Virus record (IMG/VR): IMGVR_UViG_3300009082_000006
Coordinates: 1 to 49,709 of that record
Source of the DNA: a virus
Reading direction: 5' to 3' (one strand)
Length of the DNA: 49,709 nucleotides
A program made the translations under genes and the position numbers. The notes beneath the pieces were generated by a model. The model made no database searches and was not told the DNA's origin. It saw only the letters and a program-made list of their open reading frames with translations. This document shows, piece after piece, positions 1 through 49,709 of the stretch. Position 1 is the stretch's first letter; each line of letters begins with the position of its first letter.

Positions 1-123
1 GCATTGGCAAGTTGCTGGCGTAGGGATTTGATTTCAGCAATCAGTTCTAAAGACGTATCGCCTAACACACGCTCAAAGCGTTCGTACTCCTTTTGTGCTT
101 GCTCAACAATGTCAGTCATTTCA
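1..123. repeat. Terminal direct repeat, left copy (circular closure)
   Basis: Bases 1-123 are identical to 49587-49709. The repeat cuts through a single gene, whose complete copy is 49241..49705 (minus), so 4..119 minus is only a duplicated 5' fragment. The simplest reading is an assembly overlap of a circular or circularly permuted molecule. A true 123-bp packaged terminal repeat is possible but less likely. Confidence 0.9.
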
Positions 124-134
124 CATTCTCCAAA

Positions 135-239
135 TCACGCGCCGCAATCGACGCACCGGACGGTGAAGGCGATCGCGGAATCAGGAACAAATTCAGCATG
201 CCCGCCGCAGAAAGGGCAAGGCTTGGTCTTTTCGGTCAT
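135..239 (-). CDS. Lar-like small zinc-finger protein (34 aa)
   Basis: This very short protein starts MTEKTKPCPFCGG and ends CVDCGA. The two CxxC pairs, about 18 residues apart, form a zinc ribbon, and the KPCPFCGG opening is typical of the Lar restriction-alleviation family. Its ATG overlaps the stop of the upstream gene (ATGA), so it is translationally coupled in the leftward early operon. Lar proteins reduce host type I restriction by stimulating methylation; whether a protein this short does so is inference. Many phages carry such finger-only proteins with no proven role. Confidence 0.65.
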   Translation of the reverse strand: MTEKTKPCPFCGGHAEFVPDSAIAFTVRCVDCGA

Positions 240-526
240 CCCTGCTCATCCTCCGAGGCTGCGAGTTCCGCCGCGATCAGTGCCCGAATCCGCCGAAGAT
301 CGCCAATCGTTATCTCGGCGCTGTTGATCGCGAAAACCGGCGTCGAATCGCTTCCGGCATAGTGCCTGTCGTTGTGATCCTGCAGCAATGCGGCGAAGCG
401 CTTCAGCGCATCAATCGCTTCGGCATGCCGGCGGCGCAGCGAATCGAAATCAGCCTGCGTCACCGGGAATCCTTCAGGGGTCCGCGCCGGCTTCAGCGCA
501 TCGTGCATCAAATCGAACTTGCTCAT
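236..526 (-). CDS. Hypothetical early protein (96 aa)
   Basis: I do not recognise a family. The protein starts MSKFDLMHDALKP and is mostly helical and charged; residues about 25-55 (QADFDSLRRRHAEAIDALKRF) look coiled-coil. The open frame extends upstream, but the ATG at 526 overlaps the stop of the previous gene (ATGA) and is preceded by a GGAGAAAAAGGAAA ribosome-binding stretch, which sets the start. It belongs to the leftward early operon. Confidence 0.7.
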   Translation of the reverse strand: MSKFDLMHDALKPARTPEGFPVTQADFDSLRRRHAEAIDALKRFAALLQDHNDRHYAGSDSTPVFAINSAEITIGDLRRIRALIAAELAASEDEQG

Positions 527-888
527 TTCCTTTTTCTCCTTTCGGTCAACTGGATCTCCAAAAGATCGGCGATCGCGGAGCGCTTCGGCGGCGGCGGCGG
601 CGCCTTTTCCTGAATCGGCTTCAGGGCGTATTCGATCACCGCCCGCGGCGGAAAGAACGTGCACTCGAAAGCATAGTGCCCGCCCCTTCCGCAAGCGAAG
701 CAAGCCGGCGCGCTGGTGTATTTCGCCCGCGGCTCGAATTCCCTGCAGGCCGAAGGCGCGTTGTCCTTGAATGGCAGCGGGACACCCCAGCGGCGGCAGC
801 GCGCGCCATCCGTGCCCGGATATGGAAGCGCGCAGTCAGCGCACCCGCGCGGATCAAAGGCCGCGTCATAAAGCCCGTCGCGCTTCAT
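523..888 (-). CDS. CCHC zinc-knuckle protein (121 aa)
   Basis: The protein contains a perfect C63-x2-C66-x4-H71-x4-C76 pattern (CFACGRGGHYAFEC), the spacing of retroviral-type zinc knuckles that bind single-stranded nucleic acid. Further cysteines lie near the N-terminus (C16, C19, C31) and could form a second site. A proline run at about residues 97-101 leads into a basic tail ending RRKRK. The basic tail and knuckle suggest nucleic-acid binding, which is inference. It is coupled by ATGA overlaps to genes on both sides. Confidence 0.65.
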   Translation of the reverse strand: MKRDGLYDAAFDPRGCADCALPYPGTDGARCRRWGVPLPFKDNAPSACREFEPRAKYTSAPACFACGRGGHYAFECTFFPPRAVIEYALKPIQEKAPPPPPKRSAIADLLEIQLTERRKRK

Positions 889-983
889 TTCATCGACCCC
901 AGCATCAGGTCGAACAGCGTCCAGTAAAGGGCGAAGAACATGGCGCCCAGCAATGCCGCCGCGATCTTGTCACGCCTGCTCAT
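885..983 (-). CDS. Small membrane protein (32 aa)
   Basis: This is a basic N-terminus (MSRRDK) followed by one hydrophobic helix (IAAALLGAMFFALYWTLF). Its stop overlaps the next ATG (ATGA), and its start lies inside the 3' end of the upstream gene. That tight packing is the main argument that it is real, since it is too short to judge by coding statistics. The function is unknown. Confidence 0.5.
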   Translation of the reverse strand: MSRRDKIAAALLGAMFFALYWTLFDLMLGSMK

Positions 984-1353
984 TTCGATTCCTCCCTGAA
1001 AAAATCCCCGTCAATTGCGAAAGGCTTTCCGTGGTGCTGCGCTGCGCTTTCCATGCGGCCGATCGATATCCGGCGCGCTTTCTCCATCGCTTGCACTTCT
1101 CCGCGTCGGTGAATGGTTTCGGCCTTTTCGCATTCGCGCCCGGCGTGACCGAGTAGATCGGCGCGGCCGGGCCTGAAGTCGTTGACCGGACATATCGCGC
1201 CACCCTGATCAATTCCGCTTCGACCATGCGGCGAAGATATCCGCCGCCGGTCAAGGTTTCATATGAGCAGTGCGCCGCCTCTGCGATTTCGCGCGCATCA
1301 AGATCGCCCTCGCGGTCCAGCGCTGCCAATATCCTGCGCATCACTGGCGTCAT
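970..1353 (-). CDS. Winged helix-turn-helix phage protein (127 aa)
   Basis: The N-terminal 60 residues read as a winged-helix fold: MTPVMRRILAALD, then DAREIAEAAHCSYETL as the helix-turn-helix, then GYLRRMVEAELIRVARYVR as the wing. The middle has a GPAAPIYSVTPG strand and the motif RPKPFTDAEKCKRWR, which I recall from small phage early proteins. The ATG at 1353 overlaps the preceding stop (ATGA), so it is preferred to one three codons upstream. It may be an early regulator; its DNA target is unknown. Confidence 0.65.
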   Translation of the reverse strand: MTPVMRRILAALDREGDLDAREIAEAAHCSYETLTGGGYLRRMVEAELIRVARYVRSTTSGPAAPIYSVTPGANAKRPKPFTDAEKCKRWRKRAGYRSAAWKAQRSTTESLSQLTGIFSGRNRNEQA

Positions 1354-1721
1354 ATCGACCACCCCATGCGGCGCAGCATTTCCTCCGATTCCTCGCCCGC
1401 GACCTTATCTTGCTGCGCGCGTTCCATCACCGACCAGACCGACATATAGGCCGAAATCCTTTCGGGATCGCGCGGCGCGACCGCGTTCTTGAAATTGTCG
1501 TAATCCATTTCATCGATCATCCGCGCGACGATCTTCGTGAATTCCCGGCGGCGAATGAATGCCCGGAATCGATAGTCGGCAAAGGGCGTTTCACGCACCA
1601 GAATTGCCGGGCCGAAAATCTGCTCGATGTCGCCAGCGAAGCGCGCCCGAACAAGGAGGCGGTCTGAATTGCCGCGATCCACCACGACTGAGATGAAACC
1701 TGTTTTTGAAAAAAGCCACAT
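1350..1721 (-). CDS. Conserved phage early protein (123 aa)
   Basis: The protein begins MWLFSKTGFISVVVD and contains the pattern ADYRFRAFI ... IDEMDYDNFKNAV ... RISAYMSVWSVM. I recall this layout from uncharacterised proteins in many proteobacterial phages. No catalytic motif is evident. It lies between two DNA-binding-type genes in the leftward operon; the gap to the upstream gene is 3 bp. The function is unknown. Confidence 0.7.
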   Translation of the reverse strand: MWLFSKTGFISVVVDRGNSDRLLVRARFAGDIEQIFGPAILVRETPFADYRFRAFIRRREFTKIVARMIDEMDYDNFKNAVAPRDPERISAYMSVWSVMERAQQDKVAGEESEEMLRRMGWSI

Positions 1722-1724
1722 CGA

Positions 1725-1970
1725 TCATTTCCCCTTTTTCTTTTGCTTTTGATCAAGCGATCCGAATGCAAGGCCGAGCGATTCCTCGATCCTGCGCGCT
1801 ACGTTTTCCCCGAAGGGCCGGCCGACAAGCTGCGATACCCGCGACTGAGAAACCTTCAGGAGCGCAGCGGTCGCTACGATGCCGCCATGATCGGCAGCGA
1901 TCCTGCGAAGGTTTTCCCGGCGGATTTCATAAAGCCCGCGCATGTAATCCGAAGCGGCGATTTTGGTCAT
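1725..1970 (-). CDS. Helix-turn-helix DNA-binding protein (81 aa)
   Basis: Residues about 17-50 (RRENLRRIAADHGG, VATAALLKVSQSRVSQLVG) form a classic helix-turn-helix of the phage Cro/XRE type, with SQSRVSQLVG as the recognition helix. The C-terminus is short and lysine-rich (DQKQKKKGK). With no dimerisation or cleavage domain it is smaller than a CI repressor. It is probably an early regulator, possibly of the two leftward promoters at 4.2 and 5.3 kb, but that link is inference. Confidence 0.7.
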   Translation of the reverse strand: MTKIAASDYMRGLYEIRRENLRRIAADHGGIVATAALLKVSQSRVSQLVGRPFGENVARRIEESLGLAFGSLDQKQKKKGK

Positions 1971-2209
1971 GCTTCCGCCTCCATTTCCTGCGGCAGCAAA
2001 TCAGCCGCGCGAGTCAGCGAAAGATCGGCAAGCGTCCGAATGTTGCCCACCGCATCTTCGCCGGCATGCTTCACCGATAGCGCCATGAACAGAATCGAAA
2101 GCATGGTCGAAAGCGATGTCCATTCAAGGTAGGAATCGTTGCGCTGCGCTTCGCCCCATCTGCGATAAATCAGGTCTTCGATTTTCTGAGAAACCGGGTT
2201 CTTTTCCAT
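1967..2209 (-). CDS. Hypothetical early protein (80 aa)
   Basis: The family is not recognised. The protein is helical, with a semi-hydrophobic stretch at about residues 32-47 (LSTMLSILFMALSVKH) that may be a membrane or packing helix. Its stop overlaps the downstream ATG of the HTH gene (ATGA), so the two are translated together. Confidence 0.6.
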   Translation of the reverse strand: MEKNPVSQKIEDLIYRRWGEAQRNDSYLEWTSLSTMLSILFMALSVKHAGEDAVGNIRTLADLSLTRAADLLPQEMEAEA

Positions 2210-2221
2210 TTCAATGCTCCC

Positions 2222-2395
2222 TTAAAAAATTGTGAAGATCACCAGCAAGGCGATCAGGATCGCCGCAATTGCCAGCGGCCAAACCGGCCCGCGCCGTCCC
2301 TCCAAAAAGGTGAAGTCATCGCGCAGTGGTTCCATATACGGCGCGCCGAATGCCTCTCTGAAGGATCGCGGGAATTTGAAATCATGCCGGATCAT
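2222..2395 (-). CDS. Tail-anchored small membrane protein (57 aa)
   Basis: A polar N-terminal two thirds (MIRHDFKFPRSFREAFG) is followed by a C-terminal hydrophobic helix (WPLAIAAILIALLVIFTIF), the layout of a tail-anchored inner-membrane protein. The ATG at 2395 is chosen because it lies just inside the end of the preceding gene and follows a GGAGGG-type ribosome-binding site. The function is unknown. Confidence 0.6.
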   Translation of the reverse strand: MIRHDFKFPRSFREAFGAPYMEPLRDDFTFLEGRRGPVWPLAIAAILIALLVIFTIF

Positions 2396-2492
2396 TTTCG
2401 CCCTCCTTTTCCGATTCAATTATGTCGTTCCATATCGCCATCACCCCAGCGAGAAAGAACATGCCGAGAAGAAATGAATTCAAGTCAATCAC
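2382..2492 (-). CDS. Small membrane protein (36 aa, GTG start)
   Basis: The frame reads MIDLNSFLLGMFFLAGVMAI followed by an acidic tail (NDIIESEKEGENDPA). A GTG at 2492 follows GGAGGGCGAAAG and overlaps the end of the upstream gene by 8 bases, which suggests coupling. It has one predicted transmembrane helix. The size and rare start codon keep confidence modest. Confidence 0.5.
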   Translation of the reverse strand: MIDLNSFLLGMFFLAGVMAIWNDIIESEKEGENDPA

Positions 2493-2709
2493 CTTTCGCC
2501 CTCCACTTTGCCTTGCAACCCGCGTTGCATTCCCAATTCCGAACCGGCCCGCAATCGCACCCCAGCGGATAAGCTGAAATCGATTCATGCCCGGATCGAT
2601 CGAGCGAAAGAACCCCGACCGTCACCCGATGCATGCCGGGATTCGCTGCCATGAAATCCTGCGCAATCAGGCGCAGGCGATCAAGTTCGCTTTGCTGGCT
2701 CATTTTCAT
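2485..2709 (-). CDS. Hypothetical cysteine-containing early protein (74 aa)
   Basis: The N-terminus is helical (SELDRLRLIAQDFMAANPG). The C-terminus carries CDCGPVRNWECNAGCKAKW, with four cysteines that could bind zinc. The ATG at 2709 overlaps the preceding stop (ATGA). The family is not recognised. Confidence 0.6.
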   Translation of the reverse strand: MKMSQQSELDRLRLIAQDFMAANPGMHRVTVGVLSLDRSGHESISAYPLGCDCGPVRNWECNAGCKAKWRAKGD

Positions 2710-3080
2710 GCCTCCTTATATCGCGATGATTCCTGATAGGTTTTCAAGTGCTGCTCAAGGCTTGTGAATTGCCACTTGGCATCCCCAACGGCCCAGCGCG
2801 GCGGGTAATGATCAATCAAGGCCTCGAAGCTTGATGTCTGGATGTCGCAAGTCCTGCCGATCATCCACCCGGTCCCGGTTTGGCTGGGCTGATTGGTCTT
2901 GTAATTCCCGGAGAAGGTGATCGCGCCGAGATCGATCCCGAAGCTGATCACCCGGCTTCCGGCCGCGTTGGTGAAAAATCCGTAGGTGCCGCGCTCGGCG
3001 ACGAATGCCCGGAAGCCTGCCGCTTTGATCATCGCGACAAGATCGCTGATCATTTCTTTTTCCCGTTCAATGCTGCTCAT
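2706..3080 (-). CDS. Conserved phage early protein (124 aa)
   Basis: The central part has the pattern RVISFGIDLGAITFSGNY followed by GTGWMIG, and the C-terminal part has PPRWAVGDAKWQFTSLEQHL. I recall similar uncharacterised proteins in the early regions of proteobacterial phages. The fold looks alpha/beta. No active-site motif is seen. The ATG overlaps the preceding stop by four bases. Confidence 0.65.
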   Translation of the reverse strand: MSSIEREKEMISDLVAMIKAAGFRAFVAERGTYGFFTNAAGSRVISFGIDLGAITFSGNYKTNQPSQTGTGWMIGRTCDIQTSSFEALIDHYPPRWAVGDAKWQFTSLEQHLKTYQESSRYKEA

Positions 3081-3364
3081 GCCTTTTCCCCTTTCGCTTT
3101 TCTGATCGCTGCGCGCGCCTTTTCGCTGATCGCCTCAAGATCATCGCCGTCGCATCCTTCGTCGCGGCTGACAATCGAGTCGATCCATTGCAGCGCGCCA
3201 AGCAATTCAGGCGCCGCCGCGATCAGAGCCGCATTCGCGTTTTCGTTGCTGGCGCAGCGGAGGTCGGCGATCCAATCGCGGCCGTCATCCGCCCCAGCCG
3301 CGGGGTAGATGATTCCGTCGATCGCCTCCCAAGGGCCGGGCGTGGCTTCAGGCTTATTCAGCAT
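3077..3364 (-). CDS. Ead/Ea22-like phage protein, copy 1 (95 aa)
   Basis: The protein begins MLNKPEATPGPW and has the signature ALIAAAPELLGAL near the middle and KARAAIRKAKGEK at the end. This TPGPW ... ALIAAAPELL ... ARAAI layout is common in small early proteins of lambdoid and related phages (Ead/Ea22-type), whose function is unknown. A second, diverged copy lies at 4732..5022 in the neighbouring leftward operon. The ATG at 3364 is preferred to an upstream one because it brings the conserved TPGPW close to the start. Confidence 0.7.
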   Translation of the reverse strand: MLNKPEATPGPWEAIDGIIYPAAGADDGRDWIADLRCASNENANAALIAAAPELLGALQWIDSIVSRDEGCDGDDLEAISEKARAAIRKAKGEKA

Positions 3365-3794
3365 CTTCGGCCTCCACTTCGTTTTCATAGCAGTCGTCAT
3401 CGGATTCCTCGCCGGTATTGATCAGGACATGCCCGAAGGAAATCACCCCGGCGTCATCGGATTCGCATTCAAAATCGGCGTCCATCCGGACGATGTTTCC
3501 CCAGCGGTTCCAGCCTGCGTTCGCCGGATTCTTCGTGTCGATATCTTCGAGAAGGATGCACCCCAGCGATCCAGAATCAACCGGGTATGTCCGATTGCCG
3601 TTGTCCGGATATTCGCCGTCGCCATATGCGGTATTGAAGATTGCGAAGCGGCGCCCGTCCATCAGGGTGAATTCACCTTCAGCGCATCCGCCGCCGGGGT
3701 TCTGATCATCGATGATCAGCGCGCAAACTTCGTCCCATTCAGCGTGCATGACATAGCAAAGGTCGCCGATCCAGTAGGTTCCCGATTTCATCAT
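3354..3794 (-). CDS. Conserved acidic phage protein (146 aa)
   Basis: The protein begins MMKSGTYWIGDLCYVMHAEWDEVC and continues GEFTLMDGRRFAIFNTAYGDGEY. The GxYWIGDLCYV opening recurs in phage and bacterial proteins of unknown role that appear to have a beta-rich fold. The C-terminus is strongly acidic (EESDDDCYENEVEAEDAE). GGAGAATCGAA precedes the paired ATG codons at 3794/3791. The function is unknown; an acidic DNA-mimic role is only a guess. Confidence 0.65.
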   Translation of the reverse strand: MMKSGTYWIGDLCYVMHAEWDEVCALIIDDQNPGGGCAEGEFTLMDGRRFAIFNTAYGDGEYPDNGNRTYPVDSGSLGCILLEDIDTKNPANAGWNRWGNIVRMDADFECESDDAGVISFGHVLINTGEESDDDCYENEVEAEDAE

Positions 3795-3807
3795 TTCGAT
3801 TCTCCCT

Positions 3808-4194
3808 TTATGCTGCAGCTTCGAACGCTGCCATTTCAACGTCGCGGAAATAGCCGTAGGGCAGGCCGCGCTTGTAGCAGAAATAATCCGGGTCATATTG
3901 AAAGTCCGGATCGGCCGCGATGATCTGAATCGCTGCGGCTTTCTTGTCGAATTCGCCGCCTTGCTTCGCCGCCCATTCCGCCTCGAATTCCTTCACCGCG
4001 GATTCCTCGGCTGCGATCTGGCGCGCTTCTGATTCGCGCATTTCCTTGATTGCGGAATCCCACATTTTTTGCTTTTGCGCCGGGCTTGCCGCGTCCCATT
4101 CTGCGTAGCCGGCCGATCCCGGGCGGAAGCCGTAGGCGTCCTTGTGAAGATCGCTCCAAAGTTCGTCGCTGAAGGTGAATTCTTGATTTTCCAT
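3808..4194 (-). CDS. Conserved early phage protein, first gene of leftward operon 1 (128 aa)
   Basis: The N-terminus contains ELWSDLHKDAYGFRPG, a motif I recall from small phage early proteins. Next comes a long charged helix (about residues 40-85, Glu/Lys/Ala-rich) and then DPDYFCYKRGLPYGYF. This is the promoter-proximal gene of the leftward block fed by the promoter at 4237-4264. The ATG at 4194 is preceded by a poor ribosome-binding site. The function is unknown. Confidence 0.65.
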   Translation of the reverse strand: MENQEFTFSDELWSDLHKDAYGFRPGSAGYAEWDAASPAQKQKMWDSAIKEMRESEARQIAAEESAVKEFEAEWAAKQGGEFDKKAAAIQIIAADPDFQYDPDYFCYKRGLPYGYFRDVEMAAFEAAA

Positions 4195-4236
4195 TTCGTA
4201 TCCCCTGATCCGTTTCATGCGAAAGCGCATGAGCAA

Positions 4237-4264
4237 ACTATATGCATCCGGGTGGTAGTTGCAA
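4237..4264 (-). promoter_or_regulatory. Leftward early promoter P1 (sigma70-like)
   Basis: On the minus strand, TTGCAA (4264-4259) is followed by a 16-base spacer and TATAGT (4242-4237), about 42 bases before the ATG at 4194. One base upstream of the -35 box sits the inverted repeat at 4266-4296, also found at the second promoter (5315-5343). Confidence 0.65.
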
Positions 4265-4265
4265 G

Positions 4266-4296
4266 AGAAAAACCTAATATTTTTGGAGATTTTTCT
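4266..4296. promoter_or_regulatory. Inverted-repeat operator, copy 1
   Basis: The plus strand reads AGAAAAACCT, 11 bases, AGATTTTTCT: two 10-base arms with one mismatch, AT-rich in a GC-rich genome. The spacing of the arms is the same as in the copy at 5346-5376. Its position, abutting the -35 box of a leftward promoter, fits an activator site; repression or an UP element is also possible. Confidence 0.65.
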
Positions 4297-4308
4297 AATG
4301 CCCGGATA

Positions 4309-4327
4309 GCGCCGATTTATCCGGCGC
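4309..4327. terminator. Weak hairpin, possible attenuator
   Basis: GCGCCG, a 7-base loop and CGGCGC form a six-pair stem just after the end of the leftward gene 4334..4735. No T-run follows on the minus strand, so it is at best a pause or attenuation site between the two leftward operons. Confidence 0.25.
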
Positions 4328-4333
4328 CTCCGG

Positions 4334-4735
4334 TCATTTCACCATTGCGACCCGGGCGACATTCGCCGTCAATTCATCCCGATAGAATTCGAGCGATTCA
4401 ATGCCTTTGATCATAGTGTCGAATGCATAGCGGTTTTTTCCGTCCTCGATCCAAATCCTTTTTGCCCGCGGCTGCACCGCATAGACGCTCAGGATCGCGC
4501 CCGGCTGGATCGCGTGGTTCAGGCGCTTTGCCCGCCCGCGCTTCCCTTGCTGCACCCATATCACCGCCGGCAGCGGCGATGCCACAAGGGCAAGCATTCC
4601 GCACTTCGCTTTCTTCACTGCAGCTTCGGCCGCTTCGCGCTTTGCCCGTTCGGCATCCTTGCGAAGATCGATGATCTTCGCTTTCGCGGCTTCGATCAGC
4701 GCGCGGAGATCGGCCTCGTTGTTCGGGAGATTCAT
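4334..4735 (-). CDS. Coiled-coil early protein (133 aa)
   Basis: Residues about 1-45 form a charged coiled coil (NNEADLRALIEAAKAKIIDL then KDAERAKREAAEAAVKKAK). The C-terminal 85 residues look beta-rich (PAVIWVQQGKRGRAKRLNH, GAILSVYAVQ, RIWIEDGKNRYAF). The ATG at 4735 overlaps the upstream stop (ATGA). The family is not recognised. It is the last gene of leftward operon 2. Confidence 0.65.
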   Translation of the reverse strand: MNLPNNEADLRALIEAAKAKIIDLRKDAERAKREAAEAAVKKAKCGMLALVASPLPAVIWVQQGKRGRAKRLNHAIQPGAILSVYAVQPRAKRIWIEDGKNRYAFDTMIKGIESLEFYRDELTANVARVAMVK

Positions 4736-5022
4736 GGCTTCTCCTTTCCTTCGATCTTGCGGATTGCTGCGCGCGCTTTGGATTGCCATAAAAGGAACTC
4801 GACCCCGGTAAGGACCAAGCATTCCTCGCGCTCGTCTCCCATCGCGTCGCGCAAAAGCTGAAGCAATTCGGGCGCAGCGGCGATCAGTGCCAAGTTCTGC
4901 GCGGCCTCATGTCCAAGCCCGGGCGCCTCGCTGAATTCGCCGATGTGCTTGCGATTACCAAGGTCCTGAACAAGCGTCTTTCCGCGGAAAGCCCAAGGGC
5001 CGGGGGTGTGGGTGATCTTCAT
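4732..5022 (-). CDS. Ead/Ea22-like phage protein, copy 2 (96 aa)
   Basis: It carries the same landmarks as the copy at 3077..3364: THTPGPWAF near the start, LALIAAAPELLQLL in the middle, and SKARAAIRKIEGKEK at the end. The part between them differs. The start at 5022 puts TPGPW near the N-terminus. The two copies sit in adjacent leftward operons, which suggests duplication together with the shared promoter element. The function is unknown. Confidence 0.7.
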   Translation of the reverse strand: MKITHTPGPWAFRGKTLVQDLGNRKHIGEFSEAPGLGHEAAQNLALIAAAPELLQLLRDAMGDEREECLVLTGVEFLLWQSKARAAIRKIEGKEKP

Positions 5023-5035
5023 TCTGATGCTCCAA

Positions 5036-5116
5036 TCAAAGGTTGAAAGCCCGCGCGATTGCCTGCACGGCCATGATCGCGGGAATTGCACAAAGGGCGA
5101 TGATCAGCAGTTCCAT
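5036..5116 (-). CDS. Putative 26-residue membrane peptide
   Basis: The reading MELLIIALCAIPAIMAVQAI plus six more residues is a single hydrophobic helix. It fills the gap between two genes: its ATG lies 2 bases past the upstream stop, and a GAGGAA sequence precedes it. Short length makes this uncertain. Confidence 0.4.
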   Translation of the reverse strand: MELLIIALCAIPAIMAVQAIARAFNL

Positions 5117-5117
5117 T

Positions 5118-5282
5118 TCATTCCTCCGTGATGATGAATCCGGCCTCGCTATCGAAGCCCGGGAAAGCTTCAGGATCGGCGGCGGCTTCCGCGGCAAGCA
5201 TGCCGATCGCCTCGTCGCGATCTGCAGCGGCCCAAAAGCCCCAATCGGTCCCGTCTTTTTCGGTGATCTGAAAAACCTTCAT
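5118..5282 (-). CDS. Small acidic early protein, first gene of leftward operon 2 (54 aa)
   Basis: The protein begins MKVFQITEKDGTDWGFWAA and continues with a helix rich in Asp, Glu and Ala. I do not recognise a named family, though short MKxFQI-type proteins are common in phage early regions. It is the promoter-proximal gene behind the promoter at 5315-5343. The ATG at 5282 follows CAGGGGAATCGAA. Confidence 0.6.
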   Translation of the reverse strand: MKVFQITEKDGTDWGFWAAADRDEAIGMLAAEAAADPEAFPGFDSEAGFIITEE

Positions 5283-5314
5283 TTCGATTCCCCTGATGCG
5301 TTGCTGATGAGGCG

Positions 5315-5343
5315 AGATTAGAAAAAGATCATGGTGGTTGCAA
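5315..5343 (-). promoter_or_regulatory. Leftward early promoter P2 (sigma70-like)
   Basis: On the minus strand, TTGCAA (5343-5338) is followed by a 17-base spacer and TAATCT (5320-5315), about 33 bases before the ATG at 5282. The same -35 hexamer and the same upstream inverted repeat occur at P1 (4237-4264). Confidence 0.65.
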
Positions 5344-5345
5344 TA

Positions 5346-5376
5346 AGAAAAATCTAATATTCCATGAGATTTTTCT
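5346..5376. promoter_or_regulatory. Inverted-repeat operator, copy 2 (perfect arms)
   Basis: AGAAAAATCT, 11 bases, AGATTTTTCT: the two 10-base arms are exact inverses. Read leftward, the 16 bases GCATTAGAAAAATCTC at its upstream edge are identical to copy 1. It lies two bases upstream of the -35 box of P2, and about 110 bases upstream of the rightward late gene 5488..6552, so it could also affect that divergent block. Confidence 0.7.
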
Positions 5377-5487
5377 AATGCATTGAACTGAAAGGTCAAA
5401 TAATTCGCGGGCTGGTTAGTTTTTGCGGGTTATTGGCTGATGGCGCGCCGGATACATTCGGCAGCATCCAATCAACCCGGAATCACG

Positions 5488-6552
5488 ATGAAGCCTTTTG
5501 AAATCTTCCGCGCAGGCAAGCAAACGAGCAGCGCTGGCAAGACGATCGAGTTCGGCGAGGATGAACTTCAGGCCGCGGCCGCGGCATATGATCCGGCGAT
5601 CCATGAGGCGCCGATCGTTGTCGGGCACCCGAAGGAAAACGGCCCGGCTTACGGCTGGGTCAAGGCGATTTCATTCGCTGACGGCAAGATGGTCGCCGAT
5701 CCGATCCAAGTCGATGAAGCGTTCGCCGAAATGGTCGCCGCCGGCCGCTTCAAAAAGCGCAGCGCAAGCTTCTACACCCCTGACAGCCCGCACAACCCCA
5801 AGCCGGGCGTGTTCTATCTTCGCCACGTTGGCTTTTTGGGCGCCCAGCCGCCCGCAGTCAAAGGGCTGAAGGATGTCGCTTTCGCCGATGCTGACGAAGG
5901 CGTGGTCGAATTCGCCGATGCGGCTCTGCTTTCCGGCCTGTTCCGCCGCATGCGTGAATTTTTCATCAGCAAATTCTCGATTGATGACGCGAATTCGGTT
6001 CTCCCGGATTGGCTGATCAGCGAGTTGGAGGCAGAGGCGCGGGCCGATGTCGAAAAAACCGCGGCGCCGATGCCCGCTTTCACCGAAGGAGATTTGAATA
6101 TGGATTTCAAAGAGCAGTACGAAGCCGAAAAGGCCCGGGCCGACAAGGCTGAAGCCGACCTGAAGGCGCAAGCCGAGAATTTTTCCGAGCGCGAGAAGGC
6201 GATCGCCGAACGCGAGACTGCAATCGCCCGCGGCGAAGTTGAATCGCAAGTCGATGCGCTGGTGAAAGCCGGCAAGGTGCTGCCGGCGCAGAAAGCCGCC
6301 ACCGTCGATTTCGCAATGTCCCTGAATTCGGTTGACCTGACTCTGGATTTCAAAGAGGGCGAGGAAACGAAGAAAGTCAGCCAGCGGGACGCATACCTGA
6401 AGCAAATCGCCGCCGGCCCGAAGCTTGTTGAATATTCGGAATTGGCGCCCGCTGATGGTGGCGTGCCTGCGCCGATCCCGACCGTCGCCGCATCGAACAA
6501 AACACTGCTCGATCAGGTCGCCGGCAAGGCAGGCAAAAAAGCGAAAGCCTAA
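5488..6552 (+). CDS. Head maturation protease/scaffold, Mu gpI-like (354 aa)
   Basis: This matches the Mu protein I family: an N-terminal serine-type protease region (MKPFEIFRAGKQTSS ... APIVVGHPKENGPAYGWV ... FKKRSASFY) and a C-terminal scaffold region. The motif VVGHP with a later KRSAS is typical; the histidine and serine are the likely catalytic residues by family analogy. Residues about 205-270 are a strong coiled coil (KAEADLKAQAENFSEREKAI). It cleaves itself and directs capsid assembly. The start is ATG 5488 because conserved sequence begins there; an in-frame upstream ATG at 5440 adds unmatched residues. An internal ATG at 6101, preceded by GGAGATTTGAAT, could start a separate scaffold as in Mu. 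Confidence 0.85.
   Translation: MKPFEIFRAGKQTSSAGKTIEFGEDELQAAAAAYDPAIHEAPIVVGHPKENGPAYGWVKAISFADGKMVADPIQVDEAFAEMVAAGRFKKRSASFYTPDSPHNPKPGVFYLRHVGFLGAQPPAVKGLKDVAFADADEGVVEFADAALLSGLFRRMREFFISKFSIDDANSVLPDWLISELEAEARADVEKTAAPMPAFTEGDLNMDFKEQYEAEKARADKAEADLKAQAENFSEREKAIAERETAIARGEVESQVDALVKAGKVLPAQKAATVDFAMSLNSVDLTLDFKEGEETKKVSQRDAYLKQIAAGPKLVEYSELAPADGGVPAPIPTVAASNKTLLDQVAGKAGKKAKA
6101..6552 (+). CDS. Possible internal-start scaffold (gpZ-like, 150 aa)
   Basis: Inside the protease gene an ATG at 6101 follows GAAGGAGATTTGAAT, a much better ribosome-binding site than the one for the full-length protein. The product would be MDFKEQYEAEKARADK onward: a coiled coil plus the C-terminal region. 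Mu and lambda both make a scaffold from the 3' part of the protease gene by internal initiation. Expression here is inferred from the ribosome-binding site only. Confidence 0.6.
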
Positions 6553-6586
6553 TTCATCCCCAACCCGATTTTAGGAGAACCCAAAA

Positions 6587-6955
6587 ATGGCAACTTTCAA
6601 CGAACCCATGCGCCCGTATGAGGTGCTTTATTCCGAAGCGAATGGAAGCCTGTCCCGTGAAGGCATCACCGTCGCTTCCGGTCAAGGCATCCTCGAAGCC
6701 GGAACCGTTGTCGCGAAAATCACCGCGACCGGCAAATATGTCGCCTATGACAACGCCGGTTCGGACGGTTCCGAAACCGCGGCCGGCGTCCTGCTGCAAA
6801 GCGTTGACGCCACCAGCGCTGATGCCGGTGTCGTCGCCGCCGTTCGACTCTGCGAGGTTCGCCTCGATGCAATGCAATGGGCCGCTGGCTTGCTGCAGGC
6901 TGACATCGATGCGGCGCTGGTCGATCTGGCAACCAAATTCATCGTCGCCCGCTAA
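6587..6955 (+). CDS. Head decoration protein, lambda gpD-like (122 aa)
   Basis: The sequence fits the head decoration protein D family: a beta-rich small protein with SREGITVASGQGILEAGTVV, GKYVAYDN and AAGVLLQSVDA. Such trimers cap the threefold axes of the expanded capsid and stabilise it. The gene lies between protease and major capsid genes, as in lambda-type modules. The ribosome-binding site TAGGAGAAC is well spaced. Confidence 0.85.
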   Translation: MATFNEPMRPYEVLYSEANGSLSREGITVASGQGILEAGTVVAKITATGKYVAYDNAGSDGSETAAGVLLQSVDATSADAGVVAAVRLCEVRLDAMQWAAGLLQADIDAALVDLATKFIVAR

Positions 6956-6988
6956 TCGCGGCATCACTTAACGAAAGGATTTTAGAAA

Positions 6989-7942
6989 ATGGATATCTAC
7001 CGCGATTATTTCACCCGCGAAAGCTTGGTCGCCTCTGTTGCTCAGGCGCCCTACGTTCCGGGTCAACTGGCTGCGATGGGGATTTTTGAAACCCGCGGCC
7101 TGACTTCGACCACGATGGCGGCTGAAGAACTCGGCCTGAACAACGTCGGCCCGTCTGCCGCCATTCCCCGCGGCGCTCCTGCCAAGGCGATGACGCTGGA
7201 CAAGCGCAAGGCGCATACCTTCGTCACTTCGACCTTCGCCGAATCCCTGCCGGTCTATGCCGATGAAGTTCTGAACGTGCGCGCTGCCGGCACCAGCGGC
7301 GCGATCGAAGTCATCCAGACCCGCCGCAACGAAGCGATCGCCAAGCTGCGCGCATGGGCTGATGCGCAACATGAATACCTGCGCATGGCGACCCTCCTGT
7401 CGCCGAACAACGCTTTCGGCTCGAAGCCCGCAGACGGTTCGCTGGCTCTCGCGACCGACGCGACCAAGACCCGCGCGGAAATCTTCACCAAGGTCATCAA
7501 GCCGATCGAAGCCGCGCTGAAGGGCGTTCCGTTCTCCGGCGTGACTGTTCAATGCTCCGACGAGTTTTGGGTTGACCTGATCGAGAACAAATCGATCAAG
7601 GACACCTACCTTGGCTATCAAGCGGCCGCTGAACTGCGTGGCGATCCGCGCGACTCGTTCATGTTCGGTGGCGTGACTTGGGAACGCTATCGCGGCAGCG
7701 ACAGCACCAAGATCACCACCAACAAAGCGGTCGCTGTGCCGACCGGCGTAGCGGGCCTGTTCCTGCAGGGCTTCGCTCCCGATGACACGATCGACAGCGT
7801 CGGCGCCGGCGCAATGGGCGCGCCCTATTACCCGCGCTCCGAAGCGATGAAAGGCGGCAAGGGCTGGGAATTGACCATGCAAACGCACCCGGTCATGGTC
7901 TGCACCCGTCCCGCTGCAATCGTCACGCTGGCGAAGGCTTAA
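6989..7942 (+). CDS. Major capsid protein, lambda gpE family (317 aa)
   Basis: The protein belongs to the phage major capsid protein E family: MDIYRDYFTRESLVASV at the start, IFETRGLTSTTM, then PRGAPAKAMTLDKRKAHTF, and an HK97-type core. The length is close to the family norm. It follows the decoration gene with an AACGAAAGGATTTT ribosome-binding site and is followed by a strong hairpin terminator, which fits very high expression from a short transcript. Confidence 0.9.
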   Translation: MDIYRDYFTRESLVASVAQAPYVPGQLAAMGIFETRGLTSTTMAAEELGLNNVGPSAAIPRGAPAKAMTLDKRKAHTFVTSTFAESLPVYADEVLNVRAAGTSGAIEVIQTRRNEAIAKLRAWADAQHEYLRMATLLSPNNAFGSKPADGSLALATDATKTRAEIFTKVIKPIEAALKGVPFSGVTVQCSDEFWVDLIENKSIKDTYLGYQAAAELRGDPRDSFMFGGVTWERYRGSDSTKITTNKAVAVPTGVAGLFLQGFAPDDTIDSVGAGAMGAPYYPRSEAMKGGKGWELTMQTHPVMVCTRPAAIVTLAKA

Positions 7943-7972
7943 AGACTCCTCCTGACCGTGCATAACGGTTTT

Positions 7973-8000
7973 GGCCGGGCCTAACCCGCCCGGCCTTTTT
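7973..8000 (+). terminator. Rho-independent terminator after the capsid gene
   Basis: GGCCGGGC, loop CTAACCC, GCCCGGCC, then TTTTT: an eight-pair perfect GC stem and a T-run. It lies between the capsid gene and the gp36-like gene within one late block, so it probably lets only part of the transcription through and keeps capsid messages in excess. Confidence 0.9.
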
Positions 8001-8014
8001 ACAAGAGCATCGCA

Positions 8015-8434
8015 ATGGCATACGCGACCGAAGCAAACATGATCGAACGATTCGGGCAGACGGAAGTCCTCGAATTGACCGATCGCGACAAGGATTCCGA
8101 AGTCGATTCGGCGGTCCTTGACGGCGCGCTGTCCGATGCCGATGCGCTGATCGATGGATATCTCGCGGCGCGCTATACGCTGCCGCTTGCTTCCGTCCCT
8201 TCATTGCTCATCGGCCCGGCCTGTGACATTGCGCGGTTCAAGCTTTGGGATGACCGCGCGCCCGACGAAGTGCGCAAGCGCTACGACGACGCGCTGGCAT
8301 TGCTGAAGCTGATCAGCAACGGCACGGTCGTCCTTCCGCCTGATGCGCAAGGCGAAAAGCCCGCGGCATCTGCATCGATGGACTTCTATTGCCAGACCCG
8401 CGTGTTTACCGAAGAAACCCTCGCCGACTTCTGA
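8015..8434 (+). CDS. Head completion protein, Mu gp36-like (DUF1320, 139 aa)
   Basis: The pattern MAYATEANMIERFGQTEVLEL ... ALSDADALIDGYLAARYTLPL ... LIGPACDIARFKLWD ... APDEVRKRYDDAL is characteristic of the DUF1320/gp36 family, small helical head-tail connector proteins. It occupies the expected place right after the capsid gene and before gpG. Confidence 0.85.
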   Translation: MAYATEANMIERFGQTEVLELTDRDKDSEVDSAVLDGALSDADALIDGYLAARYTLPLASVPSLLIGPACDIARFKLWDDRAPDEVRKRYDDALALLKLISNGTVVLPPDAQGEKPAASASMDFYCQTRVFTEETLADF

Positions 8435-8435
8435 T

Positions 8436-8951
8436 ATGGCATCCGCTTTCTCGATCCTTGTCAGCGATGCCGGCCTGCAGCGCAAGCTTGCGAAGCTTTC
8501 GCAGACCGCGACCAACAAAGTGCTTTACCAGCGGGTCGGCGCTGCGATTCTGACGCAGGTTCAGCTTGGCTTCCGCAATGCTTCCGATCCTTGGGGGTTT
8601 GCATGGGCGAAGCCGAAGCTGCGCGACGGGCAACCGCTTTCGGATACCGGGCGCCTGCGGAGATCCATTCGGGCCGTCGCCGATGATGAAGGCGTCACCG
8701 TTGGCACGAATCTGATTTATGCGCCGATCCACCAGTTCGGCGGAACGATCGTCCCGAAAAAGGCGAAATTTCTGCGCTTCCCGAATCCGGCCGGCGGGTT
8801 CTTTTTCAAAAAATCAGTGTTCATCCCTGCGCGCCCATACCTGCCGATTGATCCGGCATCTGGTGAGACTCAGCTTCCGCCGAAATGGCGCGCCGCGGTC
8901 GTCGGGCGGATTCGCGCCCACTTCCTCGAAGCAATGAAGGACGCAGGCTGA
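8436..8951 (+). CDS. Virion morphogenesis protein, Mu gpG-like (171 aa)
   Basis: The protein matches the phage virion morphogenesis family (Mu gpG), a tail-joining or completion factor. Landmarks are FRNASDPWGFAWAKPKLRDGQPLSDTGRLRRSI, split here as DPWGFAWA, PLSDTGRLRRSI, then IYAPIHQFGGTI and PARPYLPI. The start is ATG 8436, one base past the previous stop; an open frame extends further upstream but overlaps the gp36-like gene. Confidence 0.85.
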   Translation: MASAFSILVSDAGLQRKLAKLSQTATNKVLYQRVGAAILTQVQLGFRNASDPWGFAWAKPKLRDGQPLSDTGRLRRSIRAVADDEGVTVGTNLIYAPIHQFGGTIVPKKAKFLRFPNPAGGFFFKKSVFIPARPYLPIDPASGETQLPPKWRAAVVGRIRAHFLEAMKDAG

Positions 8952-9385
8952 TGTTCGCGCAACTTGAAAACGCAATCGTCGAAAGGCTTCGTCAAAGGCT
9001 GGATGAATCGATCACCGTCACCAGCCTTGCCGAATTGGCGCGCGTCCCTGAAATGCGCCAAAAGGCGCCCGCTGTTTTCGTCGTCTACGGCGGATATGCC
9101 GAAGGCGATTCAAAGGTCAACGTCCCGCATATCCAGCAAATCACGCAGTCATGGGACATCGTATGCGTGGCGAAGAATGCGGCCGGTGGTGGCGATCCTA
9201 CGGCCGCCAAGTCCGATGTCAGCGCCATCGCTTCCGAAGTTCTTTCCGCATTGCTGGGCTTCAGCGTTTCGGGCGGAATTCGGCTGCGCTTGAGCGATGC
9301 GCCCGGGCCTGAATATGATGGCGGATTTGCTTACCTGCCGATTGGTTTCTCATGCCGGTCAACCTTCAAAGGCGATCCGGAATAA
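8951..9385 (+). CDS. Tail terminator, Mu gp37-like (DUF1834, 144 aa)
   Basis: The protein begins MFAQLENAIVERLRQRL and has APAVFVVYGGY in the middle and QSWDIVCVAKN, consistent with the Mu gp37 family and tail-terminator-like folds that cap the tail tube. Its ATG overlaps the previous stop (TGATG). It sits directly before the tube gene, which supports the role. Confidence 0.75.
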   Translation: MFAQLENAIVERLRQRLDESITVTSLAELARVPEMRQKAPAVFVVYGGYAEGDSKVNVPHIQQITQSWDIVCVAKNAAGGGDPTAAKSDVSAIASEVLSALLGFSVSGGIRLRLSDAPGPEYDGGFAYLPIGFSCRSTFKGDPE

Positions 9386-9415
9386 CACCCCACCCCAACT
9401 CAAAGGAGATTCAAA

Positions 9416-10159
9416 ATGGCTGACTATTCTTACATCGGTTCCGGCAAGGCTTATTTGCGCGAAGTCGGTTCCGCTGCCGGCTTGATTGAAGTCGGCAACT
9501 GCTCGGCGCTGAATTTTGCGGTGACCGAAGAATCGAAGGAACTGAAGGATTACACCCAGCCCGGCGGCGGCACTTATAACGAAGTCAAGCGGATCAGCGC
9601 GGTCGAAATGTCGATGACCATGCATGACCTCAGCCCGACGAACCTTGCGCGCGCGCTTTATGGATCGACCAGCACTGTCACTTCGGCAGCGGTCGTCGAT
9701 GAAGTCCACACCGCATATGACGACACCTTCATCCCGTTCGATTTCATTCCCGCTGCGACCCCGGCGCCTGTCGTCAAGGATGCCGCGACCGGCCTGATCA
9801 CCTATGTCGCCGGCACTGATTACGAAGTTCGCCCGGGCGGCATCTTCGTTCTCGGCACTGGCTCGATCGTCAGCGCTGCCGATCTTGAGATCAGCTACAC
9901 CAAGGCTGCGTCCGATGTCGTTGAAGCGCTGACGTCAAGCGGCAAGGAATACGAACTTGTCTTCGATGGCCTGAATGAAGCGCGCAGCGGCAAAAAGACC
10001 ATGATCACCGCGCATCGCGTGAAGATCGGCGCAGCGCAAAACCTGTCGATGATCGGCGAGGATTACGCAGCGCTCGAAGTCACCGGAAAACTGCTGAAGG
10101 ATTCCACGAAAAACGGCACCACCATCAGCCAATACTTCAAGGTCGCGATCGAGCAGTAA
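9416..10159 (+). CDS. Tail tube protein (247 aa)
   Basis: The N-terminal MADYSYIGSGKAYLREVGSA and LIEVGNCSALNFAVTEE, followed by KELKDYTQPGGGTYNEV, are typical of siphovirus major tail (tube) proteins of this group. Length, high expression-type ribosome-binding site (AAAGGAGATTC) and place after the terminator gene agree. The middle has a beta-rich insert (about residues 100-160). No sheath gene follows, so the tail is non-contractile. Confidence 0.8.
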   Translation: MADYSYIGSGKAYLREVGSAAGLIEVGNCSALNFAVTEESKELKDYTQPGGGTYNEVKRISAVEMSMTMHDLSPTNLARALYGSTSTVTSAAVVDEVHTAYDDTFIPFDFIPAATPAPVVKDAATGLITYVAGTDYEVRPGGIFVLGTGSIVSAADLEISYTKAASDVVEALTSSGKEYELVFDGLNEARSGKKTMITAHRVKIGAAQNLSMIGEDYAALEVTGKLLKDSTKNGTTISQYFKVAIEQ

Positions 10160-10183
10160 CTCAACCCGGCGCGGCTTTCGGTT

Positions 10184-12454
10184 ATGGCAAAAATCAGGGA
10201 CTATTCAGTCTCGATCAACTCAACCGCCGCCGCGTCAATTGCGGTGGAAATGCCCGAGCATGTCTCGGGCGATCTGCTGCTGTTCTGGTTTAACAAGGAC
10301 ACGGCATCCGGCGGGCCGTCAACGCCGTCAGGGTGGAGTGTTCCGACTGCGTTCGGCAGCAACCCGCTGAACTCGGCAGGCTCGGGCAACTACCTGTTCG
10401 CCAAGCGGGCAACAAGCAATTCTGAAGCGCTTGGGTCGGTCGCTTACACCAGCGAAACCGCAATCTGTATCGTCATCGCGATCAGCGGGTGCTTTGGATC
10501 GACTGTCGATGATGCGATCACCAATCTCGTGAAAGCCGGCGCCGATGATTCGACGCTTCCGCTAGGTAATGGCGCGTCGATCAATCCGACATACGCCAAT
10601 TCGCTCATCCTTAACCTGTTCGGCTCTGACGGCGGACTCGGCCCATTCTGCCTTCCGGGATGGATTCATCTTTTCGGAGGCGACGCCGGCGCCAACTCGC
10701 TCGCAGTCAGCTACACGCATCAGGAATCCGCTTCGTCTATCAGTCACCCCGGATATTGGGCTGGCACGGCCGACGATTCACGGAACGTCATGCTGGCGAT
10801 TCGCGACGACGGCAACCTGACTGACGTTGAGGCATACGTCGATCAATCCACTGTCGGCGCCACGCTTGTCTCTCCGCTTCTCGGCGCTAGCGGCGTAACG
10901 GAGCTTGGGACGTGGAAACCAGCGACCCCTTTGACGCTTGCGACTATCGGATCGAAGTCAACCGTTTTTGATTCCATAGGTAGCACGGCGGACTCTGGCT
11001 GGAACCCGTTCAATGCCGCTGCGTCATTTACTCCGGCGGTATCAGTAGCGAACCTAGCGGGTAGTGAACTTGCAATGACGACCGCTGCCGCGCGTTCGCG
11101 GCTGTTCGGTTTGTGGGCTTTCACACTTCCGCGAGATTATATCGACACCGGAAAAACGGCGACCGGCGGGCTGGTATTCGTCGCTGCTGACGCCGAAAAC
11201 GACTATAAGGCGTGGACGATTGGCGCACAACTCGACAAGACGACGAAACCGCTCGGGTATAACCCATATTCCATCCAGATCGATCAGTCGATCAATACGC
11301 AATACGCTTCATCCGGAACGCTTGGAAACATAGCAAGGTATCTGTGGCTTGTTGCCGGCATATACGGCGCGCCGGCGTGGCGCGCGACGATGCTTTGGGA
11401 ACTCAGCGCAACCCGGGTATATGGCGGGTCGCCGACGACCCCGATGAACTTCGATCAGCTTGCCAACGCTGTGAACAATGGAACCGGCACGCTTCCATTG
11501 TTCGATCAATCCGGCGCGGCTGCGACGATCTGGACCGATATCCGCATCGGCGGATCGCGGTCAACGCACTGCCTGATCGACGGAAAAGTTTTCCAGTGGC
11601 CGCGCGCCGCTGATGGGGTTGATTACCTGAACTTCCACGTTGATCCAGATACGATCGGCATCGACTTTCACGGATCGAATGGCGACACGCTTCATTTCCC
11701 GAACTGTGTCTTTACTTCGGATTCGTCTTTCCTTTGGGGGTTTGCCTCAAGCCATGATCCGGGGGCTTCGCTTGATTTCAGTGGCACCCGTGTTGCTGGC
11801 GCGAAGGTGACGCTTCGCGATACCGTCGAACTTGAAGGCATCACGTTTCTCGGCTGCACCCGCTTGATCCAGAATGGCGCCACGCTGACCGGGATCGCGG
11901 TCGTCGATACGAAGCTTGAAAGCGCCACGCTGGCCGATATGGCGCTGGTCACTGATTCAGCTTTCACTTCCAGCGGCACCGGGCATGCTATCGAAGTTTC
12001 AGGCACCGCGGACACGATCACGCTGGTCGGGAATACGTTCGATGGCTATGCGCCAACCAACGGAAGCACTGGCAACGAAGCAATCTTCGTCAACATTGCC
12101 AGCGGCACCGTGACCCTGAACATTTCAGGCGGCGATACGCCAAGCATCAGAACTTCCGGCGCGACTGTGGTGGTGAATAACTCGGTCACGATAACGATCG
12201 CGGCGAACGCTTCGCTGGTCGGCGCTGAAGTGCGCATCTATGACATGGACGGCGCAGGCGGAACCGACTACGGCACTGAATTGGCCGGCGCTGAATCCCA
12301 CGACGCGGCGACGTTCGTTTATTCTGGCGCGGTTGGAAACACGATCTTGATCCAGATAATGAAGCCCGGCTACGTCGAATTCACCCAACAAACCACCATG
12401 CCAGCGGCAAGCGCAACGCTGGATGTTTCGCTCACCCAAGACTTGAACGCTTAA
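10184..12454 (+). CDS. Large beta-rich virion protein, probable tail fibre (756 aa)
   Basis: Residues 1-115 look like a beta-sandwich domain seen at the start of some phage fibres (HVSGDLLLFWF, SGWSVPTAF). Residues about 480-660 have repeated short strands (TVELEGITFLGCTRLI, GIAVVDTKLESATL, TLVGNTFDGY), the look of a right-handed beta-helix. The last 90 residues are Ig-like (AEVRIYDMDG ... TFVYSGAVGNTILIQI). This arrangement suggests an adhesin or polysaccharide-binding virion protein. Being next to the tube gene rather than at the tail tip is unusual for a fibre, so an outer tail decoration is an alternative. Confidence 0.55.
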   Translation: MAKIRDYSVSINSTAAASIAVEMPEHVSGDLLLFWFNKDTASGGPSTPSGWSVPTAFGSNPLNSAGSGNYLFAKRATSNSEALGSVAYTSETAICIVIAISGCFGSTVDDAITNLVKAGADDSTLPLGNGASINPTYANSLILNLFGSDGGLGPFCLPGWIHLFGGDAGANSLAVSYTHQESASSISHPGYWAGTADDSRNVMLAIRDDGNLTDVEAYVDQSTVGATLVSPLLGASGVTELGTWKPATPLTLATIGSKSTVFDSIGSTADSGWNPFNAAASFTPAVSVANLAGSELAMTTAAARSRLFGLWAFTLPRDYIDTGKTATGGLVFVAADAENDYKAWTIGAQLDKTTKPLGYNPYSIQIDQSINTQYASSGTLGNIARYLWLVAGIYGAPAWRATMLWELSATRVYGGSPTTPMNFDQLANAVNNGTGTLPLFDQSGAAATIWTDIRIGGSRSTHCLIDGKVFQWPRAADGVDYLNFHVDPDTIGIDFHGSNGDTLHFPNCVFTSDSSFLWGFASSHDPGASLDFSGTRVAGAKVTLRDTVELEGITFLGCTRLIQNGATLTGIAVVDTKLESATLADMALVTDSAFTSSGTGHAIEVSGTADTITLVGNTFDGYAPTNGSTGNEAIFVNIASGTVTLNISGGDTPSIRTSGATVVVNNSVTITIAANASLVGAEVRIYDMDGAGGTDYGTELAGAESHDAATFVYSGAVGNTILIQIMKPGYVEFTQQTTMPAASATLDVSLTQDLNA

Positions 12455-12466
12455 CCGGAGAAAATC

Positions 12467-13969
12467 ATGGCATTGATCGACCATACCAACTATTCGACTT
12501 CGCTGAAGGAATCGACAAACCCGCGCGGATCGACACCGAACGGGAACGTCTATTTTGACGTTGCTGCGAATGAGATCCAGCTTATCGGCGTTGATGAATT
12601 GGCGACCGTGGACTTTGGCGGCGGGCCGGTTGCGAACCCGCTGAACAATTTCGACGGCATCACGCTGCGCGCCCTATACAACTTTGAGAACAGTCGCCGC
12701 CGCGCGAACGAAACCCTGCGGAAGTATGAGCGCGGGACGAAGGGCGATTATCGATTCGCTGGCGCATTCTCGTTCGTCAATGGCGTCAAGCTTGACGGCA
12801 CTGATCGCGCGAAGATTCGCGGGTCCGGATGGATCGAATATGCGAACACTGCGGACGGCGCGACCGATATCGACCGCATTTATCATGGGGTGGTTTCGCT
12901 GGTCGATATTCAGGCCACCACCGTCCCGTATTACGCACTTGTCACCGCCGACGATGAGGCGACGCTTCAGGCTGCGACTTGGAGCAACTTCGTCAGGCAA
13001 GGCGACATCAATGAATCCGTGCAGGTTTTCGGCGACACGGCGAACGGCGACTCGGGCGCTGGGGATTTCGATTACACCACCCGCAAGCTTTTTGTGCGCG
13101 TCCGGTCTTGGCAGTACAACCCCGGCGAAACCACTTCGGTCGCAACCGGCATTTCTGAATTCTCCGGATTCTCTGCCGGATATGGTGTCGGCGAAACAGG
13201 AAACCCGGCGAATGCCTACCCGATTGCCGATGTCTATGGCGGGTCGGCAGTTTCCCCGTTCACCGGGATGACGCTTGAAAAGCTTGCGGTTGCGCAGACT
13301 GAAACCGGATTTAATGAAGCTGATGGCGACTTCACTTGGGTCTTGCATAACACGCTGGGCGGGACTGCGCAGCAATGCGCGGCTTACCTTGACGCGCTGA
13401 CGCTCCAAGACGCTGACATCGACGCCGGCACTGGAACCTATAACGGGAAAAAGGGGCGCGTCTGGTATTCGCGAAACGCAAGCGGCAAGATCGTGACCGC
13501 TTCGATCGGCGGCGACGGCCTGTTCATCGAAGGGCTTTCGACTGCAGAAAAGCAAAACGTGATCCTGACGGACGATGCGGGGGCGACGAAAACCTACCCG
13601 TATTTCCCTGAAGTCCAGATCGCGGTCGGAGCCGCCGCGCTTGCTGACGCGAATGCTTGGTATCACGCCTTTTATGCCGATGGTTCTGGCGCGCAGGATT
13701 TCGACAGTGCCGGCGCGGTGACGGTGAACGATTCAAGCGGAACCCCGGTAAAAGGGAACGTCGTTGCTGATGCGGTCGCCGGGAAAATCAGCTTCGCTTA
13801 TGCCTACGACACGAACACGCAGGCTGGGCTTTCCGCTGGGGTCGATAAGGACATCGTGGTGATTGTTGAAGGCGATGGCGGGGCAGCGCAGGCGATCACA
13901 TATGCGACGATCACCCGGTCGCCAGTGGTCGCGATCACTTGCGCGCCGCCCGCAGACAATAACGCCTAA
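12467..13969 (+). CDS. Virion structural protein (500 aa)
   Basis: The protein begins MALIDHTNYSTSLKESTNPR and has few charged clusters, with an extended beta-rich C-terminal part (YAYDTNTQAGLSAGVDKDIV, VIVEGDGGAAQAITYATI). I recall similar proteins beside tail genes in related phages but no defined function. AACCGGAGAAAATC is a good ribosome-binding site. It follows the fibre-like protein closely and probably interacts with it. Confidence 0.55.
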   Translation: MALIDHTNYSTSLKESTNPRGSTPNGNVYFDVAANEIQLIGVDELATVDFGGGPVANPLNNFDGITLRALYNFENSRRRANETLRKYERGTKGDYRFAGAFSFVNGVKLDGTDRAKIRGSGWIEYANTADGATDIDRIYHGVVSLVDIQATTVPYYALVTADDEATLQAATWSNFVRQGDINESVQVFGDTANGDSGAGDFDYTTRKLFVRVRSWQYNPGETTSVATGISEFSGFSAGYGVGETGNPANAYPIADVYGGSAVSPFTGMTLEKLAVAQTETGFNEADGDFTWVLHNTLGGTAQQCAAYLDALTLQDADIDAGTGTYNGKKGRVWYSRNASGKIVTASIGGDGLFIEGLSTAEKQNVILTDDAGATKTYPYFPEVQIAVGAAALADANAWYHAFYADGSGAQDFDSAGAVTVNDSSGTPVKGNVVADAVAGKISFAYAYDTNTQAGLSAGVDKDIVVIVEGDGGAAQAITYATITRSPVVAITCAPPADNNA

Positions 13970-13971
13970 TC

Positions 13972-14580
13972 ATGACAACGGTGGCGAGCGTCGATTATGT
14001 GAATCGGCGCATCTACCTTTCGGCTGCAACGGTCGGGGTCCCGCTGGACATGCTCGATGTCTATCGCGACGTTCGCGCGCTTCGTCGCGCGACTGAAGCG
14101 CATCAGCAATTCAGGCCGATGATCGTTGCCGGCGGCAATATCGGAAAGACCGCGACGACCTTCACCGCGCCATATGTTCAACTGCTCTACGGTTGCAGGA
14201 TCGTTCCGTTCGACGTTGCCCATTCGCTTCTAGTCATTCGCGACACCTTTTCCGATGATGGGCAAGCCGGGGTCGGATGCTTCGATCGCTCGACCGTCAG
14301 CGCTGAAGTCGATATCGATTTTTCGGTGGACAAGGTTGAAGTCAGGACGGTCAATATCTCGGGCGGTGGCGGAACCCCGCCAACAGAGCAGGAAATCGCG
14401 GCCGCTGTATGGGCGCATGCATCGGCCCAGCAAATAGCGGTCCGGCTGGCTGAAGTGTGGGGGCGGCTTGGGCTTGATCCTGCGAAGCCGTTATTTAACG
14501 GGCAAACTCAAATCACGTTTGGCGATATCGTTCTGGCTCTTGCTGAATCCGGCGTGAATGTCACGGTGACGCGCCAATGA
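13972..14580 (+). CDS. Conserved tail-region protein (202 aa)
   Basis: Landmarks are ASVDYVNRRIYLSAATVGVP, LDVYRDVRALRRATEAH, FRPMIVAGGN and GCRIVPFDVAHSLLVI. The C-terminal 60 residues are a separate helical part (TEQEIAAAVWAHASA) that resembles the C-terminal segment of many phage fibre-adaptor proteins. It starts 3 bases after the previous stop and overlaps the next gene (ATGA). It is probably a minor virion protein. Confidence 0.55.
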   Translation: MTTVASVDYVNRRIYLSAATVGVPLDMLDVYRDVRALRRATEAHQQFRPMIVAGGNIGKTATTFTAPYVQLLYGCRIVPFDVAHSLLVIRDTFSDDGQAGVGCFDRSTVSAEVDIDFSVDKVEVRTVNISGGGGTPPTEQEIAAAVWAHASAQQIAVRLAEVWGRLGLDPAKPLFNGQTQITFGDIVLALAESGVNVTVTRQ

Positions 14581-15005
14581 TCAGCCCGCGCGCAATAGCG
14601 ACGCTCGGCTTGGGCTTTCTCCCGGCGCTCCTTGCGCGGCTTGGACTTTGGCGGGCTGAACAGCCGGCGCAACAGCCGCAAATTCAGACCCGGATCAGCT
14701 TAGTCAGCGCGCGGTCATTGTTGATTGAAGTGCCCGAGATTGAGACAATTGGCGCGATCGCTTCGCGTGATTTTTTTGCCCACGGGGCAGCGCTCGAACA
14801 ACCTGCATTGCGCGCGAGGAAAGTTTCGGGACAGCCAGATGCGCGCGCCACAGTGGCCGTGGTGGCGCGTAAGCTGATCGCCGAGGCAACGGCAAGGGGC
14901 GCAGGAAAATCGCGCGCAAGAAAGAAAATTGACGGATCAGGCGGGCGCGATGCATCCGGCCTGAATTCCAAGCGCACCACCAGCAAGGAGCGAACCCTTG
15001 ATTAA
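14577..15005 (+). CDS. Hypothetical basic protein (142 aa)
   Basis: The N-terminal 30 residues are hydrophobic with a few arginines (MISPRAIATLGLGFLPALLA). The middle has SLVSARSLLIEVPEIETI, and the C-terminus is very basic (GKSRARKKIDGSGGRD, NSKRTTSKERTLD). I do not recognise it. It is linked by an ATGA overlap to the previous gene, so is likely part of the virion set. Confidence 0.55.
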   Translation: MISPRAIATLGLGFLPALLARLGLWRAEQPAQQPQIQTRISLVSARSLLIEVPEIETIGAIASRDFFAHGAALEQPALRARKVSGQPDARATVAVVARKLIAEATARGAGKSRARKKIDGSGGRDASGLNSKRTTSKERTLD

Positions 15006-15300
15006 GTTCAGCCCGAAAGACGAAGCCGAGGAAATCTATTACGGGGCGGATTTCGCCGCCGTCCTTTCCCCGGGCGAAACCATCGTTTCAGCTTCGGCGA
15101 CAATCCGGGTTCTCGAAGGAACCGACCCGACCCCGGGCGCGATGATCGTTGCGACCACAGTTTTCAGCGGATCAAAGGCCGAGCAATTTGTTGTCGGCGG
15201 GGTCCCGGGCACGCGCTATAAATTGGCGATCCATATCGTCACCAGCCGCGGGCAGAAATTCATTGACGGCGGGCCGCTGTCAATCAACCAGCGCGATTAG
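14998..15300 (+). CDS. Ig-like virion accessory protein (100 aa, TTG start)
   Basis: The sequence has the look of a single beta-sandwich: AAVLSPGETIVSASATIRVL, then MIVATTVFSGSKAEQFVVGG, then TRYKLAIHIVTSRGQKF. Similar one-domain proteins occur with tail-fibre genes and are called fibre or phage-Ig proteins. The TTG start at 14998 follows AAGGAG with good spacing and overlaps the end of the previous gene by 8 bases. Confidence 0.6.
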   Translation: MIKFSPKDEAEEIYYGADFAAVLSPGETIVSASATIRVLEGTDPTPGAMIVATTVFSGSKAEQFVVGGVPGTRYKLAIHIVTSRGQKFIDGGPLSINQRD

Positions 15301-15312
15301 AAAGGAATCACA

Positions 15313-15612
15313 GTGCAGCAAGGCGATCACCATCCGGACCCGGCAATCGAGCGCAGGGACCTTGAATCACGAAGATTCCGGCTTGATGCAACGATCAATA
15401 TCACCCACATCATCACCACGGTCATGCTGATCTTCGCGCTTTTCAAGTGGGGCGCCGGCATCGAGGCGATGCTGATGCGGCATGATGTGACGATCGACAC
15501 GTTGAAGGATCGCCAGATGCAAATCGCAAACGATACGCAGGCGCAACTTCTGGAAATCAATCGAAAGATCGACCGCTTGATCGAGCGCAGCATGGTCAAG
15601 CACGGTCAATGA
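15313..15612 (+). CDS. Single-span membrane protein of the lysis cassette (99 aa, GTG start)
   Basis: A charged N-terminus of about 28 residues is followed by one transmembrane helix (INITHIITTVMLIFALFKW) and a C-terminal coiled coil (LKDRQMQIANDTQAQLLEI). It is the first gene of the lysis cassette, just before the endolysin, so a holin of the single-span kind or an inner-membrane spanin is likely. The GTG follows AAAGGAATCACA. Confidence 0.55.
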   Translation: MQQGDHHPDPAIERRDLESRRFRLDATINITHIITTVMLIFALFKWGAGIEAMLMRHDVTIDTLKDRQMQIANDTQAQLLEINRKIDRLIERSMVKHGQ

Positions 15613-15639
15613 TGCTGCAGCAAATCGAAGGGGTTGGCG

Positions 15640-16125
15640 ATGAATGATCCGGCGTGGCTAATCGAAGCGCGCAGGCATATCGGAACGCGCGAAATCCCCG
15701 GCGGAAAGCATGAACCGAAAATCCTCGCATGGTGGAAAGCAATCAAGCGGGGCGGAATCAAGACGGACGAAGTTCCGTGGTGCGCCGCATTCGTCGGCGG
15801 ATGCCTTGAGGCGGTCGGGATTGTTTCGAGCCGCTTTGAAAGCGCACGGTCCTATCTGCAATGGGGTATCCCGATCACCCTTCCGGCGCGCGGATGCATC
15901 GTGGTTTTCTCGCGCAAAGGCGGCGGGCATGTTGGCTTTCTCGAAGGCGTCGATTCAAGCGGCCGGCTTATGATCCTTGGCGGCAATCAAGGCGATGCCG
16001 TCAGCGTGGCGCCATTCGATCGCACCCGGGTTGTCGGCTATCGCTGGCCCGCTGCAGTCCCGGTTCGCCCGGGCAATATCGCGGTCATCGAGTCCAGCGA
16101 AAAATCTTCGGAGAATGAAGCATGA
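15640..16125 (+). CDS. Endolysin, TIGR02594/CHAP-like amidase or peptidase (161 aa)
   Basis: The N-terminal PAWLIEARRHIGTREIPG and the PWCAAFVGGCLEAVGI core fit the TIGR02594 family of phage cell-wall hydrolases with a cysteine peptidase fold. The likely catalytic pair is C48 (in PWCAAF) and H97 (in GGGHVGF), numbered from ATG 15640. That ATG is preferred to an in-frame TTG at 15634 because of the AAGGGG spacing. It would cleave peptidoglycan peptide bonds once holins open the membrane; no signal peptide is seen. Confidence 0.8.
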   Translation: MNDPAWLIEARRHIGTREIPGGKHEPKILAWWKAIKRGGIKTDEVPWCAAFVGGCLEAVGIVSSRFESARSYLQWGIPITLPARGCIVVFSRKGGGHVGFLEGVDSSGRLMILGGNQGDAVSVAPFDRTRVVGYRWPAAVPVRPGNIAVIESSEKSSENEA

Positions 16126-16295
16126 AAACAGTTCTTGTCCTTGCCGTCCTGATCCTGATCGCTGGCTGCAGTTCTGCGGTCCCGTCGATGCGCTATTGCG
16201 ACAAGGTTGAATATATTCGCGAAGGCACGAAAGTGAAGATCGATGCCACTTGCCAGATTCCGGCGGGTGGCGCTTTGCCGGGCGCCGGCTTTTAA
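16122..16295 (+). CDS. Small lipoprotein, possible outer-membrane spanin (57 aa)
   Basis: MKTVLVLAVLILIAGC is a lipoprotein signal with lipobox IAGC; the mature part of 42 residues holds two more cysteines. The ATG overlaps the endolysin stop (ATGA). Position and size fit an Rz1-like outer-membrane lipoprotein that completes lysis, but it is not proline-rich as many Rz1 proteins are, so the role is inference. Confidence 0.65.
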   Translation: MKTVLVLAVLILIAGCSSAVPSMRYCDKVEYIREGTKVKIDATCQIPAGGALPGAGF

Positions 16296-16310
16296 CCAAG
16301 GAGAAACGGA

Positions 16311-16538
16311 ATGGGAATTTTTGCAAACCCGGCAGGATATCGCACCCTAATTTTTGGCTTGACCTATGTCATCGGCGGTCTGGCGACGATGCTTGGCGTC
16401 ACGATCGATCCTGAAACGCTGAAGGAATTCGGCGACAGCCTGAATGCGGTCATCGGCGGCGGCATGACTGCGACCGGCGTTGGAATCGTCATCTTTCGCG
16501 CCATCACGAAATCTCCGATCCTGAAAAAGCCTGAATGA
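16311..16538 (+). CDS. Holin-like membrane protein (75 aa)
   Basis: There are two hydrophobic stretches: RTLIFGLTYVIGGLATMLGV and, after a polar turn, LNAVIGGGMTATGVGIVIFRA. Basic residues follow. Two spans, small size and location right after the endolysin and lipoprotein suggest a class II holin. The ribosome-binding site AAGGAGAAACGGA is strong. Confidence 0.6.
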   Translation: MGIFANPAGYRTLIFGLTYVIGGLATMLGVTIDPETLKEFGDSLNAVIGGGMTATGVGIVIFRAITKSPILKKPE

Positions 16539-17281
16539 TTTCGTATTTCACCGACCCGGGGCTGGATGAGGCGATCCTGACTTTCCAGCACCGGAGGCAG
16601 GCTGGGGAAGCGGTTCGCTTTTATCTTGCCGAAGGCGACAGTTGGTTTTCGATCGGCGGGGCGACTTCGAACCTGCTGATGGCGCTGGACGATCCTGATT
16701 CATTGATCGTCAGTTGCGCGTATCCGGGCGACACGCTGCGCAATATGTCGCAGATGGGCAACGAACCATTCCTGATGCTTTTGACGCCTTGGTACGGCGC
16801 AATTTGGGACGGCGTTCTGCTTTCCGCTGGCGGGAACGATGTCCTCGGGAATATCAGCCGCCTAGTTAATCGCGACGGCCTGATCCTGAATCGGGTTGTC
16901 AGCTTGCTTGATGACATCGAGGCTGGATATCTGCGCTTGACCAGATCGGTCGCGATCGAGCAGCGATGCCCGGTCTATGCCCACACCTACGACTATCCCG
17001 TCAGCGATCCGCACGGCGGATTCTGGCGCCTTGGTCCTTGGGTCGGCGACAAGCTTTTGGCGGCTGGGATCGATGTCGATCGGCATGACGAAATCATTTC
17101 CGACTTGATCGATTTGATGGCGTCGCGCCTTTACCGAATCCCGGGCCTGAAGGTTCAGGAAACGCGCGGCATCCTGCAGCGTCATCGCTGGGGCATGATC
17201 GGCGGTCAAAAGCACTGGCGGAATGAAATCCACCCGTCGAAATCCGGCTACGATCTTCTCGCGGAAAAATGGGAAATATGA
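16535..17281 (+). CDS. SGNH/GDSL-type hydrolase (248 aa)
   Basis: The family's spaced blocks are visible: block I FYLAEGDSWFS with nucleophile S36, block III LLSAGGNDVLG with N101, and block V WRNEIHPSKSGYDLLAEKW with H233. The usual Asp of DxxH is replaced by Asn 230. SGNH enzymes remove acyl or acetyl esters from lipids or polysaccharides. No signal peptide is seen, so it could act in the cell, on the virion, or after lysis. Its place between holin-like and secreted nuclease genes suggests envelope or capsule ester attack, which is inference. Confidence 0.7.
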   Translation: MISYFTDPGLDEAILTFQHRRQAGEAVRFYLAEGDSWFSIGGATSNLLMALDDPDSLIVSCAYPGDTLRNMSQMGNEPFLMLLTPWYGAIWDGVLLSAGGNDVLGNISRLVNRDGLILNRVVSLLDDIEAGYLRLTRSVAIEQRCPVYAHTYDYPVSDPHGGFWRLGPWVGDKLLAAGIDVDRHDEIISDLIDLMASRLYRIPGLKVQETRGILQRHRWGMIGGQKHWRNEIHPSKSGYDLLAEKWEI

Positions 17282-17658
17282 AACGAATCACGATCTTTTT
17301 CGCCAGCTTCGCTTTGCTGGCTGGCGGGGCGCTGGTTTCAGCTTCAGGACCGGCGTATCCGGCCGACCCTGCGATGAACGAAGTCCGGATATGCGGAACC
17401 CCGGAGCGCGACGAAACGGGGCGCATAAAGCGCCGATCTGATGTCCTTCTGGCTTTCCGCGACCTGTATCCATGCCCGGCGACCGGAAAGACCCGCGGGG
17501 CATGCCCGGGATGGAATATTGACCACGTTATCCCGCTTGCCTGTTCCGGATGCGACAGCGTTCCGAATCTTCAGTGGCTTCCGGTCGAAATCAAGCGATG
17601 CGCTGGCGCATTTTGCAAGGATCGGTGGGAACGTAAAATTTACTGCACCAAGCAATAG
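17278..17658 (+). CDS. Secreted HNH-type nuclease (126 aa)
   Basis: An N-terminal signal peptide (MKRITIFFASFALLAGGALV) precedes a compact cysteine-rich HNH domain: GACPGWNIDHVIPLACSGC and VPNLQWLPVEIK, with the DH pair and the downstream Asn and Lys of the motif. It ends KDRWERKIYC. The cysteines probably form disulfides in the periplasm. Such proteins are common near phage lysis genes; degrading DNA outside the cytoplasm or aiding release are possible roles. The ATG overlaps the previous stop (ATGA). Confidence 0.7.
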   Translation: MKRITIFFASFALLAGGALVSASGPAYPADPAMNEVRICGTPERDETGRIKRRSDVLLAFRDLYPCPATGKTRGACPGWNIDHVIPLACSGCDSVPNLQWLPVEIKRCAGAFCKDRWERKIYCTKQ

Positions 17659-17675
17659 GCGCGAAAGGGCTTTTC

Positions 17676-17876
17676 ATGGCAGACGAAGCCGATCGCGCGC
17701 AGGCGCAAACGGAGGCATTCGAGGAACAGGCAGTAGCAAGGTGCATCGGATACGAAATCCCGGCCGGCAAGGCTGGGGATTGTGACCTTTGCGGGGAATG
17801 GTCCGGCCGGCTGATCAAAGGGATTTGTGCGCCATGCCGGGATCGATTGTTAAAACAGGGGGTGAAGATCGAATGA
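17676..17876 (+). CDS. TraR/DksA-type C4 zinc finger protein (66 aa)
   Basis: An N-terminal helix (ADEADRAQAQTEAFEEQAVA) precedes a C36-x2-C39 and C51-x2-C54 zinc finger, the layout of short TraR/DksA-like proteins in phages and conjugative plasmids. Such proteins insert into the RNA polymerase secondary channel and alter host promoter choice. Finding it between lysis and tail-chaperone genes is unusual for a regulator. It overlaps the next gene by ATGA. Confidence 0.75.
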   Translation: MADEADRAQAQTEAFEEQAVARCIGYEIPAGKAGDCDLCGEWSGRLIKGICAPCRDRLLKQGVKIE

Positions 17877-18283
17877 GCACTGAAATCAAGCAAGACGAAT
17901 TCTCAGCAATCGCGCCAATCGGCGCGACTGTTAATTTTTGCGGGCAGGAAATTGAAATCACCCCGCTTAAAGTTGGGCAACTGCCAAAGTTCGCGCGGGC
18001 GATTCGCGGCATCGATCTAGGCAAGCTTACTGCCGTCGAAACTGGCGAAATTGGCGTCCTGATGGATTTGGTAGCCGATCACGGCGAACAGATAATCGAT
18101 GCGACATCGATCGCGACCGGCCTGAGCGTCGGCGCAATTGAAAAGGCCGATGTCGATGAACTGATCGTCCTTGCGCTGACGGTGATCAGGATCAATGCGG
18201 ATTTTTTCGCCCGGCGCCTGACCCCGGCAATGCGAACGGCAGCGGGGCAGGCGGCGACCCTTGGGGATGGGCAGACAGCATAA
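17873..18283 (+). CDS. Tail assembly chaperone, gpG-like form (136 aa)
   Basis: This is the unshifted product: a mostly helical acidic protein (FARAIRGIDLGKLTAVETGE, LMDLVADHGEQII) placed directly before the tape measure gene, as for lambda G. It would hold the tape measure protein during tail assembly. The start ATG 17873 overlaps the previous stop (ATGA). Its gene contains a slippery site at 18202-18208 that yields the longer form. Confidence 0.75.
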   Translation: MSTEIKQDEFSAIAPIGATVNFCGQEIEITPLKVGQLPKFARAIRGIDLGKLTAVETGEIGVLMDLVADHGEQIIDATSIATGLSVGAIEKADVDELIVLALTVIRINADFFARRLTPAMRTAAGQAATLGDGQTA

Positions 18284-18477
18284 ATGCGCTAGTCGTCGCC
18301 GGGCACCCGTTCGGCGACATCATGGGATACACAATCCACCAAGTCGCTGAATTCCTTTCGGCGAATGAACGCGCGCGCCGGGAGCAAAGGATTGGCGACA
18401 CAATCATGCTGCGGATGGCGCAGGGCGACGCAAAACCGTTCAAGGCATATCTCGGCAGGCTAAGAAAAGGCGAATGA
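17873..18477 (+). CDS. Tail assembly chaperone, gpGT-like frameshift product (201 aa)
   Basis: A -1 slip on T TTT TTC (18202-18208) after residue F112 gives a frame open to the TGA at 18475-18477. The added 89 residues include DPWGWADSINALVVAGHPFG, then IHQVAEFLSANERARRE and KPFKAYLGRLRKG, which are typical of the T half of lambda GT-like chaperones. This second frame has no start of its own that would cover the conserved WGWADSI part, so frameshifting explains it best. The tape measure gene starts 4 bases later. Confidence 0.75.
18202..18208 (+). promoter_or_regulatory. Programmed -1 frameshift slippery site
   Basis: T TTT TTC, in register with the gpG-like frame (codons GAT TTT TTC), fits the X XXY YYZ rule. 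It lies 26 codons before the zero-frame stop. No downstream pseudoknot was computed. Confidence 0.75.
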
Positions 18478-18480
18478 CGC

Positions 18481-21400
18481 ATGGCGACCCCTGACGTATC
18501 GATTCGGATCAGCGCTGAACTTCGCGAGTTCAAATCCGCGCTCAATCAAATCCGCGGCGACATGGCCGGGCTTGCGAATCAGGCGCGGGTGTCGTCTGGC
18601 ACCGCGAATAAAGGCATCGCTCAGATTGCCGGGACCACCCGCGCTGCCGCGTCTGCCGTCAAAGGGCTGATCGCCGGTTTCGCCGCGTTCCAAGGGATTC
18701 AGCTTTTTGCCGGCTTGATCAAGCAAGGGATCGAGTTCAACAAGACGCTCGAAACCGCAGAACTTGGAATCGCATCGCTGATCGCGGCGCAGGGCGAACT
18801 TGTTGACGCGCAGGGGAAATCGGTTAAGGGGCAGGAGGCGCTTACCGTTGCGATCGGCCTGTCGAAAGACCAGATGCAAAAGCTTCGGATCGCCGGCCTT
18901 GAGACTGCGGCGACCACGACCCAGCTTGTCGAAGCATTCCAGCAAGCGGTCGGCCCGGGCCTGACTGCCGGCCTGAATCTTGACGAAATCCGCGGGATCA
19001 CGATTCAGATTGTCCAAGCGGCCGGCGCGCTTGGCGTCCCGATGAATCAAATCGCGCAGGAAGTTCGAACGATCATCGACGGGACGATCGATATCAATGC
19101 GCGAGTCGCGAAATCGCTCGGGATCACCAATGAACAGGTCAAGACTTGGAAAGCGCAAGGCACCCTAGTCGAAGAACTGAATACCCGGCTTGAGGCTTTC
19201 ACCCTTGCCGGAAAAGCCGCGGCGGATACCTTCGAGGTGATCGCAAGCAATACCGCGGAAGCGTTCGAATCGATTTCCGGGCAAGTCACGAAAGGATTTT
19301 TCGACAGCATCAAGACCGCGCTGAAGGATGCGACCTCCGGAATCTTCGACACCGCGACGCTTGGGATCAGCGCGACATTCAGCGATATCGCAGACCTGAT
19401 CGAATACGTCATCACGCTGATCGGCGACGGGCTGGCTGGCGCGATCAGCGGCGTCGTTGCGCTTGCTGCCGACTTCTCCGAATACATCAAGGAAAACCGC
19501 GAGGACGTTTACGAACTGGTCGATTCGGTCAAATTCCTTGTCGAGCAGTTCGGGCTTTTGCTTGGATCGGTTATCGGGATCGGCGGCGAAATCGCTGATG
19601 TCGGCACCAAGACATCGGCATTCTCGAAAATCCTTCAGACCGTCGCCGTCTTGCTTGCCGGCGTTCGCGATGGATTCCGCGTGATCACTGCAGCGGTCTT
19701 GTATTTGGGCGGATCGCTGGTCAAATTCCTTCTCGCGCCGCTTGAGGGCTTCATTCGCATCCTCGGGAAAGCGGCCGGCCTGATGGACGATGACCTTGGC
19801 GCGAAGGTCGAAGGATGGGCTGACAGCCTGAACAAATTCAGGAATCTAGGGCAGCAAGCGGCCCGGGACATCATCAAGCCCGTCGCGGATGGAACCGGCG
19901 CAGTCGCGACGGCAATCAAGCAAATCGGCGACCTGCAGAATGCCGCGGCTCGGGCGGCGAAGGAACAGAAAGCCGCGGGCGGTTCGGCTGCAGCGGGCGG
20001 GGCAATCACCGGGTCCAAGACTGCCGGGCAGGATGCCGCAAAGTTCAGGCTTCCGGAAATCAAAAAGGCTGCGGAGGATTCCTTCAGGCTGATCGCTGAC
20101 GGCCTGCAGCGCGAATCCGCGGCCTACGATCAAGCGCTTGAGGATCGGCGAATCTCGATCGCCGAATGGTACGCGGAGAAATCGCTTCTCGCGGAGCAGG
20201 ATTTCGACAACAGCCGCGCGCAGCTTCAGCGGGAGCGCGACGCGCAGGCTGCGCACCTTGCCGAACTTGCCGCGCTGGCGTCGCGAACCACCGACTCTGA
20301 TGATCGCGCCAAGACCGAAAAGGAGATCCAGCAAACCAAGGAATCGGTCGCGAAGATCGATGCCGACCTGATCATCCTTGAGCGCGATCGCGCCTCCCAG
20401 CTTGCCAAGCTTGCCGGCGATGCCGCGGCGAAGGAGCGCGAATATCAGCGGGCGATCGGCGACACCCGAACCGCTTTGCTTCGTGCGCAGGGGCAGGAAC
20501 TCGAAGCGCGCCTGTCCGAAATCAAGCGGGCATATGACGAGGCCCGGAATCAATTCGCGAATGACCCGAATGCGCTGGACATCGTTGACAAGCTTTTCAA
20601 CACCGAAAGGGCGCGGGCGAAGTTCGATGATCTTCAGCGGCAGTTCGACGAGATCATCGCCCGGTCCCGCGCGCGCGCCGATGAACTGAACAACCTTGTC
20701 CAAGTCGGCGGATTAAGCGGCGATACCGCGCAGGCGCAGTCAAGCGCAGACCGGCAGCGCACGGTCGCTGAATTGCAATCAGTGACGGCCGCGATGAATG
20801 ATCTTGCGGTTGCGACGAACAATCCGGCGATCGTTCAAGGAGCGCAAGCCGCCGGCCTTGCGCTTCAGTCGATGGCGATCGAAAGCGCAACCGGATGGGA
20901 AGCGGCAGCGATCACGCTGCGGTCATCGCTGCAGAACATGAGCGACGATCTTGCTGGATTCGTCACCAATACTGCCGTGCAAAGCTTCGCCGGCATGTTC
21001 GAGGATTTGGTAAGCGGGTCGAAATCGGCGAAGGATGCCATGCTCGATATGGTGCGCGGATTCGCCGCAAGCTTGGCGCGAATGGCAGCGCAAGCGCTTG
21101 CAACGTGGGCGATCCTGCAGGTCATCCCCGAGCCGTATCGAAGCGCGATCGGCGGGCTTTTGAAAGTCACCGCATCAGTGAATCATGGCGGCGGGATCGT
21201 TGGAGCATCGGGCGGTCGCCGGCAAGTGTCGCCGCTGATCTTCGCCGCCGCGCCGCGCTACCATGAGGGCGGCATCGCTGGGCTTCAGCCAAACGAAGTG
21301 CCTGCAATCCTGCAGAAAGGCGAGGAAGTGCTGGCGAAGAATGACCCGCGCAACGTCCAGAACGGCGGCGCAGCGGCGGCAGGGGGCGGCGGAACGCGGA

Positions 21401-21519
21401 TCATCAACGTGATCGATCCGTCGCTGGTGTCGGATTATTTGACGACAAGCGCTGGCGAAAAGACGATCCTGAATATTCTTCAGCGGAATTCAGGCGCAGT
21501 TCGACAAACGCTTGCATAA
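18481..21519 (+). CDS. Tail tape measure protein (1012 aa)
   Basis: The protein begins MATPDVSIRISAELREFKSA, typical of tape measure proteins. There is a hydrophobic stretch at about residues 52-85 (GLIAGFAAFQGIQLFAGLI), another around 270-330 (GDGLAGAISGVVALAA), long coiled coils at about 520-760 (KTEKEIQQTKESVAKIDADL), and a Gly/His-rich end (HGGGIVGASGG). Its length sets tail length; by the usual 1.5 angstrom per residue rule the tail would be roughly 150 nm. It is the longest helical protein of the tail block and directly follows the chaperones. Confidence 0.9.
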   Translation: MATPDVSIRISAELREFKSALNQIRGDMAGLANQARVSSGTANKGIAQIAGTTRAAASAVKGLIAGFAAFQGIQLFAGLIKQGIEFNKTLETAELGIASLIAAQGELVDAQGKSVKGQEALTVAIGLSKDQMQKLRIAGLETAATTTQLVEAFQQAVGPGLTAGLNLDEIRGITIQIVQAAGALGVPMNQIAQEVRTIIDGTIDINARVAKSLGITNEQVKTWKAQGTLVEELNTRLEAFTLAGKAAADTFEVIASNTAEAFESISGQVTKGFFDSIKTALKDATSGIFDTATLGISATFSDIADLIEYVITLIGDGLAGAISGVVALAADFSEYIKENREDVYELVDSVKFLVEQFGLLLGSVIGIGGEIADVGTKTSAFSKILQTVAVLLAGVRDGFRVITAAVLYLGGSLVKFLLAPLEGFIRILGKAAGLMDDDLGAKVEGWADSLNKFRNLGQQAARDIIKPVADGTGAVATAIKQIGDLQNAAARAAKEQKAAGGSAAAGGAITGSKTAGQDAAKFRLPEIKKAAEDSFRLIADGLQRESAAYDQALEDRRISIAEWYAEKSLLAEQDFDNSRAQLQRERDAQAAHLAELAALASRTTDSDDRAKTEKEIQQTKESVAKIDADLIILERDRASQLAKLAGDAAAKEREYQRAIGDTRTALLRAQGQELEARLSEIKRAYDEARNQFANDPNALDIVDKLFNTERARAKFDDLQRQFDEIIARSRARADELNNLVQVGGLSGDTAQAQSSADRQRTVAELQSVTAAMNDLAVATNNPAIVQGAQAAGLALQSMAIESATGWEAAAITLRSSLQNMSDDLAGFVTNTAVQSFAGMFEDLVSGSKSAKDAMLDMVRGFAASLARMAAQALATWAILQVIPEPYRSAIGGLLKVTASVNHGGGIVGASGGRRQVSPLIFAAAPRYHEGGIAGLQPNEVPAILQKGEEVLAKNDPRNVQNGGAAAAGGGGTRIINVIDPSLVSDYLTTSAGEKTILNILQRNSGAVRQTLA

Positions 21520-21530
21520 AGGGGAATCAA

Positions 21531-22784
21531 TTGGCCTACAAAATCGGAACAATCACCAACGCGAACGGGCAGACGGCTTACAAAAATCTGCTCTATCTGA
21601 TCCGCCTTTTATGCGGCGGATTTGGCGACATCGGGACGGTCGGCGGAAGCCGGGTCGGAACCGGGGCGCTCAACAACTTCGAGGCGTCGCCGCTTTCCGT
21701 CACTGAAACTTGGACGCTGACTTGCACTGCCGCTGCGGTCGATGGCGGCACCTTCAGCGTGACCGGATCGGTATCAGGCGCGCAGGCAAGCGCTACCGTT
21801 GGAACCCCTTATTCAAATACCTTCGTCAGCTTCACGATCAGCGATGGCGCGACCGACTTTCAGGTCGGCGATTCCTTCACCGTTCCGGTCACGCAGGGGC
21901 AACTCGCTGCCGATGGTGCTGAATGGGAAATCATGCGCTACACCACCGGGAGCGGCGATCACGAATTGATAATGAAGGCGCCCGGCCTTTCCGGAACCGA
22001 GGAAATCTTCATCGGCCTCAAGACCTACGAAAGCATCCCGGGCGATTATTACAACTACAAAATCGGAACCTTTTCCGGATACGTCGCGCAGAATCCTTTT
22101 GAGACTCAGCCGAACGCGAAAATCCAAGGATGCCCGGCGCACAATAATGCGATCACCTATTTCATCAGCGTGAACGGACAGCGGATTGCGGCTTGCCTGA
22201 AGGTCGGAACCCCGGTCTATGAGCATTTCTACGCAGGGAAAATTCTCCCCTATGCGAAGCCGGGCGAATATCCATATCCGATGCTTAATGCCGCCATGCT
22301 GCGCACTGCTGCAGCGACCCGATTCAGCGACACAAACCAGCAATTCCCGTACCACGGATACCGGGTTAATGAATCCTACAACGCATTGATGCTGCGCGAT
22401 CCCGGGGCTGTTTATCAATATTGCTGGGCGCATCCATTCAGCTTTCGCGGCGCATCAAATTCTTCGTGGATTTTGCACGGATCGCCGTCCCAATCGGTCA
22501 TGGTGCCGGCCGGAACCGATTATCAGTTGGAACCGATAATTCTCGGATCGATGTCCATTCTTTCGCTTTGGGGTGAGATCGACGGAATTTATGCCATTTC
22601 AGGATTCAACAACGGAGTCGAAAACGTCTTGCAAATCGGCGGATCATCGACCATCGATCAAACCGGAATGACGGTTCTTGAGGCGGTCGAAGCGATCCTC
22701 GGAGTCGGCGGGCGCGCATTCGTTGTCCTGCAGAATTTGAACCGAACGACTTGGCGCGATTACATCGCGATGGAGATGAACTGA
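21531..22784 (+). CDS. Tail protein, distal-tail-like (417 aa, TTG start)
   Basis: The first gene after the tape measure begins MAYKIGTITNANGQTAYKNL and includes an Ig-like segment (LTCTAAAVDGGTFSVTGSVS, GATDFQVGDSFTVPV). The rest is beta-rich with aromatic patches (YHGYRVNESYNALML). I recall similar proteins in the tail-tip clusters of related siphoviruses. The TTG start at 21531 follows AAAGGGGAATCAA. It is probably a tail-tip or distal tail component. Confidence 0.6.
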   Translation: MAYKIGTITNANGQTAYKNLLYLIRLLCGGFGDIGTVGGSRVGTGALNNFEASPLSVTETWTLTCTAAAVDGGTFSVTGSVSGAQASATVGTPYSNTFVSFTISDGATDFQVGDSFTVPVTQGQLAADGAEWEIMRYTTGSGDHELIMKAPGLSGTEEIFIGLKTYESIPGDYYNYKIGTFSGYVAQNPFETQPNAKIQGCPAHNNAITYFISVNGQRIAACLKVGTPVYEHFYAGKILPYAKPGEYPYPMLNAAMLRTAAATRFSDTNQQFPYHGYRVNESYNALMLRDPGAVYQYCWAHPFSFRGASNSSWILHGSPSQSVMVPAGTDYQLEPIILGSMSILSLWGEIDGIYAISGFNNGVENVLQIGGSSTIDQTGMTVLEAVEAILGVGGRAFVVLQNLNRTTWRDYIAMEMN

Positions 22785-23716
22785 TGGCGCATGTTTCTGG
22801 AACCGCGAACAGCTTCGCAGACCTTAAAACTTCTTTTGAGAATGCCTGCGTAGCGAATGGCTGGACCCTTGCTGATGGCATTCTCTACAAGGGGAATGTC
22901 CACATAAAATTCACCGCCGCGACCGGGTATCTGCGGATGGATTGCGGCACCGGGAAAAGCGGGGCATCGCTTACCGGCGGGCATACCTACGGAGTGATGA
23001 TGCACAATCCGACTTTTAACCCGATCACCTTTCCGGTCAATTATGAGGCGCATATCTTCGCCGATCCGGATGAAGTTTATTTGATGATGAATTACAACAC
23101 CGAATATTATCAGCATCTAAATTTCGGCCAATCCGATGTCCCGGGAATCACCGGAAGCGGCATCTGGTTTACTGGTCACGCGCGGCATGACATGGGCTAC
23201 ACGTCATCCGGCGGGGCATTAATCTACATTGGTGCGGCAGACACCTATTTGGGAACCGCATGTTATAACGGAAGCGATGTCGGGCTTTTTGTAAATGGAA
23301 ACGCTGGGTCATTTCAATCAAGCTTTTTGCATTGCACGCTTGATGGGGTGACGTCATGGCGAACGCAGCAAACCAATTCGACGCCGACCGCTGGAATGCT
23401 TGCTCCGCTGAACTGGGCTGCGTCACTGCTTTATTCAATTCCGAATGATTTCAATGGCGGAAACCTTTTAGTTCCAGTGCGCGCGATCGCCTGCAGGAAT
23501 AACAACGGCCTTACCATCGCCGCGCAAATGAAGAACGCGCGCCTCCTGCGCCTCGACAACCTGAATTCTGGCGACATCATCACTTTCGGAACCGATGAAT
23601 GGAAGGTCTATCCGTGGCATCGGCGCAACGCTACGCAGCGCGACGGCGTGAATTGGTCAAATGGCGCAACCCACTCCGGGACATTCGGTTTCGCGTTTAG
23701 ATACACCGGGGTTTAA
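22784..23716 (+). CDS. Tail-tip region structural protein (310 aa)
   Basis: The N-terminal part (VSGTANSFADLKTSFENACV, ANGWTLADGILYKGNVHIKF) and the end (ITFGTDEWKVYPWHRRN) are beta-rich. I recall related proteins next to tail-tip genes, with no known function. ATG 22784 overlaps the previous stop (TGATG), which suggests matched amounts with the upstream protein. Part of the N-terminal third resembles the layout of the preceding protein's tail end, but I see no clear duplication. Confidence 0.55.
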   Translation: MAHVSGTANSFADLKTSFENACVANGWTLADGILYKGNVHIKFTAATGYLRMDCGTGKSGASLTGGHTYGVMMHNPTFNPITFPVNYEAHIFADPDEVYLMMNYNTEYYQHLNFGQSDVPGITGSGIWFTGHARHDMGYTSSGGALIYIGAADTYLGTACYNGSDVGLFVNGNAGSFQSSFLHCTLDGVTSWRTQQTNSTPTAGMLAPLNWAASLLYSIPNDFNGGNLLVPVRAIACRNNNGLTIAAQMKNARLLRLDNLNSGDIITFGTDEWKVYPWHRRNATQRDGVNWSNGATHSGTFGFAFRYTGV

Positions 23717-23718
23717 TC

Positions 23719-25425
23719 ATGGCTGGCATTGTCGGGATCGATTTGTCTTCGATTGAATACGGGTCAACTCCTGCGCTTATTTCCGCGGACCTGAATTCTT
23801 ATGCGCCTGTCGAGTTTTTGCCATCGGGGTACTTGATCAAAGACAACGATTATTTGCCTGCTGGTGGGTATTCTGACTATCGAATTTCAGCGTCGAATAA
23901 TTGGGGGATCGCTGGAAACAAGCGAGAATCTTTCCTCGATGATTACTATTTCAGGATTCACGTCACCCCGTCTTTCATCGATGCCGGCAACCTTGTCAGC
24001 CAGCAGGAAGTCGAGGTCACGGTCTGGAATGCTTTCCTTACGCCTGAAACGCTGAATCAGCTTTCAGCGACCGGCGCTGAAGGGATCAGCGTAGTTCAGC
24101 CGGCGACCCCGCCGATGACCTACACCCCGCTGATCGAGCACACCTATATTTTCCAGATTGGAACGGACGGCCCATCGACTATCGATGCGCAATTCCTTTT
24201 CGATTTCGTGTCCGATGATTATCCGGTCCAGATCGTCGGAAGCCGGGTGACGCCTTGGTTATGGCGCCCTGATTGGTCTGCGCCGATGATCGAGCGCCTC
24301 GATTGGCTGACTAATCTTTTGCCCGCCTATGATGGGACGGAACAGCGAGTCAGGCTCAGGGAATTTCCGCGGCGCACGCTTGAATTCGCCTTTTCTGCAA
24401 CCGGCAAAATGCGCAGGCTTTTCGATTCCGCGGTTTACGATTGGGGAGCGCGGCAATGGGCTGTCCCGTTTTGGCCTGATGGGCTTCCGCTTTCTGCGCC
24501 GATTTCGATCGGAGCGACCAGCGTCGCAGTTGACACCACAACGCGCGATTATCACGTTGGCGGCTTGCTGATGCTGCTGTCCGATTCTGGCGATGCATAC
24601 GAAGTCGCCGAGATTTCCGCGGTCGCTGCCGGGACCGTATCGCTTGCGCGGCCGCTGGGGCTTCAATGGCCCGCAGCGACGACTATGGTCTATCCTGCGC
24701 GCGTCGCATCGCTTCCGGATTCGCATGGCTTCAGCAGGTTCACCCACGATGCGGTTTTCGGGGTCGCGCGAATGCAGTTCGAAGATTCAAGCGATTGGGC
24801 TGAAGCGATTCCGACCGACACCTATCGCGGGCACCCGGTTTTGACCGGGCGCCCGAACTGGATCGAAGATATCAGTCATGAATTCGCGCGGATGATGCGC
24901 GAGGTCGATTTCGCGACCGGCGTTCGACTGCGCTTCGATCAGACCGGAAACCCGGAGATCATTCAGAACCACCGATGGTTTCTCGATGGGCGCGAAGCGA
25001 TTTCAGAATTCCGGTCATGGGCCTATTCGCGCGCCGGAAAATTCGCTGGGATATGGGTGCCGACTTGGGCTGATGACCTGATCGTGACGCAGATCATCGG
25101 ATCAGCGGTCGCGGCGATCACCGTCGAAAATATCGGATACGCAAGCCGGATCGGCGCGGGGATTCATCGCAATGACATCAGGATCATTTTGAAGACCGGG
25201 GAGGTTTTCTATCGCAGGATCGTCAGCGCTGCCGAAGATAGCGTGACCGAGGAAACGCTTACGCTTGATTCGCCGCTTGGGATCACCGTCAATCCGGGCG
25301 ACGTTTCAGAGATTAACTACATGGCGTTCATGCGGCTGGATAGCGACGGGGTTGAGCTTTCGTGGTTCAGCGGCGAATTCGCTGAATGCGCGCACAACAT
25401 GAGGGCGATCAAGCATGACGTATAA
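23719..25425 (+). CDS. Tail assembly/structural protein (568 aa)
   Basis: The protein begins MAGIVGIDLSSIEYGSTPAL and ends near SWFSGEFAECAHNMRAIKHD. The central part (DWGARQWAVPFWPDGLPL, then VAVDTTTRDYHVGGLLMLLS) is typical of a tail-tip protein placed before a DUF2163 gene in related phages. It overlaps the next gene by 11 bases. The precise role is unknown, but it is likely a virion component at the tip. Confidence 0.6.
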   Translation: MAGIVGIDLSSIEYGSTPALISADLNSYAPVEFLPSGYLIKDNDYLPAGGYSDYRISASNNWGIAGNKRESFLDDYYFRIHVTPSFIDAGNLVSQQEVEVTVWNAFLTPETLNQLSATGAEGISVVQPATPPMTYTPLIEHTYIFQIGTDGPSTIDAQFLFDFVSDDYPVQIVGSRVTPWLWRPDWSAPMIERLDWLTNLLPAYDGTEQRVRLREFPRRTLEFAFSATGKMRRLFDSAVYDWGARQWAVPFWPDGLPLSAPISIGATSVAVDTTTRDYHVGGLLMLLSDSGDAYEVAEISAVAAGTVSLARPLGLQWPAATTMVYPARVASLPDSHGFSRFTHDAVFGVARMQFEDSSDWAEAIPTDTYRGHPVLTGRPNWIEDISHEFARMMREVDFATGVRLRFDQTGNPEIIQNHRWFLDGREAISEFRSWAYSRAGKFAGIWVPTWADDLIVTQIIGSAVAAITVENIGYASRIGAGIHRNDIRIILKTGEVFYRRIVSAAEDSVTEETLTLDSPLGITVNPGDVSEINYMAFMRLDSDGVELSWFSGEFAECAHNMRAIKHDV

Positions 25426-26230
25426 CGCAAAGGAGATCGGGCTTCAGACCGGCAATCCGGTCGAACTCTACGAGTTTCAATCTGGCGTCGATTACTACCG
25501 ATACACTTCGGCCGATGCCGATTTGTCAGAACCGGAGGGCGTCTATTCTGCCATCCCGATCACCAGAACTGCAGTCGAAGCCACCGCAGAAAAAGCGCGA
25601 TCAGGCATCAAGGTTTCGGTCCCTGCGGGCGCAGGCATCGCTTCGCTTTTCAATCCAATGCCGCCGAACAATGTCGTTGTTTTGACGATCTATCGCCGGC
25701 ATCGGGATGATGTCGATGACGAGTCGATCGTCGTATGGAAGGGGCGCGTTTTGAACGTCGCGTGGAACGGGCAGATAGCCGATCTAAGCTGCGAAAGCCT
25801 TTATACATCGATCAAGCGGCCGGGCCTGCGGCGGCTCTATCAGCGGCAGTGCCCGCACGTTCTATATTCGCCGCAATGCGGGGTCCAGAAAACCGTGCAT
25901 TCATTCAGCGCAACTGTCAACGAAGTCACCGGAACGGTCATCGGCCTTTCGACCCTTTCGGTCGGCGACGGATATTTGGGCGGCGGCTATCTTGAATGGG
26001 ATCGCGGCGGCGGCATCACCGAGCGCCGCGCGATTCAATCGAACGTGGGCGTCGATGTCACGATAAATTTTCCGATCATCGGAATGCCGGTCGGCGCGCT
26101 GGTCCGGATTTGGCCCGGGTGCGACCATACGCTTTCGACCTGCAATTCTAAATTTTCGAACGCAGACAACTTCGGCGGCTTTCCACATATCCCGCAGAAA
26201 AACCCGTTCGCCGGAACCCCGATCTATTGA
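25415..26230 (+). CDS. DUF2163/BR0599-family tail protein (271 aa)
   Basis: The sequence fits the DUF2163 (BR0599) family: ALTD-like N-terminus VELYEFQSGVDYYRYTSAD, the YRRHRDD and VWKGRVLNVAWNGQIADLSCES motifs, and C-terminal cysteines in QRQCPHVLYSPQCGV and WPGCDHTLSTCNSKFSNADN with FGGFPHIP. Family members occur in tail tips of siphoviruses and gene transfer agents and may correspond to a hub component. The last cysteine-rich part may bind metal. Confidence 0.85.
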   Translation: MTYNAKEIGLQTGNPVELYEFQSGVDYYRYTSADADLSEPEGVYSAIPITRTAVEATAEKARSGIKVSVPAGAGIASLFNPMPPNNVVVLTIYRRHRDDVDDESIVVWKGRVLNVAWNGQIADLSCESLYTSIKRPGLRRLYQRQCPHVLYSPQCGVQKTVHSFSATVNEVTGTVIGLSTLSVGDGYLGGGYLEWDRGGGITERRAIQSNVGVDVTINFPIIGMPVGALVRIWPGCDHTLSTCNSKFSNADNFGGFPHIPQKNPFAGTPIY

Positions 26231-26242
26231 AAGGCATGCAAA

Positions 26243-26479
26243 GTGGACCCATTCACCGCGATCCTTGTTCTTGTTGCATCCGCGCTCCTGAGCATCGCGC
26301 TGGCGCCTAAGCCTCCCGCGCCTAAGCCTGCAGCGCTTGACGATTTCGACGCGCCTGTCGCGCAAGAGGGGCGCCCGATTCCTGTCGTTTTCGGAACGGT
26401 GACGATCACCGGATCGAACGTCCTTTGGTATGGGGATTTGCGCACGACCCCGATCAAATCGGATGGCGGCAAAAAATGA
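26243..26479 (+). CDS. Tail assembly membrane-linked protein (78 aa, GTG start)
   Basis: An N-terminal hydrophobic helix (FTAILVLVASALLSIALA), a proline-rich segment (PKPPAPKPAA) and then EEGRPIPVVFGTVTITGSNV-like sequence (here QEGRPIPVVFGTVTITGSNV). Short proteins of this design precede the hub gene in DUF2163-type tail clusters. The GTG at 26243 is the only start that keeps the whole hydrophobic helix. It overlaps the next gene (ATGA). Confidence 0.65.
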   Translation: MDPFTAILVLVASALLSIALAPKPPAPKPAALDDFDAPVAQEGRPIPVVFGTVTITGSNVLWYGDLRTTPIKSDGGKK

Positions 26480-26679
26480 CGATCGTTTATCACCGGCACC
26501 TTGGCGCGCTGGGATATTGCAACCGCGGATCGCGGCAGTTTTTCAAGCGGCATAATTTAAGCTGGGCTGATTTCCTCGCGAACGGAATTCCGGCCGATGA
26601 TCTTTTAGCAACGAACGACGCAATGGCAGAGAACGTCGTTCGCGTCGCCGAATCGGAGCAAGCGCAAGATGGGCAGTAA
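26476..26679 (+). CDS. Small conserved tail-cluster protein (67 aa)
   Basis: MTIVYHRHLGALGYCNRGSR, then FFKRHNLSWADFLANGIPAD and a helical end (NVVRVAESEQAQDG). This fits small proteins always found between the short membrane-linked protein and the tail hub gene. It overlaps both neighbours by a few bases. Its function is unknown, probably an assembly factor or minor tip protein. Confidence 0.6.
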   Translation: MTIVYHRHLGALGYCNRGSRQFFKRHNLSWADFLANGIPADDLLATNDAMAENVVRVAESEQAQDGQ

Positions 26680-29482
26680 GAAAAAAGTCACGGTCGGCTA
26701 TCGGTATTACATGGGCCTGCATTTCGGCCTATGCCACGGGCCTGTCGATCAGGTCCAGCGAATCGATGTCGGCGAGCGCGAAGCTTGGTCCGGAAGCGTC
26801 ACCGCGAATTCCACCATCGCGATCAGCAAGCCCGATTTGTTTGGCGGCGACAAGAAAGAGGGCGGCATCGTCGGCGGAATGGACATCCTGATGGGCGGCG
26901 CATCGCAGGCTGCGAACGCATATCTTTCGTCCAAGCTTGGGACCCCGATTTCCGCTTTCCGCGGAATCTTGAGCGCGGTTTGGAAGCAAGGACAGGTCAG
27001 CGCAAATAACCCCTACGTCAAGCCTTGGGCATTCAAGGTGAAGCGCATCCTTCAGGGGTGGTCCAGCGGCAGCGCATGGTATTCGGCAAAGGCCGAAATC
27101 TCTGGCGATATGAATCCCGCGCATATCATCTACCAGTGCTTGACCGACGCATCGTGGGGAATGGGATACCCGACAGGATCGCTTGATCACACGGTTTTCC
27201 AGAATGTCGCCGACGCGCTTTATGCCGAGGGCTTCGGTCTTTCGATCATCTGGAATCAGCAGTCATCGATCGAGGATTTTATTCGCGTCGTGCTGGATCA
27301 TATCGGCGGGGTCCTATACGTCACCGCCGACACAGGGAAATTCGCGATCAAGCTGATTCGCGGCGATTACGTCAAAGCAAACCTGCCGCTTTATGACCCG
27401 GGCAACTTGCTTTCCGCTGATGATTATCAGCGGCAAGGATGGGGCGAAACGGTCAACGAAATCACGGTCATCTATCGCAGCATGACGACCAACAAGGATG
27501 TCGCGGTCACGGTTCAAGATTTGGCGAATATCACCACTCAAGGCACCGTCATCAATCAGACTAAGCAATATCCCGGGATCAGCAACGATGCGCTTGCGAA
27601 GCGAGTCGCGCAGCGCGATCTAAACAATTCGTCAACGCCGCTGTCGCGCATCAGGTTGAAAGCAAATCGCGAGGCATGGGCGGAGATCCCCGGAAACGTC
27701 ATCCGCCTTTCATGGCCCGATTACGGGATCGATGATGTCGTCTTTCGCATCCTCGAAGTGAATCGCGGGACGCTGCAGGATGGAACGATCACGATCGATT
27801 GCGCGGAGGACATTTTCGCCTTTCCAACGAACAGCTACATCGTTGATCAGCCGCCGCAATGGACGAACCCGACGACCGCGCCTGCGCCTGCGCCTTATCG
27901 GATGCTGATCGAAACGCCTTATTGGGATTTGGCGACCGGGCTTTCGCCGGCTGACTTCGATTACATCGATCCGCTTTCCGCGTATCTTGAAACGCTTGCT
28001 GCGCGGCCTAGCGGCGATGCGCTTGACTATGAATTGTGGACCGCATTGGGCTTAAACGTTTTCTATAAAACGGACGGTGATTTTTGCCCGCATGCGACGC
28101 TTGCTGCAGCGCTGGCGCCCGCGGTCACATCGACGATTTCGCTTGCTGATGGCGTGGACCTTGATCTTGTCGTCGCTGGCGGATACGCGATCATCGGCGA
28201 CATGGAATACGTCAAAGTCAATTCGATCAACCTGATTGCGGGAACGGTGACGGTTGATCGCGGGGTTCTGGATACGGTCCCGCAGTCGCACAGCATCGGC
28301 GCGCGCATCTGGTTTGCCGATGGATATCAGGCGATCGACGAAACCGAATACGCCTACAATAATCAGGTCTTTGCAAAAATTTTGCCATCGACCGGACAAG
28401 GCACTTTGCTTCCCGCTGCCGCGCCGACCGACGCCAAGATTTTCTCGCGCAGGCACAATCGGCCATACCCGCCCGGCGGCGTGTATATCAACAGCGCCCA
28501 ATATCCGCAAAGCATTTCGGGGAACGGTGCTTATGTCACTTGGGTCCATCGCGATCGGACCCAGCAGACCGCGGAACTTATAAAACAGGACGTTGGCAGC
28601 ATCGGCCCGGAACCCGGGACGACCTACAACATTAGATTCTATGATGGCGTATCAAATACGCTGCGCGAATCCGCGACCGGGCTGACCGGCCTCAATTATT
28701 CGCATTCCCTTGTCTCGACCGCGCTGTTGCTTCATTTCGACGGCACCAACGGAAGCACTTCGTTCGTCGATGAGGCTGGCAATTCATTTACAGCTTATGG
28801 GAATGCCCAATTAAGCACCGCGGATTTCCAGTTCGGAACCGCTTCCGGCCTTTTTGACGGGACCGGAGACTACATCGAATGCCCAGCGGATCATTCATTC
28901 AATGTCGGCACCGGAAATTTCACAATCGAATTCTGGATAAACACGACCCTTGATGCGACCGGCGAGACCGTATTCAGAAGGATCATCGCGCCTCGGTCTT
29001 CAACTAATGGAGTTGGCGGTTTGCAAATCTGGCAATCAGGCGGAACCGGCATCGATTTGAACGCGAACGCTATCAGCCTCGCGCATCCGCAAGGGGCCAG
29101 CGTTCTTGTTTCGACCGTCGATGCGATCAATGACGGGAACTGGCATCACGTCGCATTCAGCCGATCCGGGACGACGCTGCGCGCTTTCCTCGATGGCGCA
29201 TTGAAGCAAAGCGTGACCGACAGCACTGCATTCACCCTGATGGGGACCGAAGGCATAAAAATCGGTGGGCGCGCCGACCTGAATGTCGATGCGTTTTTTA
29301 ATGGGTCGCTGGATGAACTGCGGTTCATCAGGAGCGCGGTCTATACGTCAGCGTTCACGCCGCCCGCTGCGCCTTTCACCGTTGTCAATGATCGCCCGGA
29401 TTCGATTCGTATCGAACTGGAATCGCAGCGCGACGGGGTCCTAAGCATGCAAAAGCACAACCTTACGATCCCGCTGATTTGA
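26669..29482 (+). CDS. Tail tip hub/receptor-binding protein with inserted LamG domain (937 aa)
   Basis: Residues 1-400 are the hub, similar in layout to the tip proteins of lambda-J-like systems (KVTVGYRYYMGLHFGLCHGP ... YDPGNLLSADDYQRQGWGET). The C-terminal part starts a fibronectin-like domain (TYNIRFYDGVSNTLRESATG), then about residues 690-905 form a LamG/concanavalin-type domain: LLLHFDGTNGSTSFVDEAGN, FTIEFWIN, GNWHHVAFSRSGTTLRAFLDG and FNGSLDELRFI. After it the fibronectin-like domain resumes (DSIRIELESQRDG ... MQKHNLTIPLI). LamG folds bind glycans, so this is the likely receptor-binding part. Confidence 0.8.
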   Translation: MGSKKKVTVGYRYYMGLHFGLCHGPVDQVQRIDVGEREAWSGSVTANSTIAISKPDLFGGDKKEGGIVGGMDILMGGASQAANAYLSSKLGTPISAFRGILSAVWKQGQVSANNPYVKPWAFKVKRILQGWSSGSAWYSAKAEISGDMNPAHIIYQCLTDASWGMGYPTGSLDHTVFQNVADALYAEGFGLSIIWNQQSSIEDFIRVVLDHIGGVLYVTADTGKFAIKLIRGDYVKANLPLYDPGNLLSADDYQRQGWGETVNEITVIYRSMTTNKDVAVTVQDLANITTQGTVINQTKQYPGISNDALAKRVAQRDLNNSSTPLSRIRLKANREAWAEIPGNVIRLSWPDYGIDDVVFRILEVNRGTLQDGTITIDCAEDIFAFPTNSYIVDQPPQWTNPTTAPAPAPYRMLIETPYWDLATGLSPADFDYIDPLSAYLETLAARPSGDALDYELWTALGLNVFYKTDGDFCPHATLAAALAPAVTSTISLADGVDLDLVVAGGYAIIGDMEYVKVNSINLIAGTVTVDRGVLDTVPQSHSIGARIWFADGYQAIDETEYAYNNQVFAKILPSTGQGTLLPAAAPTDAKIFSRRHNRPYPPGGVYINSAQYPQSISGNGAYVTWVHRDRTQQTAELIKQDVGSIGPEPGTTYNIRFYDGVSNTLRESATGLTGLNYSHSLVSTALLLHFDGTNGSTSFVDEAGNSFTAYGNAQLSTADFQFGTASGLFDGTGDYIECPADHSFNVGTGNFTIEFWINTTLDATGETVFRRIIAPRSSTNGVGGLQIWQSGGTGIDLNANAISLAHPQGASVLVSTVDAINDGNWHHVAFSRSGTTLRAFLDGALKQSVTDSTAFTLMGTEGIKIGGRADLNVDAFFNGSLDELRFIRSAVYTSAFTPPAAPFTVVNDRPDSIRIELESQRDGVLSMQKHNLTIPLI

Positions 29483-29971
29483 TCACCATATGAAATCCGC
29501 GCGGCGATAAATCCGCGCGCGGTCCATCTTGATGAATGCATTCTCGCGGATCACCGATCCGCCGTTGCAATTGTCCTGCGTTCGCGTTTCCTTGACCCGA
29601 TAATCCGCGACGATTTCGCCCGCAGCATTCGCGATGGTGATCACCAGCGTGACTTCATCGGGGATCAGATAGCAGACCCCGACGAACGGGACGCAAAGCG
29701 CGCGGGCGATCGCCGCGCCCCTTTCCATTTTGGAAAATGTCAGAATCCATTCGTTTCCAAAATTTCCGCGCAATTGCTGGAAAGACATTTCCCGCGCCTT
29801 TGCCTCGAATGCCGCGCTGATCGATCGCCCGTCGCGGCTCAGGAAAAACCCGTCGATATCGGCCGAAGTTTCCTGCGGGGTTTCAACGTATTGCCGGCCG
29901 ACATAGGAAAGCCCGACGCGCGCATCTTCGACCGCTTTCCTTCCCCTTTCCGATAGAACATCAAGCCCCAT
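29483..29971 (-). CDS. Putative PD-(D/E)xK nuclease (162 aa)
   Basis: Residues 36-60 read TSADIDGFF ... ISAAFEAKAREM, which fits the D-(x)n-E-x-K core (D38 or D40, E56, K58) of the PD-(D/E)xK nuclease fold, followed by helical and beta segments. It is the last gene of the leftward replication/recombination block. The start at 29971 has a strong AGGAGGGGAAGG ribosome-binding site and overlaps the upstream gene by 11 bases. The specific substrate is unknown; a role in recombination or in degrading host DNA is possible. Confidence 0.55.
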   Translation of the reverse strand: MGLDVLSERGRKAVEDARVGLSYVGRQYVETPQETSADIDGFFLSRDGRSISAAFEAKAREMSFQQLRGNFGNEWILTFSKMERGAAIARALCVPFVGVCYLIPDEVTLVITIANAAGEIVADYRVKETRTQDNCNGGSVIRENAFIKMDRARIYRRADFIW

Positions 29972-30239
29972 CCTTCCCCTCCTTTCGTTTCCATGCCCGA
30001 ACAATCCACGGATGCGCCGTCAGCGCCGCATTAAAGCCAACAGGCCCGCCGATTAGCACCGCGGCAAGCTGCGACAAGCTGGCGTCCGGAACGGCCCGCC
30101 ACAGCGTTAATTGCGCAAGCCCGATCGCGATCGCGGTCATACTGCCAAGCCAGCGCGCCCGATGGATGACGTTCTGTTGCTGGAACACCAGCAGAAAGAC
30201 CGTCGCGAATGCCGATGCGAAAAGGATCGCGTGGGTCAT
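29961..30239 (-). CDS. Small multi-span membrane protein (92 aa)
   Basis: Two to three hydrophobic stretches are present: MTHAILFASAFATVFLLVFQ, LGSMTAIAIGLAQLTLW, and LAAVLIGGPVGFNAALTA. The C-terminus is charged (RAWKRKEGKDGA). I recall closely similar short phage proteins. A holin is possible but the lysis genes are elsewhere. ATG 30239 overlaps the upstream stop (ATGA), coupling it to the DpdA-like gene. Confidence 0.65.
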   Translation of the reverse strand: MTHAILFASAFATVFLLVFQQQNVIHRARWLGSMTAIAIGLAQLTLWRAVPDASLSQLAAVLIGGPVGFNAALTAHPWIVRAWKRKEGKDGA

Positions 30240-30985
30240 GACTCGCCCGCCAAAATGGACAGTTCGATTTGTGGGTGATCGATCCAGACCGGCGCGCTGT
30301 TGAATGCCTCGATCCTTTCCGCGATGATCGCCGCGCGCTGCCAATTCGTCGGCGGCATATACATGCCGAAGCGATTCGCCGCTGAACTGTTCACCGCGGC
30401 ATTCGTGCTGTCAGCGCTTGCCAGCGGAAGTCGGCTGAATATCTCAGGATCAAGCATGCGAAGCCCGTGAAGCCTGCAGCGCGGCCGACCTTCGGCATCG
30501 CATATGACTGCCATCGCTTCGTTCATGCGGCGCCACCAGCCCGCGGTCCCGGGCGTCGCCCATTGTCCAGAACTGCCGATCGCGACCGTCCTGAAATCGA
30601 TGCTCAGGCGCGCAAGTCGATCAAGCGATTCGTGAAGATGCCAGACGGGAACCCCGAAGCGGATCAGCCCGGAATCGGCCCACTGGTAGATCAGCGAATC
30701 ATTCGCCCATTCGTCGCCGTCGATGACATCGGGGATCAATGCCCAATCGAAGCCCGGGTGCAGGCACCATTCGCGAACCCACGCGATATAGCCCGGGACA
30801 TCGAGAGTCCCGCCTGATTTCCAGACCGTGAAAGCGCCATTGTCCAGAATGAAGGATTGACAGGCATCGGCAGCGGCGCCGATGTCCTCCTGCCGCGGGA
30901 ATGGGATCAGGGCGTGGCGCCCGATCATAAAGCGCGCCACGTCCTGCCGCGGACCGCCCATCGGGGTGCCGTGGTAATGGATCAT
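30236..30985 (-). CDS. tRNA-guanine transglycosylase-like protein, DpdA-type (249 aa)
   Basis: The pattern fits the transglycosylase TIM barrel that swaps guanine for a 7-deazaguanine base: ILDNGAFTVWKSGG (D48 at the general-acid position of the family's DSGGF), WALIPDVIDGDEW (D86), TVAIGSSGQW, then RLHGLRML (173-178) and LASADSTNAAV, where D192 sits at the place of the catalytic nucleophile. The length suits phage DpdA-like proteins and is shorter than the roughly 370-residue tRNA enzyme. No genes for preQ0 synthesis are present, so the base would come from the host. The target, DNA or tRNA, is not shown. The ATG overlaps the previous stop (ATGA). Confidence 0.55.
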   Translation of the reverse strand: MIHYHGTPMGGPRQDVARFMIGRHALIPFPRQEDIGAAADACQSFILDNGAFTVWKSGGTLDVPGYIAWVREWCLHPGFDWALIPDVIDGDEWANDSLIYQWADSGLIRFGVPVWHLHESLDRLARLSIDFRTVAIGSSGQWATPGTAGWWRRMNEAMAVICDAEGRPRCRLHGLRMLDPEIFSRLPLASADSTNAAVNSSAANRFGMYMPPTNWQRAAIIAERIEAFNSAPVWIDHPQIELSILAGES

Positions 30986-31191
30986 TTCGCCTCCCGCGCG
31001 CCGCCTGATCCTTCGGCCTTTTCCTTCAGCCATTGATCGACATCGCTGACGCGCCATGCCCAAAGCTTCCCCATCTTGAAAGGCGTCGGGATGCTTTCGC
31101 TTTTGGCGATGATCGCCAGCCGGATCGCGCGCTCGGTGCGGCCCAGCTTTCGAGCGATGTCGGCGACATATAGAACGTCAGCCCCGGGCAT
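30982..31191 (-). CDS. Small MerR/AlpA-like helix-turn-helix protein (69 aa)
   Basis: ADVLYVADIARKLGRTERAI is a helix-turn-helix start of the excisionase/AlpA kind, followed by the wing-like GKLWAWRVSDVDQWL. The start at 31191 was chosen because the conserved part begins immediately after it; it overlaps the upstream gene by 14 bases. No integrase is present, so regulation of the block rather than excision is more likely. Confidence 0.65.
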   Translation of the reverse strand: MPGADVLYVADIARKLGRTERAIRLAIIAKSESIPTPFKMGKLWAWRVSDVDQWLKEKAEGSGGAREAK

Positions 31192-31639
31192 CTTTTGCGC
31201 CCTCGCCGTCCAGATCAAGTTCACCGTCGCTCGGAAAAAGCCCGATCTCGATCGAGTCCTGCAGGTATTCCGCGATCCTTGCGACTTCATTCCCGGTCGG
31301 CTTGAAACTGACGCCGAAAACAAGCTTGATTCCGCCACCATCGATCGGGGTCGCCTTGATCTTTTTCACCTTGCACCCGTAATGCGCGCTGCCGAGGATA
31401 TCGAGTCGGTAATGCTCGATTTCGTGCAGGAATTCCAGCGGGCCGAGCATGATGTTTCGAACTGCGCCGCCGGGCAGAAAAAGAAAATCAGAAAGCCCGT
31501 CGCCGAGCATCTGCAGAACATCGGACGAAGTGATCGCCTCAAGCTTCAGATCGACCGCTAATTCCTTGCTGTCGTCCGGTCCTTCTTTCCGCGCGTTGAT
31601 ATGGGCGATTGTCGCCTCGCCGCTGAATTGAAATTTCAT
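31178..31639 (-). CDS. Conserved protein next to ssb (153 aa)
   Basis: MKFQFSGEATIAHINARKEG opens a beta-rich region, with FLPGGAVRNIMLGPLEFLHE in the middle and EIGLFPSDGELDLDGEGAKD at the acidic end. I recall such a protein in phage recombination clusters beside SSB but do not know a function. It starts 12 bases after ssb, with AAAGGGGAATCAAG as the ribosome-binding site. Confidence 0.6.
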   Translation of the reverse strand: MKFQFSGEATIAHINARKEGPDDSKELAVDLKLEAITSSDVLQMLGDGLSDFLFLPGGAVRNIMLGPLEFLHEIEHYRLDILGSAHYGCKVKKIKATPIDGGGIKLVFGVSFKPTGNEVARIAEYLQDSIEIGLFPSDGELDLDGEGAKDARG

Positions 31640-31651
31640 CTTGATTCCCCT

Positions 31652-32119
31652 TTAGAACGGAATATCGTCGTCCATATCGTCGAAGCCGCCGCCGCCCGCC
31701 GGCCTGCGCTCCGCTGGCGCGCTTCTGGATGGCGCAGCGCTGGCGCGGGATGCTGGCGCGCTGGCGCGGCCTGAATCTTCACCTTCGCGCTTTCCGCCGA
31801 GCATCTGCATGCGATCGCCGCGAATTTCCGTGGTGTATCGATCGTTGCCGTCCTTGTCCTGCCACTTGCGGGTGCGCAAGCTTCCCTCGACGTAGACCAT
31901 CGCGCCTTTCTTCAGATATTGCCCGCAGATTTCAGCGGTCTTGCCGAAGAATGCGACGCGATGCCATTCGGTCGCCTCCTGCATTTCGCCCGCCTTGTCC
32001 TTGTATTTTTCCGATGTCGCCATCGACAGGTTCGCCACCGCGTCGCCGCTGGGCAAATAACGCATATCAGGATCATCGCCAAGCCTGCCGATCAGAATCA
32101 CCTTGTTGACTGATGCCAT
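31652..32119 (-). CDS. ssb: Single-stranded DNA-binding protein (155 aa)
   Basis: The N-terminal OB fold is complete: [59 protein letters not shown] flexible Ala/Ser/Gly-rich linker leads to the acidic tip DDMDDDIPF that contacts partner proteins. Size and layout are like bacterial SSB. It protects single-stranded DNA during replication and annealing. It lies between the MazG-like gene and a conserved recombination-cluster gene. Confidence 0.95.
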
Positions 32120-32120
32120 T

Positions 32121-32612
32121 TCAATCGCCCTCCTTTACGAAAACCCCGTTCACCATCCGGCCGCGCCGGTCCTTGATTTCATTCCACGCGGCTTCCACGC
32201 AGTCTTCGTTGATATCGAATCCGTTCATCCCGGCCAGCGCATCCAGAATCAGGGCGGCGTTGCCGATCCCGTCCCTGATGTCGTCACGGCGCCCTTTCGC
32301 AATGCCGTGGGCGATCTTGCCGTTCTCCCTTGTGAGAATTGTCATCAGGGCGCGATCGTCAAATCTGGCGATCTTGATTCTCGCGGCCACGATGCAGTCC
32401 TCGATGTCCATCCCGTTCTGCGCGGCAAGGATCGTCAGAACGACCAGCGCATCACCTATCCCGTCCATGATTTCGTCGGGATTGTCAGTTTCGATGCCAT
32501 CGGCAAGTTCACCGACTTCCTCGGCCAGCTTCACGAATTGCCTGAAACTGTCGCTCCCTTCGATCAAGTTTCGATCAGCGGCCCAGCCGCGAATTTTTGC
32601 GAATGCTTCCAT
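32121..32612 (-). CDS. MazG-like protein with tandem repeat, second copy degenerate (163 aa)
   Basis: Residues about 28-80 are a MazG-type nucleotide pyrophosphohydrolase core: [10 protein letters not shown] and [20 protein letters not shown] with the E-E-E and D metal ligands. Residues about 92-160 repeat the layout ([40 protein letters not shown]), but the EExxE site reads ENxxI and the Asp is Asn, so it is probably inactive. It ends [13 protein letters not shown], typical of single-domain relatives. MazG enzymes remove unwanted or modified NTPs, which could matter for a phage with modified bases. ATG 32612 overlaps the upstream stop (TGATG), which selects it over the GTG just before. Confidence 0.75.
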
Positions 32613-32773
32613 CACTTCCCCTTTCCAGTTTCAGAAATTTCCCCTTCGACTTGATCCATTCGCGCGTCCGATTTCTGCAGAGCCGCAATGAATGAACGGA
32701 CCGCGATTTGCGCGGCCTGCGCGCCGGCATAAAGCGCAGCGCAGACCGCGACAATCAAGAGCGCTTTTCGCAT
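32612..32773 (-). CDS. Small membrane or exported protein (53 aa)
   Basis: MRKALLIVAVCAALYAGAQA is a hydrophobic N-terminal helix, a signal anchor or signal peptide; the remaining 33 residues are polar. It fits exactly between its neighbours (19-base overlap upstream, TGATG downstream). The function is unknown. Confidence 0.6.
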   Translation of the reverse strand: MRKALLIVAVCAALYAGAQAAQIAVRSFIAALQKSDARMDQVEGEISETGKGK

Positions 32774-33147
32774 TCCCCTTCCCCTTTGATGCTCACCCGA
32801 AGATCGCTGAAGTCGCCCAGCTTGACGGGCTTGCCATCACGGGCCGACCTGAAAACTGATCCGCCGCCTTGATATGCGTGGTGCGTGACCGACTTCCCGT
32901 GATACTGAAGCGCGCGCCGGGCGCATTCCTGCGCGCCCTGATGCGGCTTGTATTTGCTGCGCCCGCCTTGGCGAAGCTTCCGCGCGTCATATCGTCCGCT
33001 GAAGATTCCTTTACCCTTGCCGCGCGACTGATATGGGCTGACGGTGCCAAGCGCAAGCCGCCGCGCATTCGCGTCGCCGATTTTCATAATCTCGCCGATC
33101 ATCGCTGCGAGGGCGATCGCCCGGCCGAATGGTGTCCCTGTCTTCAT
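32755..33147 (-). CDS. Hypothetical basic protein (130 aa)
   Basis: The protein is basic and rich in Gly, Arg and Tyr in the middle (SPYQSRGKGKGIFSGRYDAR, GGRSKYKPHQGAQECARRAL). The N-terminal part is hydrophobic and helical (FGRAIALAAMIGEIMKIG). I recall phage proteins with a KYxPHQGxxExxRR core next to recombination genes; the function is unknown. DNA binding is plausible from the charge. Confidence 0.6.
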   Translation of the reverse strand: MKTGTPFGRAIALAAMIGEIMKIGDANARRLALGTVSPYQSRGKGKGIFSGRYDARKLRQGGRSKYKPHQGAQECARRALQYHGKSVTHHAYQGGGSVFRSARDGKPVKLGDFSDLRVSIKGEGECEKRS

Positions 33148-33184
33148 CTTGCTTCCCTTTCTGCCGGCTTCCGCCGGCCGTTGA

Positions 33185-34258
33185 TCATTCAGCCGCCATC
33201 TTCGCCCGCAGGCTCAGGTAAAGCTGTTTCAATTCGACGCGCTGGTCTTCGCTGGCGATGAATCGAATGTCATCCGCGAAAGCATCGATCGTATCGATGT
33301 CGCCCGCCTTGTTCAGCCGATCGGCAATCTGCGCGTAGGTGACTTCGCGCGCCGCTGGCGCTGGATTGCCGCCGGAATCGCCAAAATCGGCCGCTGGTGC
33401 GTCGTTCTTCTCTGGCGCGGCCGCTTGCCTTGCCCGCCCCTTGATCGCGGCCTTGACGGCATCCGTTCGCGATCCCTGTTCGGCCTGAACCGCATCGGGA
33501 GAAACTTCAAACCAATCGCCGACCGAACTCATTCCGTCGCGCAGCGATTGATAGATTTTCTTCAACTGGACCATCAATGCCGGGGTGATCGATTCAAGCC
33601 TGCGCTGAATCCGCTTCTCGATTTGATCGCGAGTCACCCCGAATGGCGCGAAAGCGTCGATCATTTTCTTGATCGATTCCGGGCTGGTGTCGGCATGCGT
33701 CGTCAGCGTGACTTCGCATTGCCGAACTGCCGCCTCGATTACGTCGCCGGGGATCACGCCGAGAATGCATGCGCGAAGCCGGCGCGCGCCCTGATTGGCG
33801 ACCATTTCATAAATGTCGCGCGGGTCTTCCAGCTTATAGGAACCCTTTTTCGTATAGCGCGAATGGGGAACCTGAAAGACCTTCACTTGCCGGGTGTTCG
33901 ATTCCAAGTCCCAAGCGAAAGCCTCGACCGTGCTTTCTCCGTTGCGCTGTTCCAGTTCGCGAATGCCGAACTGAAGATTTCCCCAAGTCTGCGCAAGCGC
34001 TTCAGCCAGCCGGATGCTCGGGCCGGTCACATCGGCGCCGCCGCGGCCGTAGGAATAAAGCGCGCCCTCCGCAAGCGTGGGTCGCGCGCATGCCTGCAGG
34101 ATGCGATCGGTCGCCGCCACCGGATCGCGCGGGAATTTCTTCGCGATCACCATCATTGCCTGAACCTCCTGCGCCTCCCGGGCCGACGCAGCATCGACCG
34201 TCGCGGCCGATTGCTTTGCCGCGCTAAAGGGGTTTTGTTGCTGGATTTCCTGTCCCAT
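33185..34258 (-). CDS. Conserved recombination-module protein, partner of YqaJ exonuclease (357 aa)
   Basis: The core is highly recognisable: MMVIAKKFPRDPVAATDRIL, ACARPTLAEGALYSYGRGG, VTGPSIRLAEALAQTWGNLQ and YEMVANQGARRLRACILGV, from a family seen beside YqaJ exonucleases and DUF932 proteins in many phages. I know no proven function. By position, next to an exonuclease and SSB, it could be the single-strand annealing protein, and this is inference. The C-terminal 100 residues are a low-complexity linker and a small helical domain. ATG 34258 begins the conserved part and has AAGGAGAAATCAAG before it. Confidence 0.7.
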   Translation of the reverse strand: MGQEIQQQNPFSAAKQSAATVDAASAREAQEVQAMMVIAKKFPRDPVAATDRILQACARPTLAEGALYSYGRGGADVTGPSIRLAEALAQTWGNLQFGIRELEQRNGESTVEAFAWDLESNTRQVKVFQVPHSRYTKKGSYKLEDPRDIYEMVANQGARRLRACILGVIPGDVIEAAVRQCEVTLTTHADTSPESIKKMIDAFAPFGVTRDQIEKRIQRRLESITPALMVQLKKIYQSLRDGMSSVGDWFEVSPDAVQAEQGSRTDAVKAAIKGRARQAAAPEKNDAPAADFGDSGGNPAPAAREVTYAQIADRLNKAGDIDTIDAFADDIRFIASEDQRVELKQLYLSLRAKMAAE

Positions 34259-34272
34259 CTTGATTTCTCCTT

Positions 34273-35256
34273 TTATCCAATTTTCAGGCGCAGAACCCGC
34301 GCGCCCGCTTTCGTGGTGCTGTTTTCCCCAATCAGCGAAGCCATTTCCTCGGGGGTCTTGGAGGTTAGCGCTTCCCGGGCGATCTTTTCCCAATCGGTCA
34401 AAACGCTGTCCCGATTTGCTTTCCAGCTTGCCAGCACGGTGCCATCGCAGACGATTTCCTCGGCGTCGCCAAAGACCGGCAGGATTTCGTCCAGAATTGC
34501 CTTTTCTTCGTCGGCGGCGGATTTCTTCACGCGGCGAACTTCATCAAGCCGGCCGATCGCTTCAGCCACTTCCACCCCGACGAAAACCTGTTTCGAGGCG
34601 ATATGCTTCGGCCAAAGGCGGCGCGCTTCGTCGGCAGTTCGCGGATCGGGCGCGACCCCTTCGATTACATGCCGGCGCCACCATGCGCTTGCTTCCGCGA
34701 TGATGTCGGCCTCAAGCGATAGATCGCGCTGAAGATGGTAGACCCGGAAATCGCTGTTGCCGAAAAGCACCGCGATGTCGGCATAGTTGCACCCGGTAAG
34801 CGCCATGTAAGCGGCGCACTGCATCAGATATGCCGGCGGGACAAGATCGGTCCCAGCTTCGCCCCAATCCGGGCTATTGCTGGCGAAAGCGCTTGCCGTT
34901 TTGCATTCGAGCAGGCGATTCGTCCTGATCTTGCCTTGATGACTTGCTACCTTTTCACCGGGCGGGACGACCAGCCGATCAACGTGCCCGATCAGCGGAG
35001 CATCGGGATGGCGCAGCATCGGGTTGTATTTCTGGACCTTCAGCCCGGTAAAGCCGGAATATTCATCGGCGACGAATTGTTCCGCCATCGTGCCGAAGCG
35101 CATCTGCAGGCTCGATTCGCTTTGCTCGACTTGCCCGGTCTTTTCAAGCCATACGTCCAGCGGCGATTTGAAAGGCGAAAGCCCGAAGATCGCGCCGATA
35201 TCCGACCCGCCCAATCCCTCCAAGCGCTCCCGCAGAAATTCTTCTCTTGTTGCCAT
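34273..35256 (-). CDS. YqaJ-like viral exonuclease (327 aa)
   Basis: The sequence fits the YqaJ/lambda-exonuclease fold: GLGGSDIGAIFGLSPFKSPL at the start, MRFGTMAEQFVADEYS, DAPLIGHVDRLV (the metal-binding Asp), and LLECKTASAFA (E-x-K). A helical C-terminal half follows. It chews the 5' strand of double-stranded ends to give 3' overhangs for annealing. It is upstream of its presumed annealing partner and downstream of DUF932. ATG 35256 is followed directly by conserved sequence. Confidence 0.9.
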   Translation of the reverse strand: MATREEFLRERLEGLGGSDIGAIFGLSPFKSPLDVWLEKTGQVEQSESSLQMRFGTMAEQFVADEYSGFTGLKVQKYNPMLRHPDAPLIGHVDRLVVPPGEKVASHQGKIRTNRLLECKTASAFASNSPDWGEAGTDLVPPAYLMQCAAYMALTGCNYADIAVLFGNSDFRVYHLQRDLSLEADIIAEASAWWRRHVIEGVAPDPRTADEARRLWPKHIASKQVFVGVEVAEAIGRLDEVRRVKKSAADEEKAILDEILPVFGDAEEIVCDGTVLASWKANRDSVLTDWEKIAREALTSKTPEEMASLIGENSTTKAGARVLRLKIG

Positions 35257-35299
35257 GATTTCCCCTTGAGAATGGGCGGCTTTCGCCGCCCCTGATTGA

Positions 35300-36274
35300 T
35301 TAAGCCGCAAGCTTCTCGGCCAATTCCAGCCCGCGCGCCTTGATCTTCGCGCCAAGCCCGAACCATGCGGTATCAAGCCGGCGATCTTGCGTGCGTCCCT
35401 TGTGGTGATCGATGTATTCGGTCACCGCATTCAGCATGCCCCAAGCGCTGTCGTTGACTGCCTCCTGAAAGCCGCCGATTTGCGCGCCGCGGAAAAGGTC
35501 CATCACCGAGCGATATCCCTTGCTGGCGCGAAGCTTGTCCATGTTGAAGGATTCGTCCATCCGCGCAAAGGGCGAGAAAAGATCGAGCAGAAATTCATCG
35601 GCTTCGTCGGGCGTGATCTTGCGCTGCGCCATCGCGTTCGCGTTATCGATGAAGCGCTCCCAGCTTTCAACCTTCAGGCCGAGCGAGTCCTTCACTTCGC
35701 TGGGCTTGAAAATCGCCGAGTGGGGAATGCTGATGCGATGTTGCCCGGAATTCGACATCAAGCTTGCCTGCAGGGTGTTGTTGCAGACCACCCGCACCGT
35801 GGTGAATTGCGCGATCGTCGCCATCGATCCGTCATAACTGGTCGCCAGCATCAGGTAAGGCGCGACTTCATCATCCATCACCCGGGCGTTTTCGCCGAGG
35901 CGCGCCATTGCCCAAATTCTGCGCCCCTCGCGGATCGCGCCCAGCGTTTCCATTTTGGCGTGATTGCGTTCGACCAGCCCGCGGAAGAAAGCCAGAACAT
36001 CGCTCGGCTGGACGATCCGATAATCCTTGCTGACGACCGAAAGCGGCGCATTCGTGTCGCTGCGATAAAGGACGTGCTTGTCGCTGAATTCGCGCAGGCT
36101 TCCGTTCTGATAAAGCACCGGGGTCCTGATCGCATCCCAATTCAAGCCGGCCTGTTCGCGCCATTCGTCGATCGATGCATCGGCGTCAACTTCCTGTCCA
36201 AGCCCGTGCCAAGGCTTCGCGCCAACGTATGCAATCGCCGGAATGCCTGTCGTCATATCAATTTCGTGTGCCAT
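35300..36274 (-). CDS. DUF932 phage/plasmid-like protein (324 aa)
   Basis: The protein matches the DUF932/TIGR03299 family: KPWHGLGQEVDADASIDEWR, VLYRSDTNAPLSVVSKDYRI, APYLMLATSYDGSMATIAQF, and TVRVVCNNTLQASL. These proteins are common in phages and plasmids beside recombination genes, with no proven function. It is the first gene of the leftward replication block. ATG 36274 follows AGGAGATCAAAAA and lies behind the promoter at 36340-36368. Confidence 0.85.
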   Translation of the reverse strand: MAHEIDMTTGIPAIAYVGAKPWHGLGQEVDADASIDEWREQAGLNWDAIRTPVLYQNGSLREFSDKHVLYRSDTNAPLSVVSKDYRIVQPSDVLAFFRGLVERNHAKMETLGAIREGRRIWAMARLGENARVMDDEVAPYLMLATSYDGSMATIAQFTTVRVVCNNTLQASLMSNSGQHRISIPHSAIFKPSEVKDSLGLKVESWERFIDNANAMAQRKITPDEADEFLLDLFSPFARMDESFNMDKLRASKGYRSVMDLFRGAQIGGFQEAVNDSAWGMLNAVTEYIDHHKGRTQDRRLDTAWFGLGAKIKARGLELAEKLAA

Positions 36275-36339
36275 TTTTTGATCTCCTGATCGTGGGTTGA
36301 TTTTCTGGCGCCGGGTCATTTCCTGCGCCATTGGGGTGA

Positions 36340-36368
36340 ACAATAAAGAAAGAAAAAGAAAAGTGCAA
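36340..36368 (-). promoter_or_regulatory. Leftward promoter of the replication/recombination block
   Basis: On the minus strand, TTGCAC (36368-36363), a 17-base pyrimidine-rich spacer, then TATTGT (36345-36340), about 65 bases before ATG 36274. The stretch is AT-rich in a GC-rich genome. The repressor-type palindrome at 36390-36406 lies 22 bases upstream. Confidence 0.7.
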
Positions 36369-36389
36369 GCGCAAAGCGAATCAAAAGTC

Positions 36390-36406
36390 GATCAAAAGAT
36401 TTGATC
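36390..36406. promoter_or_regulatory. Operator palindrome GATCAAA-N3-TTTGATC
   Basis: A perfect seven-base inverted repeat with 3-base spacer, located in the divergent region between the leftward block (36274) and the Cro-like gene (36501). A further half site (AATCAAAAG) begins at 36379. A weak rightward promoter could overlap it (TTGATC at 36401, TATCGG 17 bases later). It is a good candidate binding site for the Cro-like protein. Confidence 0.6.
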
Positions 36407-36500
36407 CGCCGATGTGGGATTTTTATCGGCCGATGCTCTAGCTTTTCGCGCCGCGATAGCAAATAATCGAAGCCCGGAAAAACAATCGAAAGGAATCAGG

Positions 36501-36749
36501 ATGACAGATGACGAAATTCGCGCGCGCGGCTGGTCGGTGCCGATCTATCGCGCCGTCGCGGCCGCTGGCGGGCCGATCGCGGTCGCGCATCACTTCAAGC
36601 TTGCCGCCATGACCACCCCGATGCGCTGGTATAAGACCGGCCGGATCGGATCGCAATACATCGTCCCGCTTTGCGCGCTGGGTGGGAATGCGGTGCAACC
36701 CGATGAAATCCTGCGCGCAGTCTCGGCAAATCCAACCCTCGCGGCATAG
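36501..36749 (+). CDS. Cro/YdaS-like regulator (82 aa)
   Basis: YRAVAAAGGPIAVAHHFKLA, then TPMRWYKTGRIGSQYIVPLC, fits a Cro/YdaS-type helix-turn-helix (GGxxAVAxxxGV ... W xxGxIP). Residues 58-75 (GGNAVQPDEILRAVSAN) are the usual Cro-like C-terminal part. It is the first gene of the rightward early block, right after the operator palindrome at 36390-36406, so it likely binds there. ATG 36501 follows AAAGGAATCAGG; an earlier in-frame ATG at 36414 lies in the promoter region. No CI-type partner was found. Confidence 0.7.
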   Translation: MTDDEIRARGWSVPIYRAVAAAGGPIAVAHHFKLAAMTTPMRWYKTGRIGSQYIVPLCALGGNAVQPDEILRAVSANPTLAA

Positions 36750-36757
36750 GTGGCGCC

Positions 36758-37009
36758 ATGAACGAAATCGAAATCGAAAACAAGAACCCGGCGCCGATCG
36801 TTGTCGCGTTGCGGCAAATTGCCGATTTGGTCGAGTCCGGAAATTTTCAGTATCAATCCGGCGGGCTGATGGTCAATTTCGTCCAGCGGACGGAACCGAT
36901 TCCAAACGGCCCGATCATGGATCAGGAAATCATCGGCCGCGAGGTGGTAATCACTTCCGATCTTGTGCTGGTGGAAAGCGCCATCCTGAAGACGCGGGTG
37001 GCGCCATGA
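36758..37009 (+). CDS. Hypothetical early protein (83 aa)
   Basis: The protein begins with an acidic run (MNEIEIENKNPAPIVVALRQ) and has IADLVESGNFQYQSGGLMVN followed by IGREVVITSDLVLVESAIL. No family is recognised. It overlaps the initiator gene by ATGA and follows the Cro-like gene by 8 bases. Confidence 0.55.
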   Translation: MNEIEIENKNPAPIVVALRQIADLVESGNFQYQSGGLMVNFVQRTEPIPNGPIMDQEIIGREVVITSDLVLVESAILKTRVAP

Positions 37010-37860
37010 ATTTTTACCCCTTCCATATCGGCGACTATGCCAGCGCGACCCGGCATCTTTCATGGGACGAAGACATGGCATATCGCAGGCTGATCGATGC
37101 TTATTACACCCGCGAGGAATCGATTCCGCTGGACCGGCGCAAAGTCTATCGGCTGGTCATGGCCGGGACGCAGGCCCAGCGCGATGCGGTCGATGATGTC
37201 CTGCAGGAATTCTTCACCGAAACGCCGGCCGGCTGGGTCCATTCCAGATGCGAGGCGGAAATCAAAATCTATCACCAGAAATCCGAGAAGGCGGCGCAAA
37301 GCGCGCGCGCAAGATGGGATCGAACAGCGGAGCGATCGCGAAGCGATGGCAGTTCGGGCGCATTTTCAGGCGGAAGCGATCGCACTGAATCTGGATGCGA
37401 TCGCATAGACGAAGGATGCGAACGCACCGAATCGGCATGCGAAGGCAATGCTACCAAGACCAAGACCAAGACCAAGACCAATATATCTAAACCTAAAGGT
37501 TTAGATTCTTCTCCCGCTGAAGCGGGGAAGCCAGCCAAAAAGGGCGCGCCATTGCCCAGCGATTTTGTCCCGAATGAAACCGGCGTCGCTTATGCGGAAC
37601 AGCGCATGGTGCAAATCGAATCGGAATTGAAAGCCTTTGCCAACTGGCACACTGCGAAGGGAACGCTTTTCAAGGATTGGCAGGCCGCGTGGCGAACATG
37701 GTGCGACAAGGCGGTCGAGTTCGGCAGGGCAGGGAATGGACGGGCATCGCCGGGAACTAAATTCGATCCGGTCGCCTACGTGAATCAGAATCGGAAAGGG
37801 GGAAGGCATGACGAAGATGAGGAACGCACCATTGATGGAATCGCGCAGCGCGTGGCTTGA
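37006..37860 (+). CDS. Replication initiator, DUF1376/lambda O-like (284 aa)
   Basis: Residues 1-105 are a DUF1376 domain (FYPFHIGDYASATRHLSWDE, MAYRRLIDAYYTREESIPL, RCEAEIKIYHQKSEKAAQSA), seen in phage initiators of the YdaU kind. Residues about 105-185 are a low-complexity linker that encodes the repeats DRTESGC, DRIDEGC, ERTESAC and KTKTKTKT. Residues 190-260 form the C-terminal region (LPSDFVPNETGVAYAEQ, FKDWQAAWRTWC), which binds the helicase loader in such proteins. It is followed by the P-like gene. The linker DNA holds the candidate origin. ATG 37006 overlaps the previous stop (ATGA). Confidence 0.8.
   Translation: MNFYPFHIGDYASATRHLSWDEDMAYRRLIDAYYTREESIPLDRRKVYRLVMAGTQAQRDAVDDVLQEFFTETPAGWVHSRCEAEIKIYHQKSEKAAQSARARWDRTAERSRSDGSSGAFSGGSDRTESGCDRIDEGCERTESACEGNATKTKTKTKTNISKPKGLDSSPAEAGKPAKKGAPLPSDFVPNETGVAYAEQRMVQIESELKAFANWHTAKGTLFKDWQAAWRTWCDKAVEFGRAGNGRASPGTKFDPVAYVNQNRKGGRHDEDEERTIDGIAQRVA
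37376..37526. other. Candidate replication origin: iterons, AT-rich stretch, hairpins
   Basis: Four copies of a 21-base unit start at 37376, 37397, 37418 and 37439, each beginning GCGATCGC, GCGATCGC, GCGAACGC or GCGAAGGC. They encode seven-residue repeats in frame. An ACCAAG tandem run (37453-37479) and an AT-rich stretch (37480-37510) follow. Two hairpins come next: CTAAACCT-AA-AGGTTTAG (37487-37504) and CCCGCT-GA-AGCGGG (37513-37526). The order iterons, AT-rich DNA and palindrome inside an initiator gene is that of the lambda origin. Confidence 0.6.
37453..37479 (+). repeat. Tandem hexamer repeat (ACCAAG)4 in the initiator gene
   Basis: Four full ACCAAG units plus a partial one encode Thr-Lys repeats (TKTKTKTKT) in the linker of the initiator. 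It lies between the iteron array and the AT-rich segment of the candidate origin and may vary in copy number. Confidence 0.8.
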
Positions 37861-38434
37861 AATCCACCCGCGGCTTGGAATGTCCCTCATGGATCACTTG
37901 TGGAATCGGCTGGACGGGGCGTATCCGAATCGCTGGCGCGCTGCGTTTGCCAACCATCAGGCCGTCGAGAATTGGCGTGAAGCATGGGCGGAAGCATTCG
38001 CCGAGGATGGCATAAGGCCCGAGGAAATTCGGCCCGCCATAGCGGCGTGTCGTCGCGTGTACGATTGGCCTCCAAGCTTGGCGGAATTCCTGAAGGTCTG
38101 CAGACCGCAGGCCGACCCGCGGATCGAATGGGCGGAAGCGATCGAAAGCATGCGGGTGCGGCTACGCGGGATTGGCGGCGATGAATGGTCGCGCCCTCAA
38201 GTCTATTGGGCCGCGGTCGCGATCGGCTGGCATGACCTGAATTCGCAGTCATGGGAATCGATCAAGGCGCGGTGGATCAATGCGCTTGCGCATGCGCGAA
38301 GCGATCCGGTCCCGCCTTACATGGTCGCTTTGCCGGCGCCCGGGCAGCAATCCATCAGCGCGGAAGACGCGCGGAAGCGGATCGCGCATCTTGCCGAAAT
38401 GCTGGCGTCGAAGATGACCGGGGAGGCGCCATGA
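37808..38434 (+). CDS. Replication protein P-like helicase loader (208 aa)
   Basis: The protein fits phage replication P-type loaders: WNRLDGAYPNRWRAAFANHQ, AVENWREAWAEAFAEDGIRP, IRPAIAACRRVYDWPPSLAE and FLKVCRP. Such proteins recruit the host DnaB helicase to the initiator complex. It overlaps the initiator gene by 53 bases, an order like lambda O-P. No ATPase motif of DnaC type is seen. The start is the first ATG of the frame. Confidence 0.75.
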   Translation: MTKMRNAPLMESRSAWLEIHPRLGMSLMDHLWNRLDGAYPNRWRAAFANHQAVENWREAWAEAFAEDGIRPEEIRPAIAACRRVYDWPPSLAEFLKVCRPQADPRIEWAEAIESMRVRLRGIGGDEWSRPQVYWAAVAIGWHDLNSQSWESIKARWINALAHARSDPVPPYMVALPAPGQQSISAEDARKRIAHLAEMLASKMTGEAP

Positions 38435-38646
38435 CCACGCAATGCCATTGCGAAAGCTGCAGCAAGGCGCCGGCCGAAACATGGACCGCAAAATTCCGGC
38501 TAGAATGCGAGGCGCGCCATCTTCTCGCGCAACCGCTTCGCGAAAGGCAGGAATACTTGAAAGCGCTTCAGGGTGAAAGGCGCAAAGCTTTGGAAGCCGA
38601 AATGATCAGACAGCACACGGAAGGGAGAAAGCCGCGTGGAGATTGA
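38431..38646 (+). CDS. Small conserved phage protein (71 aa)
   Basis: Landmarks are TAKFRLECEARHLLAQPLRE, RQEYLKALQGERRKALEAEM: a charged helical protein seen between P-like and RusA genes in related phages. An N-terminal CHCESC motif could bind metal. It overlaps the P-like gene (ATGA) and the RusA gene. The function is unknown. Confidence 0.6.
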   Translation: MTTQCHCESCSKAPAETWTAKFRLECEARHLLAQPLRERQEYLKALQGERRKALEAEMIRQHTEGRKPRGD

Positions 38647-39067
38647 ATTTTTTGTCCCGGGCCAGCCTATCGCAAAAGGCCGGCCGAAGTTTTCCACCCG
38701 CGGGGGATTCGCGAAAGCCTATACCCCAGCGAAAACAGTGAATTACGAAAATCTTGTCCGATATGCCGCCGCTGAAGCGATGCAAGGGCGCGTCCCGATT
38801 CCCGGCCCGGTCCACTTGTGGATTCACATCGGGCTTCAGATTCCGGCAAGTTGGTCGAAAAAGCGCCGCGGCCTCGCTGCAGACCAGATGATCGCGGCGA
38901 CGAAAAAGCCAGATGCAGACAACGTGCTGAAGGCGGTCAAGGATGCGATCAATGGCGTGGTGTTCATCGATGACGCGCAAGTCGTGAGCATTGCGCTGAT
39001 CAAGGAATATTCGGAAATCCCGGGCGTCAAGGTTCAGATCAGACCGCTTCCGATCGAGGCTGCGTGA
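38636..39067 (+). CDS. rusA: RusA-like Holliday junction resolvase (143 aa, GTG start)
   Basis: The RusA layout is clear: EIEFFVPGQPIAKGRPKFS at the N-terminus, the KKPDADNVLKAVKDAINGVV motif with D93 and D95, and FIDDAQV with D112/D113, which match the family's metal-binding acidic residues. It cuts four-way junctions formed in replication and recombination. The GTG at 38636 overlaps the previous gene by 11 bases and follows AGGGAGAAAGCC. Confidence 0.9.
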   Translation: MEIEFFVPGQPIAKGRPKFSTRGGFAKAYTPAKTVNYENLVRYAAAEAMQGRVPIPGPVHLWIHIGLQIPASWSKKRRGLAADQMIAATKKPDADNVLKAVKDAINGVVFIDDAQVVSIALIKEYSEIPGVKVQIRPLPIEAA

Positions 39068-39306
39068 TGGCGGAATTCGATCGAATCGTCACCCTGCGCG
39101 ATCTTGCGAATCAGGACCCGGCGGAAATGCTTTCCGGATATCGCGCCGGCCTGAATGGCGATCCGGAACCCGGAAGCGACAAAAGCCGGGGGTTCTGGCA
39201 CGGCTGGCTGAATGGGATGGTCGATAGCGGAAGGCGCGAAAAGGATCAGGCGCAGGCAATCCTCGCGGCTCGATATTCAGAAGCGGCAAGGCTTCCGGTT
39301 CAGTGA
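39067..39306 (+). CDS. Rmf/CrpP-like small protein (79 aa)
   Basis: The motif MLSGYRAGLNGDPEPGSDKS then RGFWHGWLNGMVD resembles the Rmf/CrpP fold (GYxAGxxG ... FWxGW xxG). In bacteria Rmf helps pair idle ribosomes; phage members have unknown roles. The ATG overlaps the RusA stop (TGATG). The C-terminus is a charged helix. Confidence 0.6.
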   Translation: MAEFDRIVTLRDLANQDPAEMLSGYRAGLNGDPEPGSDKSRGFWHGWLNGMVDSGRREKDQAQAILAARYSEAARLPVQ

Positions 39307-39328
39307 TTCGTTGGCGAATGGGGGTGAA

Positions 39329-39700
39329 ATGCAGCAAATAATCGAAGAAATCTCAGAAGTCGTCGGAATCGGGGCGGCGTATGAAATCGCTTGCCGATGG
39401 GGAAACGGTGAACTCTATGTCCCGATCAAGGCGACGTTGACGCATCCGATATCGCTCACCATCGGCCTCGAAGCTGCGCGCAAGCTGTCGGCCGTGTTCG
39501 GCGGTGAAAGGCTTGAGATTCCGATCGAGCGCAACGTCCTGAAGGATCTCCGGAACGAAGAAATCAGAAAGGCCCGGGTCGAGCGCGGTGAAAGCTTGGG
39601 AAAGATCGCCCGGGACTTCGGGCTGAATCGGGCAACCATCGTGATGATCTTGCGCAAGGCCGGCGTGATCGAAACTGAATCCCGGGAGGATGTCGCTTGA
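39329..39700 (+). CDS. Mor-family transcription activator (123 aa)
   Basis: The protein matches the Mu Mor/C family: GAAYEIACRWGNGELYVPIK, RNEEIRKARVERGESLGKIA, and RDFGLNRATIVMILRKAGV as the DNA-binding helix-turn-helix. In Mu, Mor and C activate middle and late promoters, including the promoter of mom. Here the gene overlaps the ParB-like gene and lies directly upstream of the Mom-like gene. Likely targets are late promoters; the twin palindromes at 4266 and 5346 are candidates by inference only. Confidence 0.8.
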   Translation: MQQIIEEISEVVGIGAAYEIACRWGNGELYVPIKATLTHPISLTIGLEAARKLSAVFGGERLEIPIERNVLKDLRNEEIRKARVERGESLGKIARDFGLNRATIVMILRKAGVIETESREDVA

Positions 39701-40380
39701 GCAATAAATCCCGCACAGAAAAGGCGCCGGCCGCGGATAAACCCGGGCAATGGGCTGCGAATGCGATCGAGCACTGGTCCCTTGATCGGCTGATCCCCTA
39801 CGCGCGGAACAGCAGGACGCATTCGGATGAACAGGTCGCGCAGATAGCGTCCAGCATCAAGGAATTCGGATTTACGAACCCGATCCTTGCCACCAGCGAT
39901 GGCGATATCGTCGCCGGTCATGGCCGGCTTTCCGCTGCGATGCGGCTGAAGCTTCAGACCGTCCCGGTCATCATCATCGATCATCTTTCCCCGGCGCAGC
40001 GTCGCGCGCTGGTGATCGCCGACAATCGAATCGCGCTGAATTCCGGGTGGGACTTCGATATGCTTTCCGTCGAACTGGATGAACTGAATGACCAGCAGTT
40101 CGACCTTTCCATCCTTGGATTCAGCCCGACCGAACTTGCCGACCTGATCGGATCGCCGGCAACCCCGCTTGACGGTATGCCGAATTTGCCTGAAGGCGAT
40201 CGGGAACCGTTTCAGCAGATGACGTTCACCCTTCACGATTCGCAGGCTGAAACGGTGAAGCGCGCCCTCGAAGTCGCCCGCGGCATGGGCGATTTCACTG
40301 GATCGGAAAACGAGAACGGGAACGGGAACGCTTTGGCCCGCGTCTGCGAAGTTTTCCTGCAGGGGAATTCCGATGACTGA
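39697..40380 (+). CDS. ParB-like nuclease-domain protein (227 aa, TTG start)
   Basis: Residues about 27-95 are a ParB/Srx-type domain: LDRLIPYARNSRTHSDEQVA, SSIKEFGFTNPILATSDGDI, and VAGHGRLSAAMRLKL with the GHGR motif (residues 74-77). The rest of the protein lacks a methyltransferase domain, which some relatives carry. It ends SENENGNGN-rich. Such ParB-like proteins often accompany phage DNA-modification genes; here the next gene is Mom-like and overlaps by 8 bases. TTG 39697 follows GGGAGGATGTCGC. Confidence 0.8.
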   Translation: MSNKSRTEKAPAADKPGQWAANAIEHWSLDRLIPYARNSRTHSDEQVAQIASSIKEFGFTNPILATSDGDIVAGHGRLSAAMRLKLQTVPVIIIDHLSPAQRRALVIADNRIALNSGWDFDMLSVELDELNDQQFDLSILGFSPTELADLIGSPATPLDGMPNLPEGDREPFQQMTFTLHDSQAETVKRALEVARGMGDFTGSENENGNGNALARVCEVFLQGNSDD

Positions 40381-41206
40381 AGCCCGGGCGAAGGACATCA
40401 GGGTCGCGCCGATTTCGTCGGCTGATGCCGCAGCGCTGGTCAAGCGGGTGCATTACAGTGGGAAGGTCGTCCAGAATTCGCAGCTTCACCTCGGCGTTTT
40501 CCTGAATGGAAAGCTTGAGGGCGCCATGCAGTTCGGGCCGTCGCTGGATAAGCGAAAGACGCAGGGCATGGTTGAGGGAACCGCTTGGAATGGATTTCTC
40601 GAACTGAACCGGATGGCATTCTCGGAAAAGCTTCCGCGGAACAGCGAAAGCCGGGCGATATCGATCGCGCTGAAGATGATCCGCAAGCATTACCCGCACA
40701 TCGAGTGGATCATCAGCTTTGCGGATGGGACGCAATGCGGCGACGGGACGATCTATCGCGCAAGCGGATTCGTCTTGACCAGCATCAAGAAAAATACCTC
40801 GATCTGGCGCGCGCCCGATGGCAGCACGGCGACCGACCTTAGCCTGCGGCTCGGGCTGCAGGCGAAGAAATCGGCAACCATCAGCAAGACCACGGTGACG
40901 AAGGGCAAAGCGATCACTTCGACCGGCGCGTCATCGATGAAGGGCTTTCGCGAAGCCGGGTATGCGCCGATGCCCGGGTATCAACTGCGGTATATCTATT
41001 TCCTGAACCCGGCCGCGCGCGAAAGGCTGACGGTCCCGATCGTGCCTTTCGACAAGATTGACGCGATCGGGGCGGGAATGTATAAAGGGCAGCGCATTGA
41101 TCGAGCATCAAGGCGCCCGAAGCAAGCGATGACCGGCCTCCCTCCGGAACAGCGGCGGTGTAACACCGACCCGGGCGCTCCATCCATTCAAGGGGAAGCC
41201 GAATAA
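40373..41206 (+). CDS. mom: Mom-like adenine modification enzyme (277 aa)
   Basis: Residues 1-150 fit the Mom family of the acyl-transferase (GNAT-like) fold: KRVHYSGKVVQNSQLHLGVF, GFLELNRMAFSEKLPRNSES, and IISFADGTQCGDGTIYRASG. Mu Mom converts adenine in DNA to an N6-methylcarbamoyl form, protecting phage DNA from restriction. The C-terminal third is basic and repeats Lys/Thr-rich patches (SATISKTTVTKGKAITSTGA), perhaps for DNA contact. It follows the ParB-like gene and precedes the terminase, so DNA would be modified just before packaging. Activity and site specificity are not shown. Confidence 0.75.
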   Translation: MTEARAKDIRVAPISSADAAALVKRVHYSGKVVQNSQLHLGVFLNGKLEGAMQFGPSLDKRKTQGMVEGTAWNGFLELNRMAFSEKLPRNSESRAISIALKMIRKHYPHIEWIISFADGTQCGDGTIYRASGFVLTSIKKNTSIWRAPDGSTATDLSLRLGLQAKKSATISKTTVTKGKAITSTGASSMKGFREAGYAPMPGYQLRYIYFLNPAARERLTVPIVPFDKIDAIGAGMYKGQRIDRASRRPKQAMTGLPPEQRRCNTDPGAPSIQGEAE

Positions 41207-41616
41207 TGGCGCGAACCCCTTTCATTCCGAATGCAGAGCAAAGGCTTCAGGTCACCATCATGGCGGCATGCGGCTTTCAACATTCGCTTATCTGCGAACG
41301 GATCATCAACCACCAGACCGGCCGGCCGATCGATGGAAAGACGCTGCGAAAGGCTTTCCGCGAAGAACTCGACGATGGCATTTCGCAGGCGAACGCAATG
41401 GTCGCGCAATCGCTTTTCAAAAAGGCGATCGGGAACAGCCCGCAGTCGGTTTCCGCTGCAATCTGGTGGGAAAAGACCCGCGCAGGGAAGCGCGACATAA
41501 CGCTGGTCGAGCAGACCGGCAAGGACGGCGGGCCGATGCAGCATGAAATCACCCAAGGCGTTCACGCTTTGACGGACGACGAACTTGAGCGTATCGCCCG
41601 CACAGGCGGCGCGTGA
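41206..41616 (+). CDS. Terminase small subunit (136 aa)
   Basis: The N-terminal helix-turn-helix-like region (NAEQRLQVTIMAACGFQHSL, GRPIDGKTLRKAFREELDDG) and middle motif (AAIWWEKTRAGKRDI) match small terminase subunits paired with Mu-like large subunits. It recognises phage DNA for packaging. Its ATG overlaps the Mom stop, and it overlaps the large subunit by 32 bases. Confidence 0.75.
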   Translation: MARTPFIPNAEQRLQVTIMAACGFQHSLICERIINHQTGRPIDGKTLRKAFREELDDGISQANAMVAQSLFKKAIGNSPQSVSAAIWWEKTRAGKRDITLVEQTGKDGGPMQHEITQGVHALTDDELERIARTGGA

Positions 41617-43147
41617 ACTGATCCGCAGGAAACGGGCGCGCGACAGCCTGATCGCTTACACGAATGCGATCGATGTCCCGGGCAAGCCCGTTTCAGATTC
41701 CGACGATGAATGGATTTTTTCGCCAATCGAAACCGGGGTCGCTGCGCATCACTCGCTCATGCTTTCCGCGATCCAGCGCACCATGCTCAAACCGCATGGG
41801 CGCCTCATGCTGTTCATGCCACCCGGATCAGCGAAATCGACCTATGCCAGCGTGGTCGCGCCGACTTGGTATATGGGCCGGAAGGAAAACGCGCGCATCA
41901 TCCTTGCCAGTTACGGGTCGGACCTTGCGCGCCGGCATGGGCGCCGCGCCCGGCAAGTCGTCCGGTCGCGCGGATACGGCGGCATATTCGGGACAGGCAT
42001 CAGCCCGGCGACCAGCGCGGCGGACGAATGGGCGCTCGGGAATGGATCGGAATATCTCGCGGGCGGAATCCTTTCCGGCATCACCGGCAACCGCTGTCAC
42101 GGGCTGATCATCGATGACCCCGTGAAGGGCCGCGAGGAAGCCGAGTCCGAAGTGATCCGGAAAAAGGTTCGCGAAGCCTATGACGATGACTTGCTGACGC
42201 GCCTGATCCCGGGCGGCTGGATCATCATCGTGATGACCCGATGGCACGAAGCCGATCTAGCTGGCAGCATCTTGCCGAAGCATTACGCAGGGGAAAGCGG
42301 GTCGATCCTTTGCCGCGACGGGAATGAATGGGAGGTAATTTGCTTGCCGGCCGAAGCGGAAAGGGAAGACGATCCGCTTGGCAGGCGCCCGGGTGAAATG
42401 CTTTGGTCCGAATGGTTCGATGAGAAGCATTGGGCGAACTTCCGCGGGAACGCTCGAACATGGGCAAGCCTGTTTCAGCAAAGGCCGCGGCCGGCCGAGG
42501 GCGTCATCTTCAAAGCGCAGTGGCTTCGCCGCTACGGCGTCATTCCAGCCGATGCAAAGCTTTGCGTCCATTCATGGGACACCGCATATAAGCCGAACAA
42601 AATCAACGATCCAAGCGTCGGCACTGTCTGGCAATATGGCGGGCAGAATCCCGGTTATTATTTGCGGGACGTTTTTCATGGGCGGATCGAATACCCTGTT
42701 TTGCGCCGAACTGTCATCAGCATGGCCGAGCGCGATCGGCCGATGGCGGTCTTGATCGAAGATAAAGCCAGCGGGCAATCGCTGATCCAAGACCTTCGCA
42801 GTTCGACATCGATCCCGGTCATTGCGATCGAACCGTGCGGCGATAAGCCGACGCGCGCGAATGAAGTCTCGGCAATGGTCGAGGCTGGGCTTTTGGTGTT
42901 GCCGGAATCTTCGCCGTGGCTTGTGGATTACGAATCTGAATTGCTGGGCTTTCCGCTGGCGCCGAATGATGACCGGGTGGACAGCACAACCCAATTCCTG
43001 CGGTGGGCGCGCGGCTGGAACGCAAGACTTGAAACGGCATCAACCGGCGGCAGGCTTGCGGCAGAGGACGCGGGATATCGGGTCGAAGGGCAAACCGAAT
43101 ATGGATACGGTTCTGTTCATTCGGGAAGCGGGTCTAATGGATATTGA
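41585..43147 (+). CDS. Terminase large subunit (520 aa, TTG start)
   Basis: Walker A is MPPGSAKST (residues 78-86) and Walker B is LIIDDP (174-179); the nuclease half has HSWDTAYKP, IEDKASGQSLI and NDDRVDSTTQ, with acidic metal ligands. This is the ATP-driven packaging motor and DNA-cutting enzyme. The TTG at 41585 is chosen because SPAQAARELIRRKRARDSL, typical of the family's start, directly follows; it overlaps the small subunit gene. The remaining end is low-complexity. Confidence 0.9.
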   Translation: MSVSPAQAARELIRRKRARDSLIAYTNAIDVPGKPVSDSDDEWIFSPIETGVAAHHSLMLSAIQRTMLKPHGRLMLFMPPGSAKSTYASVVAPTWYMGRKENARIILASYGSDLARRHGRRARQVVRSRGYGGIFGTGISPATSAADEWALGNGSEYLAGGILSGITGNRCHGLIIDDPVKGREEAESEVIRKKVREAYDDDLLTRLIPGGWIIIVMTRWHEADLAGSILPKHYAGESGSILCRDGNEWEVICLPAEAEREDDPLGRRPGEMLWSEWFDEKHWANFRGNARTWASLFQQRPRPAEGVIFKAQWLRRYGVIPADAKLCVHSWDTAYKPNKINDPSVGTVWQYGGQNPGYYLRDVFHGRIEYPVLRRTVISMAERDRPMAVLIEDKASGQSLIQDLRSSTSIPVIAIEPCGDKPTRANEVSAMVEAGLLVLPESSPWLVDYESELLGFPLAPNDDRVDSTTQFLRWARGWNARLETASTGGRLAAEDAGYRVEGQTEYGYGSVHSGSGSNGY

Positions 43148-43156
43148 AAGGGAAAC

Positions 43157-44674
43157 ATGAACGTCGAACAGCCGAAAGAACCCATCGAGCAGGAAATCGC
43201 AATCCCCGACAACGGGCTTTTCTACCTTGGCACAAGCGGCGATCCATATACCGACGCGCTGACGCCGACCGATTCCGTCCTGCAGTCCCGGGGTGATTCG
43301 ACCCTTTCGATTTACAAGGAATTGCTGCGTGATGATCAGGTGCGATCGGTATTCCAACAGCGCAGGCTTCGCGTCTGCGGCGCCGAGGTCGAAATTGAAC
43401 CGGGTGCCGACGATCCGCTTTCCGTTCAGGCTGCGGAAGTTTTCAAGCTTGAGGAAATGGCGAACCTTGCGTGGGATGACATCACCGACAAGATGCTTTT
43501 TTCGGTCTTCTACGGATGGGGCGTCGCCGAAATCTTGTGGCGGCAGGATGGAAGCCGGGTCCATTTCGACAAGATCGTCGCCCGCGATCGCGCCCGCTTC
43601 CGCTTCGGGCAATCAGGTGCGCTTTATCTGAATCGATCGACCGAAGGGCTGGTGACGATGCCAGACCGGAAGTTCTGGACGATCAGCACAGGATCGGATC
43701 ATCACGACGAACCGTATGGATTGGGCCTCGCCCACTCGCTTTATTGGCCGGTCTTTTTCAAGCGCAACGACATCAAATTCTGGCTGGTCTTTCTGGAAAA
43801 ATTCGGACAGCCAACCGCAGTCGCCAAGCTTCCGGCCGGCCAAATCGATGACCCGGCGCAGCGCGCGAAAGCGGTCCAGATGCTTCGCTCGATCGCCACC
43901 GATGCCGGCGTCGTCGTGCCTGAAAACATCACCGTCGAATTGCTTGAGGCTGCGCGATCCGGCGCCGCTGATTACGAAGGCATGAAGTCCGCGATGGACG
44001 CGGCGATCGCAAAGGTGATTCTCAGCCAGACGATGACCACGGATAGCGGGTCAAGCCGATCCCAAGCCGAAGTGCATGAAGGCGTCGCCGATGCCGTGGT
44101 CAAATCCGATGCCGACCTGATCACCGAGACTTTCCAGCGCGGGCCGCTGAAATGGTGGGTGGAATGGAATTTCCCCGGCGCCGCCGTTCCGCGCATCCGC
44201 CGCATGGTCGAGCCGCCCGAAGATATGACTTCGCGCGCGGAACGCGACAAGCTGATTTCCGAACTTGGATATGAACCGACCGAGGAATACATTCGCGAGG
44301 TCTACGGCGAAGGATGGCAGAAAAAGCAAGCCGCCGCGCCGCTGATGATCCCCGGCGGATTGCCGGGCGCGCCGCTGGACCAGCAGTTCGCGGAGGGCGA
44401 ACTTGCCGCCATTGCTGCACTCAAGGCCGCGCGCCGCGGCGATCAGGAGGCAATCGTTCAGGCCGCATCCCATTTCGCCGAGCAATATCAGACCATCATG
44501 GGCGAACGGGTCGCCGCGCTTCTGAATGCCGCTGAAGATTCGGGCGACTTTGAAACCTTCCGCCGCAAGCTGAATGAAATCATGGCGGATGCGCCGGCCG
44601 CGGGAGCGACAACCAAGCTGACGAATTCCGGCGTCTTCTCGCGCCTCCTTGGTGCGATCCGCGCGCAGCGTTGA
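43157..44674 (+). CDS. Portal protein, DUF935 (Mu gp29-like, 505 aa)
   Basis: The protein fits the DUF935 family: STLSIYKELLRDDQVRSVFQ, RRLRVCGAEVEIEPG, FSVFYGWGVAEILWRQDGS, WLVFLEKFGQPTAVAKLP, and ILSQTMTTDSGSSRSQAEVH. It forms the dodecameric ring through which DNA enters and leaves the head. It follows the terminase by 9 bases. The C-terminal part is helical (AALLNAAEDSGDFETFRRKL), as in Mu gp29. Confidence 0.9.
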   Translation: MNVEQPKEPIEQEIAIPDNGLFYLGTSGDPYTDALTPTDSVLQSRGDSTLSIYKELLRDDQVRSVFQQRRLRVCGAEVEIEPGADDPLSVQAAEVFKLEEMANLAWDDITDKMLFSVFYGWGVAEILWRQDGSRVHFDKIVARDRARFRFGQSGALYLNRSTEGLVTMPDRKFWTISTGSDHHDEPYGLGLAHSLYWPVFFKRNDIKFWLVFLEKFGQPTAVAKLPAGQIDDPAQRAKAVQMLRSIATDAGVVVPENITVELLEAARSGAADYEGMKSAMDAAIAKVILSQTMTTDSGSSRSQAEVHEGVADAVVKSDADLITETFQRGPLKWWVEWNFPGAAVPRIRRMVEPPEDMTSRAERDKLISELGYEPTEEYIREVYGEGWQKKQAAAPLMIPGGLPGAPLDQQFAEGELAAIAALKAARRGDQEAIVQAASHFAEQYQTIMGERVAALLNAAEDSGDFETFRRKLNEIMADAPAAGATTKLTNSGVFSRLLGAIRAQR

Positions 44675-47600
44675 CGGGGGTTTGGGCAAAATTGGACTTT
44701 GATGAACTTGATCGGCTGATCGCCGAAGGGCTGGACGCGACCGCTGACGCTGAATATGCCGAATCGGCCGTGAATGTTGCCGTTTCCGCGCCGCCCGGGC
44801 CGGCGACCCTGCTCGAATTCTTCGATGTCCCGACCGGCGATGCTTTCGACATCGCGCCCGACGATGCGATCGCGCTATTCAAGGCGAAAAAGCTGAAACC
44901 GACTTTCAGTTATGCGGATATGGTCGGCAAAGCGCATATGCAATCGTTCACCGTCGCGAAAATGATGGACATCGATATGCTCGGGCAGGTTCGCGCGTCG
45001 CTCGAATCAGCGATGGCGAACGGGACATCATTCGGCGAATGGTCTGATGGGCTGATCCCGATGCTGCAGGGCGCAGGATGGTGGGGCCGAAAGGAGGTCG
45101 TCGATCCCTTGACCGGGCAGACCATCGTCGCCGAACTTGGAAGCCCGCGCAGGCTTGAAACGATCTTTCGGACCAACATGCAATCGGCATATGCCGAGCA
45201 GAATTGGGAAATGATCGCCGACCAAAGCGATGTCGCGCCTTTCCTGATGTATGACGCGGTTGACGATCATCGGACCCGGCCTTGGCATAAGGAGCGCGAC
45301 AACACGATCCTGCCGCAAGATCACCCGTGGTGGAACAAGAACTATCCGCCCCTCGGCTATAACTGCCGATGCGGGGTCATCCAGCTTTCGGCCGAAGAAC
45401 TCGAAGCGCTTGGCAAGCTTCCGAATACCAAGCCGCCGAAAATCCCCACCTACGAATGGACGAATCCGCGCACCGGGGCGAAGCATACCTACCCCGAAGG
45501 CATTGACCCGGGATTCGATTACAACGTGGGGAAGCTGGGCCTGCAAAAGAAGCTCGACAAGCTTTTGGCGGAAAAGTTGGCGTCGCTGCCTCAAGACATG
45601 CAGATTGCCGCGCTGAAATCGCTGTCCAAAAAACCGACTGCGGCCGCGCAAATCGACAATGCTCTGGATGCTGCGAAGGCGGCAGCGGCGAAAGCTGAAA
45701 TCGAGGCGAAGGCGGCAGCGGCAGCGCAGCGCGCAGCGGAAAAAGCCGCGGCGGCAGCGAAGGAGGCTGAAGCTGAATCGAAGCTGAAGGAAATCGCCGG
45801 CTATCCCAGCGAAAGCGGGCCGGGCAAGTGGCTGAAGCGCGCGCTGACTCAGCTTGAGAAAATCCCGGGGTTCTTCAGTGGCCCGGCATCCGCCCGGCTA
45901 TCCGCGGTCGAAGGCAAGGCCGCTGCAATGAAGGCGAACTACGAACTGCTGACGATCCTTTCCGGATACAAAAAAGCGGTTCTCGCTGGCAAGACCCCGA
46001 CCCCGAAACAGAAAAAAGCTTTCGATTCGCTTTCTGCTGATGAGCAAGACGCTTTCCTTGGCAAGATCGACAAGGAAAAGGCAGCACAGGCCGCGAAAAA
46101 GGCCGCTGACGAAGCCGCGGCGGCAAAAGCGGCCGAGGATGCGGCAAAGGCCGCGGCGCCACCCCAGCCGCCACCCGTGGCGCCTGTTGCCGGCCCGGCG
46201 CCGAATGGGCCGGACATGGAAAACATGGTCCAGATCGGCCCGCAAAAGGGCAGCAACCCGGGCGGCATGTTTCAGGACACCACGACCGGCGATCGCTGGT
46301 ATATCAAGACCCCGGCATCGGAGGACATCGCGCGGAATGAAGTCCTCGCGGCCAAATTCTACGAAGCCGCCGGGATCGAGGTTCCGGAATTGCGAATTGT
46401 CATGCTCAATGGCAAACCTTCGGTCGCAAGCCGGATCGTGGACGGGCTGGAAAAGGGAAGCCCGGCCGATCTTGCGAAAGCGTCCGGAACTTATGACGGG
46501 TTCATGCTGGACGCTTGGCTGGCGAACTGGGACGTTATCGGGCTTGGATACGACAACCTGCTTTTGAAGGCGGGCCGCGCGGTTCGGGTCGATACCGGCG
46601 GCGCGCTCAGATATCGCGCTCAGGGCGGATTGAAGGGCGACGCATTCGGCCCGCGCGTTTCTGAAATCGATACGCTGCGCAACCCGGGTGACAATTCGCA
46701 AGCCGCATCGGTCTTCGGCAAGATGAGCAAAACCGACCTTGAGGCTGCAGCGCGCCGGGTCGCACGGATCTCCGATGACGACATTCGCGCGATCATCGCC
46801 CAGCATGGGCCGCTTGATCAGGGCGCCCGCGATGATCTTGCGCGCATCCTGATCGCAAGGCGAAAGGACATTCTCGATCGATACAAGGCGGCGCAGGAGG
46901 CAGAGGCGCCCGCGCCTGTCGCGGATGCTGGCGCGAAAGTCACCAGCGCGGAGCAGCAATCGATCGAGGCAAGCCGCCTGAATGGATATGCGATCCGGAC
47001 TGACGTTGACGAAATCGAAGATCAAAACGTCCTGATCAATCTGCTGAAGGACGCGAACGGCGAAGATTTGACCCGCGCGTCCCTGAAGCTGCGCGAATCA
47101 GCTTCCGCGCGCCTGCTCGAATTGATCAAGGAATCCGGCGTCACGCAGGCATCGCCCGGGGAGTCGGTCAATATTCTTTCTGCGCGCGCTGCCATGCTGC
47201 AGGCGGTGAAGGGCATCAACCTTCGCGCATCGCAGGGCGCCAACTTCGACCCGAAAGACCTTCAGCGCGTGATCGATGCGGCAAGCGAAGGGCGCAAGGC
47301 GGTCGAAGCGCTGAAGAAAGCGCTCTTGGTCGCGAATCAGGAAACGTCGCTCGAACTCGATCGCGCGCTGAAGATTTTCGAGCGCTGGATTCCGGTCTTT
47401 GATGACCTGAGCAAGTCGGTAGTGCCCGGCGCGAAGGCGGTCAAGATCGACGGCAAATTCCCGTCCGACCTGATCCCCAGCGAAGTTATTTTCACGCGCA
47501 AGATCGTTGCCGCGGAAAAGCCAAAGTCGGACATCGCATGGCGCAGGCTTCCGTATTTCGAGGCGGAATTGACCGACATTCAAAAAGGCTACGCGAAGGC

Positions 47601-48645
47601 GACCGGGCAGCGCGGGCAGATTCACGGCATCAACGAAGCCTATGAGGGCGTGATGCCGGATGGGCGGCGAATCGTTTTCATCGCGAACACCAGCCAGAAC
47701 TATGCGTGGGCGATGCGCGGTCAGCTTTACATCGATGTCAAAGGCAAAGGCGCAGCGGTTTCAGCGCGGGCAATGGACACGATCGAGGAATTGAAAATCA
47801 ATGCCGCCCGGGCCGCGGATATCGATCGGCAGAACCTTTACCTGAATCGATACGCGCACATCATGTTCGCCCGGCGCGCTGGCGATCGAGCCGCATTCGA
47901 GAAGATCGACAAGACCAAAAGCGGCGAGGATGCGGTTCAGGCGAAGCTTCAGCTTATCAAGGAGCGAACCGGGGTCGATGTCGAAAAGTCTGAAGGATGG
48001 GCGCAGCGCGACGGAAAGCATCAGGCTTTCGGGCATGGCGAAGTGCATCAATACCGGCCGGATTTCGATACGCCTGAATTCCGATCCTTTGCGAAAACGC
48101 ATTACGTCTACCACAACCCCACCGGGCTTTCCAAAACCCGGGCGGGCGGCGGGGTCGCGGAGAAATTCCTTCGGCTGGTCGATTCCGGCGGGCATCTTTC
48201 TTCACTGACGGATCGGATTCGCCGCGGCGTCGCGCTGCGCGGAACTTCGGTCGAGTCCGACCTGAACAGCGGCGGCGGGTCATATATCTTCACCCGCATC
48301 AAGAGCAGGCGATCGAAAAAGTCGGCCGGCTTTTATTGGAAAGCCGATGTCCTGAAGCGCATGGACGCGATCACCTACGACAGCGATATGTTCGGCAATA
48401 CCACCCCGGGATTCATCGAGAACAATCGCCGCGGGCAGACCGTCGAAGACCTGAAATCAGTTTCCGAAAACACTTCAGACGAAACGATTTTCAAGCATGG
48501 GCTGTCCCTTTTCGATGATATCGATTCGGTCGTTTTCTCAAGCGAAGCCGAGTGGCGCAATGTCATGGAAACCATGCGATCGCTGGGCTATAGTAAGTGG
48601 CCAGATGGTCGGGAACTGAGCGAGGTTCTAAGCTGGGAAGCGTGA
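44671..48645 (+). CDS. MuF head protein fused to kinase-like and ADP-ribosyltransferase-like regions (1324 aa)
   Basis: Residues about 60-270 are a MuF (Mu gp30/F-like) domain ending in NYPPLGYNCRCGVIQL. Two Ala/Lys coiled-coil stretches lie near 325-385 and 468-500, then a proline linker. Residues about 512-735 resemble a kinase fold of the HipA type: GGMFQDTTTGDRWYIKTPAS (Lys near 544), LANWDVIGLGYDNLLL (near 617), and VDTGGALRYRAQGG (near 640). Residues about 950-1324 are a second domain including VALRGTSVESDLNSGGGSYI and KADVLKRMDAITYDSDMFGN, which looks ADP-ribosyltransferase-like. MuF proteins commonly carry such effector tails. The MuF assignment is firm; the enzymatic labels are inference. 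TTG 44671 overlaps the portal stop; translation could start a few codons later. Confidence 0.75.
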   Translation: MTGVWAKLDFDELDRLIAEGLDATADAEYAESAVNVAVSAPPGPATLLEFFDVPTGDAFDIAPDDAIALFKAKKLKPTFSYADMVGKAHMQSFTVAKMMDIDMLGQVRASLESAMANGTSFGEWSDGLIPMLQGAGWWGRKEVVDPLTGQTIVAELGSPRRLETIFRTNMQSAYAEQNWEMIADQSDVAPFLMYDAVDDHRTRPWHKERDNTILPQDHPWWNKNYPPLGYNCRCGVIQLSAEELEALGKLPNTKPPKIPTYEWTNPRTGAKHTYPEGIDPGFDYNVGKLGLQKKLDKLLAEKLASLPQDMQIAALKSLSKKPTAAAQIDNALDAAKAAAAKAEIEAKAAAAAQRAAEKAAAAAKEAEAESKLKEIAGYPSESGPGKWLKRALTQLEKIPGFFSGPASARLSAVEGKAAAMKANYELLTILSGYKKAVLAGKTPTPKQKKAFDSLSADEQDAFLGKIDKEKAAQAAKKAADEAAAAKAAEDAAKAAAPPQPPPVAPVAGPAPNGPDMENMVQIGPQKGSNPGGMFQDTTTGDRWYIKTPASEDIARNEVLAAKFYEAAGIEVPELRIVMLNGKPSVASRIVDGLEKGSPADLAKASGTYDGFMLDAWLANWDVIGLGYDNLLLKAGRAVRVDTGGALRYRAQGGLKGDAFGPRVSEIDTLRNPGDNSQAASVFGKMSKTDLEAAARRVARISDDDIRAIIAQHGPLDQGARDDLARILIARRKDILDRYKAAQEAEAPAPVADAGAKVTSAEQQSIEASRLNGYAIRTDVDEIEDQNVLINLLKDANGEDLTRASLKLRESASARLLELIKESGVTQASPGESVNILSARAAMLQAVKGINLRASQGANFDPKDLQRVIDAASEGRKAVEALKKALLVANQETSLELDRALKIFERWIPVFDDLSKSVVPGAKAVKIDGKFPSDLIPSEVIFTRKIVAAEKPKSDIAWRRLPYFEAELTDIQKGYAKATGQRGQIHGINEAYEGVMPDGRRIVFIANTSQNYAWAMRGQLYIDVKGKGAAVSARAMDTIEELKINAARAADIDRQNLYLNRYAHIMFARRAGDRAAFEKIDKTKSGEDAVQAKLQLIKERTGVDVEKSEGWAQRDGKHQAFGHGEVHQYRPDFDTPEFRSFAKTHYVYHNPTGLSKTRAGGGVAEKFLRLVDSGGHLSSLTDRIRRGVALRGTSVESDLNSGGGSYIFTRIKSRRSKKSAGFYWKADVLKRMDAITYDSDMFGNTTPGFIENNRRGQTVEDLKSVSENTSDETIFKHGLSLFDDIDSVVFSSEAEWRNVMETMRSLGYSKWPDGRELSEVLSWEA

Positions 48646-48649
48646 TGCG

Positions 48650-49027
48650 ATGATCGAAGAACTGACGAAAAACTGGAAAGGCGCAGTCATCAGGCTGCGC
48701 TTCAAACGGGACAAGTTCGAAACTGTTCGCCCGGCGGCTTTCGTCTATTCGATCCCCGGCGGGTTCGGCTGGATCGAGCCGGCCTATGCGGCAAGCGAAC
48801 CGAATCCGTCGCCGATCGGCCATGAAGTCGCCGCGCCGATCATCGAAGAAAGAAACGGTGAACTGGTCTTCGATGGGCCGCTATATTCAGGCGAAATCGA
48901 GTGGTTCGTCGGACAGCCAACGGTCGCGGACGCGCTGGAATGGTGGGAAGCTTGGCTAATTCAGAACAAGACCACCCGGGCTGAAGAACGCGCCCGGCTG
49001 GTGGCTGATGGCGTTATCCCCGCTTGA
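48650..49027 (+). CDS. Hypothetical protein (125 aa)
   Basis: The sequence (VIRLRFKRDKFETVRPAAFV, PGGFGWIEPAYAASE, EWFVGQPTVADALEWWEAWL) is beta-rich with a C-terminal helix. It is unrecognised. It closely follows the MuF fusion gene, which makes an accessory or immunity role to that fusion conceivable, yet nothing in the sequence shows this. The last 14 bases overlap the convergent gene 49014..49244. Confidence 0.55.
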   Translation: MIEELTKNWKGAVIRLRFKRDKFETVRPAAFVYSIPGGFGWIEPAYAASEPNPSPIGHEVAAPIIEERNGELVFDGPLYSGEIEWFVGQPTVADALEWWEAWLIQNKTTRAEERARLVADGVIPA

Positions 49028-49244
49028 AAATCCGCGCCTCAAGTTCGCCGTCCAGCCTGTCGCGCATTTCGCGCGATACCCGCGGAAGCGGCGCCCAAAG
49101 CGATGCGCCTGAATGCTGCCATTGTCCAATGACCGCAATTCCGTGCGGGTGGAAATAGAGCAAAATCTTCGTTCCGGTCGGCGGCGGGTTGTCTTGCGGG
49201 TGATGCCACTCGATTTCATCCGCGGCGATATAGCGCTCAGTCAT
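49014..49244 (-). CDS. Small phage protein, DUF551-like motif (76 aa)
   Basis: EWHHPQDNPPPTGTKILLYF, then HPHGIAVIGQWQHSG, resembles the short DUF551-type early phage proteins (PPxGxxVLL ... W). It is the terminal gene of the leftward block and meets the rightward late block tail to tail with a 14-base overlap. The ATG overlaps the preceding stop (ATGA). Confidence 0.6.
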   Translation of the reverse strand: MTERYIAADEIEWHHPQDNPPPTGTKILLYFHPHGIAVIGQWQHSGASLWAPLPRVSREMRDRLDGELEARIFKRG

Positions 49245-49705
49245 TCCAGTTCCTTTGCCCTGTTGTGGATTTCATCGGCAATAGACTCAACGGAGTAATT
49301 AAACACACCCATCTCCTTTACTGCCACTGCCATATCAAACAACGCCTCACGCCTACCTTTCAACTCTGCTGCTTTCAGCATAGTGTCTAGTGCGGTGGAG
49401 TCTGATGGCAGGGCGAGTGCATCATCACAAACACTTAAAGCAAACGGTTTACTGCTACTTGGGTTGTTGATGTAGTAAACAGCACAATCAATAGCCTCGT
49501 TCTTTCTAGTCTCCCGTGCTTGGCATTCGGCAAGCTGCTCATTTCCTGCTAGATGCTCGGCTTTCCAATATTCTGCTCTACGGTTTGCATTGGCAAGTTG
49601 CTGGCGTAGGGATTTGATTTCAGCAATCAGTTCTAAAGACGTATCGCCTAACACACGCTCAAAGCGTTCGTACTCCTTTTGTGCTTGCTCAACAATGTCA
49701 GTCAT
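49241..49705 (-). CDS. Coiled-coil early phage protein, AT-richer than its neighbours (154 aa)
   Basis: MTDIVEQAQKEYERFERVLG begins a coiled-coil N-terminus (LIAEIKSLRQQLANANRRAE), then CVDxxx-type middle part and a C-terminal helical region (LKAAELKGRREALFDMAVAV). The layout resembles Ea22-like early phage proteins. GC content is visibly lower and GATC is absent, while GATC is abundant elsewhere, so it may be a recent import. Its first codon lies at 119 in the circular numbering. GGAGAATGTGAA precedes the ATG. Confidence 0.75.
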   Translation of the reverse strand: MTDIVEQAQKEYERFERVLGDTSLELIAEIKSLRQQLANANRRAEYWKAEHLAGNEQLAECQARETRKNEAIDCAVYYINNPSSSKPFALSVCDDALALPSDSTALDTMLKAAELKGRREALFDMAVAVKEMGVFNYSVESIADEIHNRAKELE

Positions 49706-49709
49706 TTCA
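49587..49709. repeat. Terminal direct repeat, right copy
   Basis: Exact copy of bases 1-123. Removing one copy gives a 49,586-bp circle in which the gene 49241..49705 is followed upstream, across the join, by the small zinc-finger gene 135..239 with 15 bases between them. Confidence 0.9.

Follow-up and report, generated by a model that had tools for sequence, protein, structure and literature searches.

A short stand-alone DpdA-like transglycosylase of the singleton group, encoded with a Mom-family gene in an uncultured phage

Main finding

The window, the whole 49.7-kb stretch of DNA analysed here, derives from an uncultured phage, may be incomplete, and encodes a short stand-alone DpdA-like transglycosylase of 249 amino acids, which probably exchanges guanine in phage DNA for a 7-deazaguanine; with no preQ0 pathway of its own, the phage would rely on the host to make or import the precursor. 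The gene adds a member to the already known group of singleton DpdAs, and its product is a confirmed but little-studied enzyme.

An intact dpdA gene under purifying selection

The dpdA-like ORF is the single intact gene in its interval and runs on the minus strand from 30985 to 30236, with its start codon at 30983–30985, its stop codon at 30236–30238, and a translation beginning with MIHYHGTPMGG and ending with LSILAGES. A GGAGG ribosome-binding site, read from the sequence, precedes the ATG at 30990–30994 on the same strand. A sequence-only reading of this DNA had placed the gene at 30236–30985, and these coordinates were right; a plus-strand reading of the interval was ruled out, the frame being closed. 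Between dpdA and its closest copy, carried by the near-identical fragment L003, 12 of the changes were synonymous and 3 non-synonymous (dN/dS ~0.07), and the median dN/dS among relatives of the gene was near 0.09; dpdA is under purifying selection and is a real, maintained gene.

Both neighbours overlap dpdA through ATGA. Upstream, the stop of a small helix-turn-helix/excisionase-like ORF (30982–31191, minus strand; frame open to 31341, the true start being uncertain) overlaps the dpdA start, and its 119-aa form matched phrog_6355 (E 3e-8) and phrog_66 (E 2e-6) over residues 45–118. Downstream, the start of a 92-aa membrane ORF (29961–30239, minus strand) overlaps the dpdA stop; this ORF matched the holin family phrog_7045 (E 3e-10) and was left as holin-like, its candidacy as a transporter having been rejected because the Pfam scan of the window contained no Vut_1. 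Among the fetched loci, a homologue of this membrane ORF stood at the same place only in L003. The same minus-strand run also holds a 162-aa ORF (29483–29971) with a D...EAK pattern resembling a PD-(D/E)XK nuclease and no Pfam or PHROG match. Searches of the window found neither a tRNA nor a close phage.

Family identity, active site and predicted structure

The window protein matched PHROG 887 (queuine tRNA-ribosyltransferase) as its sole PHROG family, over residues 1–230 with an E value of 1e-63, and the DpdA of phage 9g, which inserts 7-deazaguanine in DNA (PMC6884629), matched the same family (E 2e-98). In the comparison with DpdA and TGT profiles that the sequence-only reading had proposed as a check, a profile built from 50 short-family sequences aligned with 9g-type DpdA by hhalign at a probability of 99.0 and an E value of 9e-18, whereas Pfam TGT (PF01702) matched neither the window protein nor 49 relatives and hhalign against a single E. 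coli Tgt gave no match and was uninformative. Searches of Pfam, NCBIfam and PDB sequences with the window protein returned no credible match, and the 49 relatives likewise had no Pfam match. Relatives turned up in 104 records of phages and in at least 592 viral contigs.

The four motifs singled out from the sequence, LDNGAF (D48), IPDVIDGD (in which the conserved Asp is D86), HGLRML (H173) and ASADSTN (D192), all occur in the order given, and D48, D86, P113, H116, H173, P187, D192 and S193 were invariant in 68/68 representatives, a set filtered at 80% redundancy that included 9g, Dp-1, Rosebush-type and Bipper proteins. Given the PHROG 887 match, the many relatives and these invariant residues, the order of the motifs is not due to chance. 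The minus strand holds the codons of the predicted general acid/base Asp48 (30842–30844; aligned with 9g D72), the predicted substrate-binding Asp86 (30728–30730; IPDV), His116 (30638–30640), His173 (30467–30469; aligned with 9g H196) and the predicted nucleophile Asp192 (30410–30412; aligned with 9g D215). His173 is the counterpart of DpdA His196, which is invariant in alignment A3 and which, in 9g numbering, separates DpdA from DpdA2 in the literature. The DpdA2 of Vibrio phage nt-1 shares a TGT-type barrel with the window protein but lacks this conserved histidine, so that the presence of H173 sets the window protein outside DpdA2.

An AlphaFold2 model built with the family alignment (pLDDT 92.4) adopted an eight-stranded TIM barrel with strands at residues 2–6, 24–28, 44–48, 79–83, 114–116, 133–137, 171–174 and 190–193, and placed the invariant residues at or just past strand ends, with Asp48 at the C-terminal end of strand 44–48, Asp86 after strand 79–83, His116 on strand 114–116 and Asp192 in strand 190–193. 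The predicted fold is thus a (β/α)8 barrel of the TGT superfamily with the catalytic Asp residues at strand ends, these placements being read from DSSP strand positions. Neighbours in a viral fold library were queuine-transferase/DpdA-like phage proteins, including a 464-aa nt-1 protein as a distant one. In the PDB fold search, archaeosine TGT had the highest TMq (0.56) among the 50 matches listed, but generic TIM barrels ranked above it by E value, so the fold search alone is not proof of a TGT. The PHROG shared with 9g, the hhalign result, the conserved catalytic residues and the structure model together bear out the assignment as a stand-alone DpdA-like transglycosylase.

Placement among DpdA groups

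A maximum-likelihood tree, in which the root and long branches are uncertain, placed a 100/100 branch between all the short singletons (window, Epa33, BTP1, AB3P2, HK106, SEN1, MED16, 7-11 and Pam5) and six DpdAs whose phages carry preQ0 genes. Within the singleton clade, which contains MED16 and 7-11, the window protein groups with Epa33 and with Pseudomonas and Burkholderiaceae prophages. Its closest annotated relative, together with Pseudomonas prophage proteins, is Epa33 gp11 (241 aa, 69% identical), whose gene adjoins a C5-cytosine methylase and an ASCH gene that are both absent from the window. The pathway-type DpdAs of 9g, Seuratvirus and BcepGomr resemble the window protein in their catalytic residues, His196 counterpart and PHROG 887 membership, but they are ~310 aa long, have their own FolE, QueD, QueE and QueC genes nearby, replace a large share of G and lie on the other side of the 100/100 branch, 9g DpdA being only 19% identical to the window protein.

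Singleton DpdAs form a large and mostly uncharacterised group of phage DNA-modification genes. They correspond to the 76 dpdA-only phages that Hutinet et al. 2019 set apart as their third group, including a gammaproteobacterial cluster whose possible functional divergence was left open (PMC6884629), as was DNA modification by such singletons. Two members of the window's clade have dpdA as their only pathway gene and carry dADG in virion DNA, at 354 per million nucleotides in MED16, with m6dA in the same DNA (PMC8306585), and at 50 per million nucleotides in 7-11 (PMC6884629); by our arithmetic from these values, this amounts to ~33 and ~9 dADG per genome, respectively. The dADG of MED16 had little effect on restriction digests (PMC8306585). 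Neither source reports a dpdA deletion in MED16 or 7-11 (PMC8306585, PMC6884629), so dADG is not formally tied to dpdA in these phages. MED16 gp38 and the 7-11 protein, singletons of the DpdA/TGT_1 cluster, share with the window protein the PHROG, the length class, the invariant Asp/His set and the lack of precursor genes, whereas sequence identity is only moderate and the window dpdA has no adjoining DNA methyltransferase, its Mom gene lying elsewhere in the record. As a separate observation, OR850331.1, 1.7 kb long and named Staphylococcus phage SA 1298 Kay, holds a dpdA that scores the same as those of Salmonella P22-like phages, and the record is probably mislabelled or contaminated.

Precursor supply and adjoining transporters

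The claim that the genome has no precursor genes held for the 49.7-kb record: a QueC search was empty, and FolE, QueC, QueD and QueE were absent from the Pfam matches of its main ORFs. A QueC match in one dpdA phage record (23 bits, profile positions 3–69 only) was judged not to be QueC. Strong QueC was present in 30/33 bacterial genomes carrying dpdA relatives, the exceptions being L117 (an incomplete-looking MAG), L118 (Rhizobium subbaraonis) and L119 (a Devosia MAG), which gave no QueC match or short weak ones and had no QueD-type PTPS match.

Vut_1 (PF02592) corresponds to the YhhQ/QPTR queuosine-precursor transporter family (PMC11130926), and Vut_1 genes stood directly beside the short dpdA, upstream or downstream and often overlapping through ATGA, in every sub-clade. 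Such neighbours were found in the window clade (L009, L012, L014, L018, L021 and L026), the BTP1 clade (L178 and L185), the HK106 clade (L271), AB3P2 and 17 loci of the Pam5 clade; ten of the adjoining genes were checked by Pfam. Overlapping or abutting examples lie at L014:4531–5004, L021:4525–5004, L119:5678–6211, L185:2468–3004, L271:2483–3001 and L083:5720–6193. Among virus records, Vut_1 occurred in 6/50 with dpdA, always adjacent to it, versus 0/49 comparison records, one of which does contain a dpdA (one-sided p 0.014). YhhQ homologues in phages had been noted by Hutinet et al., without correlation to a phage group. A dpdA-adjoining Vut_1 is present in each of the prophages of L118 and L119, hosts without QueC and QueD that appear unable to make preQ0, and the two genomes hold further Vut_1 genes, which are salvage transporters; this host-level contrast, drawn from two related prophages, is suggestive only.

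The window itself has no VUT match. The proposal that host preQ0 is used gains indirect backing from relatives, through QueC in most hosts, salvage transporters in two of the other three, and phage VUT genes adjoining dpdA. The repeated pairing of dpdA with a transporter is the most useful additional observation of this analysis and gives a direct test of precursor dependence.

Proposed reaction and its target

By analogy with TGT, Asp192 would attack the nucleotide C1', guanine would depart with Asp48 as acid/base, and the incoming base, held by Asp86, would displace the enzyme. The TIM-barrel guanine transglycosylase would in this way cut guanine from phage DNA and insert preQ0 or a derivative, giving dPreQ0 or dADG. 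Four further 7-deazaguanine derivatives were reportedly described by Cui et al. in 2023. A second hypermodification of the window phage DNA is plausible. With only 0.02% and 0.13% of G modified in the two measured relatives, the modification, if real, may be sparse and not a bulk replacement.

Genes beside dpdA in relatives bear on the target. The MED16/SEN1 clade has 34 loci in which a D12 adenine methylase occupies position −1 of dpdA, and in some 27 loci of the window clade C5-cytosine methylases lie near dpdA, many of these loci being near-copies of one another; the window record has no DNA methyltransferase match. These neighbours and the dADG measured in MED16 and 7-11 favour DNA as the target, and the methyltransferases and transporters jointly support the use of a host-made or imported 7-deazaguanine on DNA. 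For the window enzyme, we infer the choice of DNA over tRNA, the identity of the base and the sparse density. In the SEN1/MED16 clade, a D12-class adenine methylase lies immediately upstream of dpdA at L217:2012–2977, as in many prophages of the clade, suggesting a recurrent cassette for A plus G modification.

The enzyme might instead act on host or phage tRNA or on other RNA, tuning translation during infection. Its fold and active site are common to tRNA TGTs, the family annotation is queuine tRNA-ribosyltransferase, the phage, with no preQ0 pathway, would draw on a precursor that normally goes to tRNA, and an adjoining VUT would serve tRNA or DNA alike. However, a full TGT was already present in 17/17 host genomes tested, the window protein matches neither Pfam TGT nor E. 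coli Tgt, it clusters with phages that have dADG in their DNA, and DNA methyltransferases adjoin dpdA in relatives, which together make an RNA target unlikely. An intact enzyme that leaves no detectable product, through a host without precursor or ill-timed expression, is comparably improbable. The mycobacteriophage singleton Orion, whose DNA is unmodified and for which preQ0 is made by neither the phage nor its host (PMC6884629), offers a precedent, and dpdA is patchy, occurring in one of 30 phages with related portals. The purifying selection, the complete catalytic set and the tight overlap with both neighbours nevertheless speak against a silent passenger, as does the precursor supply seen in the hosts of relatives.

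Exchange of guanine for a host-derived 7-deazaguanine in phage DNA thus remains the preferred explanation, and a tentative variant of it is that a diverged singleton performs active base exchange at only a few sites, serving packaging or replication or concealing the DNA from a single restriction system. The handful of modified bases per genome in MED16 and 7-11, the functional divergence that Hutinet et al. left possible, and the 100/100 branch between the singleton clade and the pathway phages are consistent with site-specific marking, whereas poor precursor supply or late expression may alone explain the low levels, and our literature search found no mapping of sites.

Co-occurrence with a Mom-family gene

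The Mom-like gene noted in the sequence-only reading is real: a Mom-family adenine-modification gene at 40373–41206 on the plus strand matched PF25680 (E 1.1e-54; 185.7 bits against a cut-off of 27.1) and phrog_1384 (E 4e-49), and its product is ~36% identical to phage Mu Mom. It lies 9 kb from dpdA on the opposite strand. That reading had also called the pairing uncommon and suggested that both purines could be altered. The rarity was borne out by counts, in which many records may be fragments: PHROG 887 occurred in 0/19 Mom-bearing records and Mom above its cut-off in 0/20 dpdA records, one sub-cut-off match falling in a broken frame, and of the 30 records whose portal genes are related, one had dpdA, two had short Mom matches and none had both. 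Joint action found no sign in these co-occurrences, on which a functional dpdA–Mom module was rejected; the rare pair looks like mosaic assembly rather than a module, and the combination in the window phage is probably accidental.

Two-base hypermodification by Mom and 7-deazaguanine was not found in the records searched. Marks on both purines of one phage DNA have a precedent in the m6dA and dADG of MED16 (PMC8306585), and alteration of both purines in the window phage, with Mom acting on adenine and the stand-alone DpdA putting a host-derived 7-deazaguanine at guanine, is conceivable though doubtful. If active, the window phage would be a rare natural case of Mom and 7-deazaguanine marks together, and its doubly marked DNA would be useful for work on modification-blocked restriction enzymes and for long-read mapping. 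Directly before Mom lies a ParB-domain ORF (the two spanning 39697–41206), with a Mor-type activator just ahead of it at 39212–39700, and Psychrobacter phage vB_PmaS_Y8A, the best phage match, has a ParB/sulfiredoxin gene at the same place.
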